DNA of 64,000 bases from Corynebacterium timonense (GTDB lineage Bacteria > Actinomycetota > Actinomycetes > Mycobacteriales > Mycobacteriaceae), in contig NZ_LT629765.1 in assembly GCF_900105305.1 (NCBI RefSeq), positions 62,001-126,000 on the forward strand. The letters are read 5' to 3'. A model generated the notes under the pieces. The model was given only the letters and a program-made list of their open reading frames with translations, searched no databases and was not told the origin of the DNA. The position numbers and the translations under genes were made by a program. Numbering within the stretch: position 1 is the stretch's first letter; each line of letters begins with the position of its first letter. Of this stretch, positions 1-64,000 are shown piece by piece.

Positions 1-2
1 TC

Positions 3-1058
3 GCCCGCCTCGCCGCCGACCCCGCGCTGGGCACCTTCCACGCGAGGATCTCCTCCGCGGATACCGGCGAGGTCATCTTTGACCAGCTCTCCGCCGACCC
101 CCTGCGCCCAGCGTCGACGACGAAGGTGCTCACCGCCGCCGCCGCGCTGCTGGAGCTGGGCCCCGCCGACACCATCACCACGGACGTCGTCGCGGGTAAA
201 ACCCCCGGCCAGGTCGTGATCAAGGCGGCCGGCGACGTGTGGTTCGATGAGGAAACACTCGATCGGCTCGCCGCCGAGATCGGCAGCGCCGACGCCGTCT
301 ACGTGGACACCTCCGCCTGGCCGGGGGAGACGCTGCTGCCGGGGTGGGACCCCGTCGACATCGACGCCGGGTTCGTCGCCCCGCTCGAGCCGATCATGCT
401 CCACGGCGGGCGCATCGGCGCCACCGAGGGAGACGTCCCGCGCTCGCACACCCCCGCCCTCGACGTCGCGCGCGCGCTCGCCGAGCGCCTCGGCGCCGAC
501 GTCGCCGACTACGGCGCCGCACCCGCGGGGGCACAGGTCCTCGCCAGCGCCGAATCGCCCGACCTGACCGCCCGCCTGAAGGCCATGATGAAAGACTCGG
601 ACAACGTCATGGCCGAGGCCATCGGCCGCGAAGTCGCCGCCCACCGCGGCGCGGCCAGCCCGCAGGCCACCCTCGACGCGCTCGCCGAGCGCGGCTACGA
701 CACCACCGCCGTCACGCTCGCCGACGGCTCCGGCCTGTCCACCTTCAACCTCATCCCGCCGCGGCTGCTCGATGAGCTGCTTGTCGACGCCGCACGGGCC
801 GAACCCCTCCGCCCCCTGCTGTCCACCCTGCCCGTCGCCCACGGCGAAGGAACGCTCGCCGAGCGCTACGCCGACCTGCCCGGGCGCGGCTGGGTGCGCG
901 CCAAGACGGGCACCCTCGACTCCACCTCCGCGCTGGCCGGCACCGTGACCAGCCGCGAAGGCAACGTGTACACCTTCGCCTTCATCTCCAACGGCAGCGA
1001 CATCCTCGCCGCGCGCCGCGCCCTCGACGAGCTGGCCTCCGTGCTGCGGGAGTTCTAA
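3..1058 (+). CDS. dacB: D-alanyl-D-alanine carboxypeptidase/endopeptidase (PBP4 type), 5' partial
   Basis: The reading frame is open from the window edge, so the N-terminus and signal peptide lie upstream. All three penicillin-binding motifs of the S13/PBP4 family are visible in order: SxxK as S-T-T-K (codons 114-125), SDN in 'KDSDN' (near 600) and KTG in 'AKTGTLDS' (near 900). The family hydrolyses D-Ala-D-Ala stem peptides and cross-links in the periplasm-like wall zone. A downstream GTG at 126 is inside the gene, after the catalytic Ser and Lys, and cannot be the real start. The stop codon abuts the tilS ATG, so the two are probably co-transcribed. In mycobacteria and corynebacteria this gene also precedes tilS. 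Confidence 0.93.
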   Translation, partial: ARLAADPALGTFHARISSADTGEVIFDQLSADPLRPASTTKVLTAAAALLELGPADTITTDVVAGKTPGQVVIKAAGDVWFDEETLDRLAAEIGSADAVYVDTSAWPGETLLPGWDPVDIDAGFVAPLEPIMLHGGRIGATEGDVPRSHTPALDVARALAERLGADVADYGAAPAGAQVLASAESPDLTARLKAMMKDSDNVMAEAIGREVAAHRGAASPQATLDALAERGYDTTAVTLADGSGLSTFNLIPPRLLDELLVDAARAEPLRPLLSTLPVAHGEGTLAERYADLPGRGWVRAKTGTLDSTSALAGTVTSREGNVYTFAFISNGSDILAARRALDELASVLREF

Positions 1059-1943
1059 ATGCGCCCGTTCTGGCCGCGCCGCTCGCCGCACTTCGCGGCG
1101 TGCCGGCACGCCGTGCGCCCCTTCGACGGGCCCGCCGTCATCGGCCTGTCCGGCGGGCCGGACTCCCTGGCGCTCGCCGCGGCCGCCGCCGCGGAGGCGA
1201 AAGACGCCGTGGCGGTCGTCGTCGACCACGGCCTGCAGCCCGGCTCCGCCGATATCGCCCAGCGCGCCGCCGAGCAGGCCCGCGCCTGGGGGCTCGAGGC
1301 GCAGGTCGTGCGCGTCGACGTCGCGCCGGGCAACCTCGAGGCGCAGGCCCGGCGGGCCCGCTACGCCGCGCTGCGCGCCGCCGGCCGGGAGGTGTGGGTC
1401 GCCCACACCGCCGAGGACCAGGCCGAAACGCTCCTGCTCGGGGCCCTACGCGGCAACCCCTCCGGCATGGCGCCGCGCGAGGGTGGCGTCGCGCGGCCCT
1501 TCCTTACGCTGCGCCGCGCCGACACGCTCGGCGCATGCGCGGAGCTCGGGGTCGAGCCCTGGCACGACCCCATGAACGCCGACGCCTCCTTTCGCCGGGT
1601 GCGCGTGCGGCGCGAGGTGATCCCGCAGCTGTGCGAACTGATCGGCGGCGATGCGGTGCCCGCGCTGGCGACAACAGCCGCGCGGATTGCGCAGGGGCGG
1701 GAGCTTGTGGCGTCGATAAGCGAGGGTGCCCCAACCGACGACTGCGCCGAGCTCGCGCGCGACCCGGCGCCGGTGCGGCGGCGCCGCCTCGTCGCGTGGC
1801 TGGCCGGGCACGGCGTGGCTCCGGGCGGGGCGCAGCTCGAAGACATTGACGCGCTCGTCGTGCGGTGGAAGGGTCAAGGGCCGGTCACCCTGGCCGGCGG
1901 GCGCAGCGTGCGCAGGGTCGCGGGCAGGCTCGTGGTCACCTGA
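1059..1943 (+). CDS. tilS: tRNA(Ile)-lysidine synthase
   Basis: The 294-residue protein carries the PP-loop ATP-pyrophosphatase signature S-G-G-P-D-S near residue 31 and the 'HTAEDQAETLLL' segment typical of TilS. The enzyme ligates lysine to C34 of the CAU-anticodon tRNA-Ile, so that it reads AUA instead of AUG; it is essential and cytoplasmic. The C-terminal part is short, as in other actinobacterial TilS. The ATG follows the dacB stop with no gap, which indicates translational coupling. The order tilS then hpt is conserved in actinobacteria and supports the call. Confidence 0.94.
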   Translation: MRPFWPRRSPHFAACRHAVRPFDGPAVIGLSGGPDSLALAAAAAAEAKDAVAVVVDHGLQPGSADIAQRAAEQARAWGLEAQVVRVDVAPGNLEAQARRARYAALRAAGREVWVAHTAEDQAETLLLGALRGNPSGMAPREGGVARPFLTLRRADTLGACAELGVEPWHDPMNADASFRRVRVRREVIPQLCELIGGDAVPALATTAARIAQGRELVASISEGAPTDDCAELARDPAPVRRRRLVAWLAGHGVAPGGAQLEDIDALVVRWKGQGPVTLAGGRSVRRVAGRLVVT

Positions 1944-1971
1944 ACCCAACCTGCAAAACCGCTGGTGGTTG

Positions 1972-1987
1972 TTCCCCGCGCGGGGAA
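1972..1987. promoter_or_regulatory. Perfect 16-bp palindrome upstream of hpt
   Basis: The 16-mer TTCCCCGCGCGGGGAA is a perfect palindrome lying 55 bp before the hpt ATG, in the only gap of the tilS-hpt region. It could be an operator or a short GC hairpin. No T-run follows, so it is not a classical terminator. The role is inferred only from position and symmetry. Confidence 0.35.
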
Positions 1988-2042
1988 GGTGGCAAGATGA
2001 GGGAGTTACGCGATGCGCTAGGGCTTGCGAGAAAGGGCACCG

Positions 2043-2687
2043 ATGACAGGACACGAGCTGCACGATACGAAGAACTTCGACGTCCCCGCCAACCCGTACG
2101 GCGAGGACGTGGAGGCGATCCTCATCAGCGAGGAGGAGCTGCAGACACGGATCCAGCAGTTGGCGGACATGGTCTCTGAGAAGTACCGCGGCGCTGAGCA
2201 GGAACTCATCCTCGTCTGCGTGCTCAAGGGCGCTGTGTTCTTCCTGACGGATTTCGCGCGCCGCCTCGACATCCCGTGCCAGCTGGAGTTCATGGCGGTG
2301 TCCTCGTACGGCAACTCCACCACCAGCTCGGGCATCGTGCGCATCCTCAAGGACCTCGACCGGGATATCCAGGGCCGCGACGTGCTCATCGTGGAGGACA
2401 TCATCGACTCTGGGTTGACGCTGTCCTGGTTGATGAAGAACCTGCGCGGGCGCCAACCCCGCTCTCTTAATGTGATCACCCTGCTGCGCAAGCCCGAGGT
2501 GCAGACAGCGCAGATTGATCTGCTGGACATCGGCTTTAACATCCCGAACGAGTTCGTCGTTGGCTACGGCCTGGACTACGCGGAGCGCTACCGCGACCTG
2601 CCGTACGTGGGCACGCTCCACCCGCGCGTCTACGGCGGGGTGGTCGAAGACGCCGTCGAGGCGGACGTGCGGGCCAGCGAGATCTAG
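2043..2687 (+). CDS. hpt: Hypoxanthine phosphoribosyltransferase
   Basis: The 214-residue protein shows the type-I phosphoribosyltransferase PRPP-binding loop '[14 protein letters not shown]' around residues 115-130, with the two acidic residues expected in HPRT. It converts hypoxanthine or guanine plus PRPP to IMP or GMP in purine salvage. The ATG at 2043 has an upstream GAGAAAGGG, a good ribosome-binding site; an upstream TTG at 2025 would lengthen the N-terminus by six residues without support. The pairing tilS-hpt-ftsH is the usual one in actinobacteria and Firmicutes. Confidence 0.94.
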
Positions 2688-2714
2688 ACCTTTCCCACAA
2701 CAACATAGGACTAC

Positions 2715-5158
<2,444 letters not shown>

Positions 5159-5162
<4 letters not shown>

Positions 5163-5734
5163 CGAGCTCTGGTGTTGACCGCGCCCGCGCCGAGGCGGCG
5201 GTGCGCGAGCTGCTGCTGGCGGTGGGGGAGGACCCCGACAGGCCCGGGTTGGAGGAGACGCCGGCGCGCGTCGCGCGCGCCTACGAGGAGGTCTTCGCCG
5301 GGCTGCACACGGACCCGACCGAGGTTCTGAACAAGAGCTTCGCCGAGGACCACAACGAGCTCGTGCTCGTGCGCGACATTCCCATCTACTCGATGTGCGA
5401 GCACCACCTGGTGCCCTTCTACGGCAAGGCGCACATCGGCTACATCCCAGGGGCGGAGGGCAAGGTCACCGGCCTGTCCAAGCTGGCGCGGCTGGCGGAC
5501 CTCTACGCCAAGCGCCCCCAGGTGCAGGAGCGTTTGACGAGCCAGATCGCTGACGCGCTCGTCGATAAGCTTGGTGCTCAGGCCGTCATCGTCGTCATCG
5601 AGTGCGAGCACCTGTGCATGGCCATGCGCGGGATCCGCAAGCCCGGCTCCACGACGACGACGTCGGCGGTGCGCGGCGGGTTTAAGACGAACGCGGCCTC
5701 CCGCGCCGAGGTGCTCAGCCTCATTAGGAGCTAG
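5159..5734 (+). CDS. folE: GTP cyclohydrolase I
   Basis: The 191-residue protein has the family hallmarks: '[11 protein letters not shown]' (Cys and His zinc ligands) and '[12 protein letters not shown]' (third ligand and catalytic region). It converts GTP to 7,8-dihydroneopterin triphosphate, the first step of folate synthesis. The ATG overlaps the ftsH stop by four bases, and folP follows after two bases. This is therefore the head of the folate section of one operon: folE-folP-folB-folK. Confidence 0.97.
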
Positions 5735-5736
5735 CC

Positions 5737-6585
5737 GTGACCACCGTGCAGGACCTGACCGTTCCCGGGCGCACGAGCGTCATGGGCATCCTCAACGTCA
5801 CCGAGGACTCCTTTTCCGACGGCGGGCGCTGGCTGCGTACCGACGACGCCCTCGCACACGCCCGCGAGCTCGTGCGCGCGGGCGCCGACATCATCGACGT
5901 CGGCGGGGAGTCGACCCGCCCCGGTGCGACCCGCGTGCCCGCCGAGGTAGAGGCCGCCCGCGTGCGCCCCGTCATCGAGGCGCTGCACGCCGAGGGCATC
6001 CGCACCTCGGTGGACACGATGCGCGCTGCGACCGCGGCCGCGGCCGTCGAGGCCGGCGTGGACCTCATCAACGACGTGTCCGGCGGGCTCGCGGACCCCG
6101 ACATGTACCGCGTGATGGCGCAGGCGGGCGTGCCGGTGTGCCTCATGCACTGGCGCGCTGACTCCTACGGCGACGCCGCCGGCGCCGCCGACCACGGCGG
6201 CGACGTGGTCAGCGACGTACACGCGGTGCTGCGCGAACTCGCCGACAACGCCATCGCGGCGGGAGTCGACCCGGAGCGGATCACCGTCGACCCGGGCCTG
6301 GGCTTTGCCAAGACGGCCGCGGACAACTGGGCGCTGCTCGCCGCGCTCGAAACCTTCGTGGCCGGGCCGTTCCCGGTGCTGGTGGGGGCGTCGCGCAAGC
6401 GCTTCCTCACGAGCATCCGCAAGCAGCGCGGCCTGGAGCATACGCCCGTCGACGCGGATCCGGCCACAGCGGCGGTCTCCGCGCTGTCCGCGCGGGCCGG
6501 GGCGTGGTGCGTGCGCGTGCACGAGGTGGCCGTCACCCGCGACGCCGTCGACGTCGTCGCCGCCTGGCGGGAAGGGGGAGCGTAA
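5737..6585 (+). CDS. folP: Dihydropteroate synthase
   Basis: The 282-residue TIM-barrel enzyme shows the DHPS signatures 'MGILNVTEDSFSDGG' near the N-terminus and 'DIIDVGGESTRPGA' for pterin binding. It condenses p-aminobenzoate with the pterin pyrophosphate and is the sulfonamide target. The start is GTG, two bases after the folE stop, and folB follows with no gap. The sequence looks like the catalytic FolP1 type of mycobacteria, because the active-site loops are intact and it sits among the other folate genes. Confidence 0.96.
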   Translation: MTTVQDLTVPGRTSVMGILNVTEDSFSDGGRWLRTDDALAHARELVRAGADIIDVGGESTRPGATRVPAEVEAARVRPVIEALHAEGIRTSVDTMRAATAAAAVEAGVDLINDVSGGLADPDMYRVMAQAGVPVCLMHWRADSYGDAAGAADHGGDVVSDVHAVLRELADNAIAAGVDPERITVDPGLGFAKTAADNWALLAALETFVAGPFPVLVGASRKRFLTSIRKQRGLEHTPVDADPATAAVSALSARAGAWCVRVHEVAVTRDAVDVVAAWREGGA

Positions 6586-6963
6586 GTGGCGGACCGGATC
6601 GAACTGAAGGGGCTGCGCGTCTACGCCCACCACGGCGTGCTCGCGCACGAGACGGAGCACGGCCAGGCCTTCAGCGTGGACATCACCTGTTGGCTGGATT
6701 TCACCGGCGCCGCGGCGACAGACGACCTCGACGCGACGATCAACTACGCGGAGCTGGCGCAGCTCGCATACGACATTGCGGGCGGGACGCCCCGCAAGCT
6801 CATCGAGACGGTCGCGGCGCAGATCGCGGACATCGCCATCGCGCGCTACCCGGCGCTGCACGCGGTGGAGGTCACCCTGCACAAGCCGCACGCCCCGATC
6901 CCGCTGGTCATCGACGACGTCGCCGTCGTCGCCCGCCGCAGCGCCCCGAAGGCGCGCCGATGA
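6586..6963 (+). CDS. folB: Dihydroneopterin aldolase
   Basis: The 125-residue protein has the FolB pattern 'LKGLRVYAHHGVLAHETEHGQAF' at the N-terminus, including the conserved tyrosine and the Glu that recognises the pterin ring. Near the C-terminus it has 'VTLHKPHAPI', with the catalytic Lys. It cleaves 7,8-dihydroneopterin to 6-hydroxymethyl-dihydropterin and glycolaldehyde. The GTG start abuts the folP stop. The stop overlaps the folK ATG by four bases. Confidence 0.95.
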   Translation: MADRIELKGLRVYAHHGVLAHETEHGQAFSVDITCWLDFTGAAATDDLDATINYAELAQLAYDIAGGTPRKLIETVAAQIADIAIARYPALHAVEVTLHKPHAPIPLVIDDVAVVARRSAPKARR

Positions 6964-7418
6964 GGGCGGTGCTGTCCATCGGCTCCAACATGGAGGACTC
7001 GCGCGCCCACCTCGCCGCCGCCGTCGAGGAGTTCGCCCCCGACCTCGTCGCCGCGAGCTCCGTCTACGCCACCGCGCCCTGGGGCGGGGTCGAGCAGCCC
7101 GACTTCCTCAACCAAACGCTGCTTATCGACGCCCCCGAAACGCCCCACCAGCTCCTTCGCCGCTGCCAGGACCTCGAGCGCGCCGCCCGCCGCGTGCGCG
7201 ACGTGCGCTGGGGACCGCGCACCCTCGACGTCGACATCGTCGACATCGAGGGCTACACCTCCTCCGACCCGGACTTGACGGTGCCGCACCCGCGCGCCGC
7301 CGAGCGCGCCTTCGTGCTCGCGCCCTGGCTGGAGGTGGATCCGGGCGCCCGGCTCGGCGGCGAGGCGGTGTCCGACCTGCTGGCTAGGCTGGGCGAGCAG
7401 GAGGTGAGAAAGCTATGA
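6960..7418 (+). CDS. folK: 2-amino-4-hydroxy-6-hydroxymethyldihydropteridine pyrophosphokinase
   Basis: The 152-residue protein starts with 'RAVLSIGSNMEDSRAHL' and contains 'WGPRTLDVDIV', the HPPK signature with the paired Asp residues that hold the two magnesium ions. It transfers pyrophosphate from ATP to 6-hydroxymethyl-dihydropterin, making the FolP substrate. The true start is the ATG at 6960, overlapping the folB stop; the frame is open further upstream through folB, but that is a shadow. The stop overlaps the next gene (ATGA), continuing the tight operon. Confidence 0.95.
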   Translation: MRAVLSIGSNMEDSRAHLAAAVEEFAPDLVAASSVYATAPWGGVEQPDFLNQTLLIDAPETPHQLLRRCQDLERAARRVRDVRWGPRTLDVDIVDIEGYTSSDPDLTVPHPRAAERAFVLAPWLEVDPGARLGGEAVSDLLARLGEQEVRKL

Positions 7419-7882
7419 CGCGGACCCCCATCGCCGGGCTCGTCGCCGTGGCGGGCTTCTGCGCAGCCGCGGCCTTCATCCTGGTGCGCCGCTTCTACGG
7501 CGCGCTGTCGGGCGTGGAGTTGCTGTGGTCCATGCCGCTGTGGATCGTGGCCGCGGTGTGCTTGTTCGCCGCGGCCATGGTGAAAAAGCGTCGCGAGGAG
7601 GGCAAGGTGGGCTTGGACCGTTCGCAGCTCAACCCGATGATGGCGGCGAACTTCATGTTGCTGGGGAAGGCGTCGGCCTGGGCCGGGGCGATTTGCGGCG
7701 GGGTGTTCGCGGGCCTGGCCGTCTACGTCCTGCCGCGGGCGGGCAGCCTCGCTGCTGCGGAGACGGACCTGCCGGGCGTGCTCTCCGGGGCGCTCGGCGG
7801 GCTGGCGCTCGCCGTGGCGGGGGTCGTGCTGGAGCGCGCCTGCGAGGTGTCGCCGCCCGGTGACGGCGAGGCCGTTCAGTAA
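7415..7882 (+). CDS. DUF3180 family membrane protein
   Basis: The 155-residue protein has about four hydrophobic segments: residues 8-25, a second near 36-54, then about 85-107 and 120-140. Short polar loops separate them, including 'KKRREEGKVGLDRSQLNPMMAAN'. This matches the actinobacterial DUF3180 family that sits directly after folK in mycobacteria (the Rv3605c position). Function is unknown. It is translationally coupled to folK by an ATGA overlap. Confidence 0.82.
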   Translation: MTRTPIAGLVAVAGFCAAAAFILVRRFYGALSGVELLWSMPLWIVAAVCLFAAAMVKKRREEGKVGLDRSQLNPMMAANFMLLGKASAWAGAICGGVFAGLAVYVLPRAGSLAAAETDLPGVLSGALGGLALAVAGVVLERACEVSPPGDGEAVQ

Positions 7883-7892
7883 GGTGTGGGAC

Positions 7893-8843
7893 ATGAGTGG
7901 CGAGAACTCTTTGCGTGACAGCGGGAACTTGTGGGTCGTCGTCCCCTTCGTGCTGGCGGTGGTGGGCACCGTCATCATGCTGTTCACCAACTCGGCGAAC
8001 GTGCTCAAGGTCTCGCTCATTCTCGCGCTGTGGGCCGCCGCCGCTGGGATCATCGTCATCGCCAAGGCCCGCCGTGACCGCGACGAGGCGCGCCTAGCCC
8101 TGGAGGAGAGCGACAAGCGCCACGAGGCCGAGCTCGACGCCGTGCGCGCCCGCGGCGAGGCCGACCGCGCCGCGCTCGCGCTGGCGCGCAGCGACGACGA
8201 CATCCCCGTCGGCGTCGACGTCGAGGTGCTGCACGAGATCCAGCAGGAGCTCAAAGCGCTGCGCGCCCAGTTGGAGCAGATGGCGGGCCGCGAGTTTGAG
8301 TACGAACCGGCCGCCCTGCGCGCCGAGGCGCGCCGCATCGCGGAGCTGGACGCGATGCCGTCTCGCGCCCCGAAGCCTGAGGCCGAGGCGGAGCCCGCCA
8401 CCGTGGAGCCCGCCACCGTGGAGCCTGAGTCAGAGGCCGGCAAGCCGACGGCCCCCTCGGAGGAGGACACGGCGACACTGCGCGCGGTGCCCGACGCCCC
8501 GAAAACCTCCGGCACCAGCACCAGCACCGCCAGCACCACGAGTGCCACCGGCCGCCCGGCCGGAGCCCCGAGCTCCGAGGCGATTTCCGGGCGGCTGGGC
8601 ACCCAGCCCAGCTCCCGCGCGGCGCAGCGCAACCCGCTGTCCCAGCTCATCAGCGAGCGGCAGGCGGGCTCGTCTCTGTGGGATTCGTGGGAGTCGCCCC
8701 GCGAGGACAAGCCCGCCGAGGAACCCGCCCCGCCCGCGCCCGCACAGGAACGTCGCGGCGGACGGCGCCGGCGCGACGAGCGCGGCAGCGGCGCCGTTTC
8801 CGTCGCTGAGCTGCTGGCGCGACGCGGCAAGGACGCCGAGTAG
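7893..8843 (+). CDS. DUF6779-type membrane protein with long variable tail
   Basis: The 316-residue protein begins with a conserved region, 'RDSGNLWVVVPFVLAVVGTVIMLF', that forms two TM helices (about residues 12-32 and 38-57). A charged helical stretch (about 60-150, likely coiled coil) follows, then a low-complexity Pro/Ala/Glu/Ser/Thr region. The C-terminus is basic. The position after DUF3180 corresponds to mycobacterial Rv3604c. The ATG at 7893 is chosen because TAAGGT lies 7 bases upstream, a leaderless signal; a GTG at 7860 would overlap the previous gene. Role unknown. Confidence 0.72.
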   Translation: MSGENSLRDSGNLWVVVPFVLAVVGTVIMLFTNSANVLKVSLILALWAAAAGIIVIAKARRDRDEARLALEESDKRHEAELDAVRARGEADRAALALARSDDDIPVGVDVEVLHEIQQELKALRAQLEQMAGREFEYEPAALRAEARRIAELDAMPSRAPKPEAEAEPATVEPATVEPESEAGKPTAPSEEDTATLRAVPDAPKTSGTSTSTASTTSATGRPAGAPSSEAISGRLGTQPSSRAAQRNPLSQLISERQAGSSLWDSWESPREDKPAEEPAPPAPAQERRGGRRRRDERGSGAVSVAELLARRGKDAE

Positions 8844-9488
8844 ATGGGGCCGCGTCTTCGCGGCGGCGTCCTCCACGGGCCGGGGCGGCAGTCCGGCCTC
8901 GCCGAGGCGCTGCAGCGCACCGGGCACGCCATGACGAGCGTCACTGCGTTTCACGCGGGCGCGCCCTTCGACTTGGTCATCCTCGACGCGCAGGACCCCG
9001 AGTGGGTGCGCGCGCAGGCGGAGGAGCTTGCGCCGCGCGCCCGGCAGCGGCAGATGTTCCTGCACACCTGCCTCATCGAGGGCGTTCAGGCCTTCGATCC
9101 CGTGGAGCTGCGCGGGGCGGTGACGATGGCGGCCCACGAGATCCAGCCCGGCTATTGGGTTACCTCCGCCGCCGACGACGTCGGCGAGGCCGTCGTGTCG
9201 TTGCTCGTGGCGCAGGCGGGCGGGGTGAACGTGCCGATTACCGACGCGCAGCGCCCGAGGCTTGCGGCGGCGGCTCGGCTGGGGCGGCTTGGGGACGTCG
9301 CAAAGCGAGATGCCCTCGAGCTCATACGCGAAGAGTTGCCCGGCATCGCGGCGACGGTGGAGGAGCCGGAGGCCATCGCGCCCGCGCGCCAGGAGCAGTT
9401 GCGCGCCGCGCTCGGTGGGCACCCGGCCGGGGACCTGTACGAGCAGCTGGAGCGACGAGTTACGGAGAGGAACAGCACCGATGTTTGA
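8844..9488 (+). CDS. Rossmann-like/DUF2520-like protein (Rv3603c position), divergent
   Basis: The 214-residue protein sits between the DUF6779 gene and the panC-like gene, exactly where mycobacteria have Rv3603c, a Rossmann/DUF2520 protein. The pieces 'DLVILDAQDP', 'QMFLHTCLIEGV' and 'VSLLVAQAGG' follow the order of that family, but the N-terminal GxGxxG nucleotide loop is not recognisable. It may have lost cofactor binding. Its start abuts the previous stop, and its end overlaps the panC-like ATG by eight bases, so all are likely co-translated. Family assignment rests on synteny plus weak motif resemblance. Confidence 0.55.
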   Translation: MGPRLRGGVLHGPGRQSGLAEALQRTGHAMTSVTAFHAGAPFDLVILDAQDPEWVRAQAEELAPRARQRQMFLHTCLIEGVQAFDPVELRGAVTMAAHEIQPGYWVTSAADDVGEAVVSLLVAQAGGVNVPITDAQRPRLAAAARLGRLGDVAKRDALELIREELPGIAATVEEPEAIAPARQEQLRAALGGHPAGDLYEQLERRVTERNSTDV

Positions 9489-10269
9489 GCCCGGGACAGC
9501 CGTCGAGGTCACCGATCCCGCGAGCCTGGCCACGTACGGGCGTGCGTTTCGCAAGGTGGGCAAGTCCGTCGTGCTCGTCCCGCTCGGGGCGGGCCTGCAC
9601 GCGGGGCACATCCAGCTCATCCGCGCGGCGCGCTCTCTGCTCGGCTCGGTCGTCATGGTCACCTACACCGGTGAGGACAGCCCGGAGGTCTTCGCGCGCG
9701 AGCAGGTCGACGTGGTCTACCGTGGCCGCCTCGACGCCGACGCATGCGTATCGACGCCCCTCCACCACCTTGAAGACCCCACCGCCATCGCCCGCGGCGT
9801 GGCGCGCATCCTGGCGGCCGCCCACGCCTGCCACGCCACCGACGTGGTGCTCGGCGAAAAGGACTTCGAGTTGCTCGTCGCCGTCCAGCGGGCCGTGAGC
9901 GCGCTGCGCATGGAGGTCCGGCTGCACAGCGTGCCCACCGTGCGTACCGCGGACGGCGTGGCGATGTCGCTGCGCAACGCCGACGTGCCGGAACAGTATC
10001 GCGAGCCCGCCCTGGCGCTGCCCGCCGCCCTGACCGCCGGGGCGCACGTCGCTGAGCGTGGTGCCACGGCCGTTCTGGAGGCGGCGCGTTCCGTCCTCGA
10101 CGCGGCCGGCGTCGAGCCCGCCTACCTGGAACTGCGCAGCCTGTCCTTCGGCCCTGCGCCCGAGGAGGGCGACGCACGCCTCCTCGGTGCGGTCGACCTC
10201 GGCGGCGTCCACCTCACCGACAACGTCGGCGTGCCCGTGGGCATCGGGTTCACGAACCTGCCGGTGTAG
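9481..10269 (+). CDS. panC: Pantoate-beta-alanine ligase homologue, active site degenerate
   Basis: The 262-residue protein aligns by eye with M. tuberculosis PanC along most of its length: 'LHAGHIQLIRAA' for the HIGH-like site, 'LGEKDFELL', 'VPTVRTADGVAMSLRN', 'ALALPAALTAG' and 'YLELRS'. The nucleotide-binding His pair and the K-D of GEKD are kept. However, the FVNPxQF segment carrying one pantoate-binding Gln is replaced by 'VTYTGEDSPEVF', and the second pantoate Gln (GEKDxQQ) is Leu. About 25 residues of the middle region are also missing. It may be a catalytically altered or inactive paralogue. The ATG at 9481 overlaps the previous gene; the frame open upstream is a shadow. Confidence 0.7.
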   Translation: MFEPGTAVEVTDPASLATYGRAFRKVGKSVVLVPLGAGLHAGHIQLIRAARSLLGSVVMVTYTGEDSPEVFAREQVDVVYRGRLDADACVSTPLHHLEDPTAIARGVARILAAAHACHATDVVLGEKDFELLVAVQRAVSALRMEVRLHSVPTVRTADGVAMSLRNADVPEQYREPALALPAALTAGAHVAERGATAVLEAARSVLDAAGVEPAYLELRSLSFGPAPEEGDARLLGAVDLGGVHLTDNVGVPVGIGFTNLPV

Positions 10270-10310
10270 GCGCTGCGCGTGCCTGGGGGGCTCGGTGGCA
10301 ATGGTGTGTG

Positions 10311-10814
10311 GTGGGGTCGACTGAGGCTGGGGTCTCCTGGTCGACCTCAGCGAGATCCAGGCGGTAAAACCCCAGGTCGCGTTGAGGCGGAATGTGTTGA
10401 GGTCGACTAGCTGGGGTGTTGTGGTCGACCTCAGCGAGATCCAGGCGGTAAAACCCCAGGTCGCGTTGTGGTGAAATGTGTTGAGGTCGACTAGCTGGGG
10501 TGTTGTGGTCGACCTCAGCGAAATTCAGGCAGTGAAAGCCCAGGTCGCGTCACGCTGAAATATGTTGAGGTCGACTAGCTGGGGTGTTGTGGTCGACCTC
10601 AGCGAGATCCAGGCGGTAAAACCCCAGTTCGCGTTGGGGCGAAATGTGTTGAGGTCGACTAGCCGGGGCGCCTTGGTCGACCTCAGCGAGATCCAGGCGG
10701 TAAAACCCCAGGTCGCGTTGAGGCGGAATGTGTTGAGGTCGACTAGCCGGGGCGCCCTGGTCGACCTCAGCGAAATCTAGGCTGTAAAACCCCAGTTCGC
10801 GCCACGCTGAAATG
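10311..10814. repeat. Six tandem 84-bp units with internal dyads
   Basis: Units start at 10311, 10395, 10479, 10563, 10647 and 10731, with an exact 84-bp period and a few substitutions per unit. Each unit contains TGAGGTCGAC, a 16-base spacer and GTCGACCTCA, so a 10-bp perfect inverted repeat (in the second unit 10398-10407 and 10424-10433); only the first unit has imperfect arms. Two GTCGAC sites per unit give twelve in about 500 bp. The spacer holds CTGGGGT, which is complementary to ACCCCAG further along the same unit, allowing a second overlapping pairing. Units 3 and 6 share the ending CACGCTGAAAT; units 5 and 6 share a CCGGGGCGCC spacer. There are no unique spacers, so it is not CRISPR. 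Confidence 0.95.
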
Positions 10815-11030
10815 TGTCAGGGCGCCCCCGCAACCCGCGAACACACTCGGTACACGGGAAAGAGATGGTCTGTTTTTCACAGGGCCCCACCCTTTCGGGG
10901 TGCACGTCACTCTACGTCGGCGCGCAGCGCGCACGGGCTAGCGCGGAAGAATGCGCTCTGAACAGCACAAACGCGCAGAAGCGCCCCGTGCGAACTGCTC
11001 CTACTCTCGTCGGGGCGCGCACGCGAGACA
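10815..11030. other. Intergenic stretch between repeat array and nptA, no gene recognised
   Basis: This stretch contains a weak hairpin CACCC-TTTCG-GGGTG near 10887 and otherwise no recognisable gene, RNA or known site. Short open frames here have no ribosome-binding sites and read like noise. Confidence 0.5.
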
Positions 11031-11047
11031 GTTAAACAGGTGTTCAT
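11031..11047 (+). promoter_or_regulatory. Candidate PhoR-type direct repeat upstream of nptA
   Basis: GTTAAA at 11031 and GTTCAT at 11042 form a direct repeat with an 11-bp period, about 80-95 bp before the nptA start. OmpR/PhoB-class regulators bind direct repeats spaced by one helical turn. A clearer pair, GTTCAG/GTTCAG with the same period, lies before phoR at 47827. The link between them is an inference. Confidence 0.35.
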
Positions 11048-11127
11048 CTTTTGTTGCTTGCCTGTCAAGATCGTGGAATTACGCTGACATGAGCCCAATG
11101 TTTACCCCCGTATGTAAGTGAGCGCTT

Positions 11128-12444
11128 ATGAGTAGCAAGGGACGTCCCTCTGATCCCGCCGGCGAGCACGAGCTCCTGGAGGATTCTGGCACGCGTGTCG
11201 TGTCCCGGTCTGCGACGGAAACGATGACCGCCGACGCCGAGAACATCGGTAGCGATGTTGAAGAGGAAGCGGAAGGCAAAGACCCGCTCGGCTTCCTCGG
11301 CCTCGACGGCACCGCGAAGCAGGTAGCGAACTGGATCGCCGTTGTGCTCGGCATCTGGATCCTGCTCAACGGTGTCGGAATGATCGGTGACGGCTTCAAG
11401 CTCGCCGTCGGCGACCAGGCGCAGGAGCTGTTCTCCTTCGCGGAGAACCCCTTCGTCGGCCTGGCTATCGGTATTGTCACCACGGCAATTATCCAGTCGT
11501 CGTCGTCGACCACCGCCATCGTGGTGGGCATGGTCGCCGGCGGCCTGCCGCTGACCATCGCTATCCCGATGCTCTTCGGCGCCAACATGGGCACGTCGGT
11601 GACGTCGACCCTCGTGGCCCTGGGCCTGGCCGGCAACAAGAAGCAGTTCAAGAACGGTTTCTCCATGGCGACCGTGCACGACTTCTTCAACATTATCGCC
11701 ATCCTGGTCTTCTTCCCCCTCGAGCTGCTAACCGGCTTCCTCGGCAAGACCGCGACGGCGATCGCGCCCTCGCTGGCGGGCCAGGGCGACAGCATCTTCT
11801 CGCGCGCCTTCGAGGCCCTCGGCGACTTCATCGACCTGATCACCGAGCCGCTCGTCGGCCTCGCAACGAGCATGGTTGACCCGCTTGACGACGTCTGGGC
11901 TGGCGTCATCCTCGCCGTCCTCGGTATCGCTCTGATCCTGCTGTCCATCAGCTTCATCGGCAAGATCCTCAACGCGCTGCTGGTGGGCAAGGCGCAGGAC
12001 ATCCTCTACGCAGCGCTGGGCCGCAACTCCTTCATCGGCGTTCTCTCCGGCGCTCTGATCACCGCGCTGGTGCAGTCCTCTTCCACCACGACGGCTCTGA
12101 CGGTTCCGCTGGCTGCGTCCGGCAAGTTTTCGGTGCGCACGCTGTTCCCGTTCGTGGTGGGCGCCAACATCGGTACCACGGTGACCGGCCTCATCGCCGC
12201 GTTCTCCGCGTCGGGCGCGGAGGCGGATGCCGCAATGGCCGGTGCCTTGGTGCACACGCTGTTCAACCTCTTCGCGGCGATCCTCATCCTGGGCCTGCCG
12301 TTCCTGCGCGACATCCCGCCGCGCTGCTCGGACTGGCTGGCTGGCCTGGCGGAGAAGAACAAGCTGTACGTCTTTATCTATGTTGGCGGTGTGTTCTTCG
12401 CCATCCCGCTGCTGGCCGTGTTTATTTCCAACGCCGTGATGTAA
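11128..12444 (+). CDS. nptA: Na+/phosphate cotransporter family protein
   Basis: The 438-residue membrane protein carries the duplicated Na/Pi-II signature: 'QSSSSTTAIVVGMVAGG' in the first half and 'QSSSTTTALTVPLAASG' in the second. An N-terminal acidic region of about 60 residues precedes about eight hydrophobic segments. The family couples sodium entry to inorganic phosphate uptake. The ATG follows TAAGTGAG. Two genes on the same strand follow closely, ending in a PstS-like lipoprotein, so this looks like a phosphate-acquisition cassette. There is no PhoU domain at the C-terminus. The symbol is assigned by family, not by orthology testing. Confidence 0.88.
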   Translation: MSSKGRPSDPAGEHELLEDSGTRVVSRSATETMTADAENIGSDVEEEAEGKDPLGFLGLDGTAKQVANWIAVVLGIWILLNGVGMIGDGFKLAVGDQAQELFSFAENPFVGLAIGIVTTAIIQSSSSTTAIVVGMVAGGLPLTIAIPMLFGANMGTSVTSTLVALGLAGNKKQFKNGFSMATVHDFFNIIAILVFFPLELLTGFLGKTATAIAPSLAGQGDSIFSRAFEALGDFIDLITEPLVGLATSMVDPLDDVWAGVILAVLGIALILLSISFIGKILNALLVGKAQDILYAALGRNSFIGVLSGALITALVQSSSTTTALTVPLAASGKFSVRTLFPFVVGANIGTTVTGLIAAFSASGAEADAAMAGALVHTLFNLFAAILILGLPFLRDIPPRCSDWLAGLAEKNKLYVFIYVGGVFFAIPLLAVFISNAVM

Positions 12445-12454
12445 GGAGCTTTCG

Positions 12455-12826
12455 ATGACGAACCCGAACGAGACCCCCGACCTGGGGCCCATGGCAGAAA
12501 ACCTGATCCGTAACGAGGCCCCGAACGAGGCGCTGGAGGCTCTGCTCGCCGAGCTCGAGGAGACCGCGGAGGAGCTGCGCGGCGAGCTGGCGGCGCGCGG
12601 CCATAGCACCGAAGCGCTCGCTGGGTCCAACGCTGCTGCCGCCGAGCAGGACGGGGCCGGCAAGCCGAAGAAGATGGTCAACCCGAACGTCACTCCGGAG
12701 CAGCAGGCGGAGCTGGACGAGAACTTCGCCCGCTACTGGTCCAACTCGCAGGGCTCGTGGAAGAACCTCTTCCGCCTGCTGCGCGAGTTCCGCGCCGAGA
12801 TGAAGGAGGGCAAGAAGGATGATTAA
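12455..12826 (+). CDS. Small acidic hypothetical protein between nptA and pstS-like gene
   Basis: The 123-residue soluble protein has no recognised domain. It has an N-terminal helical acidic stretch (about residues 22-48, rich in Glu/Leu/Ala), a linker, and a C-terminal half with 'YWSNSQGSWKNLFRLLREFRAEMKEG', probably an amphipathic helix. The short motif N-P-N-x-T-P occurs twice (residues 3-8 and about 78-83), which may mark an internal duplication. The ATG is 10 bases after the nptA stop with GGAGC before it. The end overlaps the next ATG. It could be a regulator or partner of the symporter; this is a guess from position. Confidence 0.75.
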   Translation: MTNPNETPDLGPMAENLIRNEAPNEALEALLAELEETAEELRGELAARGHSTEALAGSNAAAAEQDGAGKPKKMVNPNVTPEQQAELDENFARYWSNSQGSWKNLFRLLREFRAEMKEGKKDD

Positions 12827-13763
12827 AGCCCGCGCTACTCTCACCGCCGCCGGCGTGGCCGCTGTCGCGCTGCTCGCCGCCGGGTGCGGCTCCGAGGCCC
12901 CGAGCGAGGGGGCCATCCAGGCGACGGGTTCCGCGACCGTGGAGCCGATCACCTCCTACATGGCCAACCGCTACGACTTCGACGTCAACGTCGAGGCGAT
13001 TGGTTCGAACGACGGCTTCGAGAAGTTCTGCAACGGCGAGGCCGACATCAACAACGCGTCGATCTCTATCCCCGGCGCGGGCGACGAGGTGGACTTCCAG
13101 AAGCAGTGCGCCGACAACAACGTCGAATACATCGAGCTGCCGATTGGGCTGGACGCCATCACCATCGTGAAGCACCGCGACAACGATTGGGCGACGGACT
13201 TGAGCATTCAGCAGATCCACGACATTTGGTCGGTCGATTCCCCGGTGACGCGTTGGTCCGACATCGACCCGTCCTGGCCGGACGAGGAGATCGCGCTCTA
13301 CGGCCGCCCGCAGGGCTCCGGTACTCTCGACGTGTTCAAGCAGCTTGTGCTCGATGGTGACGAGATCCGCGAGGACTACCAGGCCACCGACGACATCCAG
13401 GAGCTGTCCGAGTGGGTCGCCGACGACGTCAACGCCTTGTCCTTCATGGGTATCGGCAATTACCTCGAAACGGATGAGGAGGCGCGCGACGTCATCGACA
13501 ACGTGCGCGTCGACGGCATTGAGCCCACCGCGGAGGAGACGCAGAGCGGCAACTACCCGCTGGCGCGCCCGCTGTTCATCTACGTCAACGAGGAGTCCGC
13601 GAACCGTGAGGACGTGGACGAGTTCGTGACCACCTACCTGGATAACGCCGAGGCGGTCATGCCCCGCCTGTTCTTCTACCAGCTGCCGGAAGACGAGTAC
13701 GGCAGGGTGAAGGAGCGCTACGCGGAGCGCACGACCGGCCCCGATGACCAGTGGCACATCTAA
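12819..13763 (+). CDS. pstS: PstS-like phosphate-binding lipoprotein without ABC partners
   Basis: The 314-residue protein has a lipoprotein signal ending 'LLAAGC' (Cys about residue 23). It then shows the periplasmic phosphate-binding pattern 'ATGSATVEPITSYMA', 'NDGFEKFCNGEADINNASISI', 'ITIVKH', 'GRPQGSGTLDVF' and 'NALSFMGIGNY'. PstS normally delivers phosphate to PstCA-B, but no permease or ATPase genes are adjacent. Here it is preceded by a Na/Pi symporter and overlaps the previous gene by eight bases, so it may serve the symporter or act as a phosphate sensor. The binding-protein fold is well supported; orthology to the pst-operon PstS is not. Confidence 0.82.
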   Translation: MIKARATLTAAGVAAVALLAAGCGSEAPSEGAIQATGSATVEPITSYMANRYDFDVNVEAIGSNDGFEKFCNGEADINNASISIPGAGDEVDFQKQCADNNVEYIELPIGLDAITIVKHRDNDWATDLSIQQIHDIWSVDSPVTRWSDIDPSWPDEEIALYGRPQGSGTLDVFKQLVLDGDEIREDYQATDDIQELSEWVADDVNALSFMGIGNYLETDEEARDVIDNVRVDGIEPTAEETQSGNYPLARPLFIYVNEESANREDVDEFVTTYLDNAEAVMPRLFFYQLPEDEYGRVKERYAERTTGPDDQWHI

Positions 13764-13804
13764 AAGCGTAGGGGCTTAATCCCGCTCGCACCGCTCGCGA
13801 GCAT

Positions 13805-13843
13805 AAGGGCCTGATTCCGGTGGTGCATCGGAGTCAGGCCCTT
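13805..13843 (+). terminator. Strong hairpin after the phosphate cassette
   Basis: AAGGGCCTGA and TCAGGCCCTT form a 10-bp perfect stem, extended inside by TCCG/CGGA, about 40 bp after the pstS-like stop. No T-run follows, so it may be a factor-assisted or actinobacterial type terminator. Confidence 0.6.
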
Positions 13844-13910
13844 GAGCCATTCCGATAAGATTTCATGTAATTACGCGCCGACCGCCCGACCCCGAACTGA
13901 GGTACTACCC

Positions 13911-15083
13911 GTGGACAACAACTCTCTCACCGCCGCACTCGACGCCGCCGGCTACTCCGGCCTCGAGGAGACGTCCCGTACGGAGTCCTCCACGATCTAC
14001 ACGGCGCGGACGGCGCGGGGCACCGCAGAAGTCGAGGTGTTCAATATCCCGCTGTCGCCCGCGGCGGCACAGGACGTCACTCGCGGCGGCGCGGACCTCT
14101 CCGGCGCGGACCTGCCCGGCGTCTTCGCGCCGCGCGATATCGGGGTCACAAATGAGGGCCGCCTCTACGTGGCCCGCGACGCCGCCGAGGGCGTGCCGCT
14201 GCGCACGATGGCGCGCGAGCACTTCGCCTCTGAGGGCCACTTCAGCGTCGCCGAGGCGCGTACCCTGCTCGAGCCGGTCGCCGAGGCGATCGACGCGTAC
14301 GCCGCGCACGGGCGCGCCGGGTTCGTCGCCCGCTCGATCACGCTCGATAACCTGCTGGCCCAGCCGGCGTGGGCAGCGGCGCCCGTAAAGCTGTCGCTCG
14401 TGGGCCCGACGCCGAACTCCTCGGGAGTGAGCGCCGAGCGCAACCGCGACGCCTTCATCAGCATCGTCTCGGATGTGACGGGCTCGCCTATCGACGCCTC
14501 CATGGTCAACGCCTCCCAGACCTGCGCGGGCTACCTGCGGGCGCTCGCCGGGGAGCCTGCGGCGCCGGAGCAGCCCACGGGGGCGTCGCATCGTGCAGCG
14601 AAAAGCGGGCGTTCCGCGTGGCCGTGGGTGGCCGTGGCCGTGGTGCTCGCACTGGTCGCCGCGGCGGCTGTGTGGTGGTTTTACGGGGGCCGCGGCGAGG
14701 AGTGGCAGGGCGCGGAGGCCGACATCCAGCAGGCGTACCCGGGCATCGTGTCCGAGCAGCAGGGGGGCCGTGGCTGGCAGGACCTGACGTGCGAGCCGGG
14801 CGAGCCGGATGCGGGGCAGACCGCGAAGATCCGGTGCGCCGACCGCCAGCTCGGCGTGAGCGTGGCTGTGTATCCGTCCGCGGCCGAGCGCGACGCCGCA
14901 CTGCCGGCCCGCGACCAGGCGGTCACGCTCGGCGACGGCGCCTGCACGGTTGACTCCTACCAGGTGCCGGACGTCACCCCGCCGGCGTTCGTCATGGCGC
15001 CGGCGGACAAGCCGGAATACTGGGTGCTCATCAACGGCGAGGACGCGGAGGAGAAGCGGCTCGACCTGCCGCTGTGCGGTTAG
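13911..15083 (+). CDS. Membrane protein with degenerate protein-kinase-like N-terminal domain
   Basis: The 390-residue protein has a cytoplasmic N-terminal half (about 1-225), a basic linker, one TM helix ('WPWVAVAVVLALVAAAAVWWF', about residues 237-259) and an extracytoplasmic C-terminal domain with four Cys. Parts of the N-domain resemble the hinge and helix D-E region of Ser/Thr kinases ('LYVARDAAEGVPLRTMAREHF', 'LLEPVAEAIDAYAAHGRAGFVARSITLDNLLA'). No glycine loop, HRD or DFG motif is seen, so it would be a pseudokinase. The GTG at 13911 with GAGG upstream is preferred over an upstream TTG at 13842, which falls in the terminator. It overlaps the convergent CAP gene by four bases. Confidence 0.6.
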   Translation: MDNNSLTAALDAAGYSGLEETSRTESSTIYTARTARGTAEVEVFNIPLSPAAAQDVTRGGADLSGADLPGVFAPRDIGVTNEGRLYVARDAAEGVPLRTMAREHFASEGHFSVAEARTLLEPVAEAIDAYAAHGRAGFVARSITLDNLLAQPAWAAAPVKLSLVGPTPNSSGVSAERNRDAFISIVSDVTGSPIDASMVNASQTCAGYLRALAGEPAAPEQPTGASHRAAKSGRSAWPWVAVAVVLALVAAAAVWWFYGGRGEEWQGAEADIQQAYPGIVSEQQGGRGWQDLTCEPGEPDAGQTAKIRCADRQLGVSVAVYPSAAERDAALPARDQAVTLGDGACTVDSYQVPDVTPPAFVMAPADKPEYWVLINGEDAEEKRLDLPLCG

Positions 15084-15616
15084 AAGCGGGCGAAGTTAGC
15101 CACGGCCACCTTGGAGCCGTCCGCGCGCGGCGCGACCCCAGCGCCCGCGTGGGTGAAGGCCGGGTCGAGCACGGTCGCGCGGTGGGAGGGGGAGTCGAGC
15201 CAGCGCTGCACCAGCGCGTCGGCGGAGTCGGGCGCGGCGCCGCCCGTGATGACCTCACCGGCGCGAGTCCACCCTGCGGGGTAGCCGGCGGTGAAGTTCG
15301 GGCGGTGGCTGAGGTTCGTGCGCGAGCCGTGTGCTGCCTGCTGCTGCGCCCAGTCCTGGGCAATGGCGCCGAGCTCCGGGTGCGGGGCGACCGCGGGGAG
15401 GCTGTGGGCGGCCCGGGCGCGGTTGAGGGCGTCGATAAGCTCCTGCTGCCCGACGGCGGTGCTCGCGGTGGCGGCGGGGAGCGCGGGCAGCGGCAGGGAG
15501 GAACCGCCGATGGGGACGTTGACCAGGCTGCCGGCGAGCGCGACGGCGGCCATGAAGCCGGAGACCGCGCGGGAGATAAGGTCGGGCGGGAAAGGCAGGG
15601 GCAGGTTCGGCAGCAT
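15080..15616 (-). CDS. Secreted CAP-domain (SCP/PR1-like) protein
   Basis: The 178-residue protein has an N-terminal hydrophobic segment (about residues 15-33) that could be a signal or anchor. A CAP domain follows: 'ELIDALNRARAAHSLPAVAPHPELGAIAQDWAQQQA', then 'GWTRAGEVI' and 'RWLDSPSHRATVLDPAFTHAGAGVA', including the conserved Glu and His positions. Bacterial CAP proteins are extracytoplasmic; their activity is mostly unknown. The ATG has AAGGAA upstream, and a TACAAT -10 box lies on the minus strand at 15649-15654. It ends by overlapping the upstream gene's stop in convergent orientation. Confidence 0.85.
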   Translation of the reverse strand: MLPNLPLPFPPDLISRAVSGFMAAVALAGSLVNVPIGGSSLPLPALPAATASTAVGQQELIDALNRARAAHSLPAVAPHPELGAIAQDWAQQQAAHGSRTNLSHRPNFTAGYPAGWTRAGEVITGGAAPDSADALVQRWLDSPSHRATVLDPAFTHAGAGVAPRADGSKVAVANFARF

Positions 15617-15696
15617 GGGGTTCCTTCGGAAGGGGACAATCGCGCGCTATTGTAGCGTGGCGCCGCGCCCGGTTCCTGCAACCTGGGGGTACCGAC

Positions 15697-15702
15697 TACT
15701 CT
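15697..15702 (+). promoter_or_regulatory. -10 box (TACTCT) of lysS, leaderless
   Basis: TACTCT lies 8 bases before the GTG at 15711, with no ribosome-binding site between. This fits a leaderless transcript and decides the lysS start over the GTG at 15705, which would begin only two bases after the box. Confidence 0.5.
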
Positions 15703-15710
15703 AAGTGGGC

Positions 15711-17261
15711 GTGACTACCCAGGACCTTTCAGAACAGCAACAGTTCCGCCGCGCGAAGCGCCAGAAGCTCATCGACTCCGGCCGCGAGGCCTACCCGGTT
15801 GTTGTCGACCGCACGGATGCGCTCAGCGAGATCCGCTCCCGCTACGTCGTCGTCGCCGAGGGGGAGGACGCGCCGGAGGGTGTCACCGCTCTTGCGGCGG
15901 GGGAGGAGACCCAGGACGTCATCGCGGTCGCCGGGCGCGTGATGTTCAAGCGCGACACGGGCAAGCTGTGCTTCGCCACCCTGCAGGAGGGTGCGGGGGC
16001 GCAGCTGCAGGTCATGCTCTCGCTCGCCGAGGTCGGCGAGGAGGCGCTGGCCAGCTGGAAGGAGGACGTCGACCTGGGCGACATCGTCTCCGTGCGCGGT
16101 CGCGTGATTGCGTCGCGACGCGGCGAGCTCTCCGTCATGGCGCAGTCCTGGCACATGGCGTCGAAGGCGCTGCGCCCGCTGCCGGTGGCGTTCGCGGACA
16201 TGAACGAGGAGCAGCGGGTGCGCCACCGCTACACGGACCTCATCATGCGCCAGGAGGCGCGCGACAACGCGATGACCCGCATCAAGGTCATCGCGGCGGT
16301 GCGCAGGTACCTCACCGGCCTGGACTTCGTCGAGGTGGAAACCCCGATGCTGCAGACGCTGCACGGCGGCGCGGCGGCGCGGCCCTTTGTCACCCACTCC
16401 AACGCCCTCGACATCGACCTTTACCTGCGCATCGCGCCGGAGCTGTACCTGAAGCGCTGCGTGGTCGGCGGCATCGAGCGCGTCTTTGAAATCAACCGCA
16501 ACTTCCGCAACGAGGGCGTCGACTCCTCCCACTCGCCGGAGTTCACCATGCTGGAGACCTACCAGGCGTGGGGCACGTACAAGGACTGCGCCGAGATGAT
16601 CAAGGGGCTCGTCCAGTTCGCGGCCCGCGAGGTCTTCGGCTCGACCGAGGTCACGCTTGCCGACGGCACAACGTACGACTTCGGCGGCGAGTGGCAGGTA
16701 CTGGAGATGTACCCCTCCCTCAACGAGGCGCTGCAGCGCACACACCCCGGACAGCCGGAGGTGACGATCGACTCGACCGTGGAAGAGCTCACCGCCATCG
16801 CCGGGGAGATCGGCCTGAAGGTGCCCGAGAACGCGGGCTGGCTGCACGGCAAGCTCGTCGAGGAGATCTGGGAGCACCTGTGCTCCGACCAGCTTTACCG
16901 GCCCACCTTTGTCACCAACTTCCCGGTCGAGACGTCGCCGTTGACCCGCGACCACCGCGACAAGCCCGGCGTGACGGAGAAGTGGGACCTGTACGTGCGC
17001 GGTTTCGAGCTGGCCACCGGCTACTCCGAGCTGGTCGACCCGGTGATCCAGCGCGCCCGCTTCGAGGACCAGGCCCGCCTGGCCGCCCACGGCGACGACG
17101 AGGCGATGGCGCTCGACGAGGACTTCCTCGCCGCGATGGAGCAGGGGATGCCCCCGACAGCCGGCACTGGAATGGGTATCGACCGTCTGCTCATGGCGCT
17201 GACCGGCCTGGGGATCCGTGAGACGGTGCTCTTCCCGATGGTGCGCCCTGAGGCGAACTAG
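15711..17261 (+). CDS. lysS: Lysyl-tRNA synthetase, class II
   Basis: The protein is about 516 residues. An N-terminal OB-fold anticodon domain (about 50-160) is followed by a class II catalytic core. The core carries motif 2 '[18 protein letters not shown]', the '[17 protein letters not shown]' region and motif 3 '[13 protein letters not shown]' near the C-terminus. It charges tRNA-Lys with lysine. The length is normal for the bacterial enzyme and there is no mprF-like membrane extension. lysS lies between panC and clpC in mycobacteria as well, although unrelated genes intervene here. Confidence 0.97.
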
Positions 17262-17310
17262 TTGGGTGATGATCAGCACCAAGGTGCTGTACGCGGGCCC
17301 GTGCGTCGAG

Positions 17311-17316
17311 TAGGAT
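17311..17316 (+). promoter_or_regulatory. Candidate -10 box (TAGGAT) for the TM2 gene
   Basis: TAGGAT lies 43 bp before the GTG of the TM2-domain gene, leaving room for a leader with the AGGAGG ribosome-binding site at about 17344. No good -35 is seen. Confidence 0.35.
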
Positions 17317-17358
17317 GACAAAAGCATTCCGCCCGTCCTGACAAGGAGGCAAACGCCC

Positions 17359-17889
17359 GTGAGCAGCATCTACCCTAGCCCTAGCTACGACGAATACGAC
17401 GAAGACGGACTGCCTCTCAAGAAACCGCGCTTTCACGGTGGTCACGCCCCACGTCAGTCGTGGACCGCGCACCCGCAGCAGCAGCCGCCGTCGTCGACGA
17501 GTGGGTACCCGGCAACGTATTCACAGGCGCCATATTCTCAGTCGCCGTATTCCCAGGCGCCGTATTCCCAGTCGCCGTATTCCCAGGCGCCGTACGCCCC
17601 GGCACCGTATCCTCAGGTTGCCTACCAGCCCGCTCCGAAGAGCAAGGTCGTGGCAGCATTGTTGTTCTTCTTCTTCGGTTCGTTTGGCTTGGGCAACTTC
17701 TACCTCCACCAGAACACGCGCGGCGCTGCCAAGCTGATCATGGTGTTCGTGGGCTTTATTACGGCGATTTTCCTCGTCGGTTTCCTCCTCTTGGCGGCGG
17801 TCAGCATGTGGTCCTTCATCGAGATGATTCTCGTCCTCGTCGGCGCGGGCGGATACGACCGCGACGGCAGGGGAGTCCCAGTGGACTAA
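17359..17889 (+). CDS. TM2-domain membrane protein with PYSQ repeats
   Basis: The 176-residue protein has two parts. Residues about 1-92 are Tyr/Pro/Gln/Ser-rich and contain seven 5-residue repeats of the Y-S-Q-A/S-P type. From about residue 95 comes a TM2 domain: 'KSKVVAALLFFFFGSFGLGNFYLHQNTRGAAKLIM', then a second helix and a final polar segment. TM2 domains form a helical hairpin; the family function is unknown. The start is GTG with AGGAGG 9 bases upstream. Standing alone after lysS, it is followed by a strong terminator. Confidence 0.85.
   Translation: MSSIYPSPSYDEYDEDGLPLKKPRFHGGHAPRQSWTAHPQQQPPSSTSGYPATYSQAPYSQSPYSQAPYSQSPYSQAPYAPAPYPQVAYQPAPKSKVVAALLFFFFGSFGLGNFYLHQNTRGAAKLIMVFVGFITAIFLVGFLLLAAVSMWSFIEMILVLVGAGGYDRDGRGVPVD
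17518..17622 (+). repeat. Seven 15-bp in-frame tandem repeats
   Basis: Units of the form TATTCCCAGGCGCCG and TATTCCCAGTCGCCG alternate from 17518 onward; the last two are diverged. They encode the Y-S-Q-A-P / Y-S-Q-S-P repeats of the TM2 protein. Copy number could vary between strains by slippage. Confidence 0.85.
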
Positions 17890-17977
17890 GCAGCCCTGGG
17901 GTGCGCCGTATGCACATCACCCCTCGGTGTTAACCGCAGCGGCGGCTACAACGAGACACGTGCTCGCACGGAGCGCT

Positions 17978-18030
17978 CAGACGCGCGCCGGGCCCGATAG
18001 ATGGGGCTCGGCGCGCGTCTGTTTGTATTC
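17978..18030 (+). terminator. Terminator after the TM2 gene
   Basis: CAGACGCGCGCCG pairs with CGGCGCGCGTCTG, and a few inner pairs extend the stem. The sequence GTTTGTATT follows. It is a strong intrinsic-type terminator separating the TM2 gene from the convergent monooxygenase pseudogene. Confidence 0.8.
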
Positions 18031-18073
18031 GTAGCGCCGTTGCGTTCGACTTGGCCTGCGTCTAGACGTAGGT

Positions 18074-19609
18074 CTAGGCGTACGTCACCTCGAAGCGGTC
18101 GGGGCTAAACGGCTCCACGCGCGAGCGGAAGTCGTAGGAAAACCCAGGCCACAGCGCCGTGAGCGTGCCGGTGCGGCGGTCGAGGTACCAAGCGCCACAG
18201 CCACCGTCGGCGACCCAGACGGTGCCCTCCGTGATCTCCTTGATCTGCCGGGTCCACTCGTCCTGGGCGGCGTCGGTGACGTCGATCGTGGCGACGTTGT
18301 TGTTCACCGCCCAGGTGAGTAGCTCCGCGGCGTTCGCGCATTGGGATTCGATGACGTAGATGATCGTGTTGTGGCCCAGCCCCGTGTTGCGCGCGTTCAG
18401 CGCGATGAAGTTGGGGAAGCCCTGCTCGTGCATAGTCAGGGTGGGCACGCCGCCCTCTCCCCATACCTCGGAGAGGGTGCGCCCGTCGGTGCCGGTGACG
18501 CGGCGGGCGTACAGCGGCTCGGAGACGTCGAAGCCGGTGCAGAAGATGATGACGTCGACATCGTAGCTGCGGCCCTCCGCGCTGGTGAGCGTGCTGCCGT
18601 CCACGGAGGCGAGGGCGGAAGGCTCGAGCGTGACGTGGTCGAGGTTCATCGCCTCGTAGAAGTTGTCGCTGAAAAGGATGCGCTTGCAGCCAATGCCGTA
18701 GTCGGGGGTGAGCGCCTCCCGGGTGGTGGGGTCCTTCACGGTGCTGCGGTGTTTGTCCATCTCGGCGGCGGCGAGCGAGATCATGTCCGGGTCCTGGCGC
18801 ATGATGGCGTAGCCGCGCTCGGCGTCCCAGAACAGAGAGTCGCGCTCGCGGCGCAGCGCCTCCGGGGAGCGGCGCAGGGTGCGCTTTTCCGCCTCGGTGA
18901 ACTCGCGGTTGTTCTTCGGCATGATCCAGGCGGGGGTGCGCTAGAAGATGGTGACCTCGGAGGCGACCTTCGCCACCTCCGGGGCCACCTGGATGGCGGA
19001 GGCGCCGGTGCCGATCACAGCGACGCGCTTGCCCTCGAGGGCGACGGAGTCGTCCCACTTCGCGGAGTGCAGGATCTCGCCCGTGAAGGTGTCCACGCCG
19101 TCGATGTCCGGGACTTGGGGGTCGACGAGGTGGCCGGTGGCGGTGACCAGGAAGGTGCAACGGTAGGTGCCGTTGTTGGTCTCCACGGTCCATGCTGAGC
19201 CGTCGAAACGCGCGGACTCCATGTCCGTCGTGCCACGGAAGTGCTGCTGTAGGCCCTCCTGGGTGGCGGTGTCCTGCAGGTACTCGCGGATCTCCTCGCC
19301 GGGGCTGTACTCGTGGGACCAGTCCGGGTTAGGCCGGAAGCCCAGCGAGTAGATGTGGCTGGGCAGGTCGCAGGCGACGCCGGGGTAGAGGTTGGTGAGC
19401 CAGCAGCCGCCGAAGTCGGCCTCGCGGTCGATGATGAGGAAGTCGTGGAAGCCGCGGGCTTTGAGCATCGCGGCCATAGCGACGCCCGAGAAGCCGGCGC
19501 CCACGACGAGCACGGTCGCCTCGTTGCCGGTGGGCGGGGTCTGCTCCTCGCGCACGGTGTTGCGCACGAGGTAGGGGTCGGGCGTGAAGGTATCGGTAGC
19601 GGTGGTCAT
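18074..19609 (-). pseudogene. Flavin monooxygenase (Baeyer-Villiger type), interrupted by an in-frame amber codon
   Basis: Read through, the frame encodes about 511 residues. It has two Rossmann motifs (V-V-G-A-G-F-S-G near the N-terminus and 'VIGTGASAIQ' near residue 202), and between them F-T-G-E-I-L-H-S-A-K-W-D, which fits the BVMO fingerprint FxGxxxHxxxW. A TAG at 18941-18943 (codon 223) follows 'EVTIF', where relatives usually have Gln before R-T-P-A-W. The frame resumes at once with 'RTPAWIMPKNNREF'. This is the result expected from one C-to-T change. Downstream start ATG 18922 could make only a C-terminal fragment without FAD binding. It is co-oriented with the hydrolase upstream. Confidence 0.85.
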
Positions 19610-19618
19610 AGCGGGTGT

Positions 19619-20467
19619 TTAGCCTTTCGTCTCGGGAACGACGCTGCCGGCGGGGTAGCGCTGCGGCTCGCGGAGGAACAGGTCGATGAGCTGGACAATC
19701 TCAGCGGGGCGCTCGAGCACCACCATGTGGCCGGAGCTCACCTCGGTGTAGCGGGAATCCTCGATGAGCCCGAAGAGCTGCTGGGAGTGGTGGCGCGGGA
19801 CCATGAAGTCGTCGTGGTTGGCGATGATCAGCGTGGTCGCGGCAACTTTCTCGGCCGCGTCGCGGATGTCCACGCGCGCGTTGAGGTCCATTTGCTTGGC
19901 CACGAAGTCGTCGACGGTCAGGGCCTCGACGCCGGCGGAGAAGTCGGCGGCGTCGGTCTTGGCCACGTAGACGGGGGAGAAGGCGCACAGACCCATGAAG
20001 CGGCGCACGGTGGCGGGGTTGTCCTCGTAGAGGGTCCTCCACAGGCCGTTGCGCAGGCGCTGCTGGTTGTCGGTGGCGGCCCAGCCCGCGACTGGGATGA
20101 GGTTTTTCACGCGGCCCTTCTCGGCGGCGGCGACGGCGACAGCGACGACGGCGCCGAGGGAGAAACCGGCGACGTCGAACTCGGCGTCGGGGCCGATGGC
20201 CTCGTTGGTCGTGGCGACGACCTGGCGGACCAGCTCGTCGAGCTCGAGCTGCTCGCCGGGGGTATCGGCCCAGTCGGCGGCGATGACGCGGCGCTGGCGG
20301 GCCAGGTGGGGAATGATCTGCCCGAAGTGGCTGGCGGCGGTGCCGCCCGTGCCGTGGACGAGAACGAGGGGGCGCTCGCCGTTGCGGGTCTCCACGGTGT
20401 CGTGGAGCGTGACCTGGACGCCGTCGACGTCCACGGAGCTCGTTGATGTGGTCTCGGGAAGTGCCAT
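19619..20467 (-). CDS. Alpha/beta hydrolase
   Basis: The 282-residue protein has the oxyanion region 'LVHGTGGTAASHF', the nucleophile elbow G-F-S-L-G, the acid 'IIANHDDFMVP' and the catalytic His in 'SSGHMVVLERP'. The ATG at 20467 has AAGGAGG just upstream; the longer frame upstream is not needed. Nine bases separate its stop from the monooxygenase start, so the two form an operon. In actinobacteria such pairs degrade ketones: the monooxygenase makes an ester and the hydrolase cleaves it. That pathway role is inferred from the neighbour. Confidence 0.85.
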   Translation of the reverse strand: MALPETTSTSSVDVDGVQVTLHDTVETRNGERPLVLVHGTGGTAASHFGQIIPHLARQRRVIAADWADTPGEQLELDELVRQVVATTNEAIGPDAEFDVAGFSLGAVVAVAVAAAEKGRVKNLIPVAGWAATDNQQRLRNGLWRTLYEDNPATVRRFMGLCAFSPVYVAKTDAADFSAGVEALTVDDFVAKQMDLNARVDIRDAAEKVAATTLIIANHDDFMVPRHHSQQLFGLIEDSRYTEVSSGHMVVLERPAEIVQLIDLFLREPQRYPAGSVVPETKG

Positions 20468-20529
20468 GGTGCCTCCTTGTGTGCACAGCACGCGTCCGCA
20501 GAATCGCCTGCGAGCTGCTGCGAAATACG

Positions 20530-20547
20530 CTACTGTCCGAATAGTGG
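20530..20547. promoter_or_regulatory. Candidate IclR-type operator
   Basis: The 18-mer CTACTGTCCGAATAGTGG matches its own reverse complement at 12 of 18 positions. It lies between the hydrolase operon and the divergent iclR-family gene. The half ATAGTGGA recurs at 20657-20664, overlapping the regulator start. Together these look like binding sites for autoregulation and control of the operon. Confidence 0.45.
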
Positions 20548-20662
20548 AATTAGTTCCGGCATTTAAGGTGCCGCGAGTGTGACTCACGTCTCCCTTGCGG
20601 GACAAATGTAGTCAATGTGGGCCGTATGGGCCAGAAATATGTGAAACGGGGTTGACCGCATA

Positions 20663-21424
20663 GTGGACAAAGCAGTGGGTGTTCTTCAGCGCAGCCGCCT
20701 GATCGTGCAGGAGGTCCTCGCGTCCATGCCGGCGGGAATGAGCGTCGCGGGCTGCGCCGCGGCGACCGGCTTGCCCCGCACCACGGTGCACAGGTTGGTC
20801 ACCGACCTCGAGGCGGTGGGCATCCTCGCTCGCGCGGGGGGAGCATGGGTCCTCGGCCCCGGCGCGCGCACGCTGGCCGCCCACGCCCCGATGGAGTTTC
20901 CCGCCGTCGCCCGCCTGCGCCGCCCCGCCCAGCAGCTTGCGGACCTGTCGAGCTTTTCCGTCTACGTCACCGTGATGAGCTTCGGCCGCTGCTATTACCT
21001 GCTGCGCACCGACGGGGACACGCCGATCCGCATCTTCAACGTCGAGGTCGGCGAGTACAAGCGCTTCGGCGAATCCTTCGCCGGCGTCGCCCTGCTGTCG
21101 ACACTCTCGCGTGCCCGCCAGGACAACGAGATCGCCGACATGGGTGCCAGCCCGCCGCCCTTCCTCGACGCCACCCCCGAACAGCACGCCGCGAGCATCC
21201 GCGACATGCTCGCCCAGCTGGACGCGCACGGGTGGTGCGGGGGCAGCGGCTGGGTCCAGGGGGTCGCCGGCATGGCGTGCGTCGTGCCCGGCCCCGACCC
21301 GCGCTTCGCCGTCACCATCTCGGGAGGAGAGGGGCTTCTCGACGCCGCTCGCCGCCGCGCACTCGCCCCAGCGATGCTCGAGTGCGCGCAGCAGCTTGCC
21401 GACGTCATCGGGCTCGTCCGATAA
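20663..21424 (+). CDS. IclR-family transcriptional regulator
   Basis: The 253-residue protein has an N-terminal winged helix-turn-helix ('SVAGCAAATGLPRTTVHRLVTDLEAVGIL', about residues 26-55). An IclR-type effector domain follows, with 'YKRFGESFAGVALLS' and 'GWVQGVAGMACVVPGP'. It is divergent from the hydrolase/monooxygenase operon, its probable target. The GTG at 20663 is the only start that keeps the full DNA-binding domain. No ribosome-binding site or clear -10 is seen. Confidence 0.87.
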   Translation: MDKAVGVLQRSRLIVQEVLASMPAGMSVAGCAAATGLPRTTVHRLVTDLEAVGILARAGGAWVLGPGARTLAAHAPMEFPAVARLRRPAQQLADLSSFSVYVTVMSFGRCYYLLRTDGDTPIRIFNVEVGEYKRFGESFAGVALLSTLSRARQDNEIADMGASPPPFLDATPEQHAASIRDMLAQLDAHGWCGGSGWVQGVAGMACVVPGPDPRFAVTISGGEGLLDAARRRALAPAMLECAQQLADVIGLVR

Positions 21425-21434
21425 CCTAACGCGC

Positions 21435-22703
21435 ATGCACAACGTACGCGCCCGATTTCTCGACGCCACCGCCGCGGCGGCTGGCGGCCTTTCACCGGTT
21501 GCGGGGGCGAGGGGGCGTCGATTAGCGATGTGCGCGCTCGTGTTCGTCGCCGTCGTCGGCGTCCTGCGGGCGTGCCTGATTGCCCCCCTGTCCAACGAGG
21601 GCACGGACTTTCGCCCGATCTGGGACGCCGTGCAGCGCTACGTCGACGGGGTGCCCGTGTACAACGAGGACTACAGCACCCACGACCCGCACTACCTGTA
21701 CTCGCCGGGCGGCACCGTCGTGCTTGCCCCGCTGGCGCTGCTGGGCACCTTCGAGGTGGCGCGCGTCGCGATGATCGCCGTGAACGCGGTGGCCATCGTC
21801 GCGGCGCTGTGGATCGTCGCGCGCCTGGCCGCCGGGCCGTGGGCGGCGGCGCTCACCCTGGCCGCGGTGGGAGTGTTCTTCAACGCCGCGGAGCCCGTCG
21901 CCTCGACACTGACGTACACCAACATCAACGGCCTGCTCCTTCTGGTCATGGTGGTCGTCGTGTGGGCCTGCCTGGTGCTGGACACGCGCGCGCACAGGCA
22001 CCACCGCCAGTTCCTGCGCCCCGAGACCTACCTCGCCGGGGTGCTCGTGGCGTACGCGCTGACGCTGAAGCCGCAGTTCGTGGTGCTTGCCGCCGTGCCC
22101 TTCCTCCTCGGGCAGTGGCCGGTGCTCGTCGTCGCGGCGGCGTCCTACGCGGCGGTGTTCGCCGTCGGCTGGGCGACGACGGTGAACGCGCACTGGTACG
22201 TCGAGCGGCTCCTGCCGTACCTGGCCGAGCCGCGCAGCTACGATAACGGGTCGCTGAGCCCGGTGCTCGAGCAGATCGGCCTCGGCGAGACGGCGAGAAC
22301 GGTCGTGATCGTGCTCCTGCTCGCGCTCGTCGGCGCCGCGGTGGCGGCCATGTTCCCGCTGCGCAGGCGTGACCCCGTGGTCTGGTCCTTCGCCATGCTC
22401 GCCGTCCTTTTTTCCGGGGTGTTCCTCGCGGGCGGGCTGCTGCAGGGCTACTACACCATCTGGCTCATCCCGCTCGCGATGACCGTGTTGCGCCCCGCGA
22501 CCCCCATGCACTCGGTGGGGATGTGGGTGGCGCTGCTCATGGCGCACGGCGGGTTGTCCCGGTTCTTCCTCGATGGGCCTCTCGGCGACTGGCCCGACAG
22601 CACCGCGCCCACCCTGGGCTGGGTCCTCGTCGCAGTCGTCGGGTTCGCGTGGGCGGTCTCGCAGGTGCGGGCGCGCCGGCAAGGGGGCGTTCGCCACGGG
22701 TGA
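21435..22703 (+). CDS. GT87-family polyprenyl-phosphate-dependent glycosyltransferase
   Basis: The 422-residue protein has about ten hydrophobic segments. The first extracytoplasmic loop carries acidic residues ('NEGTDFRPIWDAVQRYVDGVPVYNEDY'), as in GT-C enzymes such as mannosyl- and arabinofuranosyltransferases. 'LTLKPQFVVLAAVPFLLGQW' is typical of DUF2029/GT87. The family uses lipid-linked sugars to build lipoarabinomannan or arabinogalactan. Whether it is an AftC-type arabinosyltransferase or a mannosyltransferase cannot be decided here. The ATG at 21435 lies 7 bases after TAACCT, a leaderless pattern. The longer open frame upstream overlaps the iclR gene and is a shadow. Confidence 0.8.
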   Translation: MHNVRARFLDATAAAAGGLSPVAGARGRRLAMCALVFVAVVGVLRACLIAPLSNEGTDFRPIWDAVQRYVDGVPVYNEDYSTHDPHYLYSPGGTVVLAPLALLGTFEVARVAMIAVNAVAIVAALWIVARLAAGPWAAALTLAAVGVFFNAAEPVASTLTYTNINGLLLLVMVVVVWACLVLDTRAHRHHRQFLRPETYLAGVLVAYALTLKPQFVVLAAVPFLLGQWPVLVVAAASYAAVFAVGWATTVNAHWYVERLLPYLAEPRSYDNGSLSPVLEQIGLGETARTVVIVLLLALVGAAVAAMFPLRRRDPVVWSFAMLAVLFSGVFLAGGLLQGYYTIWLIPLAMTVLRPATPMHSVGMWVALLMAHGGLSRFFLDGPLGDWPDSTAPTLGWVLVAVVGFAWAVSQVRARRQGGVRHG

Positions 22704-22758
22704 ACACGGCGGGTGAGCTGGGCAGATGACAGTGGAAGGCTGTCGTGCGAAAGAAACC

Positions 22759-22786
22759 GGGAAGGGATGTCGGCCCCGCGCGTTAT
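22759..22786 (+). promoter_or_regulatory. SigH-like promoter upstream of clpC
   Basis: GGGAAG at 22759-22764 and CGTTAT at 22781-22786 are separated by 16 bases. They resemble the GGAA/GTT core recognised by the stress sigma factor SigH. clpC of C. glutamicum is known to be stress-induced, which fits. The match is by eye. Confidence 0.45.
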
Positions 22787-22838
22787 GGTGGGTGACAACT
22801 TTTAGCGAACGGCAGTTTTTTGGAGAGAGGGTAGCCAC

Positions 22839-25619
<2,781 letters not shown>

Positions 25620-25631
25620 CGCACGAAGGCC

Positions 25632-25664
25632 CGAAGGCCCCAGCCGACGAGGCTGGGGCCTTCG
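25632..25664. terminator. Bidirectional terminator between clpC and lipase gene
   Basis: CGAAGGCCCCAGCC and GGCTGGGGCCTTCG form a perfect 14-bp stem with a 5-base loop, placed between two convergent genes. There is no T-run on either side. Confidence 0.8.
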
Positions 25665-25685
25665 CGCGCTGTGCGGTCACTACAC

Positions 25686-27008
25686 CTAGAACTGGCCGCA
25701 GTTGGAGGCCATGGGCGCGCCAGAGAAGCGCTCGGCGACCCACGTCATGGAGGGCAGCGCCTGGGTGGCGATGCCGAGGGCGTGGTTGACGCCGAGTTTC
25801 AGCCCCGGCGTCAACGGCGGGATGTCCTCGTTGAGCAGCGCCGCGGGTGCGCCGGCCGCGCAGTAATCGCGGGCCAGCTGGACGGCCTGCGGGGTGGGCA
25901 CGAGATCGTCGTGGCCGCCCGTGGTCACCAGGATCGGGGTCGCCGGGGCGCGCCGGCCCAGGTTCTGGGCGGCGAAGATATCCCGCACCCGCGGCTCGCG
26001 GGCGGCGATCTCGCCGAGGGTCTCGCCGGTGGCGCTGAGCTGCCGAGTGCTCGTCATGCCCCAGCGCAGGGCGCCGTCGACGATGCAGGAGTCCGCGGTG
26101 TCGGCCAGGAAGGCGCGGCCGCGGTCGTTGAGGTACGGCCCGACGACCTCGCTCAGCACGGGGTAGCGCGACTGCCACCCGGCGAGCGCGTAGCCCAAGA
26201 CGGCGACGATGGCGGAGTTGTCCACGCCCTCGATCGTGGCGATGAGATCGGCGGGCGGAGCCCCGGCGACGGTGCCGCGCAGGTTGATCTCCGGCGCGTA
26301 GGTGGGGTGCAGCTCGGCGGCGGCCCCGACGGCGCCGCCGCCCTGGGAGTAGCCGTAGAAGGCGACAGGGTCGCCGGCGGGGACGACGGCGCGCGCCGCG
26401 TCGAGGACAGCGTGGCCCTCCTCGTCGTGGAGCACGTAGGTGTGGGCGCCGGGGGTGCCCAGCCCGATGTAGTCCACGACCACCACGCGCGCGCCCATGA
26501 GCGCCGCGGCCTGGTACGCGGCGAGTTCGTAGTTTATGCCCACGGACGGGCCCGCGGGGTCCACCTGGCCGGTCAGCCACGGGCCGCGCGAGGGGGCGCA
26601 GGCGTCGCCCGAGCCGCGGGTGCCGGGGGCGAAGACGACCGTCGGGGTCGGGCCCGGCCCGCGCCACGCGGTGGCGGGCTGGATGACAAAGCCGGAGGTG
26701 GCCACCGGGTCGCCGTGGACCGTGGTGGAGGTGTAGAGGATCTTCTCTGCGTAGCCCGGGAAGTCAGGGCCGAGGATGTTGAGCAGGTGCGGCGCAGGCT
26801 GGGTGCGCAGCAGCGTGCCCAGGGCGCCGAGGTCGGCGACGGGGTCGTCGTAGAAGGGGTCGTAGCCGGCGATCGGGGAGCCTGCGGGGGTGGCCTGGGC
26901 GTGCTGGAGGCCGTCGATAAGCGGCTGTGTGTGGGCGTGGGCGGGGGCGGGGCACAGCGCGAGGGCGAGCGCCGCGGCGAGGGCGGAAAGGCGGATTCTT
27001 CTCAGCAT
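25686..27008 (-). CDS. Secreted lipase (LIP family)
   Basis: The 440-residue protein has a clear signal peptide (A-L-A-A-A-L-A-L-A-L-C, cleavage after 'AHA' near residue 26). It then shows a LIP-family alpha/beta hydrolase pattern: 'PTPTVVFAPGTRGSGDACAPS', 'VVVVDYIGLGTPGAHTY', the nucleophile elbow G-Y-S-Q-G-G, 'TTGGHDDLVP' with the acid, and a C-terminal region around 'LGVNHALG' that may provide the His. The family hydrolyses triacylglycerols and other esters outside the cell. TACTCT lies 6 bases before the ATG on the minus strand, a leaderless pattern. The gene stands alone. Confidence 0.88.
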   Translation of the reverse strand: MLRRIRLSALAAALALALCPAPAHAHTQPLIDGLQHAQATPAGSPIAGYDPFYDDPVADLGALGTLLRTQPAPHLLNILGPDFPGYAEKILYTSTTVHGDPVATSGFVIQPATAWRGPGPTPTVVFAPGTRGSGDACAPSRGPWLTGQVDPAGPSVGINYELAAYQAAALMGARVVVVDYIGLGTPGAHTYVLHDEEGHAVLDAARAVVPAGDPVAFYGYSQGGGAVGAAAELHPTYAPEINLRGTVAGAPPADLIATIEGVDNSAIVAVLGYALAGWQSRYPVLSEVVGPYLNDRGRAFLADTADSCIVDGALRWGMTSTRQLSATGETLGEIAAREPRVRDIFAAQNLGRRAPATPILVTTGGHDDLVPTPQAVQLARDYCAAGAPAALLNEDIPPLTPGLKLGVNHALGIATQALPSMTWVAERFSGAPMASNCGQF

Positions 27009-27056
27009 GTCCGAAGAGTACTAAGGAAACGCGCATGTTTCAGGCGTTTCGCAGGA

Positions 27057-27836
27057 TCAGGGCAGCAGCAGGAGGCTGACCGCCATGACCGCCATGCCGC
27101 CCACGACGCCGTAGACGCAATGGTGGTGGTGGCCGGTGTGGATCGCGCTGGGCAGCAGTTTGTCGAAGCTGATGAACACCATGATCCCGGCGACGGCCGC
27201 ATACGCCAGGCCCAGGGTGGAGGGGCCGAGGAAGGGCAGCAGCAGGAGGAAACCGATGAGCGCGCCGGCGGGCTCCGCGAGGCCGGACAGGGTGGCCCAG
27301 CCTGCGGCGCGCCATTTCTTCCCCGTCGCCTCGCGCAGCGGGGCGGCCACGGCGACGCCCTCGGGGACGTTGTGGATCGCAATCGCCAGCGCAATCGGCG
27401 CCGCGAGGACCGGGTCGGCGAGCGCGGACATGAAGCTGGCGAAGCCCTCCGGGAAGTTATGCAGCGCGATAGCCAGGCCCGTCATCGTCCCGGCGCGCGC
27501 GAGGGCGGGGGAGGAGGCGGCCACGTGCTCCTCGTGCGGGTTGACCTCCTCGGGCACGAGCCGGTCAATGAGCGCGATGAGGCCCACCCCGGCGAAGAAG
27601 GCGGCGACGGCGCTCGGTCCCCCGACCTCCTCGGCGGCCTCGGGCAGCATCTCCACGAGCGAAATGTAGACCATGACGCCCGTGGAAAAGCCGAGCGCGC
27701 CCGCCAGGAACGTGTTCGAGGGCGTGGACTTGAGGGCGACGATGAGCCCGCCCACGCCGGTGGAAATGCCGGCGAGCAGCGAGATACCGAACGCCACCGC
27801 GATGGCGTCCCACCCGTATCCCGCGAGTCCCTCCAT
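27057..27836 (-). CDS. zupT: ZIP-family zinc transporter
   Basis: The 259-residue protein has about eight TM segments, with the ZIP signatures 'ALHNFPEGFASF' in TM4 and 'AIHNVPEGVAVA' in TM5, whose His/Glu/Asn residues bind the metal. A His-rich loop 'HTGHHHH' lies near the C-terminus. It imports zinc and possibly other divalent cations. The ATG at 27836 is preferred over a TTG three codons upstream because TAAGGT lies 8 bases before it. Confidence 0.9.
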   Translation of the reverse strand: MEGLAGYGWDAIAVAFGISLLAGISTGVGGLIVALKSTPSNTFLAGALGFSTGVMVYISLVEMLPEAAEEVGGPSAVAAFFAGVGLIALIDRLVPEEVNPHEEHVAASSPALARAGTMTGLAIALHNFPEGFASFMSALADPVLAAPIALAIAIHNVPEGVAVAAPLREATGKKWRAAGWATLSGLAEPAGALIGFLLLLPFLGPSTLGLAYAAVAGIMVFISFDKLLPSAIHTGHHHHCVYGVVGGMAVMAVSLLLLP

Positions 27837-27881
27837 GGGATGCAACCTTAGTCGCCGTCAGCGCGGCTACTGTGGGTGCCT

Positions 27882-28052
27882 ATGGGTATCCAGTACAGGA
27901 AGCGCAAAAAGCTGGGCAAGAACTCGTGGCTCAACCTGTCCGGGTCGGGCGGCTCCGTGTCCACGAAGATCGGGCCGGTGACCCTCAACTCGCGCGGCGG
28001 CGTGTGGGTCAACCTGCCGGGCGGGTTGAACTACCGCGGCAGGTGGAAGTAG
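27882..28052 (+). CDS. DUF4236-like mini-protein (56 residues)
   Basis: This short gene encodes a basic protein beginning M-G-I-Q-Y-R-K-R-K-K-L-G, then 'NSWLNLSGSGGSVSTKIGPVTLNSRGGVWVNLPGGLNYR'. The opening and the S-G-x-G-x-S-x-x pattern match the DUF4236 family (usual start M-G-F-R-F-R-K). Function unknown. TACTGT lies 8 bases before the ATG, a leaderless signal. Its last 22 bases overlap the 3' end of mutY in convergent orientation, so both stops lie inside the other gene. Confidence 0.75.
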   Translation: MGIQYRKRKKLGKNSWLNLSGSGGSVSTKIGPVTLNSRGGVWVNLPGGLNYRGRWK

Positions 28053-28895
28053 CCGCGCTCGTCCTGCACCGCCAGGTTGTCCTCCAGCAGCGAGTACAGC
28101 GCGCGCGACAGTTGGGCCGTGTCGTCCCAGAGGGCGTCGATTGCCGATGAGTCGACCGGCGCGTCCGCCTCGCGCAGCAGCTTCATGATCTTGCCGCGCA
28201 CCTGTCGGTCGGTGCCGGCGAACTTCTGCACCTTCTTTTTCTTCAGCTCCTCGGCGCTCGGCGCGGGCTTTCCCGCGGCGACCCAGGCGCAGCCAGCCTC
28301 GAGGGGGCACTGCCCACAGCGCGGGTTCGCCGCGGTGCATACGAGGGCGCCGAGTTCCATCAGCCCGGCGGAAAAGACGGGGCCGTCGGTGTCGGGGAGC
28401 AGCGCTGCGACCTCGTCGAGTTCGCGCGTGCGCGGCCGCGCTAAAAAGGTGCCGTTGACAGCTCGCGCGTAGACGCGGCGCACGTTCGTATCCACCACGG
28501 CCACGTTCCGGCCGTAGGCGAAACACGCGACCGCCCGCGCCGTGTAGTCGCCCACCCCCGGAAGCGCGAGCAGCTCCTCGACGCTATCGGGCACGGCGCC
28601 AGCATGCTTATCGACGATCACCCGGGCGCACTCCTGCAACCTCAGCGCCCTGCGCGGGTACCCGAGCGTCCCCCACGCGCGCAGCACCTCGTCCGTGCCC
28701 GCCGCGGCGAAAGCGGCCGGCGTGGGCCAGCGCTCGATCCATTCCTCCCACACGGGCGCCACCCGCGCCACCGGCGTCTGGTGGCTCATGACCTCGGACA
28801 ACAGCACGCCCCACGGGCTCGTGCCGGGCGCGCGCCACGGCAGCGCGCGGGCGTTGCCGCGGTAGTAGTCGATCACTAGTTCCTGCTCAATCACG
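28031..28895 (-). CDS. mutY: A/G-specific adenine glycosylase
   Basis: The protein is about 287 residues. It has the catalytic Glu region ('LLSEVMSHQTPVARV'), helix-hairpin-helix 'LPGVGDYTARAV', the catalytic Asp in 'VAVVDTNVRRVYA' and a C-terminal iron-sulfur ligand set C-x6-C-x2-C-x5-C. The length is that of the short actinobacterial form. It removes A opposite 8-oxoG. GTG at 28895 is preferred: a TATTGT box lies just upstream. The in-frame ATG at 28918 would share its bases (CATG) with the start of the divergent carbonic anhydrase gene and is less likely, though possible. Confidence 0.9.
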
Positions 28896-28903
28896 ATGGG
28901 TGC

Positions 28904-28912
28904 AACAATAGT
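28904..28912. promoter_or_regulatory. Shared AT-rich core of divergent mutY and carbonic anhydrase promoters
   Basis: The only AT-rich stretch between the two divergent starts is AACAATAGT. Read on the minus strand it offers TATTGT 9 bases before the mutY GTG; on the plus strand AACAAT lies 7 bases before the carbonic anhydrase ATG. Both transcripts may be leaderless from one core. Matches are weak. Confidence 0.3.
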
Positions 28913-28916
28913 GCCC

Positions 28917-29525
28917 ATGATCGCAGCAACCTCACCCGCCGCCGTGTGGCAGCAGCTTCTCGACGGCAACGCCCGCTTCGCCGACGACTCAGTCGAACGC
29001 CCCCACTCCGACCGCAACCGCCGCGAGGAGCTGCGCGGCGGCCAGGCCCCCGTCGCGGCCGTGCTCTCCTGCTCCGATTCCCGGGTGCCCGTCGAGATGC
29101 TTTTCGACGCCGGGCTCGGCGACATCTTTGTCATCCGCACCGCCGGCGGCTGCGTCGACGCCGCGGTGTCCGGCTCGCTCGACTTTGCCGTCGAGACCCT
29201 GGGCGTCAGCCTCGTGATCGTGCTCAGCCACGAGGCGTGCGGGGCGGTCGGGGCGGCCATCGATGCCGTCGATAAGGCAGACATCCCCATCGGTCTGCAG
29301 CGCGTCTTCGTGGAAAAGATCGCCCCCAGCGTCATCGCCGCGAAGGCGCGCGGCCGGGGCGCGCGCGCCGAGGTGGAAAAAGAGCACGCCGGGATCACCG
29401 CCGAGCACCTCATCGACCGCATCCCCGCGATCCAGACCGGCGTCGCCGACGGCACCCTCGGCGTCGTCGCCGCCCGCTACCGGCTCGAAGACGGCCGCGT
29501 CGAGACCGTATCCCAGCGCCTCTAG
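28917..29525 (+). CDS. Beta-carbonic anhydrase
   Basis: The 202-residue protein contains 'AVLSCSDSRVPVE', with the first Cys and the Asp-Arg dyad, and 'VLSHEACGAVGAAI', with the zinc-binding His and Cys. The order and spacing match the beta class. It interconverts CO2 and bicarbonate to supply carboxylases. The ATG at 28917 is chosen over 28896, which would lie in the mutY promoter. The next gene follows on the same strand with its own putative promoter. Confidence 0.92.
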   Translation: MIAATSPAAVWQQLLDGNARFADDSVERPHSDRNRREELRGGQAPVAAVLSCSDSRVPVEMLFDAGLGDIFVIRTAGGCVDAAVSGSLDFAVETLGVSLVIVLSHEACGAVGAAIDAVDKADIPIGLQRVFVEKIAPSVIAAKARGRGARAEVEKEHAGITAEHLIDRIPAIQTGVADGTLGVVAARYRLEDGRVETVSQRL

Positions 29526-29542
29526 CGGTTAAGGTTGCAGGT

Positions 29543-30262
29543 GTGACGTACCGCCCTTCAGACCCTCGACACGACAACCGGCCCCTGCCTCCCGAGATCT
29601 ACCAGCGCCGCCGCATCGCCGCGCTCGTGATTCTGCTGGTGGTCGTGGGCCTCGTTATCTGGGGACTGACGGCCTTCGCCCGCTCCGGCTCCGGGCCCGA
29701 CGATTCCGAGGAAGCCCCCGCGCAGACCACCGAGAACATCACGACCGAACCGACGGTGCAGGCACCGGCTGACGCCACCGGCAACGATGAGCCCGTGCAG
29801 GACGAGCCCGCGGCCACCACCGCGGCCGAGCCTGGGGAGGAACCCGCCAACAACGCGGGGGCGAAAGACACCTGCGTGCTCGAGGACCTGCGCATCACGG
29901 CGCGCACCAACTCCCCGAGCTACGGCCCCGGCGAGCAGCCGGCCTTCTACATGACGGTGGACAACCCCACCGCCGCCGACTGCGTCATCGACCTCACCGA
30001 GGAGCAGCTGCGCTTCGAGGTCTACGACATGGCCACCAACCAGCGCATCTGGTCCGACACCGACTGTCACCCGCCGGTGGTGACGGGCGAGGAGACCTTC
30101 GCCCCGGGCGAGCCGCGCGACTTCGAAGCCGTCTGGTCGCGCAAGGACTCCCGCCCCGGAGAGTGCGCGGACCGCCAGGACGTGCCGGACGGCTCCTACT
30201 ACCTGCACGCCGTCATCGGCGCCCACGCCTCCGACCCGGTGGACTTCACGCTGCGCCCGTAG
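29543..30262 (+). CDS. Hypothetical membrane-anchored protein
   Basis: The 239-residue protein has a basic N-terminus, one TM helix (about residues 24-46), a Thr/Glu/Pro/Ala-rich linker (about 50-107) and an extracytoplasmic domain with four Cys. The domain includes 'VDNPTAADCVIDLTEEQLRFEVYD', resembling an immunoglobulin-like beta-sandwich of the intracellular-proteinase-inhibitor type. No function is assigned. GTG at 29543 lies 7 bases after TAAGGT, indicating a leaderless start. Confidence 0.7.
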   Translation: MTYRPSDPRHDNRPLPPEIYQRRRIAALVILLVVVGLVIWGLTAFARSGSGPDDSEEAPAQTTENITTEPTVQAPADATGNDEPVQDEPAATTAAEPGEEPANNAGAKDTCVLEDLRITARTNSPSYGPGEQPAFYMTVDNPTAADCVIDLTEEQLRFEVYDMATNQRIWSDTDCHPPVVTGEETFAPGEPRDFEAVWSRKDSRPGECADRQDVPDGSYYLHAVIGAHASDPVDFTLRP

Positions 30263-30272
30263 GGCGGCGTTG

Positions 30273-31334
30273 TCAGGCGAATCGCCGCAGCCCGTCGTAG
30301 ATGTGGCGGGCCCACAGGGGCGAGACGCTGTCGGCGGCGACGATGTCGTCGAGGCTAGCGGACAGGAGGGCGGGCAGCTCGCCGAAGGCGCCGACGATGC
30401 GGTCCATGAGGAACGTGGGAACCCGGGGGATGCGCGAGAGGGCGCGGTAGCCGCGCGGGGTGACGTCCTGCATGAGGTTTTCCTCCGTGGCCGGCAGCCC
30501 GAGCGCGCGGGCGAGCGTGGCGGAGTTGAGCAGCTGCGAGTCCGGTAGCTCGGACAGGGTGCGCAGGACCTGGGCGAGGTGCTCCTCGTCGGGGATCGTG
30601 GGGGCGGCGATGTAGTCGCGCACCAGCATCTCGATCTCGTTGACGGAGCCACGCAGTTCGCTGAGCTGCAGGGTGAGCTGGCGGGCGTCGACGCCGAGCT
30701 CGACGATGTGGGAGTCCATGTCGTTCGCGGCGCGCTCCAGCATGATCTGGCGCTGCAGAACGTTGAGGACGTCGCTGACGGTGGCGTAGTTGTTCATCTC
30801 GGCGACGAACAGACGCTGGTTGGCCAGGTCGAGGCGGCTGCGGTAGCGCTCGACCGTGGACAGGGCTTGGTTGGCGCGTTGGGTGAGCACCGTGGGCTCC
30901 TCCATGAGGTGGCGCTGCCCCTCGGCGTACAGGGTGAGCGTGTTCATGGACGCGGACACGGAGACGACCGGCACCCCGGTTTGCAGGGCGGTGCGCTCGG
31001 CGGCGCGGTGGCGCGTGCCGGATTCGGCGGTGGGGTAGGTGGGGGAGGGCACCAGCTGGACGTTGGCGCGCAGGATGCGGGAGGCGTCGGCGGAGAGGAT
31101 GACGGCGCCGTCCATCTTGCACAGCTCGCGCAGCAAGGTGGGCTGGAAGGGGACGTCGAAGGCGATGCCGCCGTCGCAGAGCTCGACGACCTCGGGGCCG
31201 TCGCCGATGACGATGAGACCGCCGGTGTGTCCGCGCTGGATGCGCTCGAGCCCCTCGCGAAGCGGGGTGCCGGGGGCGAGGCGCTTGAGGGCGCCCAGGA
31301 GGGTGGTGCCGGGGTGAGGCGCAGACTCAGTCAT
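30273..31334 (-). CDS. disA: DNA integrity scanning diadenylate cyclase
   Basis: The 353-residue protein has the DAC domain with D-G-A at about 75-77 and R-H-R at about 108-110, both needed to make c-di-AMP from two ATP. A helical spine follows, then a C-terminal helix-hairpin-helix DNA-binding region. It scans DNA for branched structures and signals through c-di-AMP. TAGACT lies 8 bases before the ATG (leaderless pattern). radA lies 11 bases upstream on the same strand. The radA-disA pairing is conserved in actinobacteria and Firmicutes. Confidence 0.96.
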   Translation of the reverse strand: MTESAPHPGTTLLGALKRLAPGTPLREGLERIQRGHTGGLIVIGDGPEVVELCDGGIAFDVPFQPTLLRELCKMDGAVILSADASRILRANVQLVPSPTYPTAESGTRHRAAERTALQTGVPVVSVSASMNTLTLYAEGQRHLMEEPTVLTQRANQALSTVERYRSRLDLANQRLFVAEMNNYATVSDVLNVLQRQIMLERAANDMDSHIVELGVDARQLTLQLSELRGSVNEIEMLVRDYIAAPTIPDEEHLAQVLRTLSELPDSQLLNSATLARALGLPATEENLMQDVTPRGYRALSRIPRVPTFLMDRIVGAFGELPALLSASLDDIVAADSVSPLWARHIYDGLRRFA

Positions 31335-31345
31335 AAGGCGCCAGT

Positions 31346-32722
31346 CTAGTGGTCGATCGCGGCGATGGCCTCGCGCAGCGTGGCGGCGGCGACGATGCGC
31401 ATGCCGGGTACGCTAATCGTCTCCCCGGCGGGGATGATGGCGCCGGTGTAGCCGAGGCGGGCGGCCTCGTGGAGGCGCCGGCCGAGGTTGGGGACGCGGC
31501 GCAGCTCCCCGGCCAAGCCCACTTCGCCCACCGTCACCGTCGTCGGCGGCAGGGGGCGTTCGTGCAGGCTGGACCAGGTGGCCAGCGCGACCGCGAGGTC
31601 CGTCGCGGTTTCGGTGATGCGCATGCCGCCGACGGTGGCCACGTAGGCGTCCTTGTCGTTGGTGCGCTCCCCGCAGCGCGCCTGCAGGACCGCGAGCACC
31701 ATGGGCACGCGGTTGGAGTCGAGGCCGGTGACCACGCGCTTCGGGCTCTTGTTCACGGGGTCGACAGTGAGCGCCTGCACCTCGGCGAGCATGGGGCGCA
31801 CCCCGTCCATGGCCACGGTCACGGCGGAGCCGTCGGGGGTCTGCCCGCGGTGGGAGAGGAACAGGCCGGAGGGGTCGGGTACCTCGCGGATGCCGTCCGC
31901 GGTCTGCTCGAAGCACCCCACCTCGTCGGTGGCCCCGAAGCGGTTTTTCATGCCGCGAAGCATGCGCAGGCTGGACTGGCGGTCGCCCTCGAAGTTGAGC
32001 ACGACGTCGACGAGGTGCTCGAGCACGCGCGGTCCGGCGACGTTGCCGTCCTTGGTCACGTGGCCGACCAAGAGGATGGTCAGGTTGGTCGTCTTCGCCA
32101 GGGTGGTCAGCGCGGCGGTGACGGCGCGGGACTGCGCCACCCCGCCCGGCACGCCTTCGACGCCGGAGGCGTGCATGGTCTGCACCGAGTCGACGATGAG
32201 CAGGGAGGGCCGGATCTGCTCGACGTGGCCGAACACGACGTCGAGGTTGGATTCGGCGGCGAGGTAGAGCGTCTCGCACAGCGCGCCGGTGCGCTCGGCG
32301 CGGGCGCGGACCTGGCCCGCGGATTCTTCGGCGGTGACGTACAGGGCGCGGCGCCCGCCCAGCTGGGCCCAGCGGGACGCGACCTCCAGCAGCAGGGTGG
32401 ACTTGCCCACCCCCGGCTCGCCGGCCATGAGGACAACGGAGCCGGGGACGACGCCGGAGCCGAGCACGCGGTCGAGCTCGCCGATGCCGGAGGGGGTGGT
32501 CGCGGTGGCCGTGGCGTCGACGGCGGTGATCGGGGCGGCGGGGGAGGTCGGCGTCAGGGCCTGCACCGGGGCAGGGCCGGCGCTCGCGCGAGCCGCGGCC
32601 GCGGGCGGGGTCTGCTCCTGCAGGGTGCCCCACGAGCCGCATTCGGGGCAGCGGCCGAGCCACTTGGGGGAGGAGTAGCCGCATTCCGTGCAGGTATGCA
32701 GCGTGCGTTGTTTCTTCGCCAT
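31346..32722 (-). CDS. radA: DNA repair protein RadA
   Basis: The 458-residue protein has an N-terminal zinc finger C-x2-C-x(n)-C-x2-C ('CTECGYSSPKWLGRCPECGSW'), a RecA-like ATPase with Walker A G-E-P-G-V-G-K-S-T near residue 110, the RadA-specific K-N-R-F-G motif, and a C-terminal Lon-like domain. It promotes branch migration in recombination. The Ala/Pro-rich linker between finger and ATPase is longer than in E. coli. It is followed by disA on the same strand. Confidence 0.96.
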   Translation of the reverse strand: MAKKQRTLHTCTECGYSSPKWLGRCPECGSWGTLQEQTPPAAAARASAGPAPVQALTPTSPAAPITAVDATATATTPSGIGELDRVLGSGVVPGSVVLMAGEPGVGKSTLLLEVASRWAQLGGRRALYVTAEESAGQVRARAERTGALCETLYLAAESNLDVVFGHVEQIRPSLLIVDSVQTMHASGVEGVPGGVAQSRAVTAALTTLAKTTNLTILLVGHVTKDGNVAGPRVLEHLVDVVLNFEGDRQSSLRMLRGMKNRFGATDEVGCFEQTADGIREVPDPSGLFLSHRGQTPDGSAVTVAMDGVRPMLAEVQALTVDPVNKSPKRVVTGLDSNRVPMVLAVLQARCGERTNDKDAYVATVGGMRITETATDLAVALATWSSLHERPLPPTTVTVGEVGLAGELRRVPNLGRRLHEAARLGYTGAIIPAGETISVPGMRIVAAATLREAIAAIDH

Positions 32723-32759
32723 GAACGCGCTGACGGGGGCGTCGATACGCGAAGAACTC

Positions 32760-33305
32760 TTAGTGCCCGGCGTGCTGGCCCTCGTCGCGCATGGACGCGC
32801 CCGAGGGGAGGGTGGGGGCGGAGACGGTCGCGGTGACGTCGATGGTGGCGGTGTCGAACCGGAAGGTGACGTCGACGTTGCCGCCGTATGCGAAGTCGTC
32901 GTTGAACACCGAGGTGGTCACGTACTGGATGCAGTCGCTGGTGGAGCGGGGGATCGAGGCGATCGCGGGCTGGGAATCGGCCACGAGGACGCACTGGGCC
33001 GGGATCTCCGTCGGGCCGTCGAGGACAACGTCGTTGCCGTTGACGCTGGCGGACAGCAGGGTGTGCGGCTGGCGCGCGTCGTTCTGGTTAATCGCCGTGA
33101 ACTTGAGGGCGGCGGTGCCGTTTTCTTCGAGCACGAGGGTGACGTCCTGGACGGCAATCTCCTGGTTCTCGCTGGTGGTGCTGGCGCCGTCGACGGCCGC
33201 GACCTGGTTGGAGGTCTGGGTGATCTGACCGGCGGAGCAGCCGGCGATCAGCAGTGCAGACGCGGCGATGGCGGAGACGGCGGCGGCCGGCTTCAGGGAC
33301 TTCAC
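32760..33305 (-). CDS. lpqE: LpqE-like lipoprotein
   Basis: The protein is about 181 residues with a lipoprotein signal ending 'LLIAGC'. A beta-rich domain ('VQDVTLVLEENGTAALKFTAINQND', 'PAQCVLVADSQ', 'VDVTFRFDTATIDVTATV') and a His-containing tail 'DEGQHAGH' follow. It occupies the LpqE position next to radA-disA and divergent from carD, as in M. tuberculosis. The GTG at 33305 has GGAGG eight bases upstream and is preferred to an ATG five codons earlier. The domain resembles copper-chaperone-like (PCuAC) folds, but the metal motif is not conserved. Function unknown. Confidence 0.75.
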   Translation of the reverse strand: MKSLKPAAAVSAIAASALLIAGCSAGQITQTSNQVAAVDGASTTSENQEIAVQDVTLVLEENGTAALKFTAINQNDARQPHTLLSASVNGNDVVLDGPTEIPAQCVLVADSQPAIASIPRSTSDCIQYVTTSVFNDDFAYGGNVDVTFRFDTATIDVTATVSAPTLPSGASMRDEGQHAGH

Positions 33306-33522
33306 GTGAGTGTCCTCCATACTTTGTTTTCCCTTTTTCTCTCCGTTTACCTTAGCCCGTCGCCGCGCCCTTTTCCCAGTTTCCGCCCAGGGGAGGGGGA
33401 GGCGCGGCCGCAGCGTGGGGTCATTCGGGGGTAAACCTTCCGGGCCCGCCGCGCGTCGGCCGCGGGTGGTAAACTAGCCGGGTTGTAAAGGTGAGTACGG
33501 CCGCAAAGAGTCTGGAGAATCC
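33306..33522. promoter_or_regulatory. Divergent promoter region lpqE / carD
   Basis: On the minus strand TAAGGT (33349-33354) is a plausible -10 for lpqE, with about 37 bases of leader. On the plus strand TAAACT (33470-33475) is a plausible -10 for carD, with about 40 bases of leader and GGAG before the ATG. No convincing -35 elements are seen. Confidence 0.4.
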
Positions 33523-34140
33523 ATGGAGTTTAACGTCGGAGAAGTTGTCGTCTACCCCCACCACGGCGCGGCACGCATCGCCGACATCGAGCAGCGCGAG
33601 ATGGGAGGGGAGACGCTCGATTTTCTCGTGCTCAAGATTCTCCAGTCGGACCTTGAGGTCCGCGTGCCGGTGAAAAACACCGAGCTGGTCGGCGTGCGCG
33701 ACGTGGTCAACGAGGAAGGCCTGCAGAAGGTCTTTTCGGTGCTGCGCGAGACGGACGTCGAGGAGGCCGGCAACTGGTCGCGGCGCTACAAGGCCAACCA
33801 GGAGCGCCTCGCCTCCGGCGATATCAACAAGGTCGCCGAGGTCGTGCGCGACCTGTGGCGCCGGGACCAGGGCAAGGGCCTGTCCGCCGGCGAGAAGCGC
33901 ATGCTGGGCAAGGCGCGCCAGGTGCTCGTCGGCGAGCTCGCGCTCGCGGAGCCGGTGGACGAGAAGAAGGCGGACGAGATGGAGGCGGAGATCTCCAGGA
34001 TCATCGACGCCCAGGTCAAGGCCGGCATCTCGATTGCCCCGCGCCCGGACGAGGACGACGAGGACGACGTGGACCTCGACGACCTGAGTTTCGACGACGA
34101 CCACGATGAGCGCGACGACCACGACGAGGACGACGAGTAG
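33523..34140 (+). CDS. carD: CarD-family RNA polymerase-binding regulator
   Basis: The 205-residue protein opens with the RNA-polymerase interaction domain ('[25 protein letters not shown]'). A helical DNA-binding domain follows, containing the conserved Trp region '[17 protein letters not shown]'. It stabilises open complexes, notably at rRNA promoters, and is essential in mycobacteria. Unlike M. tuberculosis CarD (162 residues), it has a C-terminal tail of about 35 mostly Asp/Glu/His residues. ispD follows after 8 bases. Confidence 0.95.
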
Positions 34141-34148
34141 GGCGCGCC

Positions 34149-34835
34149 GTGCGCGCTGTCACCGCGATCGTTGCGGCCGCTGGGCGCGGCACGCGCCTCG
34201 GCGCCGAGCTGCCCAAGGCGTTCGTCGAGCTGGGCGGGATCACGCTGCTTGAGCGTTCTGTCGCCGCGCTCGAGGCCTCCGGGGTGGTCGACGACACCAT
34301 CGTCGTGGTCAGCCCCGACATGGAAGACACGGCCCGTCGGGTGCTGGCGGGCCGCGGCGTGAGCTTCGTGCACGGCGGCGCGGAGCGGGCGGATTCGATG
34401 TACAACGGCCTGCGCGCCATCGACGCCGAGGACGGCGTGGTGCTCATCCACGACGCCGCCCGCTGCCTCACGCCCCCGGGGATGATCGCGCGCGTCGCCG
34501 GGGCGGTCGTGGGCGGCGAGGTCGCCGCGGTGCCGGTCGTCGCGGTGGCGGACACGATCAAGGAGGTCGACGCGGCCGGCGCCGTGGTTGTGTCCACGCC
34601 CTCGCGTGCGCGGCTGCGCGCCGTGCAAACCCCCCAGGCATTCGACCTGCGCGAGCTGCGCCGAGCCAACGAGGCCTATTTTTCCGAGCGCCCCGAGTTC
34701 GTCGCCACCGACGACGCCAGCCTGATGGAATGGTTCGGCGCGCGCGTGGCCACGGTGGAGGGCGACGCGCTGGCTTTCAAAATCACCACCCCGCTGGACA
34801 TGCGCCTGGCGCAGGCCCTGATCCACGTACGGTAA
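34149..34835 (+). CDS. ispD: 2-C-methyl-D-erythritol 4-phosphate cytidylyltransferase
   Basis: The 228-residue protein has the nucleotide-binding loop 'AAAGRGTRLGAELPKAF' at the N-terminus, 'IHDAARCLTPP' and 'TPQAFDL', all typical of IspD. It activates MEP with CTP in the non-mevalonate isoprenoid pathway. The start is GTG, 8 bases after the carD stop. ispF follows after 5 bases, so carD-ispD-ispF-cysS-rlmB is probably one transcript. Confidence 0.95.
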   Translation: MRAVTAIVAAAGRGTRLGAELPKAFVELGGITLLERSVAALEASGVVDDTIVVVSPDMEDTARRVLAGRGVSFVHGGAERADSMYNGLRAIDAEDGVVLIHDAARCLTPPGMIARVAGAVVGGEVAAVPVVAVADTIKEVDAAGAVVVSTPSRARLRAVQTPQAFDLRELRRANEAYFSERPEFVATDDASLMEWFGARVATVEGDALAFKITTPLDMRLAQALIHVR

Positions 34836-34840
34836 AAGCC

Positions 34841-35314
34841 ATGAGCAACATTCGCGTGGGCACAGCCTTCGACGCACACCAGATTCAGCCCGGCAAGGAC
34901 TGTTGGATCGCCGGGATCCTCCACGAGGGCGCCGACGGCTGCGAGGGCCATTCCGACGGCGACGTGGTCAGCCACGCCGTCGTCGACGCGGTCTTATCCG
35001 CCGCCGGCCTCGGCGACCTCGGCTCCTTCGTCGGAGTGGGCCGCCCGGAGTACGAGGGGGTCACCGGGGTCCGCCTGCTGGTCGAGCTCAAGGAGCTTCT
35101 CGACGCCCACGGGGTCACCGTCATCAACGTCTCCGCCCAGCTGGTGGCCCAGACGCCGCGGATGGGCCCGGTGCGCGAGGAGGCGGAGCGCGTGCTCTCG
35201 CAGGCGCTGGGCGCCCCGGTGTCCGTCGGTGCGACCACGACCGACCACATGGGCTTCACCGGCGCGGGGGAGGGCAGGGCAGCGATTGCCACCGCGCTGG
35301 TTGAACTAAGCTGA
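34841..35314 (+). CDS. ispF: 2-C-methyl-D-erythritol 2,4-cyclodiphosphate synthase
   Basis: The 157-residue protein shows the metal site D-x-H in '[10 protein letters not shown]', then '[18 protein letters not shown]' and '[14 protein letters not shown]', the IspF signatures. It cyclises CDP-ME 2-phosphate in the MEP pathway. The ATG at 34841 is chosen because it starts exactly at the conserved N-terminus; the longer frame upstream overlaps ispD. Its stop overlaps the cysS ATG by one base. Confidence 0.95.
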
Positions 35315-36738
35315 TGGCCGTGACTTCCGGTACTCCTTCACAGCAGATCTTCGACACCGCGACCCGCTCGCTGCGCCCCTTCGAGCCACTGCGCGAAGGC
35401 CACGTCTCGATCTACCTGTGCGGGGCGACCCCGCAGTCCCACCCCCACATCGGGCACCTGCGCTCCGGCGTCGCCTTCGACATCGTGCGCCGCTGGTTTA
35501 TCGCCCAGGGCTACGACGTCGCCTTCGTGCGCAACGTCACCGACATCGACGACAAGATTCTCACCAAGGCCGCCGAGAACAATCGGCCCTGGTGGGAGTG
35601 GGTGTCCACCCACGAGCGCGCGTTCACCCGGGCCTACGACACGCTCGGCGTGCTCCCGCCGTCGGTGGAGCCGCGGGCGACGGGGCACGTGACCCAGATG
35701 GTGGATTACATGCGGCGTCTCATCGACCGCGGTGTCGCTTACGCCGCCGAGGGCTCCGTCTACTTCGACGTCGACGCCTGGGTGCGCGCGGAGGGTTCGG
35801 ACTACGGCTCGCTGTCCGGCAACCGCGTTGAGGAGATGGAGCAAGGCGAGCCCGATAACCGCGGCAAGCGCGGGGCCCACGACTTCGCCCTGTGGAAGGC
35901 GGCGAAGCCCGGCGAGCCGAGCTGGCCCACCCCGTGGGGAGACGGCCGGCCGGGCTGGCACCTCGAGTGCTCCGCGATGTCCACCTGGTACCTCGGCCCT
36001 GAGTTTGACATCCACGGCGGCGGCCTCGACCTGCAGTTCCCCCACCACGAGAACGAGCAGGCGCAGTCGCACGCCGCCGGCGACGGCTTTGCCCGCTTCT
36101 GGATGCACAACCACTGGGTCACCATGGCCGGGGCGAAGATGTCGAAGTCCCTGGGCAACGTCCTGTCCATCGACGCCATGCTCGAGGCGGTGCGCCCGGT
36201 GGAGCTGCGTTACTACCTCGGCTCCGCGCACTACCGCAGCGTCCTCGAGTACTCGCCCGAGGCGCTGAGCGAGGCCGCCGCGGGCTACCGGCGCATCGAG
36301 GACTTCGTCGCCCGCGCCGGCACGCCCGAGCCGTCGACGTGGACGGATGGCTTCGCCGCCGCGCTTTTCGACGACTTCGGGGTGCCCCGGGCCCTCGCCG
36401 AGATCCACAACGCAGTGCGGGAGGGCAACAAGGCCCTGGCGCAGGGCGACGCCGGCGCCGCCCGGGAGATCGCGGCGGGCGTGCGCGCCATGGCGGCGGT
36501 GCTCGGCGTGGATCCGGGGGAGTGGGCCGATGAGGCGTCGACACGCGGGGCGGCGGAGGCCGCCCTCGACGTGCTGGTGCGCGCCGAGCTCGAGCGCCGC
36601 GCCGAGGCGCGCGCCGCGAAGGACTGGGCCGTGGCCGACGAGGTGCGCGACCGCCTCGCCGCCGCCGGCATCGAGGTCACCGACACCCCCGACGGCCCGC
36701 AGTGGGCCCTCAACACCGCAGGCGAGAAAGGCGTTTAA
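35314..36738 (+). CDS. cysS: Cysteinyl-tRNA synthetase
   Basis: The 474-residue class I enzyme has '[19 protein letters not shown]' (zinc Cys plus HIGH), 'WHLECSAMS' and 'HHENEQAQS' for the other zinc ligands, and K-M-S-K-S in '[10 protein letters not shown]'. A C-terminal helical domain follows. It charges tRNA-Cys. The length and complete C-terminus separate it from the related mycothiol ligase MshC. A GTG two codons downstream of the ATG is an alternative start. rlmB follows after 3 bases. Confidence 0.96.
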
Positions 36739-36741
36739 GAG

Positions 36742-37680
36742 ATGGCGAAACCGTACCAGCGCCCCGACAAGCAGAAAACCTCGAAGAAGGGCGCCTCGAA
36801 GGGCTCCGGCGGGCAGCGCCGCCGCGGGCTGAAGGGCAAGGGGGCAACCCCGAAGGCGGAGGACCGCGTCTACCACTCCGCGCACAAGCGCAAGCTCGAG
36901 CGCGAGCGGCGCAACTCCGGGCGCCACGAGCGCGAAAGCGTCGACCTCGTCGTGGGGCGCAACCCCGTCATCGAGTGCCTGCACGCGAAGGTGCCCTCCG
37001 AGGCTCTCTACGTCGCGCAGGGGACGGGCCACGACGACCGCCTCAGCGAGGCCGTCACCCTCGCGAACTCTCGTGGCCTGCCCGTGCACGAAGTGCCGCG
37101 CCGGGACCTGGACGCGATGACCGGAAACGGCCTGCACCAGGGCGTCGGCCTACGCATCCAGCCCTACAAGTACGCCGACGTCTTCGACCTCATCGCCGGG
37201 GTCGCCGAGCGCGGGGAGACCGGAATGTTCGTCGTGCTGGACAACATCACGGACCCGCGCAACCTCGGCGCCGTCATCCGCTCCACGGCTGCGTTCGGCG
37301 GCCACGGGGTGATCATCCCGGAGCGCCGCTCCGCGCAGGTCACGGGCGTGGCGTGGCGCACTTCGGCGGGCACCGCCGCGCGGCTGCCGGTGGCGAAGGC
37401 CACCAACATCACCCGCACCGTCAAGCAGTTCAAGGACAACGGCTACATGGTCGTCGGCCTCGACGCGGGCGGCGAGCACACCCTAGACACCTTCGACGGG
37501 GCGACCGACCCAGTCGTCATCGTCGTCGGCTCGGAGGGCAAGGGCATCTCGCGGCTCGTGCGCGAGAACTGCGACGTCATCATGTCCATCCCCACCGAAG
37601 GCTGGGTGGAATCCCTCAACGCCTCGGTGGCGGCGGGCGTGGTGCTTAGCGAGTGCGCCCGTCAGCGCCGCCAGAAATAA
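36742..37680 (+). CDS. rlmB: 23S rRNA (guanosine-2'-O)-methyltransferase RlmB (SpoU family)
   Basis: The 312-residue protein has a basic N-terminal extension (about 1-70), a substrate-binding domain starting '[17 protein letters not shown]', and a SPOUT catalytic domain. The knot motifs are visible: '[18 protein letters not shown]', '[14 protein letters not shown]' and '[21 protein letters not shown]'. It methylates the ribose of a guanosine in 23S rRNA domain V. It directly follows cysS, as in mycobacteria. Its last 35 bases overlap the convergent dehydrogenase gene. Confidence 0.93.
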
Positions 37681-38518
37681 CCGCGTTGAAGCCGCGCAGC
37701 TTCTCGTCGCGGGCCGCCGAGCGGCGCTTGAAGGACTCCTTGTCGTTGCCGTAGGCGTCGTCGACCTGGGAGAAGAGCTCGTCGAGGTTGTCGAGGTCCG
37801 GCTCGCCGACCGGCATGGTGTCGGCCCACTGGGAGGCGATGTTGCCGAAGATGGCCGAGACGCCCTCCGGCCCGCCGCCGAGGCGGTTGGCCTCGAAGGG
37901 CCCGACCGCCGCGTAGCGCAGCCCGAGCGAGTTGCGCACGATGGAGTCCACCTCCTCTGGGCTGACGATCCCCTCCTGCACCAGGTAGATCGCCTCCCAC
38001 ATGATCGCCTTCTGGATCCGGTTGCCCACAAAGCCCGCGATCTCCTTGCGCAGCGTCGTCGGCTCGAAGCCCAGCTCGGAGTACACCTCCTCCGCCCGCC
38101 GAGTCGTCTCGGGGCTCGTGTCGGGCCCCGGCACGATCTCGAGCACGGGCATGAGGTGCGCGGGCGTGAAGGGGTGGCCGACAATGATGCGCTCGGCCGC
38201 CGCGTTGTCGCGGGCGATGACCGAGGGCAGGATCGCCGAGCTTGACGACGCCAGAACGACGCCCTCCCCGGTCAGCTCCGCGAGCCGGGAGAACATGCCC
38301 TGCTTGAACTCGGGGTCCTCCGGCCCGGCCTCCTGGACAAAGTCCACGCCCTCGACGGCGTCTTCGAGCTCGCTGTAGAACGTCGCTCCCGCCTTTTCTA
38401 CCTCGTCGGCGACGCCGGAGTCGATGTCGTAGACGTTGACCTCCCACCCCGCGTCGGTGAAGCGTGTGATGAAGGATTGACCGATCAGGCCGCTACCAAT
38501 AATTAGTGCTCTGCTCAT
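37646..38518 (-). CDS. 3-hydroxyacyl-CoA dehydrogenase-family NAD-binding protein
   Basis: The 290-residue protein has an N-terminal Rossmann motif G-S-G-L-I-G and 'VNVYDID', then 'FVQEAGPED', '[11 protein letters not shown]', '[23 protein letters not shown]' and '[19 protein letters not shown]'. This is the layout of the 3-hydroxyacyl-CoA/L-carnitine/L-gulonate dehydrogenase group. The '[11 protein letters not shown]' segment is closer to the carnitine-dehydrogenase branch than to FadB. The substrate cannot be fixed. TAGCCT lies 7 bases before the ATG (leaderless pattern). It is convergent with rlmB. Confidence 0.82.
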
Positions 38519-38528
38519 AGCCCCCAGG

Positions 38529-39332
38529 CTAGAGAGAAAAGTAGTCGCTGACCAGGTCCGCTCCCACCACCGCGTCGGTGCCCGGGCCGAGGCGCTCGTC
38601 GAGGCGCGCCGGGGAGGGGACGAGGTGGCCCACGCCGTCGAGCGACCACAGTTCCACGGGGGCGCCGCCGGACCAGGTGTCCACCGTCACCGTGGGTGTC
38701 GGGCGCGAGCGCTCGTGTTGTTCGGAGCCGTTGAGGAAGGCGAGGTAGCGCGCGGAGTCGAGGGCGGAGCGGGCGGTGCCCCGGTTGGCGGGGCCGATGC
38801 CCGCCTCGCCGCCCTCGTAGGGCACGATCGGGTCGGCCGTACCCTGCACCGCGAGGATCGGGGTGGGCACCCAGCCGGCGGGGGCGCGCAGCATGTTGTC
38901 GTCCGTGGGGGCGGGGGCGCCGAAGAGGGCGACGCCGTGGAGGGCGCCGGGGGCGTCGACAAGCATGCGAAGGAGCATCTGGCCGCCGTTGGAAAAGCCG
39001 CAGCCGATGACCCGGCGCGCGCCGTAGAGCGCGATGAGCTCGCGGAGGAAACCGACGTCGTCGACGTTGAGCGTGCGCGCGGTCTCGTTGAAGCTGCGGC
39101 GCAGGTCGTTGAAGTGGTGGTCGACGCCGTCGGGGTAGACCACCGCGCACCCGCGCGAGGCGAACGCGTCGAAGGTGCGGCCCGTGAAGGTGCGCGCGAC
39201 GCTGCCCGACTGGAGGGAGCCGTGCAAAAACATAACGAGGGTGTCGGCGGTGCCGTCGGCCGCGGTGATCTCCAGCCAGGTCCTGTCCCGGCCGTCGTGG
39301 TGCAGGTGTCGTCGGGTGCGGGTGGGCGTCAC
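38529..39332 (-). CDS. Esterase of the PHB-depolymerase/LpqC type
   Basis: The protein is about 267 residues with 'LVMFLHGSLQSG' (oxyanion), nucleophile elbow G-F-S-N-G-G, 'AVQGTADPIVPYEGG' (acid) and 'GVGHLVP' (His). The spacing matches LpqC-like feruloyl esterase/PHB-depolymerase proteins. No signal peptide is seen, so it may be cytoplasmic. GTG at 39332 is preferred to the one at 39341, because TAGAGT lies exactly 7 bases upstream of it and overlaps the earlier GTG. It follows the metal ABC permease gene on the same strand. Confidence 0.78.
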   Translation of the reverse strand: MTPTRTRRHLHHDGRDRTWLEITAADGTADTLVMFLHGSLQSGSVARTFTGRTFDAFASRGCAVVYPDGVDHHFNDLRRSFNETARTLNVDDVGFLRELIALYGARRVIGCGFSNGGQMLLRMLVDAPGALHGVALFGAPAPTDDNMLRAPAGWVPTPILAVQGTADPIVPYEGGEAGIGPANRGTARSALDSARYLAFLNGSEQHERSRPTPTVTVDTWSGGAPVELWSLDGVGHLVPSPARLDERLGPGTDAVVGADLVSDYFSL

Positions 39333-39350
39333 CCGGCCCACTCTAGCCGC

Positions 39351-40202
39351 TTAGCCCGTTGCCTGGATGCGTCGTGCCCTGCGCCCGCCGACCAGGCGGC
39401 ACACGAGGTAGATGGCGAAGGAGATGAAGGAGACCATGACGCTCACGGGCAGGCCCGGGGCGAGCGAGAGGAGGATGCCGCCCACGGCGGCGACCTCGGC
39501 GAACAGCACCGACCATGCCACGGCCGCGAGCGGGTTCGCGGTGATGGCCACGGCGCTCGCTCCGGGGGCGATGAGCAGGGACATCACCAAAAGCGCGCCG
39601 ACGATCTGCACGGTCTCGGCCGCGGCGATTCCCAGCAGCACGGCGAAGGCCGCGGCGACGAGGCGCACGCGCACCCCGGCGGCGGCCGCGACGTCCGGGT
39701 CGGCGGAGGCGAACACGAGGGGGCGCCACATGATGGCGACCGCCACCACCACGAACACGGTCGCGATGGCCAACGAGCGCACGCCCGCCCCGGTCACGCC
39801 GACGATCTGCCCGGTGAGCAGGGACATCGCGATCGTCGAGTTGCCGGGGTAGAGGTAGAGGAAGAGCACCGAGATACCCATTCCGAAGGCCATGACCACG
39901 CCGACGGCGGCGTCGTTGCCGCCGCGCATGCCGAAGGCGACGAGAAGTAGCGCAGCGGCGACGGAGCCGGCCACGGCCCCGAGCGGCAGGCTCACGCCGA
40001 AAAACAGCGCGATGGCCGCGCCCATCAGCGCCAGCTCCGAGGTCGCGTGGACGCCGAAGGACATCTTGCGCAGGATCACGAGCGGGGCGATCACGCCGGA
40101 GAGGACGCCGAGGAGGGCGGAGGCGATCAGCGAGTCGTGGACGAAATCGAAGGTGAGCAGGTAGCGCGTCTGCTCCAGGGCGTCGGAGAGAAGCTCGGTC
40201 AC
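39351..40202 (-). CDS. znuB: Metal ABC transporter permease (ZnuB type)
   Basis: The 283-residue ABC-3 family permease has about eight TM helices and 'VVILRKMSFGVHATSELALMGAA'-like opening features (here 'APLVILRKMSFGVHATSEL'). It also has 'FASADPDVAAAAGV', the conserved cytoplasmic loop that contacts the ATPase. With the two upstream genes it forms a substrate-binding/ATPase/permease set for zinc or manganese import. It overlaps the ATPase gene by four bases. Confidence 0.9.
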   Translation of the reverse strand: MTELLSDALEQTRYLLTFDFVHDSLIASALLGVLSGVIAPLVILRKMSFGVHATSELALMGAAIALFFGVSLPLGAVAGSVAAALLLVAFGMRGGNDAAVGVVMAFGMGISVLFLYLYPGNSTIAMSLLTGQIVGVTGAGVRSLAIATVFVVVAVAIMWRPLVFASADPDVAAAAGVRVRLVAAAFAVLLGIAAAETVQIVGALLVMSLLIAPGASAVAITANPLAAVAWSVLFAEVAAVGGILLSLAPGLPVSVMVSFISFAIYLVCRLVGGRRARRIQATG

Positions 40203-40888
40203 ACGATCACCGTCTTGCCGCGCACCGTGACCACGTCGACGGGGGCGCCGTAGAGGTCGCTGAGCACGGAGGAATCCAGCACGTCCTCGACGGGGCCGAG
40301 GACGTGGCCCTGCGGGCCGATGTACAGGATGCGGTCGACCACGTCGACGACGGGGTCAATGGAGTGCGTCACCATGAGCACCGCCGCGTCGAGCGCGCGG
40401 AAGCGCTCCACGGTCTCGCGCTGGCGGGCGACGTCGAGGGAGAGGAAGGGCTCGTCGGCGAGCAGGATCTCCGGGTTCTTCGCCAGGGCTTGCGCCTGGC
40501 GCACCAGCTGCTGCTGCCCGCCCGACAGAGCCCCCACCCGCGCGTCGGCGAGGTGGCCCGCGCCGACGGAGGCGAGAAGCTCGTCGACCGCGTCGCGGTT
40601 GACCCGCCGGTTGCGCAACACGCCGTGCCCGAGCGCGAGGGAGACGAGGTCGCCGGCGCGCAGGGGAAGGTCGCGGTCGAACATGCGTTGCTGCGGGATC
40701 AGCCCGAGGCGGCCGTTGACCTCGACGCGCCCCGATTGTAGGCGGCGGATCCCGGCGAGGCAGTTGAGCAGGGTCGACTTCCCCGAGCCGTTGGGCCCGA
40801 GGACGGCGATCATTTCCCCCGCGGCGATGTCGAGGGTGATGTTGCTCCAGAGCGGCTCGACTGTGGCGTCGATAAGCCGCGCTATCAC
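40199..40888 (-). CDS. znuC: Metal ABC transporter ATP-binding protein (ZnuC type)
   Basis: The 229-residue ATPase has Walker A G-P-N-G-S-G-K-S-T near residue 33, Q-loop 'LIPQQRMF', signature 'VGALSGGQQQLV', Walker B 'EILLADEP' and the H-loop 'MVTHSIDP'. It energises the adjacent permease. The start overlaps the substrate-binding gene by four bases, and the stop overlaps the permease start, so the three genes are translated together. Confidence 0.92.
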   Translation of the reverse strand: MIARLIDATVEPLWSNITLDIAAGEMIAVLGPNGSGKSTLLNCLAGIRRLQSGRVEVNGRLGLIPQQRMFDRDLPLRAGDLVSLALGHGVLRNRRVNRDAVDELLASVGAGHLADARVGALSGGQQQLVRQAQALAKNPEILLADEPFLSLDVARQRETVERFRALDAAVLMVTHSIDPVVDVVDRILYIGPQGHVLGPVEDVLDSSVLSDLYGAPVDVVTVRGKTVIV

Positions 40889-41844
40889 GAAACGGCCTGC
40901 TCGATGTCGCCGACGACGGCGGCGAAGTAGTCGAGGAAGTTCTCACCGTTCGGCGGGGTCTCGTAGACCTCGACGATGGGCACGTTGTTTTCTTGGGCGG
41001 CGTCGACGATGAGCTGGGCGGAGGCGTTGACGCTCTGCGGGCTGAAGATGACGACGTCGATCTCGCCGGCCTCGATGAGGTCGATGAACTCCGCGACCGC
41101 GGCCGTCGGCGGCTCCGTGTGGTTCAGCGTGGCGCTGCGGTAGGACTCGGGCGTGACCAGCTGGAGGGAGGATTCCTCGATGAGCGCGTCGGCGATGGGG
41201 TGGACCTGGGCGACGCGGGCGTCGGGCAGGTCCTCGATGTCGCCCTTGATGGCGTCGAGCTGGGCGTCGAGCTCGGAGGTGTCGCCGCCGGCGGTCTCGG
41301 CAATCTCGTGGCCCACCGAGCGCACGGCCTCGGTGGAGTACCAGATGTGCTCGTTTTCGTCGTGCGCGTGATCGTGCCCGTGCTCGTGGCCGTGATCGTG
41401 CTCGCCCTCGGCCTCGCCCTCGTGGTCGTGCTCATGATCGTGCTCATGATCGTGGTCGTGGCCATGGCCGTCGTCCTCGACGAGCGGGAGCGCGGAGATA
41501 ATGTTCGCGGGGTCGGCGGCCGTGTAGAGGCCGACATCGTAGGAGCCGCCGTTGGCGATGACCAGGTCAGCGGACTCGATGCGGGCGTGATCCGCGGCGG
41601 TCGGCTCGTAGTCGTGGGGGTCGATGGAGGGGTTGTCAATCACCGCGCCGACCTCGCGGTCGAGGACGGAGCTGGCGACGTCCGCCCACACCTGCGTGGT
41701 GGCGATTGTGTCCTCCGTCTGCTGCTCCTCGGCGGGAGCGGCGCTGTCCTGCTCGTTGTCGGGGGAGCAGGCCACGAGGGTGGCCGCTGCCGTTGCTGCT
41801 GCGAGAGCGCCCGCGAAGGGGCGCTTTAAGCTAAACTTTGTCAT
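40885..41844 (-). CDS. znuA: Zinc-type ABC substrate-binding lipoprotein with long His-rich loop
   Basis: The protein is about 319 residues with a lipoprotein signal ending 'TLVAC'. The cluster A-I binding fold is recognised from 'VWADVASSVL', 'IDPHDYEPTAADHARIESADLVIANG' (first His ligand) and 'VYETPPNGENFLDYF'. Between about residues 118 and 160 there is a loop made almost wholly of His, Asp and Glu, typical of zinc-specific ZnuA proteins and thought to hold or sense zinc. The ATG at 41844 gives a normal lipoprotein signal; in-frame ATGs 3 and 12 codons upstream exist. A strong palindrome lies about 15 bases upstream of it. Confidence 0.9.
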   Translation of the reverse strand: MTKFSLKRPFAGALAAATAAATLVACSPDNEQDSAAPAEEQQTEDTIATTQVWADVASSVLDREVGAVIDNPSIDPHDYEPTAADHARIESADLVIANGGSYDVGLYTAADPANIISALPLVEDDGHGHDHDHEHDHEHDHEGEAEGEHDHGHEHGHDHAHDENEHIWYSTEAVRSVGHEIAETAGGDTSELDAQLDAIKGDIEDLPDARVAQVHPIADALIEESSLQLVTPESYRSATLNHTEPPTAAVAEFIDLIEAGEIDVVIFSPQSVNASAQLIVDAAQENNVPIVEVYETPPNGENFLDYFAAVVGDIEQAVS

Positions 41845-41859
41845 GGTAACCATCAAACC

Positions 41860-41884
41860 ATTAGTGAAAACATCTTTCAATAAT
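41860..41884. promoter_or_regulatory. Candidate Zur box in front of the zinc ABC operon
   Basis: The core TGAAAACATCTTTCA has perfect 5-bp arms (TGAAA/TTTCA). The flanks ATTAG...ATAAT extend the symmetry, so 9 of 10 bases per arm match over 25 bp. The pattern is close to Fur/Zur-family boxes and sits 16 bases before the znuA ATG, where repression by zinc-loaded Zur would be expected. It also lies 38 bases before the divergent LacI-family gene. Confidence 0.6.
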
Positions 41885-41909
41885 TAGTGGGCAGGGCACC
41901 TGCGCGCAC

Positions 41910-41915
41910 TACGAT
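41910..41915 (+). promoter_or_regulatory. -10 box (TACGAT) of the LacI-family gene
   Basis: TACGAT lies 6 bases before the ATG at 41922, with no ribosome-binding site between, so a leaderless transcript is likely. Confidence 0.45.
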
Positions 41916-41921
41916 GGCCCC

Positions 41922-43052
41922 ATGTCACGCCGCCCCGCGCCCGGCGAGTACCCCCGGGCCACGCCGCGAGCTCCCGCGAAAACGCACCCGAGAGCAACGC
42001 TGGACTCCATCGCCCGCGAGCTCGGGGTGTCGCGCACGACGGTGTCCAACGCCTACAACCGGCCCGACCAGCTCTCGCCCGAGCTGCGCCAGCTCATCCT
42101 CGGCACGGCCCGCGAGCTGGGCTACCCGGGGCCGAACCCCACGGCGCGCTCGCTGCGGACCGCCCGCTCGGGGGCGGTCGGCGTCATCTTGACCGAGCGC
42201 CTCGCCTACGCCTTCGAGGACCACGCCTCCGTCGACTTCCTCGCCGGCCTCGCGGCGGCGAACGACGTCTCCCTCACGCTGATCCCCGTCGGCCCGGGGG
42301 AGGGGCCCTCGCCCAACCGGGACTCCGTCGCCAACGCCATCGTGGACGGCTTCGTCGTCTACTCGGTGCCCGCGGGCGACCCGCACCTGAAGGCGGCGCG
42401 GGAGCGCGGCCTCCCGGTCGTCGTCTGCGACCAGCCCGCGACTCTCAGCGGCGTGCCCTACGTGGGCATCGACGACGCGGCCGCGATCGAGCCGGCGGCG
42501 CGTTCGCTCGTGAGCGCCGGCCACCGGCGCATCGGCATCCTGACCAAGCGCCTGTTCAGCCGCCCCCGCGACGGGGCCGTCACCCGAGCGGAGCTCGAGA
42601 CCTCCGACATGCACGTTCAGCGCAACCGCGTCCGCGGGGCCCTCGAGGTTTTCCGCGCCGCGGGGATCGCGGAGGTGCCCATCGTGAATAGGCACTTCAA
42701 CGACGTGGCCTCCGCCGCCGACGGCGCGCGCGAGCTGATCGGCGCCCACCCGGACCTCACCGCCGTGCTGTGTACCACCGACTCGATGGCGCTCGGCGTC
42801 CTCGAGGCCTTCGGCGACCGCGTCCCCCGCGACCTGTCGGTGACCGGCTTCGACGGCATCGCCGCCGCGCGCTACCTCGGCCTGACCACCGTGGAGCAGC
42901 CCAACACGCGCAAGGGCCGCGAGGTGGGCCGCGTGCTCCGCCAGCTTATCGACGCCCCCGCCGCGCCCCCCGCCCCCCGCACGATCCTGCCCACCCAGTT
43001 CGTGCCGGGCCGCACCGTCAGCGCCCCGCGCGAGCGGCCGCGAGGTCTGTGA
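41922..43052 (+). CDS. LacI-family transcriptional regulator
   Basis: The 376-residue protein has an N-terminal extension of about 25 basic residues, then a LacI helix-turn-helix ('TLDSIARELGVSRTTVSNAYNRPDQLSPELRQLIL'). The hinge helix 'PNPTARSLRT' and a periplasmic-binding-protein-like effector domain follow, ending 'DLSVTGFDGIAAARYLGLTTVEQP'. The ligand is unknown. It lies between the zinc importer and the trehalose genes and overlaps otsB by 35 bases at the 3' ends, so a link to trehalose metabolism is only positional. Confidence 0.88.
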   Translation: MSRRPAPGEYPRATPRAPAKTHPRATLDSIARELGVSRTTVSNAYNRPDQLSPELRQLILGTARELGYPGPNPTARSLRTARSGAVGVILTERLAYAFEDHASVDFLAGLAAANDVSLTLIPVGPGEGPSPNRDSVANAIVDGFVVYSVPAGDPHLKAARERGLPVVVCDQPATLSGVPYVGIDDAAAIEPAARSLVSAGHRRIGILTKRLFSRPRDGAVTRAELETSDMHVQRNRVRGALEVFRAAGIAEVPIVNRHFNDVASAADGARELIGAHPDLTAVLCTTDSMALGVLEAFGDRVPRDLSVTGFDGIAAARYLGLTTVEQPNTRKGREVGRVLRQLIDAPAAPPAPRTILPTQFVPGRTVSAPRERPRGL

Positions 43053-43758
43053 GAACGCCGGCCATCTCGGCCACGGTGCTCACACGCAGCGGCGCGACGG
43101 AGGGCTTCGGGCCGACTTTGATGCCCACGTCGCCCTGCCCAAGCACGGCCAGGGCCGTCTCGTCCGTGGTGTCGTCGCCGGCCATGAGGGTAGCGCTAAA
43201 GCCCTGTTTGTAGCCTGCGAGCCAGCTGCCCTTGGTGGTTTCGAGCGCGGAGAACTCCACGACGTTGCGCCCGGCGATCACCGGCCGGCCGCCCGCGTCG
43301 ATAGCCAAGGCGCGGCGCAGCAAGGACTCGGCGCGCCCCGGGTCCGTCTCTGCGAGCGCGGCGACGTGGAGGACGCGCTGGTACGGCTTGACTTCCACGG
43401 AGGCGGGCGGCTCGGCGATATCGGCGAGGGTGGCTTCGATGCGGTGCAAAAAGGCCCGATCATCGGGGGTGAGCTGTGGCCCGCCCGCGGTGGTCTCGGC
43501 GCCGTGGGAGCCGACGAGGACGACCGGGTCGCCGAGCGGGAAGACGCTGCGCAGCCCGTCGAGGTGGCGCCCGCTGAGCACCGCCACCTGGGTGCGCGGC
43601 AGCGCGCTGAGGTCGCGGATCGCGGCGAGTGCCGCGGGGTGGGCGCGCGCTGCGGCGGGGTCGGGGACGATCTCCGAGATCGTGCCGTCGAAGTCGAGGC
43701 AGACGAGGAGAGATTCCGCCTCGGCGAGCGTGCGAAGGGCCAGATCGAGTGTCGTCAT
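43018..43758 (-). CDS. otsB: Trehalose-6-phosphate phosphatase
   Basis: The 246-residue HAD-superfamily protein has 'LVCLDFDGTISEI' with the nucleophilic Asp, 'AVLSGRHLDGLRSV', 'LVGSHGAE', and the motif IV pair in 'LMAGDDTTDE'. It dephosphorylates trehalose-6-phosphate to trehalose, needed as a compatible solute and as the carrier sugar of trehalose mycolates. It is the last gene of otsA-orf-otsB and overlaps the small lipoprotein gene by four bases. Confidence 0.94.
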   Translation of the reverse strand: MTTLDLALRTLAEAESLLVCLDFDGTISEIVPDPAAARAHPAALAAIRDLSALPRTQVAVLSGRHLDGLRSVFPLGDPVVLVGSHGAETTAGGPQLTPDDRAFLHRIEATLADIAEPPASVEVKPYQRVLHVAALAETDPGRAESLLRRALAIDAGGRPVIAGRNVVEFSALETTKGSWLAGYKQGFSATLMAGDDTTDETALAVLGQGDVGIKVGPKPSVAPLRVSTVAEMAGVLTDLAAARAGR

Positions 43759-44225
43759 AGTGCCATCACCCTGATCGAGGGAGCCTCGACCCCCTCAGAG
43801 GCCTCGAGTGCGGTCAACAGCGCCTCCCTGGGGCCGAGGTGGCGCACCCGGAACGTCGCGCCCGGGGCGAGCAGACCTGTCAGCTGGTCGTGGACGTAGC
43901 GCGCCCCGCCGATGCAGTCGCCGGGGTCGGCGACCTCCACCTCGTCGAGGCGCAGTTGGTCGCCCTCGGTCGTGGTGGTGGCGCGCAGCGGGGCGCAGCC
44001 GGTGAGCCCCTTCATAGAGCTCGCGCCGAAATCGAGGGTGGCCTTTCCGGCCGCGTCCTGCGGCAGCCCGCCCGGGGTGTTCGGGTCGGTGTAGACCGCG
44101 ACGATCTGCCAGTGCGGGCCCACCAGCCCCGGGGCGCCCGCTTTCTCCGGCTCGTCGGCGCCCGAGCAGCTGGCTAACCCCGCGGAGACAGCGACTAGGG
44201 CCGCGGCGCGGCGGGCCTTTGTCAC
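43755..44225 (-). CDS. META/HslJ-like lipoprotein between otsA and otsB
   Basis: The 156-residue protein has a lipoprotein signal ending 'SAGLASC'. Its domain has 'WQIVAVYTDPNTPGG', 'KATLDFGASSMKGLTGCAPLRATTT' and a second Cys in 'DPGDC', resembling the META/HslJ fold with its paired Cys. The GTG at 44225 overlaps the otsA stop and gives a clean signal peptide. Corynebacteria keep a gene at this place in the ots operon. Its role in trehalose metabolism is unknown. Confidence 0.68.
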   Translation of the reverse strand: MTKARRAAALVAVSAGLASCSGADEPEKAGAPGLVGPHWQIVAVYTDPNTPGGLPQDAAGKATLDFGASSMKGLTGCAPLRATTTTEGDQLRLDEVEVADPGDCIGGARYVHDQLTGLLAPGATFRVRHLGPREALLTALEASEGVEAPSIRVMAL

Positions 44226-45514
44226 AGGGCCTCCAGAAAGTCCGCTGCCCAGCGCTGGACGTCGTGCTCGGTGACCCATGCGTGCATGGCGCGCATCGCG
44301 TCCTCATCGCCCGCGGCTGCGGCGCGGATGGCATCTTCCACCGAGGTGAGGTCGAAGGGGTTGCACAAGAAGGCCTGGTGCAGCTCGACGGCGGCCCCGG
44401 CGAACTCGGAGAGCACGAGCGCGCCCGAACCGTCCGGGTGGCAGGAGACGTACTCCTTGGCCACCAGGTTCATGCCGTCCTTGTAGGGGGTGACCAGCAT
44501 GATGTCGGCCGCGGCGTAGAACACGCCGAGGCGCTCCTTGGGCACGGCGCGGTGAATGTAGTGCACCACGGGCCGGCCGACGTCGCCGAAGCGCCCGTTG
44601 ATCCGGCCCACGGTTTCCTCGACCTCGCGGCGCGTCTGCCGGTAGTGGTCGATCCTCTCGCGCGAGGGGGTGGCCACTTGCACCACGACGGCGTCGTCAA
44701 GCACACCCTGCTCAAGCAGGTTCTCGAAGGCAAGCAGCCGCTGCACGATCCCCTTGGTGTAGTCGAGGCGGTCCACCCCGAGAAGCAGGGTCCGCGGGTG
44801 GCCCAGGCTCGCGCGCAGCGTATCGACGTCCCCCGGACCGCCCCGGGAGACCGAGGACGGGTCGATGGAGATCGGGAACGTGCCGGTGCGCGGCGCATCC
44901 TCGCCCATGAGGGTGCGGAAGTTCTCCTCGTCTTCGGCGCGCTGGAAGCCGATAAGGTCGCAGCCGCTCAGGCCGCGGGTGATCTCCTCGCGCCACGGCA
45001 GCTGGCGGAAGATGTCGGGGCCGGGGAAAGGGATGTGCAGGAAGAACCCGATGGTGAGGTCGGGGCGCAGCGCGCGCAGCAGACCGGGCACGAGCTGGAG
45101 CTGGTAGTCCTGCACCCACACCACGGCGTCCGGCGCGGCGACGGCAGCCGCGGCCTCGGCGAAGCGGCGGTTGACGTCGCAGTATGACTCCCACCACTCG
45201 GCCTCGTAGCGCGGCGTGACAATCAGGTCGTGGTAGAGCGGCCACAAGGAGGAGTTGGAAAAGCCCTCGTAGAAGTTCTCAAAGTCGTGGGCGCTGAGGG
45301 AGACCGGGTGGAGCCGGATGCCGTCGAACTCGAAGGGCTCGACCTGCGTGTCGGCCTCCCCGGGCCAGCCGACCCAGCAGCCGTCGTGGTGGCGCAGCAC
45401 GGGGGCCAGCGCAGCGACGAGCCCGCCGGGGGAGATTTCCCAGCCGGAGCCCGTGTCTGCGCGGTCGACGGGGAGCCGGTTGGCGACGATGACGAAGCTG
45501 TTGTCCCCGGTCAT
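44222..45514 (-). CDS. otsA: Trehalose-6-phosphate synthase
   Basis: The 430-residue GT20 enzyme shows 'FVIVANRLPVDR', 'WVQDYQLQLVPGLLR', 'IGFFLHIPFPGPDIFR', 'LGVDRLDYTKGIVQRL' and 'VTPYKDGMNLVAKEYV', all diagnostic. It makes trehalose-6-phosphate from UDP-glucose (or GDP-glucose) and glucose-6-phosphate. It is shorter than some homologues at the C-terminus, but the catalytic motifs are complete. It begins the otsA-orf-otsB operon. Confidence 0.95.
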   Translation of the reverse strand: MTGDNSFVIVANRLPVDRADTGSGWEISPGGLVAALAPVLRHHDGCWVGWPGEADTQVEPFEFDGIRLHPVSLSAHDFENFYEGFSNSSLWPLYHDLIVTPRYEAEWWESYCDVNRRFAEAAAAVAAPDAVVWVQDYQLQLVPGLLRALRPDLTIGFFLHIPFPGPDIFRQLPWREEITRGLSGCDLIGFQRAEDEENFRTLMGEDAPRTGTFPISIDPSSVSRGGPGDVDTLRASLGHPRTLLLGVDRLDYTKGIVQRLLAFENLLEQGVLDDAVVVQVATPSRERIDHYRQTRREVEETVGRINGRFGDVGRPVVHYIHRAVPKERLGVFYAAADIMLVTPYKDGMNLVAKEYVSCHPDGSGALVLSEFAGAAVELHQAFLCNPFDLTSVEDAIRAAAAGDEDAMRAMHAWVTEHDVQRWAADFLEAL

Positions 45515-45520
45515 GGTGCG

Positions 45521-45922
45521 CTACTTTTCGCCGGCGGTCTTTGTGGCGGTCTTTTTCTTCGTGGCCTTCTTCGCGGTGGCCTTCTTCGCGGTGGATTTCT
45601 TGGTGGTGGTCTTCTTCTTCGTCGCCTTCTTCTTGGCGGCCTTCTTTGTGGCCTTCTTCTTCGTCGCCTTCTTTGTGGCGGTCTTCTTCGCGGTGGTGCT
45701 CGTGGCAGAGGCGTCCTCTTCCGCCAAGGCCTCCTGTTCCTCGGCGTACTTGCTGTAGACAAAGCCCTTGGGCTCCACGCCGAGCATGGACATCAAGGTG
45801 ACGCCGTCGAAGAAGTCCTCAGCGTAGGTGGCCACGATCCGCCGCGCGCCGGAGGCGGTCTGCTCCTCGACCGTGTGGGCAGCGTCGGGAGCGGGGCGGG
45901 AATCGGTGATCTTGGGTGGCAC
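45521..45922 (-). CDS. Protein with histone-like lysine-rich tail
   Basis: The 133-residue protein has a soluble N-terminal part (about 1-65, 'RRIVATYAEDFFDGVTLMSMLGVEPKGFVYSKYAEE'). From about residue 75 to the end it consists almost only of K, A and T in A-K-K-A-T-K-K type repeats. This resembles the tails of actinobacterial HU (HupB) and histone H1, so nucleic-acid or polyphosphate binding is likely. The head is not an HU domain. The GTG start has AAGGAG 8 bases upstream. It lies between thrE and otsA, all on the minus strand. Confidence 0.78.
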   Translation of the reverse strand: MPPKITDSRPAPDAAHTVEEQTASGARRIVATYAEDFFDGVTLMSMLGVEPKGFVYSKYAEEQEALAEEDASATSTTAKKTATKKATKKKATKKAAKKKATKKKTTTKKSTAKKATAKKATKKKTATKTAGEK

Positions 45923-45982
45923 TGAAGCGTCTCCTTCTACACAGCCATGGTCAATACAGCTTGAAAAGCGGGCCTACCAAGT

Positions 45983-47434
45983 CTACGCCAAAGGCGGGGG
46001 CGCTGCCCCAGGCGCTGGTCCAGAGCCCGGCTCGCGTCCGGGGCCCTGCCCGGCGCGGGCGGCGGGTTTGCGGCGCCGGCGGCTGCGCGCAGCCTGCTCG
46101 GCGCGGCGGATCTGCTGGAAGGTGACCCGGCCGGCGCGGCGGAACGCGGGGTAGGGGTTGAAGATGCGCGGGCGGCGGATGCGGCGCGCACCCCACTCGC
46201 CGAGCACCACGCCGCTGGCGAGCGCCATGCACGTGCCCACGGCCAGCGCGATGCTCGTCGCGCCGAGGACCATTTGCTCGTTGAGCATCGCGTACATGCC
46301 GCGGTAGATGCCGGCGCCCGGAAGGAAGGGGGTCACGCCAGCGACGGCGGTGATGACCGGGTTGATGAGGAGGCGGCGGGCGATGAGGCCGCCGCCGAGG
46401 CCGATCATGGTGGCGCACGCGAAGGTGGCCAACAGGGTGCCCGCGCCGAGCGGCAACAGGAAGATGTAGTACATCGCGGAGCCGGCGAAGGCCGCGATGG
46501 CGGAGACGAGGATCGCAGGGCGCTCGGCGAAGCAGGTGACGGTGAAGGCCGCAGCCGCCAGCGTGCCGCCGATGATGCGCGCGACGGCGGAGCCGAACGT
46601 GGGGGTGCCCAGCATGGTCTCCAAGGGCGGCAGGCCGACACCGAGCATCTCGGACACCGAGATGCCCGTGGCCACGCCGGCGACGATGCCGCCCGTGAAG
46701 AGCATCGTTTGGAAGAAGCGGGCGCTGGCGGTGACCGGGGAGCCCGTGATGCCGTCGAGAAGCGATTGCACCAGCGTGAGGCCGGCGAGCAGGACGATGA
46801 TGCCCGTGGCGATGACTTGGGTGGGCACCACCGTGTAGCCGAAGGTCGCGGAGAACTGGTAGAAGATCACGGCCGGGACGGTGGCGAGGAAGCCGCCGAT
46901 GGCGCAGTGGAAGAAATAGGGTAGGTCGTTGCGCGAGATGACTTTGCCGATGCCCATGATGAGGAAGGCGGTGAGGCCGCCGAACAGCGCCATGAGCAGG
47001 TCGCCGCCGAGCAGGATCGAAATCGCGCCGCCCATGACCGCCCAGCCCGCGAGGAAGCGGAGGTTGCGGTGCGGGATGTACTCGCGCTCGATGTCGTCGA
47101 GGATCTTTTCCGCCATCTCCGGCGGGGTGGCGCCCGAACGGATCGAGCGGATCAGGCGGTCGACTTCCTGCAGCTTGTGGTAGTTGTACGACGAGTCGTC
47201 GACGACGCGGAACACGTTGACCGGCTGGCGGCGCTCCACACCAATGATGGTGTGGATGTTCATGGTGTTCACCGTGATGTCCACGTGACAGTAGTGCAGG
47301 CCGTACGAGGACGTCACGGCGTGAATGTGTGCCTTGACGTCCGAGCTTGTCGTGCCGTTGGTGATCAGGATCGAGCCGATCCGCGCCGCGATGTGCATGA
47401 CGGCGGCCACCTGGGCCGGGTCGGTCAGGTCCAC
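45983..47434 (-). CDS. thrE: Threonine/serine exporter ThrE, probable N-terminal frameshift
   Basis: From the GTG at 47434 the frame gives 483 residues. It has a soluble N-terminal ThrE domain ('YCHVDITVNTMNIHTIIGVERRQPVNVF'), about ten TM helices and a basic tail, close in layout to C. glutamicum ThrE. That protein begins roughly 30 residues earlier; the expected 'PPSVLAPVDLTD' is present upstream in frame but without any start codon before a TGA. A second frame from ATG 47517 gives 'MGVFRTRSRAVATIDEARTSPRP', which resembles the missing N-terminus. A one-base frameshift near 47440-47460 would join them. Either the gene is mutated, the read has an error, or translation starts at the GTG. Confidence 0.8.
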   Translation of the reverse strand: MDLTDPAQVAAVMHIAARIGSILITNGTTSSDVKAHIHAVTSSYGLHYCHVDITVNTMNIHTIIGVERRQPVNVFRVVDDSSYNYHKLQEVDRLIRSIRSGATPPEMAEKILDDIEREYIPHRNLRFLAGWAVMGGAISILLGGDLLMALFGGLTAFLIMGIGKVISRNDLPYFFHCAIGGFLATVPAVIFYQFSATFGYTVVPTQVIATGIIVLLAGLTLVQSLLDGITGSPVTASARFFQTMLFTGGIVAGVATGISVSEMLGVGLPPLETMLGTPTFGSAVARIIGGTLAAAAFTVTCFAERPAILVSAIAAFAGSAMYYIFLLPLGAGTLLATFACATMIGLGGGLIARRLLINPVITAVAGVTPFLPGAGIYRGMYAMLNEQMVLGATSIALAVGTCMALASGVVLGEWGARRIRRPRIFNPYPAFRRAGRVTFQQIRRAEQAARSRRRRKPAARAGQGPGREPGSGPAPGAAPPPLA

Positions 47435-47540
47435 CGGCGCGAGGACGGAGGGCGGGGCGAGGTGCGGGCTTCGTCGATCGTCGCCACCGCGCGTGACCGC
47501 GTGCGGAAAACTCCCATCAGCGCGCTGAATCCGTTGCTCA

Positions 47541-47576
47541 ACCCGCTCTCAGACCCGCTCTCAGACCCGCTGCTCA
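47541..47576. repeat. Three 12-bp direct repeats upstream of thrE
   Basis: ACCCGCTCTCAG occurs twice in tandem (47541-47552, 47553-47564), followed by a diverged copy ACCCGCTGCTCA. It lies about 25-60 bases before the presumed original thrE ATG, in the leader or promoter. Confidence 0.6.
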
Positions 47577-47657
47577 CCCTAGATTCCACACGGCACAGAC
47601 TATCGCCATAGGCGGTGTCACGCAGGGCTGGGGTGCCCGTGTACACTTTTGCTCACT

Positions 47658-47733
47658 GCTGGAGTGGCGCAATCGGTAGCGCAACGCACTTGTAATGCGT
47701 AGGTTGCGAGTTCAAGTCTCGTCTCCAGCTCCA
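47658..47733 (+). tRNA. tRNA-Thr (anticodon TGT), CCA encoded
   Basis: A complete cloverleaf can be drawn: acceptor GCTGGAG/CTCCAGC, D stem GCGC/GCGC with loop AATCGGTA, anticodon stem ACGCA/TGCGT with loop CTTGTAA (anticodon TGT, reading ACA), five-base variable loop, T arm GCGAG/CTCGT with loop TTCAAGT, discriminator T and encoded CCA. A run of six T follows at once and may end transcription. TACACT at 47642 is a candidate -10. Confidence 0.95.
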
Positions 47734-47826
47734 TTTTTTCCCGCTGCAGGTTCCTTCCGCGTCGGCCACGCGGCGCCACCGCGCCGACGCGGTCGCCCGC
47801 AAAGTGGGACCCCATGCCCAGTCGGC

Positions 47827-47861
47827 GTTCAGTAAATGTTCAGGTTGGGGGTGTTTACTCT
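47827..47861 (+). promoter_or_regulatory. phoR promoter with 11-bp-spaced GTTCAG repeats
   Basis: GTTCAG occurs at 47827 and again at 47838, a direct repeat of 11 bp, which suits a PhoB/PhoP-class dimer. TACTCT at 47856-47861 is a good -10, so the repeat covers the -35 region. Autoregulation by the response regulator is the simplest reading. Confidence 0.5.
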
Positions 47862-47893
47862 GCCCGAGACACTTTCGGAAAGGGAGCCAACAG

Positions 47894-48601
47894 ATGGCAG
47901 ATAACAACCAGGGCGTGAAGGTCCTCGTCGTCGACGACGAGCCCAACATCGTCGAACTTCTCACCGTGTCCCTCAAGTTCCAGGGATTCGAGGTGGAAAG
48001 CGCCGAATCCGGCCAGGAGGCGCTGAAGATCGCGCGCGAGTTCCGGCCCGACGCCTACATTCTCGACGTCATGATGCCGGGCATGGACGGCTTCGAGCTG
48101 CTGGGCAAGCTGCGCTCGGAAGGCCTCGACGGCCCCATCCTCTTCCTCACCGCGAAGGATGCGGTGGAAGACCGCATCCACGGCCTGACCATCGGCGCCG
48201 ACGACTACGTGACCAAACCCTTCTCCCTCGAAGAGGTGATCACCCGCCTGCGCGTGATCCTGCGCCGCGGCAACGTCACGGCCGGCGAGGAGGAGGACGC
48301 GACGCTGCGCTACGCCGACCTGACGCTCAACGACGACACCCACGAGGTGACCAAGGGCGGCGAGATCATTGATCTGTCCCCCACGGAGTTCAACCTTCTG
48401 CGCTACCTCATGCTCAACTCCGAAGTCGTGCTGTCGAAGGCGAAGATCCTGGACAACGTGTGGCACTACGATTTCGGCGGCGACGGCAACGTGGTGGAGT
48501 CCTACATCTCCTACCTGCGCCGCAAGATCGACACCGGCGACGTGCCGTTGATCCACACGGTCCGCGGCGTGGGCTACGTCCTGCGCACCCCGCGCCAGTA
48601 A
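47894..48601 (+). CDS. phoR: Response regulator, PhoR/PhoP type (phosphate starvation)
   Basis: The 235-residue OmpR-class protein has a receiver domain: 'VLVVDDEPNIVELL', phospho-acceptor Asp in 'AYILDVMMPGMDGFELL', Thr in 'FLTAKD', and Lys in 'YVTKPFSLEEV'. A winged-helix DNA-binding domain follows, ending 'IHTVRGVGYVLRTPRQ'. The receiver is very close to M. tuberculosis PhoP. In corynebacteria this pair is PhoR (regulator) and PhoS (kinase), controlling phosphate-starvation genes. ATG 47894 with AAAGGGAG upstream is chosen. The kinase ATG overlaps its stop by one base. Confidence 0.87.
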   Translation: MADNNQGVKVLVVDDEPNIVELLTVSLKFQGFEVESAESGQEALKIAREFRPDAYILDVMMPGMDGFELLGKLRSEGLDGPILFLTAKDAVEDRIHGLTIGADDYVTKPFSLEEVITRLRVILRRGNVTAGEEEDATLRYADLTLNDDTHEVTKGGEIIDLSPTEFNLLRYLMLNSEVVLSKAKILDNVWHYDFGGDGNVVESYISYLRRKIDTGDVPLIHTVRGVGYVLRTPRQ

Positions 48602-50001
48602 TGGCCGCGCGGAACCTCACTCCCGGTCAGGGGGCCAGCCGGATCCCCCTGCAGAAGAGCCTCGTCGGGGTCGTCCTCCTGGTGTCGGTGCTGAGCATGG
48701 CGCTCAGCTTCACCGCCGTGTATTTCCTCATGCGCGGCCTGCTGTATCAGCGCGCCGACGACGCTTTGGCGACCGGCATGGACACGTGGGTGGGGCAGCC
48801 CGCTCCGTGGCCGAACCTCGGTGCGCCGAGCGAGTTCACGCAGGCGCTGTACGAGCCCGCCCTGGACACTACGTTCAACTACTCCATCAGCTCCGACCCG
48901 CCGGACTATTCGCAGATGAAGGGGGAGGGTCCGCAGACGATCACCTCGATCAAAGGGCGGGAGCCGGAGCGCTACTACCGCGCTTTGGCCAGGCGCAACG
49001 ACGACGGAAGTGTGCAGTTTGTGGCCAAGTCCCTCGACTCCGAGCGACGGCTGCTCACCTCGCTGGCCATCGTGGAGCTCAGCATCGGCGGCATCGCGCT
49101 GATCTTCGCGGCCTTCGCGGGCAACTACTCCGTTCGCCGGGCTCTCGCCCCGCTTCGCGACGTCGAGAATACCGCCCTGGCCATCGCCGACGGCGACATC
49201 TCGCGCCGCGTGCCGTCGTGGCCGCGCGAGACGGAGGTGGGCAAGATCTCGTACGCGGTGAACACGATGGTGACCCAGCTGCAGGGCTCGGTGGAGGCGT
49301 CCCAGGCGAAGGAGGAGCAGATGCGCCGCTTCGTCGGCGACGCCTCCCACGAGCTGCGCACGCCGCTAACCAGCATCCGCGGGTTCGCTGAGCTCTACCA
49401 CTCCGGCATGGTCACGGACGCCGACATGGTGCTCAGCAAGATCGACCAGGAATCCGGGCGGATGAAGCTGCTCGTCGAAGACCTCCTCGCGCTCACGCGC
49501 GCCGAGGGGGCGCGGTTGGACAAGCGCAGCGTGGATATGCTTGAGCTGTGCTCGTCGGCGGTCGACTCCGCGCGCGCGGCCTTCCCGGAACGGCAGGTCA
49601 GCGTGACCAACGACAGCCTGTCGTCCCCCATGGTCGAGGGGGACCCGGACCGTCTGCACCAGGTGATGCTCAACCTCATCACTAACGCCTTCAAACACGC
49701 CGGGTCCGAGGCCTCGGTGGCGATTACGCTGCGTAAGAACCTGGACAAGGTGTTCATCGATGTCGCCGACGACGGCGTCGGCATGGCACCGGAGGACGCC
49801 GACCACATCTTCGACCGCTTTTACCGTGCGGATACCTCGCGCAACCGCGCCAGCGGCGGCGGCTCCGGGCTGGGACTTGCCATCACGAAGTCGCTCGTGG
49901 AGCAGCACGGCGGTGCCATCTCCGTGCGTACCGCCCCGGGCCAGGGCTCCACCTTCACCATCTCCCTGCCGATGCTCCACGAAAACTCCCCGCGGGCTTG
50001 A
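48601..50001 (+). CDS. phoS: Sensor histidine kinase, PhoS type
   Basis: The 466-residue protein has TM1 (about 19-42), an extracytoplasmic sensor domain of about 110 residues, TM2 (about 145-170), a HAMP domain ('LRDVENTALAIADGDISRRVP'), the H-box 'DASHELRTPLTSIRGFAELY' with the phosphorylated His, and an HATPase with N-box 'HQVMLNLITNAFKHA' and G-boxes 'DDGVGM' and 'GSGLGLAI'. It phosphorylates the upstream regulator. The ATG overlaps the regulator stop. The stop codon lies inside the -35 of the next gene's promoter. Confidence 0.9.
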   Translation: MAARNLTPGQGASRIPLQKSLVGVVLLVSVLSMALSFTAVYFLMRGLLYQRADDALATGMDTWVGQPAPWPNLGAPSEFTQALYEPALDTTFNYSISSDPPDYSQMKGEGPQTITSIKGREPERYYRALARRNDDGSVQFVAKSLDSERRLLTSLAIVELSIGGIALIFAAFAGNYSVRRALAPLRDVENTALAIADGDISRRVPSWPRETEVGKISYAVNTMVTQLQGSVEASQAKEEQMRRFVGDASHELRTPLTSIRGFAELYHSGMVTDADMVLSKIDQESGRMKLLVEDLLALTRAEGARLDKRSVDMLELCSSAVDSARAAFPERQVSVTNDSLSSPMVEGDPDRLHQVMLNLITNAFKHAGSEASVAITLRKNLDKVFIDVADDGVGMAPEDADHIFDRFYRADTSRNRASGGGSGLGLAITKSLVEQHGGAISVRTAPGQGSTFTISLPMLHENSPRA

Positions 50002-50028
50002 CCTTTCCCCCGCGGCAGGCGGTCCACT
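49998..50028 (+). promoter_or_regulatory. MerR-type promoter with long spacer
   Basis: TTGACC (49998-50003) overlaps the phoS stop codon, and TCCACT (50023-50028) is 19 bases further on, the long spacer typical of MerR-activated promoters. The spacer holds an imperfect dyad (ACC...CCCGCGG...GGT). The ATG of the merR-family gene begins 7 bases after the -10, so the mRNA may be leaderless and autoregulated. Confidence 0.45.
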
Positions 50029-50035
50029 GTCCACC

Positions 50036-50779
50036 ATGCACCTGATCAGCGAAGCAGCGGAGGCCATCGGGGTCTCGCCGAAAGCGTTGCGGCACTGGGA
50101 CGCGGTGGGGCTTCTCGTCCCGCGCCGCGAGGGGGCCTACCGCGTCTATACGGACGACGACATCAAGCGCGGGGCCTCCATCGCCCTGTTCCAGACGGCG
50201 GGGCTCCCCCTCGCGGAGATCGCACCGCTTCTCGACGCCCCGCCGGCCGAGCTCCTCACCGCCGCGCTGCGGCGCCACCGCCGCGCCCTGCAAGAAAAGG
50301 CGCGGCTGCTGAAAAACCAGGTGCAGACAGTGGATCAACTCATCAAGGAGGCAAACATGGACAAGGTAAGCGAGTACCTCGGCGAGCACATGAGCGAGTA
50401 CCAGCGCGAGGCCGAAGAGAGGTGGGGCGGCACGAGGGAGTGGGCCCGATCACAGAATAATCTCGCCGCGATGGGCGGCGGGGACATCCGGGCACTCCAA
50501 GAGGAACAGGAGGAGTTCGCGGCCGCGCTGACCCGCGCCCGCGAGAGCGGCGTCGCGCCCGGCTCCGAGGAGGCGGACGCCCTGGTCCTGCGCCACCGCG
50601 AGGCGCTCAGTGCCTGGTACCCCGTCACCGCGGCGCGGCAGCTCATCCTGGCCCGGATGTACGTCGCGGACGATCGCTTCCACGCCGCGTTCGCGGGGGA
50701 GCAGGACTACCTGCTGCGGCTCGTCGAAAAGCGGGCGGAGCAGGAGGGCGTTGACCTCGCCGATCCGGTCTGGGAGTGA
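50036..50779 (+). CDS. MerR-family regulator with TipAS-like effector domain
   Basis: The 247-residue protein has an N-terminal MerR helix-turn-helix and wing ('ISEAAEAIGVSPKALRHWDAVGLLVPRREGAYRVYTDDDI'), a coiled-coil dimerisation helix (about 80-110) and a C-terminal domain of about 130 residues. That domain has 'YQREAEERWGGTREWARSQ' and 'ILARMYVADDRFHAAF', matching the TipAS antibiotic-recognition fold. TipA-type proteins bind thiopeptides or other drugs and activate their own promoter. No resistance gene follows, so it may act only on itself or elsewhere. Confidence 0.82.
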   Translation: MHLISEAAEAIGVSPKALRHWDAVGLLVPRREGAYRVYTDDDIKRGASIALFQTAGLPLAEIAPLLDAPPAELLTAALRRHRRALQEKARLLKNQVQTVDQLIKEANMDKVSEYLGEHMSEYQREAEERWGGTREWARSQNNLAAMGGGDIRALQEEQEEFAAALTRARESGVAPGSEEADALVLRHREALSAWYPVTAARQLILARMYVADDRFHAAFAGEQDYLLRLVEKRAEQEGVDLADPVWE

Positions 50780-51007
50780 GATCCCGCTGGCCCTATTCGG
50801 TCTTTCGGCGAGGGTGCCTGGCCTTCTCAGCTGACGGGGCGGCGACATTTCCTCCGTGTCGTGGTGTGTGGTGGGTTGTGTTTGAAGGCTGTGTGCAGCA
50901 TTTTTCGCATTCGCCGCACAGTTTCCCTTCGGGACGCCAATATTGCTGTTTCGTAATAGAAATCAGAGCACGGCATGGCCATTGACTAGGTGAAGGCGTT
51001 GAGGGTC

Positions 51008-51182
51008 ATGGGGAAGTATCGAAGGTTGTCGGCGCTTCTGTCTGCGGCGCTTGTGTGCGGCTCACTGGGCACCGCTGCGGCGGGCGGGGCCGTTTTTCAC
51101 GGTTACTGGATCGGCGGGAAGATCGAACAGATCTACCATCGTCTCGGCGGGTGGGGCAGGTTCGGTAACGCGACCACGGACC
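51008..51182 (+). pseudogene. LGFP-repeat secreted protein, truncated at the IS3-family element
   Basis: The frame encodes a signal peptide ('LSALLSAALVCGSLGTAAAGG') and the start of an LGFP repeat ('WIGGKIEQIYHRLGGWGRFGNATTDL'). It then runs into the inverted repeat of an IS3-family element and stops in it. LGFP repeats anchor corynebacterial proteins in the arabinogalactan-mycolate layer. No continuation is found on the far side of the element. An alternative GTG start lies at 50990. The preceding 50780-51007 shows nothing else recognisable. Confidence 0.65.
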
Positions 51183-51246
51183 TGACCCCTTGTTGGTGGA
51201 CATAGGCTAGCCCCGGTTGATAGCCGGAGGAAGGTAGTCTCTGTTC

Positions 51247-51552
51247 ATGCCTCGTAAGTCCTATTCTGAGGAGTTCAAGCGCGACGCGGTCGCGATGTAT
51301 GAAGACACAGACGGTGTGTCTTGTAACTCGGTTGCTCATGATCTCGGTGTTAACCGTGGCAGTCTCGCTGCCTGGGTTACGCGCTATGGCACGGGCAAAA
51401 AAGCCCGCGCGATTGATGCTGCAGCTCGAGCGCGAAAGGCATCGGATTCAGAGCGGATCCGACAGCTCGAGAAGCACAACCGGCTTCTTCAACAAGAGCG
51501 AGATATCCTTCGCAAGGCGGCGCAGTATTTTGCGAAAGAGATGGGCTTGTGA
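51247..51552 (+). CDS. IS3-family transposase OrfA
   Basis: The 101-residue protein has the helix-turn-helix pattern 'SYSEEFKRDAVAMYEDTDGVSCNSVAHDLGVNRGSLAAWV' and a leucine-zipper-like C-terminus ('RIRQLEKHNRLLQQERDILRKAAQYFAKE'), as in IS3 OrfA proteins. It binds the element ends and can join OrfB by programmed frameshifting; the orfB start overlaps by four bases. Confidence 0.9.
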   Translation: MPRKSYSEEFKRDAVAMYEDTDGVSCNSVAHDLGVNRGSLAAWVTRYGTGKKARAIDAAARARKASDSERIRQLEKHNRLLQQERDILRKAAQYFAKEMGL

Positions 51553-52453
51553 TCCGCTTCAAGTTCATCTGGGACCATCGCACCGAGTTTTCGGTCACAC
51601 GGATGTGCGACGTGCTGAAGGTGCGGCGATCTTCCTATTACAAGTGGAAAAACACGCAGGCCGCGCGCCGTCAAAAGGTTGTTGACGATGCTGTTCTTGG
51701 TGCTCGTATCCGCACTGTGTTCACCGACGAACACGGACTCTACGGAGCCAAACGCATCGCCGCGGCGTTGAACGACTCTGATTCGGGGGCGCATGAAGTG
51801 GTCAATCACAAACGCGTTGCACGCATCATGAAGGCCATGGGCATCCAGGGGTTTCACGAAGAAACGCCGCGTGCGCACCACCGTGGCAGATACTGGCCGC
51901 AGTGTCTTTTTCGGATCTTGTTCGCAGGCAGTTTCATGCCCCGGCGCCGAACCGCGTGCTCGTCGGCGACATTACCTACCTGCCGGTATCCGGTGGCGGC
52001 AATATGTATCTTGCCACCGTGATCGATTGTTATTCCCGCAGGCTGGTGGGATTTTCTATTGCTGACCACATGCGCGTCGATCTGGTTATCGATGCGTTGG
52101 ACTCAGCGCGGCGCGCCCGGGGCAGTCTGAAAGGAGCGATTTTTCATTCCGATCACGGCAGTGTCTATACCTCGAAGGCATTTCGCTCACGATGCACGAT
52201 GCTAGGGGTGACCCAATCGATGGGGGCGGTGGGAACCAGCGCAGACAACGCGCTGGCGGAGTCGTTCAACGCGACATTGAAACGCGAGGTGCTGCACAAC
52301 CGGAAATGCTTCGACTCGATGCTGCACGCCAGACGGGACGTCTTCGCCTGGTGTGTGCGCTACAACCAGAAACGCAGACACTCATGGTGCGATTATCTCT
52401 CGCCCATCGAGTACGAAAACCGCACCTGCGGTAAACTCACCCTGACCGCATAA
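51549..52453 (+). pseudogene. IS3-family transposase OrfB with two frameshifts
   Basis: The first segment (51549 to about 51860) has the HTH_21-type region 'EFSVTRMCDVLKVRRSSYYKWKN'. At about 51860 the frame must move by +1 to read 'RRVRTTVADTGR', and again near 51900 to enter the rve integrase core starting 'FSDLVRRQFHAPAPNRVLVGDITYL'. The DDE residues are present: D in 'VGDITYL', D in 'HSDHGSVY' and E in 'ALAESFNATLKRE'. The two shifts, about 40 bases apart, break the protein. Confidence 0.85.
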
Positions 52454-52488
52454 GTTCAATTCCCTGTGTCCACTTTCCAGGGGTCGGG

Positions 52489-52689
52489 CCCTCGGGACGC
52501 TGTCGTGCGCCTGGTCGGAGCTGTCCTGGCGGAACAACATGCGTGAGAAGGATCCAGCAGAAGCGCTACATGTCGTTGACCAGCTTGAAACAGACCAGGG
52601 TGATGATCACGGCTAACATCGTCGATGCCGGTGAAACCAGACCTGCTATTGACCAGCAGGAGACAGCATCAATCAGCATCGGTTCCTAA
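52489..52689 (+). pseudogene. Remnant of an IS256/Mutator-type transposase C-terminus
   Basis: The frame at 52493 reads 'RDAVVRLVGAVLAEQH', typical of the C-terminus of IS256-family transposases. It ends at a TGA; one frame away the sequence goes on as 'QQKRYMSLTSLKQTRV', matching the next piece of that family. The rest of the gene is missing, cut off by the IS3-family element on the left. From 52690 to 52802 nothing is recognised. Confidence 0.6.
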
Positions 52690-52802
52690 CACGAGATAGT
52701 CCGTAAGGTCGCTACCCTGCTAGTTTTCTCGAAAGGGCAGATACACCACTTCCGCGGACTTGACCGGCTATTACAGTATTTAATGACACTGTGCCGTCAG
52801 GA

Positions 52803-53183
52803 TCACTCCCCGTTAGAGCATTCACTCAGCATACTGAAGTAGGCTATTTTCCTTCTACGACTAAGTTCCCTAATCGTAGAGTAGATGGCTTCACCAATGT
52901 GCTCGATTTCTTCGTGGGTAGATGCGGCCATAAAAGAGACCTTCACTCTATTTAGGTTTAGCACTTCTGGATTTACGGGAGTACCGAAATCATCGATCCA
53001 TTGACGTTCTAGATCAAATTCATCTACCGCAAGTGCGGTAGACTCTACGGTCGGTTCACCCACTAAGGGGATTTTAGATCGTATCGCCTTGACGACCTGC
53101 TCTGTAACATATTCCAAATCGTGGTCTGTCGCGTAGAGGAAGACCTCTTCAGTCAGAGGCATATATGAGCGTTTAGTCACCAT
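52803..53183 (-). CDS. Orphan hypothetical protein of lower GC
   Basis: The 126-residue acidic protein has no recognised domain. The composition (many Ile, Lys, Thr and A/T-ending codons) differs from the neighbouring core genes and suggests transfer. It has no TM segment. 'THEEIEHIGEAIYSTIRELSRRRK' near the C-terminus looks like an amphipathic helix. No good ribosome-binding site is seen before the ATG at 53183. It is flanked by transposase debris and a recombinase gene, so it is probably cargo of a lost mobile element. Confidence 0.6.
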   Translation of the reverse strand: MVTKRSYMPLTEEVFLYATDHDLEYVTEQVVKAIRSKIPLVGEPTVESTALAVDEFDLERQWIDDFGTPVNPEVLNLNRVKVSFMAASTHEEIEHIGEAIYSTIRELSRRRKIAYFSMLSECSNGE

Positions 53184-53262
53184 GGACTCATCCTAGCTGG
53201 CGCCGGATATGGAATAGCGCCTCAGATCCTCTCCAAAAATACCTACCCTAGAGGGCCTGGTA

Positions 53263-53278
53263 CCCCTTTTATTAGGGG
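53263..53278. terminator. Weak hairpin between orphan gene and recombinase
   Basis: CCCCT and AGGGG are separated by six A/T bases. It may terminate the minus-strand recombinase transcript. The stem is only five base pairs, so support is weak. Confidence 0.3.
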
Positions 53279-53374
53279 ACGCAGGATGGGGTTTTAGACT
53301 TTCCCGGAGGAGTTGGAGCAGGTGGACCCCGGTAAGTGGGGGTGCCGTGGATATAATCAGCTAAAAGCTGTAGT

Positions 53375-53917
53375 TCAACAGCTCCCCTCCGTCAAGTATT
53401 TATAGAGCGTGGTCCGCCTGATCCCGAGCCGGCGGGCCACCTCCGCTTTGGGTACACTATCGGAAATCCACTGTCGAGCCTGAGCGACCTGGACATCGGT
53501 AAGCGCCTTCACCCGACCCTTGTACACCCCGCGGGCCTTCGCGTGGGCAATCCCCTCGGCCTGGCGCTCCTTAATGATGGAGCGCTCAAACTCCGCCACA
53601 GAACCCATCAAACCCAGCATGAGCTTTGCGATCGGATCAGCCTTCGCGGAATAGGTCTGCCTCTCACGCAAGAACCTCACCGACACGCCGCGCCCGACGA
53701 GGTCCTCGACGAGCGTGTGGAGGTCGACAAGTGAGCGCGCGAGCCGATCCATGTTCGTGACAATGAGCTGATCCCCTTTCCGCAGATACCTCAGCACCTC
53801 CTCCAGCTGGGGACGGTGACGAGTCGATCCACTGAGCTTCTCCTTATATATCTGCGACGCCCCAGCCGCCTGGAGCTGCTCGAGCTGACGGTCTAAATTC
53901 TGCTCCAGGGAACTCAC
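53375..53917 (-). CDS. Serine recombinase (resolvase/invertase) lacking its normal start
   Basis: From the GTG at 53917 the frame gives 180 residues of a Tn3-type resolvase: 'SSLEQNLDRQLEQL', 'LIVTNMDRLARSLVDL', 'GLMGSVAEFERSIIKERQAEGIAHAKARG' and a C-terminal HTH 'SKAEVARRLGIRRTTLYKYL'-like segment (here 'VPKAEVARRLGIRRTTLYKYL'). In frame just upstream lie K-V-G-Y-A-R, the usual N-terminal strand, but the codon where ATG belongs is TAA. So either GTG is used, losing the first beta strand, or the gene is dead. The catalytic Ser would be residue 2 or 3. Confidence 0.8.
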   Translation of the reverse strand: MSSLEQNLDRQLEQLQAAGASQIYKEKLSGSTRHRPQLEEVLRYLRKGDQLIVTNMDRLARSLVDLHTLVEDLVGRGVSVRFLRERQTYSAKADPIAKLMLGLMGSVAEFERSIIKERQAEGIAHAKARGVYKGRVKALTDVQVAQARQWISDSVPKAEVARRLGIRRTTLYKYLTEGSC

Positions 53918-54449
53918 CCGGGCGTAACCGACTTTTTATCCCACGACAACATCCTGGTGTTCGTTAATCGCTAGAGGTAGCGACGGTTCTGTTCCGTTAG
54001 ACATGATCCAACCCTACCGAACAGGGAAAAGTTGTAATTCAAAACCGTTCACTTAGGGGGTGCCAGGCACACTAGTGCTGCCGGTATCAAGCGGGCGTCT
54101 GCAAGGAGCTGGACCGGCAATGCGATGTCAGAACCTACTTCGCCCTCGCTGGAAAAAACTTTTTTCACCGACGCAGGCCGAGCCAAGATGCGGCGAAAAG
54201 GGAGACGCTCGGTGGATCGAAGTTGTCTGCAACCGCAGGGGTCGGCAATCTTTGCTCGCGATGCTCAGCCTGGTCGTCGTGGAGGAGAGCCTCGTTCCAA
54301 CCCCAGAAACGCCAACCATCCACAACGTTCGGACAGCCCGACAGTAAGCCAGGCGGCCAGGGTGTTGAGCGCGTCGGTTTTTGGCCGTCCGAATATTCCG
54401 AGCGTAATCGGCTAGCCGGGCGCGCTCCAACCCCGTACAACGGGTACCA
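53918..54449. other. 532-bp stretch without a recognised gene
   Basis: Short frames exist on both strands (up to about 90 codons), but none has a ribosome-binding site, recognisable motif or normal composition. The region probably holds decayed material from the accessory island. No tRNA, direct-repeat attachment site or CRISPR repeat was found in it. Confidence 0.5.
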
Positions 54450-54872
54450 CTAGCGCCGCCCCGCCTCGTTGGTGCCCAGCTTCTCGCGCAGCAGCTCCGC
54501 GGCCTCGTCCATCTTCGCCTGGTCTGTCTGCTCCGGGGGAATGACGTTAGCGAGGTTGTATCCCGACATGTCGTTGGCGGGGAAGACGTGAATGTGGGCG
54601 TGCGGGACCTCGAAGCCGGCGATGAGGTAGCCGGCGCGCTCGGAGCCAAAGGCCTCGATGACAGCCTGCCCGATCTCCTTGGCAATCTCGTTCATGTGCG
54701 TCCACAGGGCGGGGGAGAGGTCGGTCCACTTGTCCACCTCCTCGACGGGGACGACGAGGGTATGGCCGTAGGCAATGGGGGCGATGGACAAAAACGCGGC
54801 GACAGTCTCGTCGCGGTAGATGAAGCGGCCGGGCAGGTCGCCGTCCAGGATCTTGGTGAATACGGTGCTCAT
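54450..54872 (-). CDS. HIT-family protein
   Basis: The 140-residue protein has '[45 protein letters not shown]' and the histidine triad '[10 protein letters not shown]'. HIT proteins hydrolyse dinucleotides or nucleoside phosphoramidates. The ATG at 54872 follows TAGCCT by 8 bases. The divergent purD starts 31 bases away and is also leaderless-looking, so the two promoters nearly touch. Confidence 0.93.
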
Positions 54873-54903
54873 GCCGCCCCAGGCTACCGGTAAGTTGGGG
54901 GCC

Positions 54904-56157
54904 ATGCGCATCCTTGTTATCGGTTCGGGCGGCCGTGAACACGCCCTTCTGGCTGGGTTGAGGGGCAACGAGCTGCACGTGGCGCCGGGCAACGCCGGTA
55001 TGGCCTCGCTTGCCGAGGTCCACTCGGTGGACGTGGCCTCGCCGGAGGCGATCGTGGCGCTCGCCCGCGACGTCGGCGCGGAGCTCGTGGTCATCGGCCC
55101 GGAGATCCCGCTCGTCGCCGGGGCGGCGGACGCGCTCGCCGAGGCCGGCATCGACGTCTTCGGCCCGACGAAGGCCGCTGCGCAGCTCGAGGGCTCTAAG
55201 GCCTTTGCCAAGGAGGTCATGGCCGCGGCGGGAGTGCGCACGGCGTCGGCGACGCGCGTGACGGAGCTGGCGGAGATCGACGCTGCGCTCGACGAGTACG
55301 GCCCGAACTACGTGGTCAAGGATGACGGGCTGGCCGGCGGCAAGGGCGTCGTGGTCACCCAGGACCGCGCCGCCGCCGAGGCGCACGCCCGCGCCGTGAT
55401 CGAGGCCGGCAACCCGGTCCTGTTCGAGTCCTTCCTCGAAGGCCCCGAGATCTCCCTGTTCTGCCTCGTCGACGGCGACACGGTCGTGCCGCTGCTTCCC
55501 GCCCAGGATCACAAGCGCGCCCACGACAACGACGCTGGCCCCAACACCGGCGGCATGGGCGCCTACACGCCGCTGCCGTGGCTGCCCGACAACGGCGTCG
55601 AGCGCATCGTCGCCGAGATCGCCGAGCCCGTCGCCCGCGAGATGGTCGCCCGCGGTATCCCCTACCAGGGCATTCTCTACGTCGGTGCGGCCTGGGGCCC
55701 GGAGGGCCCGGCTGTGGTCGAGTTCAACGCCCGCTTCGGCGACCCCGAGACCCAGCCCGTGCTCTCGCTGCTGAAAACGCCGCTTGTCCGCGCCCTCACC
55801 GCCGTCGCCACCGGCACCCTCGCCGAGCTGGCCCCGCTCGAGTGGGAGGACGGCTACGCTGCCACCGTCGTGCTCTCCGCCGAGGACTACCCGGCCGCAC
55901 CCCGCACCGGCGACGCGATCACCGGCGAGGGCCTCGACGACCCGACTACGATCCTCCACGCCGGCACCGCGCTGCAGGACGGGGTGCTCGTCTCCTCCGG
56001 CGGCCGCGTGCTCAACGCGCTGGGCAAGGGGGCCACGCTTGAGCAGGCCGTCGATAAGGCGTACGAGGCCGTGGAGAAGATCACGCTGCAGGGCTCGTTC
56101 TACCGCCGCGACATCGCGCGCAAGGCGATCGAGGGCGACATCCGCGTGGGCAGCTAA
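54904..56157 (+). CDS. purD: Phosphoribosylamine-glycine ligase
   Basis: The 417-residue ATP-grasp enzyme starts '[13 protein letters not shown]' and has '[15 protein letters not shown]', '[24 protein letters not shown]' and '[17 protein letters not shown]', all GARS signatures. It makes GAR in step 2 of purine synthesis. ATG 54904 lies 7 bases after TAAGTT, a leaderless start; an earlier open frame runs into the HIT gene and is a shadow. purB and purC follow on the same strand with their own promoters. Confidence 0.96.
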
Positions 56158-56181
56158 GCTCCGCTGGTCAGCGCCGCGTGC

Positions 56182-56187
56182 GATAAT
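56182..56187 (+). promoter_or_regulatory. -10 box (GATAAT) of purB, leaderless
   Basis: GATAAT lies 7 bases before the purB GTG at 56195. The same GATAAT-7-start arrangement precedes the DUF2334 gene at 62711. No ribosome-binding site is present. Confidence 0.55.
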
Positions 56188-56194
56188 AAGCGGC

Positions 56195-57625
56195 GTGGCT
56201 GAAAAACCGATGAACGCGAACGTCCTGTCCCACCGCTACGCCTCGCCCGAGATGGCGACGCTGTGGAGCGCCGAGCACAAGATCATCCTGGAGCGCCAGC
56301 TCTGGGTCGCGGTGATGAAGGCGCAGCAGGGGCTGGGGGTGGACATCCCAGACGAGGCCATCGCGGCCTACGAAAGCGTCATTGAGCGGGTAGACTTGGC
56401 CTCGATCGCCGAGCGGGAGAAGGTCACCCGCCACGACGTGAAGGCGCGCATCGAGGAGTTCAACGCGCTGGCCGGCCACGAGCACATCCACAAGGGGATG
56501 ACCAGCCGTGACCTCACCGAGAACGTCGAGCAGCTGCAGATCGTCCGCGCGCTTGAGCTGACGCGCGACAAGTCGGTGGCCCTGCTCAAGGCGGTGGGCA
56601 ACCGCGCCGAGCAGTACACGTCCCTGGTCATGGCGGGCCGCTCTCACAACGTCGCGGCGCAGGCCACCACGCTGGGCAAGCGCTTCGCCTCGGCGGCGGA
56701 CGAGATCCTCCTCGCCGTCGAGCGCATCGAACAGCTGCTGGCCGCCTACCCGCTGCGCGGCATCAAGGGGCCGATGGGCACCGCCCAGGACATGCTCGAC
56801 CTCATGGGCGGCGACGAGGCGAAGCTTACGCAGCTCGAGGGCCAGATCGCCCGCCACCTCGGCTTCGCCCGCACCTTCGACTCGGTGGGCCAGGTCTACC
56901 CGCGCAGCCTCGACTTTGACGCGATTTCCGCCCTGGTGCAGCTGGGCGCCGGGCCGTCGTCGCTCGCCACCACGATCCGCCTCATGGCCGGCAACGAGAC
57001 GGTCACCGAGGGCTTCAAGGAGGGCCAGGTCGGATCGTCGGCGATGCCGCACAAGATGAACGCGCGCTCCTGCGAGCGCGTCGGCGGCTTCCAGGTCATC
57101 CTGCGCGGTTACCTCACGATGGTCGCGGACCTTGCCGGCCAGCAGTGGAACGAGGGCGACGTGTTCTGCTCAGTCGTGCGCCGCGTCGCGCTGCCAGACG
57201 CCTTCTTCGCCATCGACGGCCAGCTGGAGACCTTCCTGACGGTGCTCGACGAGTTCGGAGTCTTCCCGGCCATGATCAACCGGGAGCTTGACCGCTACCT
57301 GCCGTTCTTGGCCACCACCCGGATCCTCATGGCGGCGGTGCGCGCCGGGGTCGGCCGCGAGACCGCCCACGAGGTGATCAAGGAGCACGCCGTCGCGATG
57401 GCGCTCGATATGCGCGAGAAGGGGGCGGAGCAAAACCTCGTCGAGAGGCTGGCCGAAGACGAGCGCCTGCCCCTGGACCGCGCCGCCCTCGACGCCGCGC
57501 TCGCCGACCGCCACGCCTTCATCGGCGCCGCCGAGTCCCAGGTCGACGCCGTGCTCGCGCGCATCCAGGCGCTTGTCGACGCCCACCCCGACGCCGCCGG
57601 TTACACCCCGGGCGAGATCCTCTAA
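56195..57625 (+). CDS. purB: Adenylosuccinate lyase
   Basis: The 476-residue fumarase/aspartase-superfamily enzyme has 'TSRDLTENVEQLQIV', 'AGRSHNVAAQATTLGKRFA' and the signature loop 'GSSAMPHKMNARSCERV' with the catalytic Ser. It acts twice in purine synthesis, on SAICAR and on adenylosuccinate. The GTG start follows GATAAT by 7 bases. Open frame upstream of it overlaps purD in another frame and is a shadow. It ends with a four-base convergent overlap with a lipoprotein gene. Confidence 0.96.
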   Translation: MAEKPMNANVLSHRYASPEMATLWSAEHKIILERQLWVAVMKAQQGLGVDIPDEAIAAYESVIERVDLASIAEREKVTRHDVKARIEEFNALAGHEHIHKGMTSRDLTENVEQLQIVRALELTRDKSVALLKAVGNRAEQYTSLVMAGRSHNVAAQATTLGKRFASAADEILLAVERIEQLLAAYPLRGIKGPMGTAQDMLDLMGGDEAKLTQLEGQIARHLGFARTFDSVGQVYPRSLDFDAISALVQLGAGPSSLATTIRLMAGNETVTEGFKEGQVGSSAMPHKMNARSCERVGGFQVILRGYLTMVADLAGQQWNEGDVFCSVVRRVALPDAFFAIDGQLETFLTVLDEFGVFPAMINRELDRYLPFLATTRILMAAVRAGVGRETAHEVIKEHAVAMALDMREKGAEQNLVERLAEDERLPLDRAALDAALADRHAFIGAAESQVDAVLARIQALVDAHPDAAGYTPGEIL

Positions 57626-58308
57626 GGAGCGCCCGGCCCCCACGTCAGCGCCTGGGGAGGCTGCCCCGGGTTGCGCGGGCTGACCAGTGTGTTCAGGCGC
57701 ACGCCGGTGCCGACGATGCCGGGGTCGCGCTGCCCCTCCCAGGTGACCACCGCGGTGGTGTAGCTGCGCCCGGTGACCATGTCTCCCGTGTAGGAGGGAA
57801 CCGTGTCGGTCTCCTCGGTGTCGAGGCCACAGTAGCTTTCGGCCCCGACCCCGACGTAATTGGCGTTGGTGCCGTAGCCGTCAACGGGGGTGAGCGACGG
57901 AAGCTCGACGGAGACGGGGGCGTCGTCGCGCCCCAGCCCCTGGCCCAGCGAGGTGAAGGTGACGGGGAAGCAGGAGAAGGTCCGCACGGCGACGGGCGGG
58001 GCGTCGCCAATGCGCTGCGGGTCCTGGCCAATGTTGTCCTTCACCTGCTGCAGCGTGAGCCGCGTCGGCGCGTGCACCGTGACCTCCCAGTAGACGGGCA
58101 TCCCCGTGGAGAAGTGTGTGGTGACCACCTCGGCGGGCTCGTCGAAGCGGAGGTGGGTGCCGTCCGCGGTGGGGCGAAAGCCCTCCGGTTCGTTGACCAA
58201 ACCGGTCACGGGCGCGTTGTCCTGGGGGTCCACGGACCCGCAGGCTGCGAGCGCCGCGGCGAGCGCGACGGCGGCGGGGGGTGCGGAAAGGCGGCGCAAG
58301 GCGTGCAT
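57622..58308 (-). CDS. Hypothetical lipoprotein between purB and purC
   Basis: The 228-residue protein has a lipoprotein signal ending 'ALAAC'. A domain of about 200 residues follows, containing 'EVTVHAPTRLTLQQVKDNIGQDPQRIG', 'TFSCFPVTFTSLGQGL' and 'AESYCGLDTEETDTVPSYTG', with two Cys that may bond. The family is not recognised. TAAGGT lies 7 bases before the ATG, a leaderless start. The promoter faces that of purC. Confidence 0.75.
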   Translation of the reverse strand: MHALRRLSAPPAAVALAAALAACGSVDPQDNAPVTGLVNEPEGFRPTADGTHLRFDEPAEVVTTHFSTGMPVYWEVTVHAPTRLTLQQVKDNIGQDPQRIGDAPPVAVRTFSCFPVTFTSLGQGLGRDDAPVSVELPSLTPVDGYGTNANYVGVGAESYCGLDTEETDTVPSYTGDMVTGRSYTTAVVTWEGQRDPGIVGTGVRLNTLVSPRNPGQPPQALTWGPGAP

Positions 58309-58373
58309 GGCCTTTACCTTAAGCGATCGCCAGCGATTTCCCGTCCGCGGAACCCGGGCTAGACTTACGTGCC

Positions 58374-59270
58374 ATGCGTCCAGAGCTCTCTGATTACGAC
58401 CACCTTTCTGGCGGCAAGGTCCGCGAAATCTACGAGGTGGATGCCGCGACCCTGTTGATGGTGGCCACCGACAGGATCTCTGCCTTCGACTTCTCGCTTG
58501 ACCCGGAGATCCCGGACAAGGGGCGAGTGCTCACAGCCACCTCGATGTTCTTCTTCGACCTGCTCGACGGGGTGCCGAATCACCTCGCCGGGCCGATTGA
58601 CGACGAACGCATCCCCGAGGAAGTCCTCGGCCGCGCCCAGGTGGTCACACGCCTGCAGATGATCCCCTTCGAGTGCGTCGCCCGCGGCTACCTCACGGGT
58701 TCCGGGAAGAAGGAGTACGACGCGACGGGCACGGTGTGCGGCGTCGAGCTGCCCGAGGGCCTGACAGAGGCGTCCCGGTTGCCGGAGCCGATCTTCACCC
58801 CGGCAACGAAGGCGGAGCAGGGCGAGCATGACGAGAACGTTTCCTTCGCGTACGTCGCCAGCGCGCTCGGCGAGGACCTGGCCACCCGGCTGCGCGAGGC
58901 CACCCTGGACATTTACGCGCGCGCCGCCGCCTACGCCGAGACACGCGGCATCATCCTCGCCGACACCAAGCTCGAGTTCGGCCTCGACGAGGACGGCACG
59001 CTGGTGCTTGCGGACGAAGTGCTCACCCCCGACTCCTCCCGCTACTGGCCTGCTGACTCCTACGAGGAGGGGCGCGTGCAACCCAGCTTTGACAAGCAGT
59101 ACGTGCGCAACTGGCTCACCGGCCCGAAGTCCGATTGGGACCCCGCCGACGGCACCCCGCCCCCGGAGCTGCCCGGCTCTGTCGTCGAGGCCACCCGTGA
59201 CCGCTACGTGGAGGCCTACGAGCGCCTCAGCGGCACAAAGTTCGGCGACTGGCCGGGGGCGATGGCCTAG
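58374..59270 (+). CDS. purC: Phosphoribosylaminoimidazole-succinocarboxamide synthase
   Basis: The 298-residue SAICAR synthetase has '[14 protein letters not shown]', '[14 protein letters not shown]', '[16 protein letters not shown]' and '[32 protein letters not shown]', all diagnostic. It joins aspartate to CAIR. The ATG lies 8 bases after TAGACT. Length is normal for the actinobacterial enzyme. ptrB follows with its own promoter. Confidence 0.97.
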
Positions 59271-59340
59271 CTTTTCTGACCGGGGGCGCCGGGACGGCGG
59301 TGCGGCGGGCCGGGAATGCCGGGGCGTAGACTCGGGCGCC

Positions 59341-61488
59341 ATGACGGACAATCCCACGACGAGCACCAGCACCAGCGGCGTCCCGGCCCCGGTGGCAACA
59401 AAGCACCCCATTACCCGCTCCTTTCACGGGCGCGATTTCGTGGACAACTACGAGTGGCTGCGCGACAAGGACAACCCCGAGACCATCGCCTACCTCGAGG
59501 CGGAAAATGCCTACACGCAGGCGCGCACGGAGGGGCTGGACGAGCTGACCGAGGCGGTCTACGGCGAGATCAAATCGCGCATCAAGGAAACGGACATGAC
59601 CGTCCCGCAGCGCCGCGGCGGCTGGTGGTACTACGCGCGCACCGTCGAGGGCAAAAGCTACGGCCTGAGCTGCCGCGTCGCCGCCGACCCGGCTTCCCCC
59701 TGGACCCCGCCGACACTGCCGGAGGACGGCTCGGCCCTGCCGGGCGAGCAGGTGGTTCTGGATGTCAACGAGCTCGCCGAGGGCCACGAGTTCTTCTCGC
59801 TCGGCGCCTCAACCGTGACCACCTCGGGCCGGCTCCTGGCGTACTCCGCTGACACCTCGGGCGACGAGCGCTTCCAGCTGCGCGTCAAAGACCTCCAGAC
59901 GGGCGAGCTTCTCGCCGACACGCTTGACGACGTCTTCTACGGCGCCACCTGGGCAGGGGAGGAGTACCTCTTTTACACCCGCGTCGACGAGGCGTGGCGC
60001 CCCCACCAGGTGTGGCGCCACCGGCTGGGTACCCCGGCCGAGCTGGATGTGCTGGTCTACGAGGAGCCCGACGAGCGCTTCAACGTCTCCGTCGGCATAG
60101 ACCGCGCGGAGAAGTACCTCTACATCGCCTCCAGTTCCAAGCTCACCAGCGAGTGGCGGGTGTGCCCGCTCGCCGAGCCGGAGGGCGAGTTTGAGGTGCT
60201 GTGGCCGCGCGAGCAGGGCGTCGAGTACGACGTTGACTACGCCGAGGTGGCAGGGGAACCCCTGTGGGTGGTCACGCACAACGCGGCGGGACCGAATTTT
60301 GAGGTGGGCACGTGTGGCGTCGATAAGCGCGTGCCCCTGACCGAGCTTGAGGTGCGCGTGCCGCACGACGACGCGGTGCGCATTGAGGGCGTGGATGTCT
60401 ACCGCGACTTCTGGTTCTGCGGGTATCGCTCGGGCGGGATCAGCCGCCTCGCCGTCGCCGAGGTCGGCGAGAGCGGGGTGGCCGCGTTCCGCGAGCTGGA
60501 GTTCGACGAGGAGCTCTACACCGCGGGCCTAGGCGGCAACCCCGAGTGGGACGCGCCGGTGGTGCGCCTGAGCTACGCCTCGTACACCCAACCCGCGCAG
60601 CTGTTCGACTACACGGTGGCCACCCGCGAGCTGAGACTGCTCAAGCAGCAGGAGGTGCTCGGCGGCTACGACCCGCACGAGTACACCGCGACCCGCATGT
60701 GGGCGAGCGCCCCCGACGGAACCCAGGTGCCCATGTCCGTGGTGCACCGCGCCGACCTCGATCTCAGCCAGCCGCGCCCCACCCTGCTGTACGGGTACGG
60801 CTCCTACGAGGCCTCCAACGACCCTGGTTTTTCCATCGCGCGCTTGTCGCTGCTAGACCGCGGCATGGTATGGGTGTGCGCCCACGTGCGCGGCGGCGGC
60901 GAGATGGGGCGCGGATGGTACGACCACGGGAAGGGGCTTGAGAAGGTCAACACGTTTACGGACTTCATCGCGTGCGCGGACGCTTTGGTGGAGCAGGGGA
61001 TCACCACCCACGGCCAGCTCGTCGCCGAGGGAGGCTCCGCGGGCGGGCTCCTCATGGGCGCGGTGGCGAACATGGCGCCGGAGAAGTTCGCCGGCATCCA
61101 GGCGATCGTGCCCTTCGTCGACCCGCTGACCAGCGTCCTCATGCCGGAGCTGCCGTTGACGGTCACGGAATGGGAGGAGTGGGGTGACCCCTACCACGAC
61201 CCGGAAGTCTACGACTATATGGCAGCCTACGCGCCCTACGAGAACGTGGAGGCGAAGCACTACCCGGATATCCTCGCGGTGACCAGTCTCAACGATACGC
61301 GCGTACTCTACGTCGAGCCCGCCAAGTGGGTGGCTAAGCTGCGCGAGTGCGCGACCGGTGGTGAGATTTTGTTGAAGACGGAGATGAGCGCCGGGCACGG
61401 CGGCGTGTCCGGACGCTACGAAAAGTGGAGGCAGACCGCGTTTGAGTACGCCTGGACCTTGGTGCATAGTGGGGCTGTGTCGAAGTAG
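59341..61488 (+). CDS. ptrB: Oligopeptidase B (prolyl oligopeptidase family S9A)
   Basis: The 715-residue protein has an N-terminal beta-propeller (about 80-420) and a C-terminal alpha/beta hydrolase. Catalytic Ser lies in 'AEGGSAGGLLMG', Asp in 'VTSLNDTRVLYVEPAKW' and His in 'SAGHGGVSGRYEKW'. Glu residues that favour cleavage after Arg/Lys are likely in 'DPLTSVLMPELPLTVTEWEEWG'. It degrades short cytoplasmic peptides. ATG 59341 lies 8 bases after TAGACT. In mycobacteria ptrB also neighbours purB and purC. Confidence 0.94.
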   Translation: MTDNPTTSTSTSGVPAPVATKHPITRSFHGRDFVDNYEWLRDKDNPETIAYLEAENAYTQARTEGLDELTEAVYGEIKSRIKETDMTVPQRRGGWWYYARTVEGKSYGLSCRVAADPASPWTPPTLPEDGSALPGEQVVLDVNELAEGHEFFSLGASTVTTSGRLLAYSADTSGDERFQLRVKDLQTGELLADTLDDVFYGATWAGEEYLFYTRVDEAWRPHQVWRHRLGTPAELDVLVYEEPDERFNVSVGIDRAEKYLYIASSSKLTSEWRVCPLAEPEGEFEVLWPREQGVEYDVDYAEVAGEPLWVVTHNAAGPNFEVGTCGVDKRVPLTELEVRVPHDDAVRIEGVDVYRDFWFCGYRSGGISRLAVAEVGESGVAAFRELEFDEELYTAGLGGNPEWDAPVVRLSYASYTQPAQLFDYTVATRELRLLKQQEVLGGYDPHEYTATRMWASAPDGTQVPMSVVHRADLDLSQPRPTLLYGYGSYEASNDPGFSIARLSLLDRGMVWVCAHVRGGGEMGRGWYDHGKGLEKVNTFTDFIACADALVEQGITTHGQLVAEGGSAGGLLMGAVANMAPEKFAGIQAIVPFVDPLTSVLMPELPLTVTEWEEWGDPYHDPEVYDYMAAYAPYENVEAKHYPDILAVTSLNDTRVLYVEPAKWVAKLRECATGGEILLKTEMSAGHGGVSGRYEKWRQTAFEYAWTLVHSGAVSK

Positions 61489-61513
61489 CAAAGTAGCGGT
61501 GTAACAAAAAGGT

Positions 61514-61540
61514 GCGCCCCGCTCAGAAAAAGCGGGGCGC
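61514..61540. terminator. Terminator between ptrB and convergent small genes
   Basis: GCGCCCCGCT and AGCGGGGCGC form a perfect 10-bp stem with a seven-base loop. On the minus strand it is followed by CCTTTTTG, so it acts best for the two small minus-strand genes and may also stop ptrB. Confidence 0.85.
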
Positions 61541-61563
61541 GCCTGCAATAGCGGAGCCGGGGA

Positions 61564-61833
61564 TTAGGGTGTGTGAGAAGTCGTCCCGGCCTCGGCCTTT
61601 TCTTTTTCCAAGAGCTGGTCGAGCTGACGGTCGCGTATAAAAACGTAGTACGCGATGCGGAAGGCCACGTAAAAAGCGACGAATCCGATGACGGCGAAGA
61701 TGATGAAGTCCACGGCCCACGCCCAGTCGGAGAACGTCTCCGCAGGCGTGCGGTCATGTGCAACCCATTCGCGAATCATTTGCAGTGCAATGCCGCAGAC
61801 CGCCGCTAGTAGAGCGGTGAGAGATTTAGACAT
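61564..61833 (-). CDS. Small membrane protein, possible immunity partner
   Basis: The 89-residue protein has two hydrophobic segments (about residues 5-22 and 41-65) and a charged C-terminal tail ('DRQLDQLLEKEKAEAG'). No family is recognised. It lies 17 bases after the secreted-protein gene on the same strand, with AGAGAGGAGG before its ATG, so the two are one unit. In size and topology it resembles immunity proteins of non-lantibiotic bacteriocins, which is an inference only. Confidence 0.72.
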   Translation of the reverse strand: MSKSLTALLAAVCGIALQMIREWVAHDRTPAETFSDWAWAVDFIIFAVIGFVAFYVAFRIAYYVFIRDRQLDQLLEKEKAEAGTTSHTP

Positions 61834-61850
61834 CGAGGTTCCTCCTCTCT

Positions 61851-62354
61851 TTAGATGTGGCCGTTGGACCGGCAGAAGTCGTCAAAAGCTCCTGAAAACC
61901 CGTTGAGGTTCTGGCATGCGGTCGCGACGCCCCAGTTTGCTACCTGGCCGATGATCTCACTGCCGAGCGCGCCGCCGACGAATCCGGCGATGGCGGCGAT
62001 AACGGCTGGTATGGCCCGCTGCTGTTTGATAGCTTCAACGTCGAGCCCGATGACAGTGGCAAGCTGCCGAGATTCGTCCGGCGACAGTTCTGCGAGGTTA
62101 CGCTCGAAAGCGCGGATTTGCTCGGCGCTGTATCCCAAGCTTTGTGCTGCTTCATGAAAAATTCCGAAGCGGTCCTCGCGGAGATCGTAGTACACTGCAC
62201 GCGCGATAGCTGAATCCTGATCCGTGGTGGCGGAGGACTGTGCAACAGACGGTGCGTTGGGCGCTTGAGCGTGAGCCGCTTGGGCGTGAGCAGGGGCAAG
62301 CGAGCTGGCCGCTAGTGTGAGAATGGTCGTAATCGAAACTAATGTAGAGCGCAT
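61851..62354 (-). CDS. Secreted protein with C-terminal glycine-zipper segment
   Basis: The 167-residue precursor has a signal peptide (about 1-22, cleavage near 'AHA'), an Ala/Gln-rich spacer and a helical middle ('LREDRFGIFHEAAQSLGYSAEQIRAFERNLAEL'). A hydrophobic stretch 'IPAVIAAIAGFVGGALGSEI' (about 116-135) with GxxxG spacing follows, then a tail with two Cys that could bond. Exported, then membrane-seeking: this fits a pore-forming peptide or a surface protein. ATG 62354 has GGGAG upstream; the frame is open further up without a reason to use it. The base composition is less GC-rich than nearby core genes. Confidence 0.72.
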   Translation of the reverse strand: MRSTLVSITTILTLAASSLAPAHAQAAHAQAPNAPSVAQSSATTDQDSAIARAVYYDLREDRFGIFHEAAQSLGYSAEQIRAFERNLAELSPDESRQLATVIGLDVEAIKQQRAIPAVIAAIAGFVGGALGSEIIGQVANWGVATACQNLNGFSGAFDDFCRSNGHI

Positions 62355-62385
62355 TTGTTCTCCCTTCTTTAGTAACCTGCGCTTG

Positions 62386-62432
62386 TGTACAACCGTACAT
62401 GGGCAGCGTGGCGTCCACCCCCAGATGGGGGT
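62386..62432. promoter_or_regulatory. Two dyads upstream of the secreted-protein gene
   Basis: TGTAC-AACC-GTACA (62386-62399) lies 32 bases, and ACCCCC-AGAT-GGGGGT (62417-62432) 63 bases, before the start at 62354. Both are perfect inverted repeats and may be operators, or the second a hairpin. The remaining bases up to the DUF2334 promoter at 62698 show nothing recognisable. Confidence 0.4.
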
Positions 62433-62710
62433 AATTCGCCTCAGTTTGGTCTGACGAAACATTCGCTAAGGCGTGCGAAAATGTCTCCGTCAGCGCTGTT
62501 CACGGGCGTTTTGCCGATTATTCTGTGCGTTTCAATCTGACTGGCCCCTTGTAGCACCCGCGTGTGGAAGGCGCGCCCCTGAGTGTCCGTGGGGTAATTT
62601 CTCTCCGCTCGCGTTCTCGGTTCGCTCACCATCGCCTCAGGTTCGGTTACGGATCGCGGGCGCCGAACCCCGGCGGGCGCGGCAGGTAGCGCTGTGCGAT
62701 AATGCGGCCT

Positions 62711-63397
62711 ATGTCAGGCCGCGTCCTCGTATCGGTGTCCTCTATCTTTGACGCCACCCTCGACGGGGTCGCCCGCCTTGTAGCGGAGCTTGACCGCAAC
62801 GACGTACCGATATCGCTTTTGGTTGCGCCGCACATCGATAAGACGTGGCACCTGGCCAAGGACCCGCGCACACTCGGGTGGCTCGGCGAGCAGCGCGAAG
62901 CAGGGCGCGCGCTTATCCTCAACGGCTTCGACCAGCCGGCCCAGGGCCGACGCTCCGAGTTCGCCACCCTGGGAGCCCACGAGGCGCGCCTGCGGCTCAA
63001 AGGAGCGACCCGCCAGATGATGTCGTTGGGCTACGAGTTCGATATCTTCGCCCCGCCGCGCTGGCGCCTGTCGGAGGGCACCCTCGCGGTCGTCGGCGAG
63101 TTCGGCTTCGGCCTCGTCGCCTCCACGAAGGGGCTGCACATCGTGGGCGACAACCAATTCCACCGCTGCCGCAACCTCTCCGTGGGCGAGGGTTTCGGCG
63201 CGGCGACGTGGTGGCGGCGCAACGTCATCCGCGCCGCCGAACGGGGCGCTGCCAGGGGAAACACCATCCGCCTGTCCGTCTCGGGCCGCGAGCTGGGGGA
63301 CAAAAAGGTCCTGCGGGACTTCGTCGCCGCGGCGCTCGCCGCCGCAGAGGCCGGGGGCAGTCCCGCCGATTACCGCTCCTTCCTGCCCGCCGCGTAG
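62711..63397 (+). CDS. DUF2334-domain protein (polysaccharide-deacetylase-like fold)
   Basis: The 228-residue protein starts 'GRVLVSVSSIFDATLDGVARLVAELDRNDVPISLLVAPHI' and goes on with 'REAGRALILNGFD', 'LGYEFDIFAPPRWRLSEGTLAVVGEFGFGLV'. This is the layout of DUF2334, a divergent NodB-like deacetylase family. The metal-binding Asp-Asp and HxxxH of true deacetylases are not clear. ATG 62711 is 7 bases after GATAAT and is preferred to the ATG at 62702, which lies in the box. gpx follows. Confidence 0.8.
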   Translation: MSGRVLVSVSSIFDATLDGVARLVAELDRNDVPISLLVAPHIDKTWHLAKDPRTLGWLGEQREAGRALILNGFDQPAQGRRSEFATLGAHEARLRLKGATRQMMSLGYEFDIFAPPRWRLSEGTLAVVGEFGFGLVASTKGLHIVGDNQFHRCRNLSVGEGFGAATWWRRNVIRAAERGAARGNTIRLSVSGRELGDKKVLRDFVAAALAAAEAGGSPADYRSFLPAA

Positions 63398-63411
63398 CTA
63401 CCCTGGGCCCC

Positions 63412-63909
63412 ATGACTGAGAACCTTCGCGATATCGAGCTCACGCTTAACGACGGCACACCCACCACCCTCAACACCCTCGCCGGATCCGACGCGGTCCT
63501 GCTGGTCAACACGGCCTCCAAGTGCGGTCTGACCGTGCAGTACGAGGGCCTGCAGGCACTCGCCGACGAATACGCGGGCAAGGGCCTGACCGTCGTCGGC
63601 GCCCCCTGCAACCAGTCCAACGGGCAGGAACCCGGCACGGACGAGGAGATCAGGGACTTCGCCTGCACCCGCTACAACGTCAGCTTCCCGCTGCTGTCCA
63701 AGCTGGAGGTCAACGGGCCCGGCGCGCACCCGCTGTACAAGGAGCTGACCACCGTCCCCGACTCCGACGGCGAGGCCGGGGACGTGGCCTGGAACTTCGA
63801 GAAGTTCCTCATCACCCCCGACGGCGCAGTGGCCGCCCGGATCCGCCCCAAGACCGAGCCCCAGGACCCTGCCGTGACGGAGGCAATTGAGACCGTGCTG
63901 GCCCCGTAA
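63412..63909 (+). CDS. Glutathione peroxidase-family thiol peroxidase
   Basis: The 165-residue protein has 'VLLVNTASKCGLTVQYEGL' with the peroxidatic Cys, 'VVGAPCNQSNGQEPGTDEEI' with the Gln, and 'WNFEKFLI' with the Trp and Asn of the active site. A Cys in 'DFACTRYNV' is a likely resolving residue, so it is a thioredoxin- or mycoredoxin-dependent enzyme without selenocysteine. ATG 63412 is 7 bases after TACCCT. It detoxifies peroxides in the cytoplasm. Confidence 0.93.
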   Translation: MTENLRDIELTLNDGTPTTLNTLAGSDAVLLVNTASKCGLTVQYEGLQALADEYAGKGLTVVGAPCNQSNGQEPGTDEEIRDFACTRYNVSFPLLSKLEVNGPGAHPLYKELTTVPDSDGEAGDVAWNFEKFLITPDGAVAARIRPKTEPQDPAVTEAIETVLAP

Positions 63910-63912
63910 CTC

Positions 63913-64000
63913 TTAGCGGCCCCGGGAGGATGAGCTCAGCCCGGGCACGGCGCGCCAGAGGAGGGCCAGGGCACCGACGGCGGCGGCGACGAGGGCGGCG
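63913..64000 (-). CDS. C-terminal fragment of a membrane protein, partial at window edge
   Basis: Read on the minus strand, the frame is open from the window edge and ends 'AALVAAAVGALALLWRAVPGLSSSSRGR' at a TAA. It is a hydrophobic helix followed by a short polar tail. Convergent with gpx and only 3 bases from its stop. Too short to assign a family. Confidence 0.55.
   Translation of the reverse strand, partial: AALVAAAVGALALLWRAVPGLSSSSRGR

What the first reader, a model, noticed from the sequence alone, without database searches (positions are those of the whole stretch)
10311..10814. Array of six 84-bp tandem units, each with a 10-bp dyad and two GTCGAC sites
The period is exactly 84 bp in every copy, which equals eight turns of B-DNA, so all dyads face the same side of the helix. 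Five of the units keep TGAGGTCGAC and GTCGACCTCA while other positions vary, as if the dyad is under selection. The spacer CTGGGGT can also pair with ACCCCAG downstream in the same unit, giving alternative folds or a pseudoknot if transcribed. There are no unique spacers. This could be an iteron-like array for a DNA-binding protein, a chromosome-organisation or silencing element, a recombination target, or an RNA with repeated domains.
Basis: partly seen in the sequence, partly recalled or inferred. Interest (0 to 1): 0.8.

Follow-up and report, generated by a model that had tools for sequence, protein, structure and literature searches.

The report
Tandem intergenic repeats in Corynebacterium
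A run of six 84-base DNA repeats turns out to be one of at least seventeen such arrays in the same bacterial genome, built from a small module whose short core recurs across the genus while its mirror-image arms differ between species; it looks like a new family of spreading, probably dispensable DNA repeats rather than a single regulatory site.

Summary
The array at 10311-10814 is one of 17 tandem arrays of one family in this 2.63 Mb genome; a sister species (G203) has the family at 12 loci. The unit is not the GTCGAC dyad but a 68-bp arm-core-arm module (95 of 108 modules here, 39 of 43 in G203 are exactly 68 bp), GTCGACCTCA-48 bp-TGAGGTCGAC, with an inner core CCCCAGGTCGC after an A/T run. 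Linkers of 4, 15-16 or 36 bp give periods of 72, 83-84 or 104. The core is over-represented in other genomes of the genus, where it often lies singly between inverted arms of unrelated sequence; no such excess was seen elsewhere in the order. At four loci shared by both species the arms are of the local species' type. Between gatD and recR the array fills a gap that is 25 bp or less in nine relatives. Helical phasing, CRISPR, REP/RAYT and intrinsic terminators are not supported. Best reading: a non-autonomous, mobile-like intergenic repeat, amplified in tandem, its arms replaced in concert. Mobility, partner enzyme and any function are inferred.

The parts
10311..10814 (+). whole array: degenerate left edge, five complete modules, one incomplete module (motif orientation same as panC-like gene)
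10340..10407 (+). module 1, 68 bp (GTCGACCTCA ... TGAGGTCGAC), core CCCCAGGTCGC intact
10408..10423 (+).
10424..10491 (+). module 2, 68 bp, core intact
10508..10575 (+). module 3, 68 bp, core as GCCCAGGTCGC
10592..10659 (+). module 4, 68 bp, core altered to CCCCAGTTCGC
10676..10743 (+). module 5, 68 bp, core intact
10760..10814 (+). module 6, incomplete: right-hand arm missing, core altered to CCCCAGTTCGC
10367..10380 (+). AAACCCCAGGTCGC, first copy of the conserved core (others at 10451-10464, 10535-10548, 10703-10716)
9481..10269 (+). flanking gene, pantoate-beta-alanine ligase family (PF02569), stop codon 41 bases before the array; start codon chosen by me
11128..12444 (+). flanking gene, Na+/Pi cotransporter family (PF02690)

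Best explanation
The array is one locus of a genus-wide family of small intergenic DNA modules, each with two inverted arms around a conserved core (CCCCAGGTCGC after an A/T run). I think the modules are non-autonomous, mobile-like repeats: they settle in gaps between genes where they do little harm, and in this species and its sister they have multiplied in place into tandem arrays by unequal recombination or slippage. The core would be read by something conserved in the genus and the arms by something that changes quickly, so that arms are replaced in step across a genome. Shown: dispersal over 17 loci, constant 68-bp module, genus-wide core with different arms, empty or short gaps in relatives, species-specific arms at shared loci. 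Inferred: that the modules move, what moves them, how arrays grow, and that the array does nothing essential for panC or the transporter gene.
For: 17 arrays in one genome. Module length 68 bp in 95 of 108 modules (G000) and 39 of 43 (G203) whatever the linker. Core excess over the reversed-pattern control: 70 v 0 here, 24 v 4 in G203, and by my count of the listing 15 of 242 genomes with 15 or more matches and at least three times the control. In a mixed set of loci 32 of 95 core occurrences lie inside inverted arms of score 10 or more, against 26 of 500 random positions in the same loci; an earlier, smaller test gave arms of 11 or more in 12 of 46 v 4 of 400. gatD-recR gap: 676 bp here, 155 in G203, -4 to 25 in the nine next-best matches. 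panC-transporter gap: array in G000 and G203; the other 12 relatives looked at lack the transporter gene and show no core in the 420 bases after panC. Third arm base A in 118 of 124 left arms here, in 3 of 33 in G203 arrays B01-B10. At the M20-peptidase locus both species have an array but in opposite orientation to the gene.
Against: No target-site duplication, no autonomous copy and no partner enzyme was found; only one genome per species could be seen, so no insertion or copy-number change has been watched. A MITE normally keeps its ends and lets its inside drift; here the inside is the conserved part. Raw core counts overstate the family: many matches lie in what look like coding regions without arms (all 5 fetched from G206 and all 6 extra ones from G203; several). 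Two of 12 G203 loci (B11, B12) carry arms of the G000 type; I suspected recent exchange because flanks there reach 95-96% identity, but flanks 570 bp from A10/B05 also reach 94% while B05 has G203-type arms, so this is unsettled. Conservation of arms over many arrays would also fit a bound protein.
Confidence: 0.5

Rival explanations
1. Protein-binding arrays: the arms are half-sites of a DNA-binding protein and the core a second site, so that arrays at many loci organise the nucleoid, silence or insulate genes.
For: Arms and core are conserved across the consensus of 11 arrays with 80-90 bp units while positions between vary; arms vary as independent half-sites rather than as base pairs; arms of one species type recur at unrelated loci.
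Against: No constant spacing on the helix between arrays; 11 of 17 G000 arrays have no counterpart among the 12 G203 loci found; most related species have the core only singly or not at all; orientation and module type differ at the same locus in two sister species. No candidate protein.
Confidence: 0.22
2. RNA-level element: arrays are transcribed from the gene before them as structured 3' ends that stop transcription or protect messages, perhaps with Rho.
For: By open-reading-frame reading, 13 of 17 arrays start within about 80 bases of the stop codon of a gene on the same strand, and 8 of 15 classifiable gaps are convergent. The window array folds better than shuffles on both strands, z -5.6 and -5.2.
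Against: Good folding on both strands is expected of any inverted repeat. No hairpin plus T-run was found at 10200-11200 and T runs are nearly absent on the sense strand of all 17 arrays. Arms do not covary within a species; one of two arm families of another species shows a compensated change, the other mostly does not. Module order hardly affects fold energy (mean z -0.78 over 18 arrays). Orientation to the flanking gene is reversed at some loci. Enrichment of convergent gaps is weak (P 0.017 against an assumed 25%, 0.088 against 33%).
Confidence: 0.18
3. Plain neutral minisatellites: a chance inverted repeat was duplicated and spread by recombination, with no machinery reading arms or core.
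For: Copy number and linker differ from array to array; arrays lie in gaps where they disturb little.
Against: A common core with unrelated arms in other species, and arms of one type over the whole genome, are not expected of independent neutral duplications.
Confidence: 0.1

Closest known systems
REP / BIME repeats with RAYT transposases (GTAG- and CGTC-tagged palindromes; PMC3733652, passages seen)
   Same: short palindromic repeats outside genes, often downstream of coding regions, species-specific stems, sometimes clustered in tandem
   Different: REPs are 20-40 bp with a GTAG or CGTC tag, stems of 5-13 bp and loops of 2-20; here modules are 68 bp with 48 bp between 10-bp arms and an inner core, and no RAYT-type (Y1_Tnp) gene is detected in this genome or G203
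[quoted passage not shown] recalled, review PMC10969869 seen only as a search listing)
   Same: small, intergenic, inverted terminal arms, many copies, no gene
   Different: conserved part is the inside, not the ends; no target-site duplication or parent transposase found
Mycobacterial interspersed repetitive units / bacterial VNTR loci (recalled)
   Same: tandem units of roughly 50-100 bp at many intergenic loci of an actinobacterium
   Different: here units are inverted-arm modules with a core that recurs genus-wide; strain variation untested
Plasmid iterons, CRISPR arrays (recalled)
   Same: regular tandem spacing
   Different: no replication gene beside the array, no unique spacers

Membership tests
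REP/RAYT repeats | 20-40 bp palindrome with GTAG or CGTC tag, loop 2-20 bases | tested here: not met
   Module of 68 bp, 48 bases between arms; definition from passages of PMC3733652. Some left arms do contain CGTC (TGACGTCGAC), inside the arm and not as an unpaired tag.
REP/RAYT repeats | RAYT (Y1_Tnp, PF01797) gene in the genome | tested here: not met
   PF01797 found in 5 of 242 genomes of the genus, not in G000 or G203, nor in any of the 15 core-rich genomes.
MITE | terminal inverted repeats | tested here: met
   10-bp arms on each module here; arms of up to 25 bp in other species.
MITE | presence/absence of insertion at orthologous sites | tested here: met
   gatD-recR: 676 and 155 bp v -4 to 25 bp; between species only.
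MITE | target-site duplication | tested here: inconclusive
   None recognised by eye at the gatD-recR gap; sites too diverged for a firm test.
MITE | parent transposon with the same ends | not tested
   No exhaustive search was made; two short ORF surveys between neighbouring cores gave nothing.
CRISPR array | unique spacers between identical repeats | tested here: not met
   All parts of the unit are repeated.
Intrinsic terminator | G+C-rich hairpin followed by a T run | tested here: not met
   0 found in 10200-11200, shuffles mean 0.8.
Known Rfam RNA family | covariance-model match at gathering score | tested here: not met
   Window: only a tRNA at 47658-47730. Eight loci at E up to 1: tRNAs, an SRP RNA and three matches below gathering score, none over a core.
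Coding repeat | open frame kept through the array | tested here: not met
   Periods 83, 71 and 104 are not multiples of three.
MIRU/VNTR-type minisatellite | copy number differs between strains | not testable with these tools
   One genome per species; between species copy number differs at shared loci.

The most novel reading that the evidence does not exclude
A new class of bacterial repeat in which the inside is fixed and the palindromic arms are exchangeable: one genus-wide core, recognised by a conserved factor, carried by modules whose arms are set by a fast-changing, species-specific factor and are replaced in place over the whole chromosome, much as hotspot motifs or self/non-self tags turn over.
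Probability: 0.25. Interest if true: 0.8.

Novelty: new variant of a known kind. Interest (0 to 1): 0.55.

Why it matters
Families of palindromic repeats shape bacterial chromosomes, but known ones are recognised by their ends. A family whose ends change from species to species around a constant core, with arrays at the same loci in sister species carrying different ends, would give a tractable case of genome-wide concerted turnover and point to an unknown trans-acting pair of recognition events. It also supplies ready tandem-repeat typing loci. If it proves to be a neutral satellite, it is still an unannotated repeat family that covers about 10 kb of this genome.

Tried and rejected
Helical phasing: rejected by the other periods. 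RNA stem kept by covariation: not supported in G000 or G203 (one search scanned both strands and so counts each junction about twice, one search replaces it); small sample in G222 mixed. Whole-array fold explaining the composition gradient: unit-order permutations had little effect. Origin-proximal clustering: dropped, since the first 3 kb of the contig do not show dnaA by my reading and the origin is unknown. Plasmid or phage origin: no match in plasmids or phages with array A14, none for a G202 element, only a 30-33 bp piece outside the core for a G222 element, none in viral contigs for arm-core-arm. Other species in a public genome collection: three single, apparently chance matches to core plus arm; that collection may leave out this genome and near ones. 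HNH-type gene as autonomous partner: it sits in the same gatD-recR gap in some relatives but has no core near it. RAYT partner: absent. In print: searches (search listings; passages of PMC3733652 and PMC2267715) showed no description of this family; the library holds only open-licence papers. PMC2267715 lists stem-loop families for Corynebacterium diphtheriae among 40 genomes; I did not see their sequences.

Rows and units dropped: modules without both arms in regular form are not; one search's 72-bp class is double-counted and is not used; and one search used part of the fetched loci (L009-L013 and L099-L172, 95 occurrences); unit-order test used 18 of 29 arrays (at least four whole units, at most 960 bases).

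Full report
What is there. The six 84-bp units at 10311-10814 are real and exact in period. They lie between a pantoate-ligase-family gene and a Na+/Pi-cotransporter-family gene on the same strand.

Not one array but a family. The same DNA finds 30 matching places in the genome. Reading 19 stretches around them gives 17 tandem arrays with roughly 2 to 12 units each (about 120 units by Tandem Repeats Finder) and isolated or decayed copies at three more places (near 251.5, 1153.9 and 2113.4 kb). The 11-mer GGTCGACCTCA occurs 139 times in the genome against 4 for the reversed control. Among 242 genomes of the genus only G203 stands out for it clearly (34 against 5; the next, G019, has 23 against 7). 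G203 has the family at 12 loci, of which Tandem Repeats Finder reports a tandem at 10.

The module. Counted on one strand, 108 modules in this genome run from GTCGAC[C/G]NCA to TGN[C/G]GTCGAC; 95 are 68 bp and 8 are 67. In G203 39 of 43 are 68 bp. The distance between modules is 4 bp (42 cases), 15 (15) or 16 (50) here, and 4 (19), 15 (9) or about 36-40 (16) in G203. Across the consensus sequences of the 11 arrays with 80-90 bp units, the arms and AAAACCCCAGGTCGC are the conserved parts; one arm was used as seed, the other arm and the core were not.

The core across the genus. CCCCAGGTCGC is found 70 times here against 0 for the control, and by my count of the listing 15 of 242 genomes have at least 15 matches and at least three times the control; one more (G094, 17 against 9) fails that ratio. 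In loci from G069, G148, G183 and G029, first seen as weak matches to the array, the core lies inside inverted arms of other sequence. Forty regions from six genomes show further arm types, for example AGTGCCAAAGGACGCAA and GCACCAAATTCC in G222, CGATCGAGCCGTT in G148, GTGTGCATCTTGG-like in G202; a fair share of the fetched matches are in apparent coding sequence with no arms. Tandem pairs with other arms occur too (L107, L169, L170). The arm test: 32 of 95 against 26 of 500. In 397 genomes drawn from the order, of which 10 are listed as the same genus, a 14-base version of the core gives 59 matches here and at most a handful in any listed genome outside the genus, near control level.

Evolution at shared loci. 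BLAST of flanks pairs six of the 17 arrays with G203 arrays: A03/B09 (this window), A13/B01, A02/B10, A10/B05, A16/B12, A17/B11; an isolated copy near 1153.9 kb lies in the region that matches the B07 locus. Third arm base A: 118 of 124 here; 3 of 33 in B01-B10; 19 of 20 in B11-B12. Thus at A03/B09, A13/B01, A10/B05 and A02/B10 the arms differ while position and core motif persist. At A02/B10 the orientation relative to the peptidase gene differs. B11 and B12 are exceptions; recent exchange is possible but the flank identities do not settle it. Relatives: the gatD-recR gap is -4 to 25 bp in the nine best matches after G203, and also short in three more; two others have about 200 bp, eight have 0.7-1.25 kb with another gene, and in six recR was not in the fetched piece.

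Position. By open reading frames with coding-type composition, 13 of 17 arrays begin within about 80 bases of a stop codon on the same strand; 8 of 15 classifiable gaps are convergent, 4 tandem in the same direction, 2 tandem in the opposite direction and 1 divergent; A15 and A17 were left out. Most of these gene calls were not checked by homology; ten flanking proteins were. The excess of convergent gaps is weak and rests on an assumed background.

RNA or DNA. The window array folds well on both strands (z -5.6, -5.2), as inverted repeats must. Arms do not covary inside this species: 47 of 108 modules are mismatched at the two variable positions, with one fully swapped module. No terminator-like site at the locus. 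I therefore favour DNA-level recognition. G+T content falls from the first to the last third in 27 of 29 arrays; this is unexplained and may reflect transcription from the flanking genes.

Mechanism. Shown: dispersal, constant module, genus-wide core with exchangeable arms, gaps without array in relatives, species-typical arms at shared loci. Inferred: a trans-acting activity that inserts or copies modules, growth of arrays by recombination, and concerted replacement of arms. No enzyme was found; Y1-type transposases are absent here and in G203.

Against my reading. The conserved inside is odd for a MITE; no target duplication, no parent element; no strain data; raw core counts are inflated by coding matches; sequence recognition by a resident protein would explain much of the same data.

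Noticed in passing
L073-L102 (gatD-recR gap): The gap between convergent gatD and recR is an insertion hot spot in the genus: arrays in G000 and G203, core elements in G050, G222, G193 and G022, and a reading frame with an HNH domain in G215, with similar frames by eye in several others.
   Followed up: partly
L016-L034 and L060-L069, array interiors: G+T content falls from the first to the last third of the array, relative to core orientation, in 27 of 29 arrays.
   Followed up: partly
L027:4716-5951 and L034:4887-5366: Transposase-type genes lie close to the ends of arrays A11 (Mutator family, PF00872) and A17 (helix-turn-helix domains of transposase type).
   Followed up: partly
window 11128-12444: The cotransporter gene beside the panC-like gene is there only in G000 and G203 of the 14 genomes compared.
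   Followed up: no
window 17511-17617: A 15-bp tandem repeat inside an open reading frame gives a Gln/Pro/Tyr-rich stretch.
   Followed up: no
window 45538-45696: A degenerate 15/42-bp tandem repeat, score 150.
   Followed up: no
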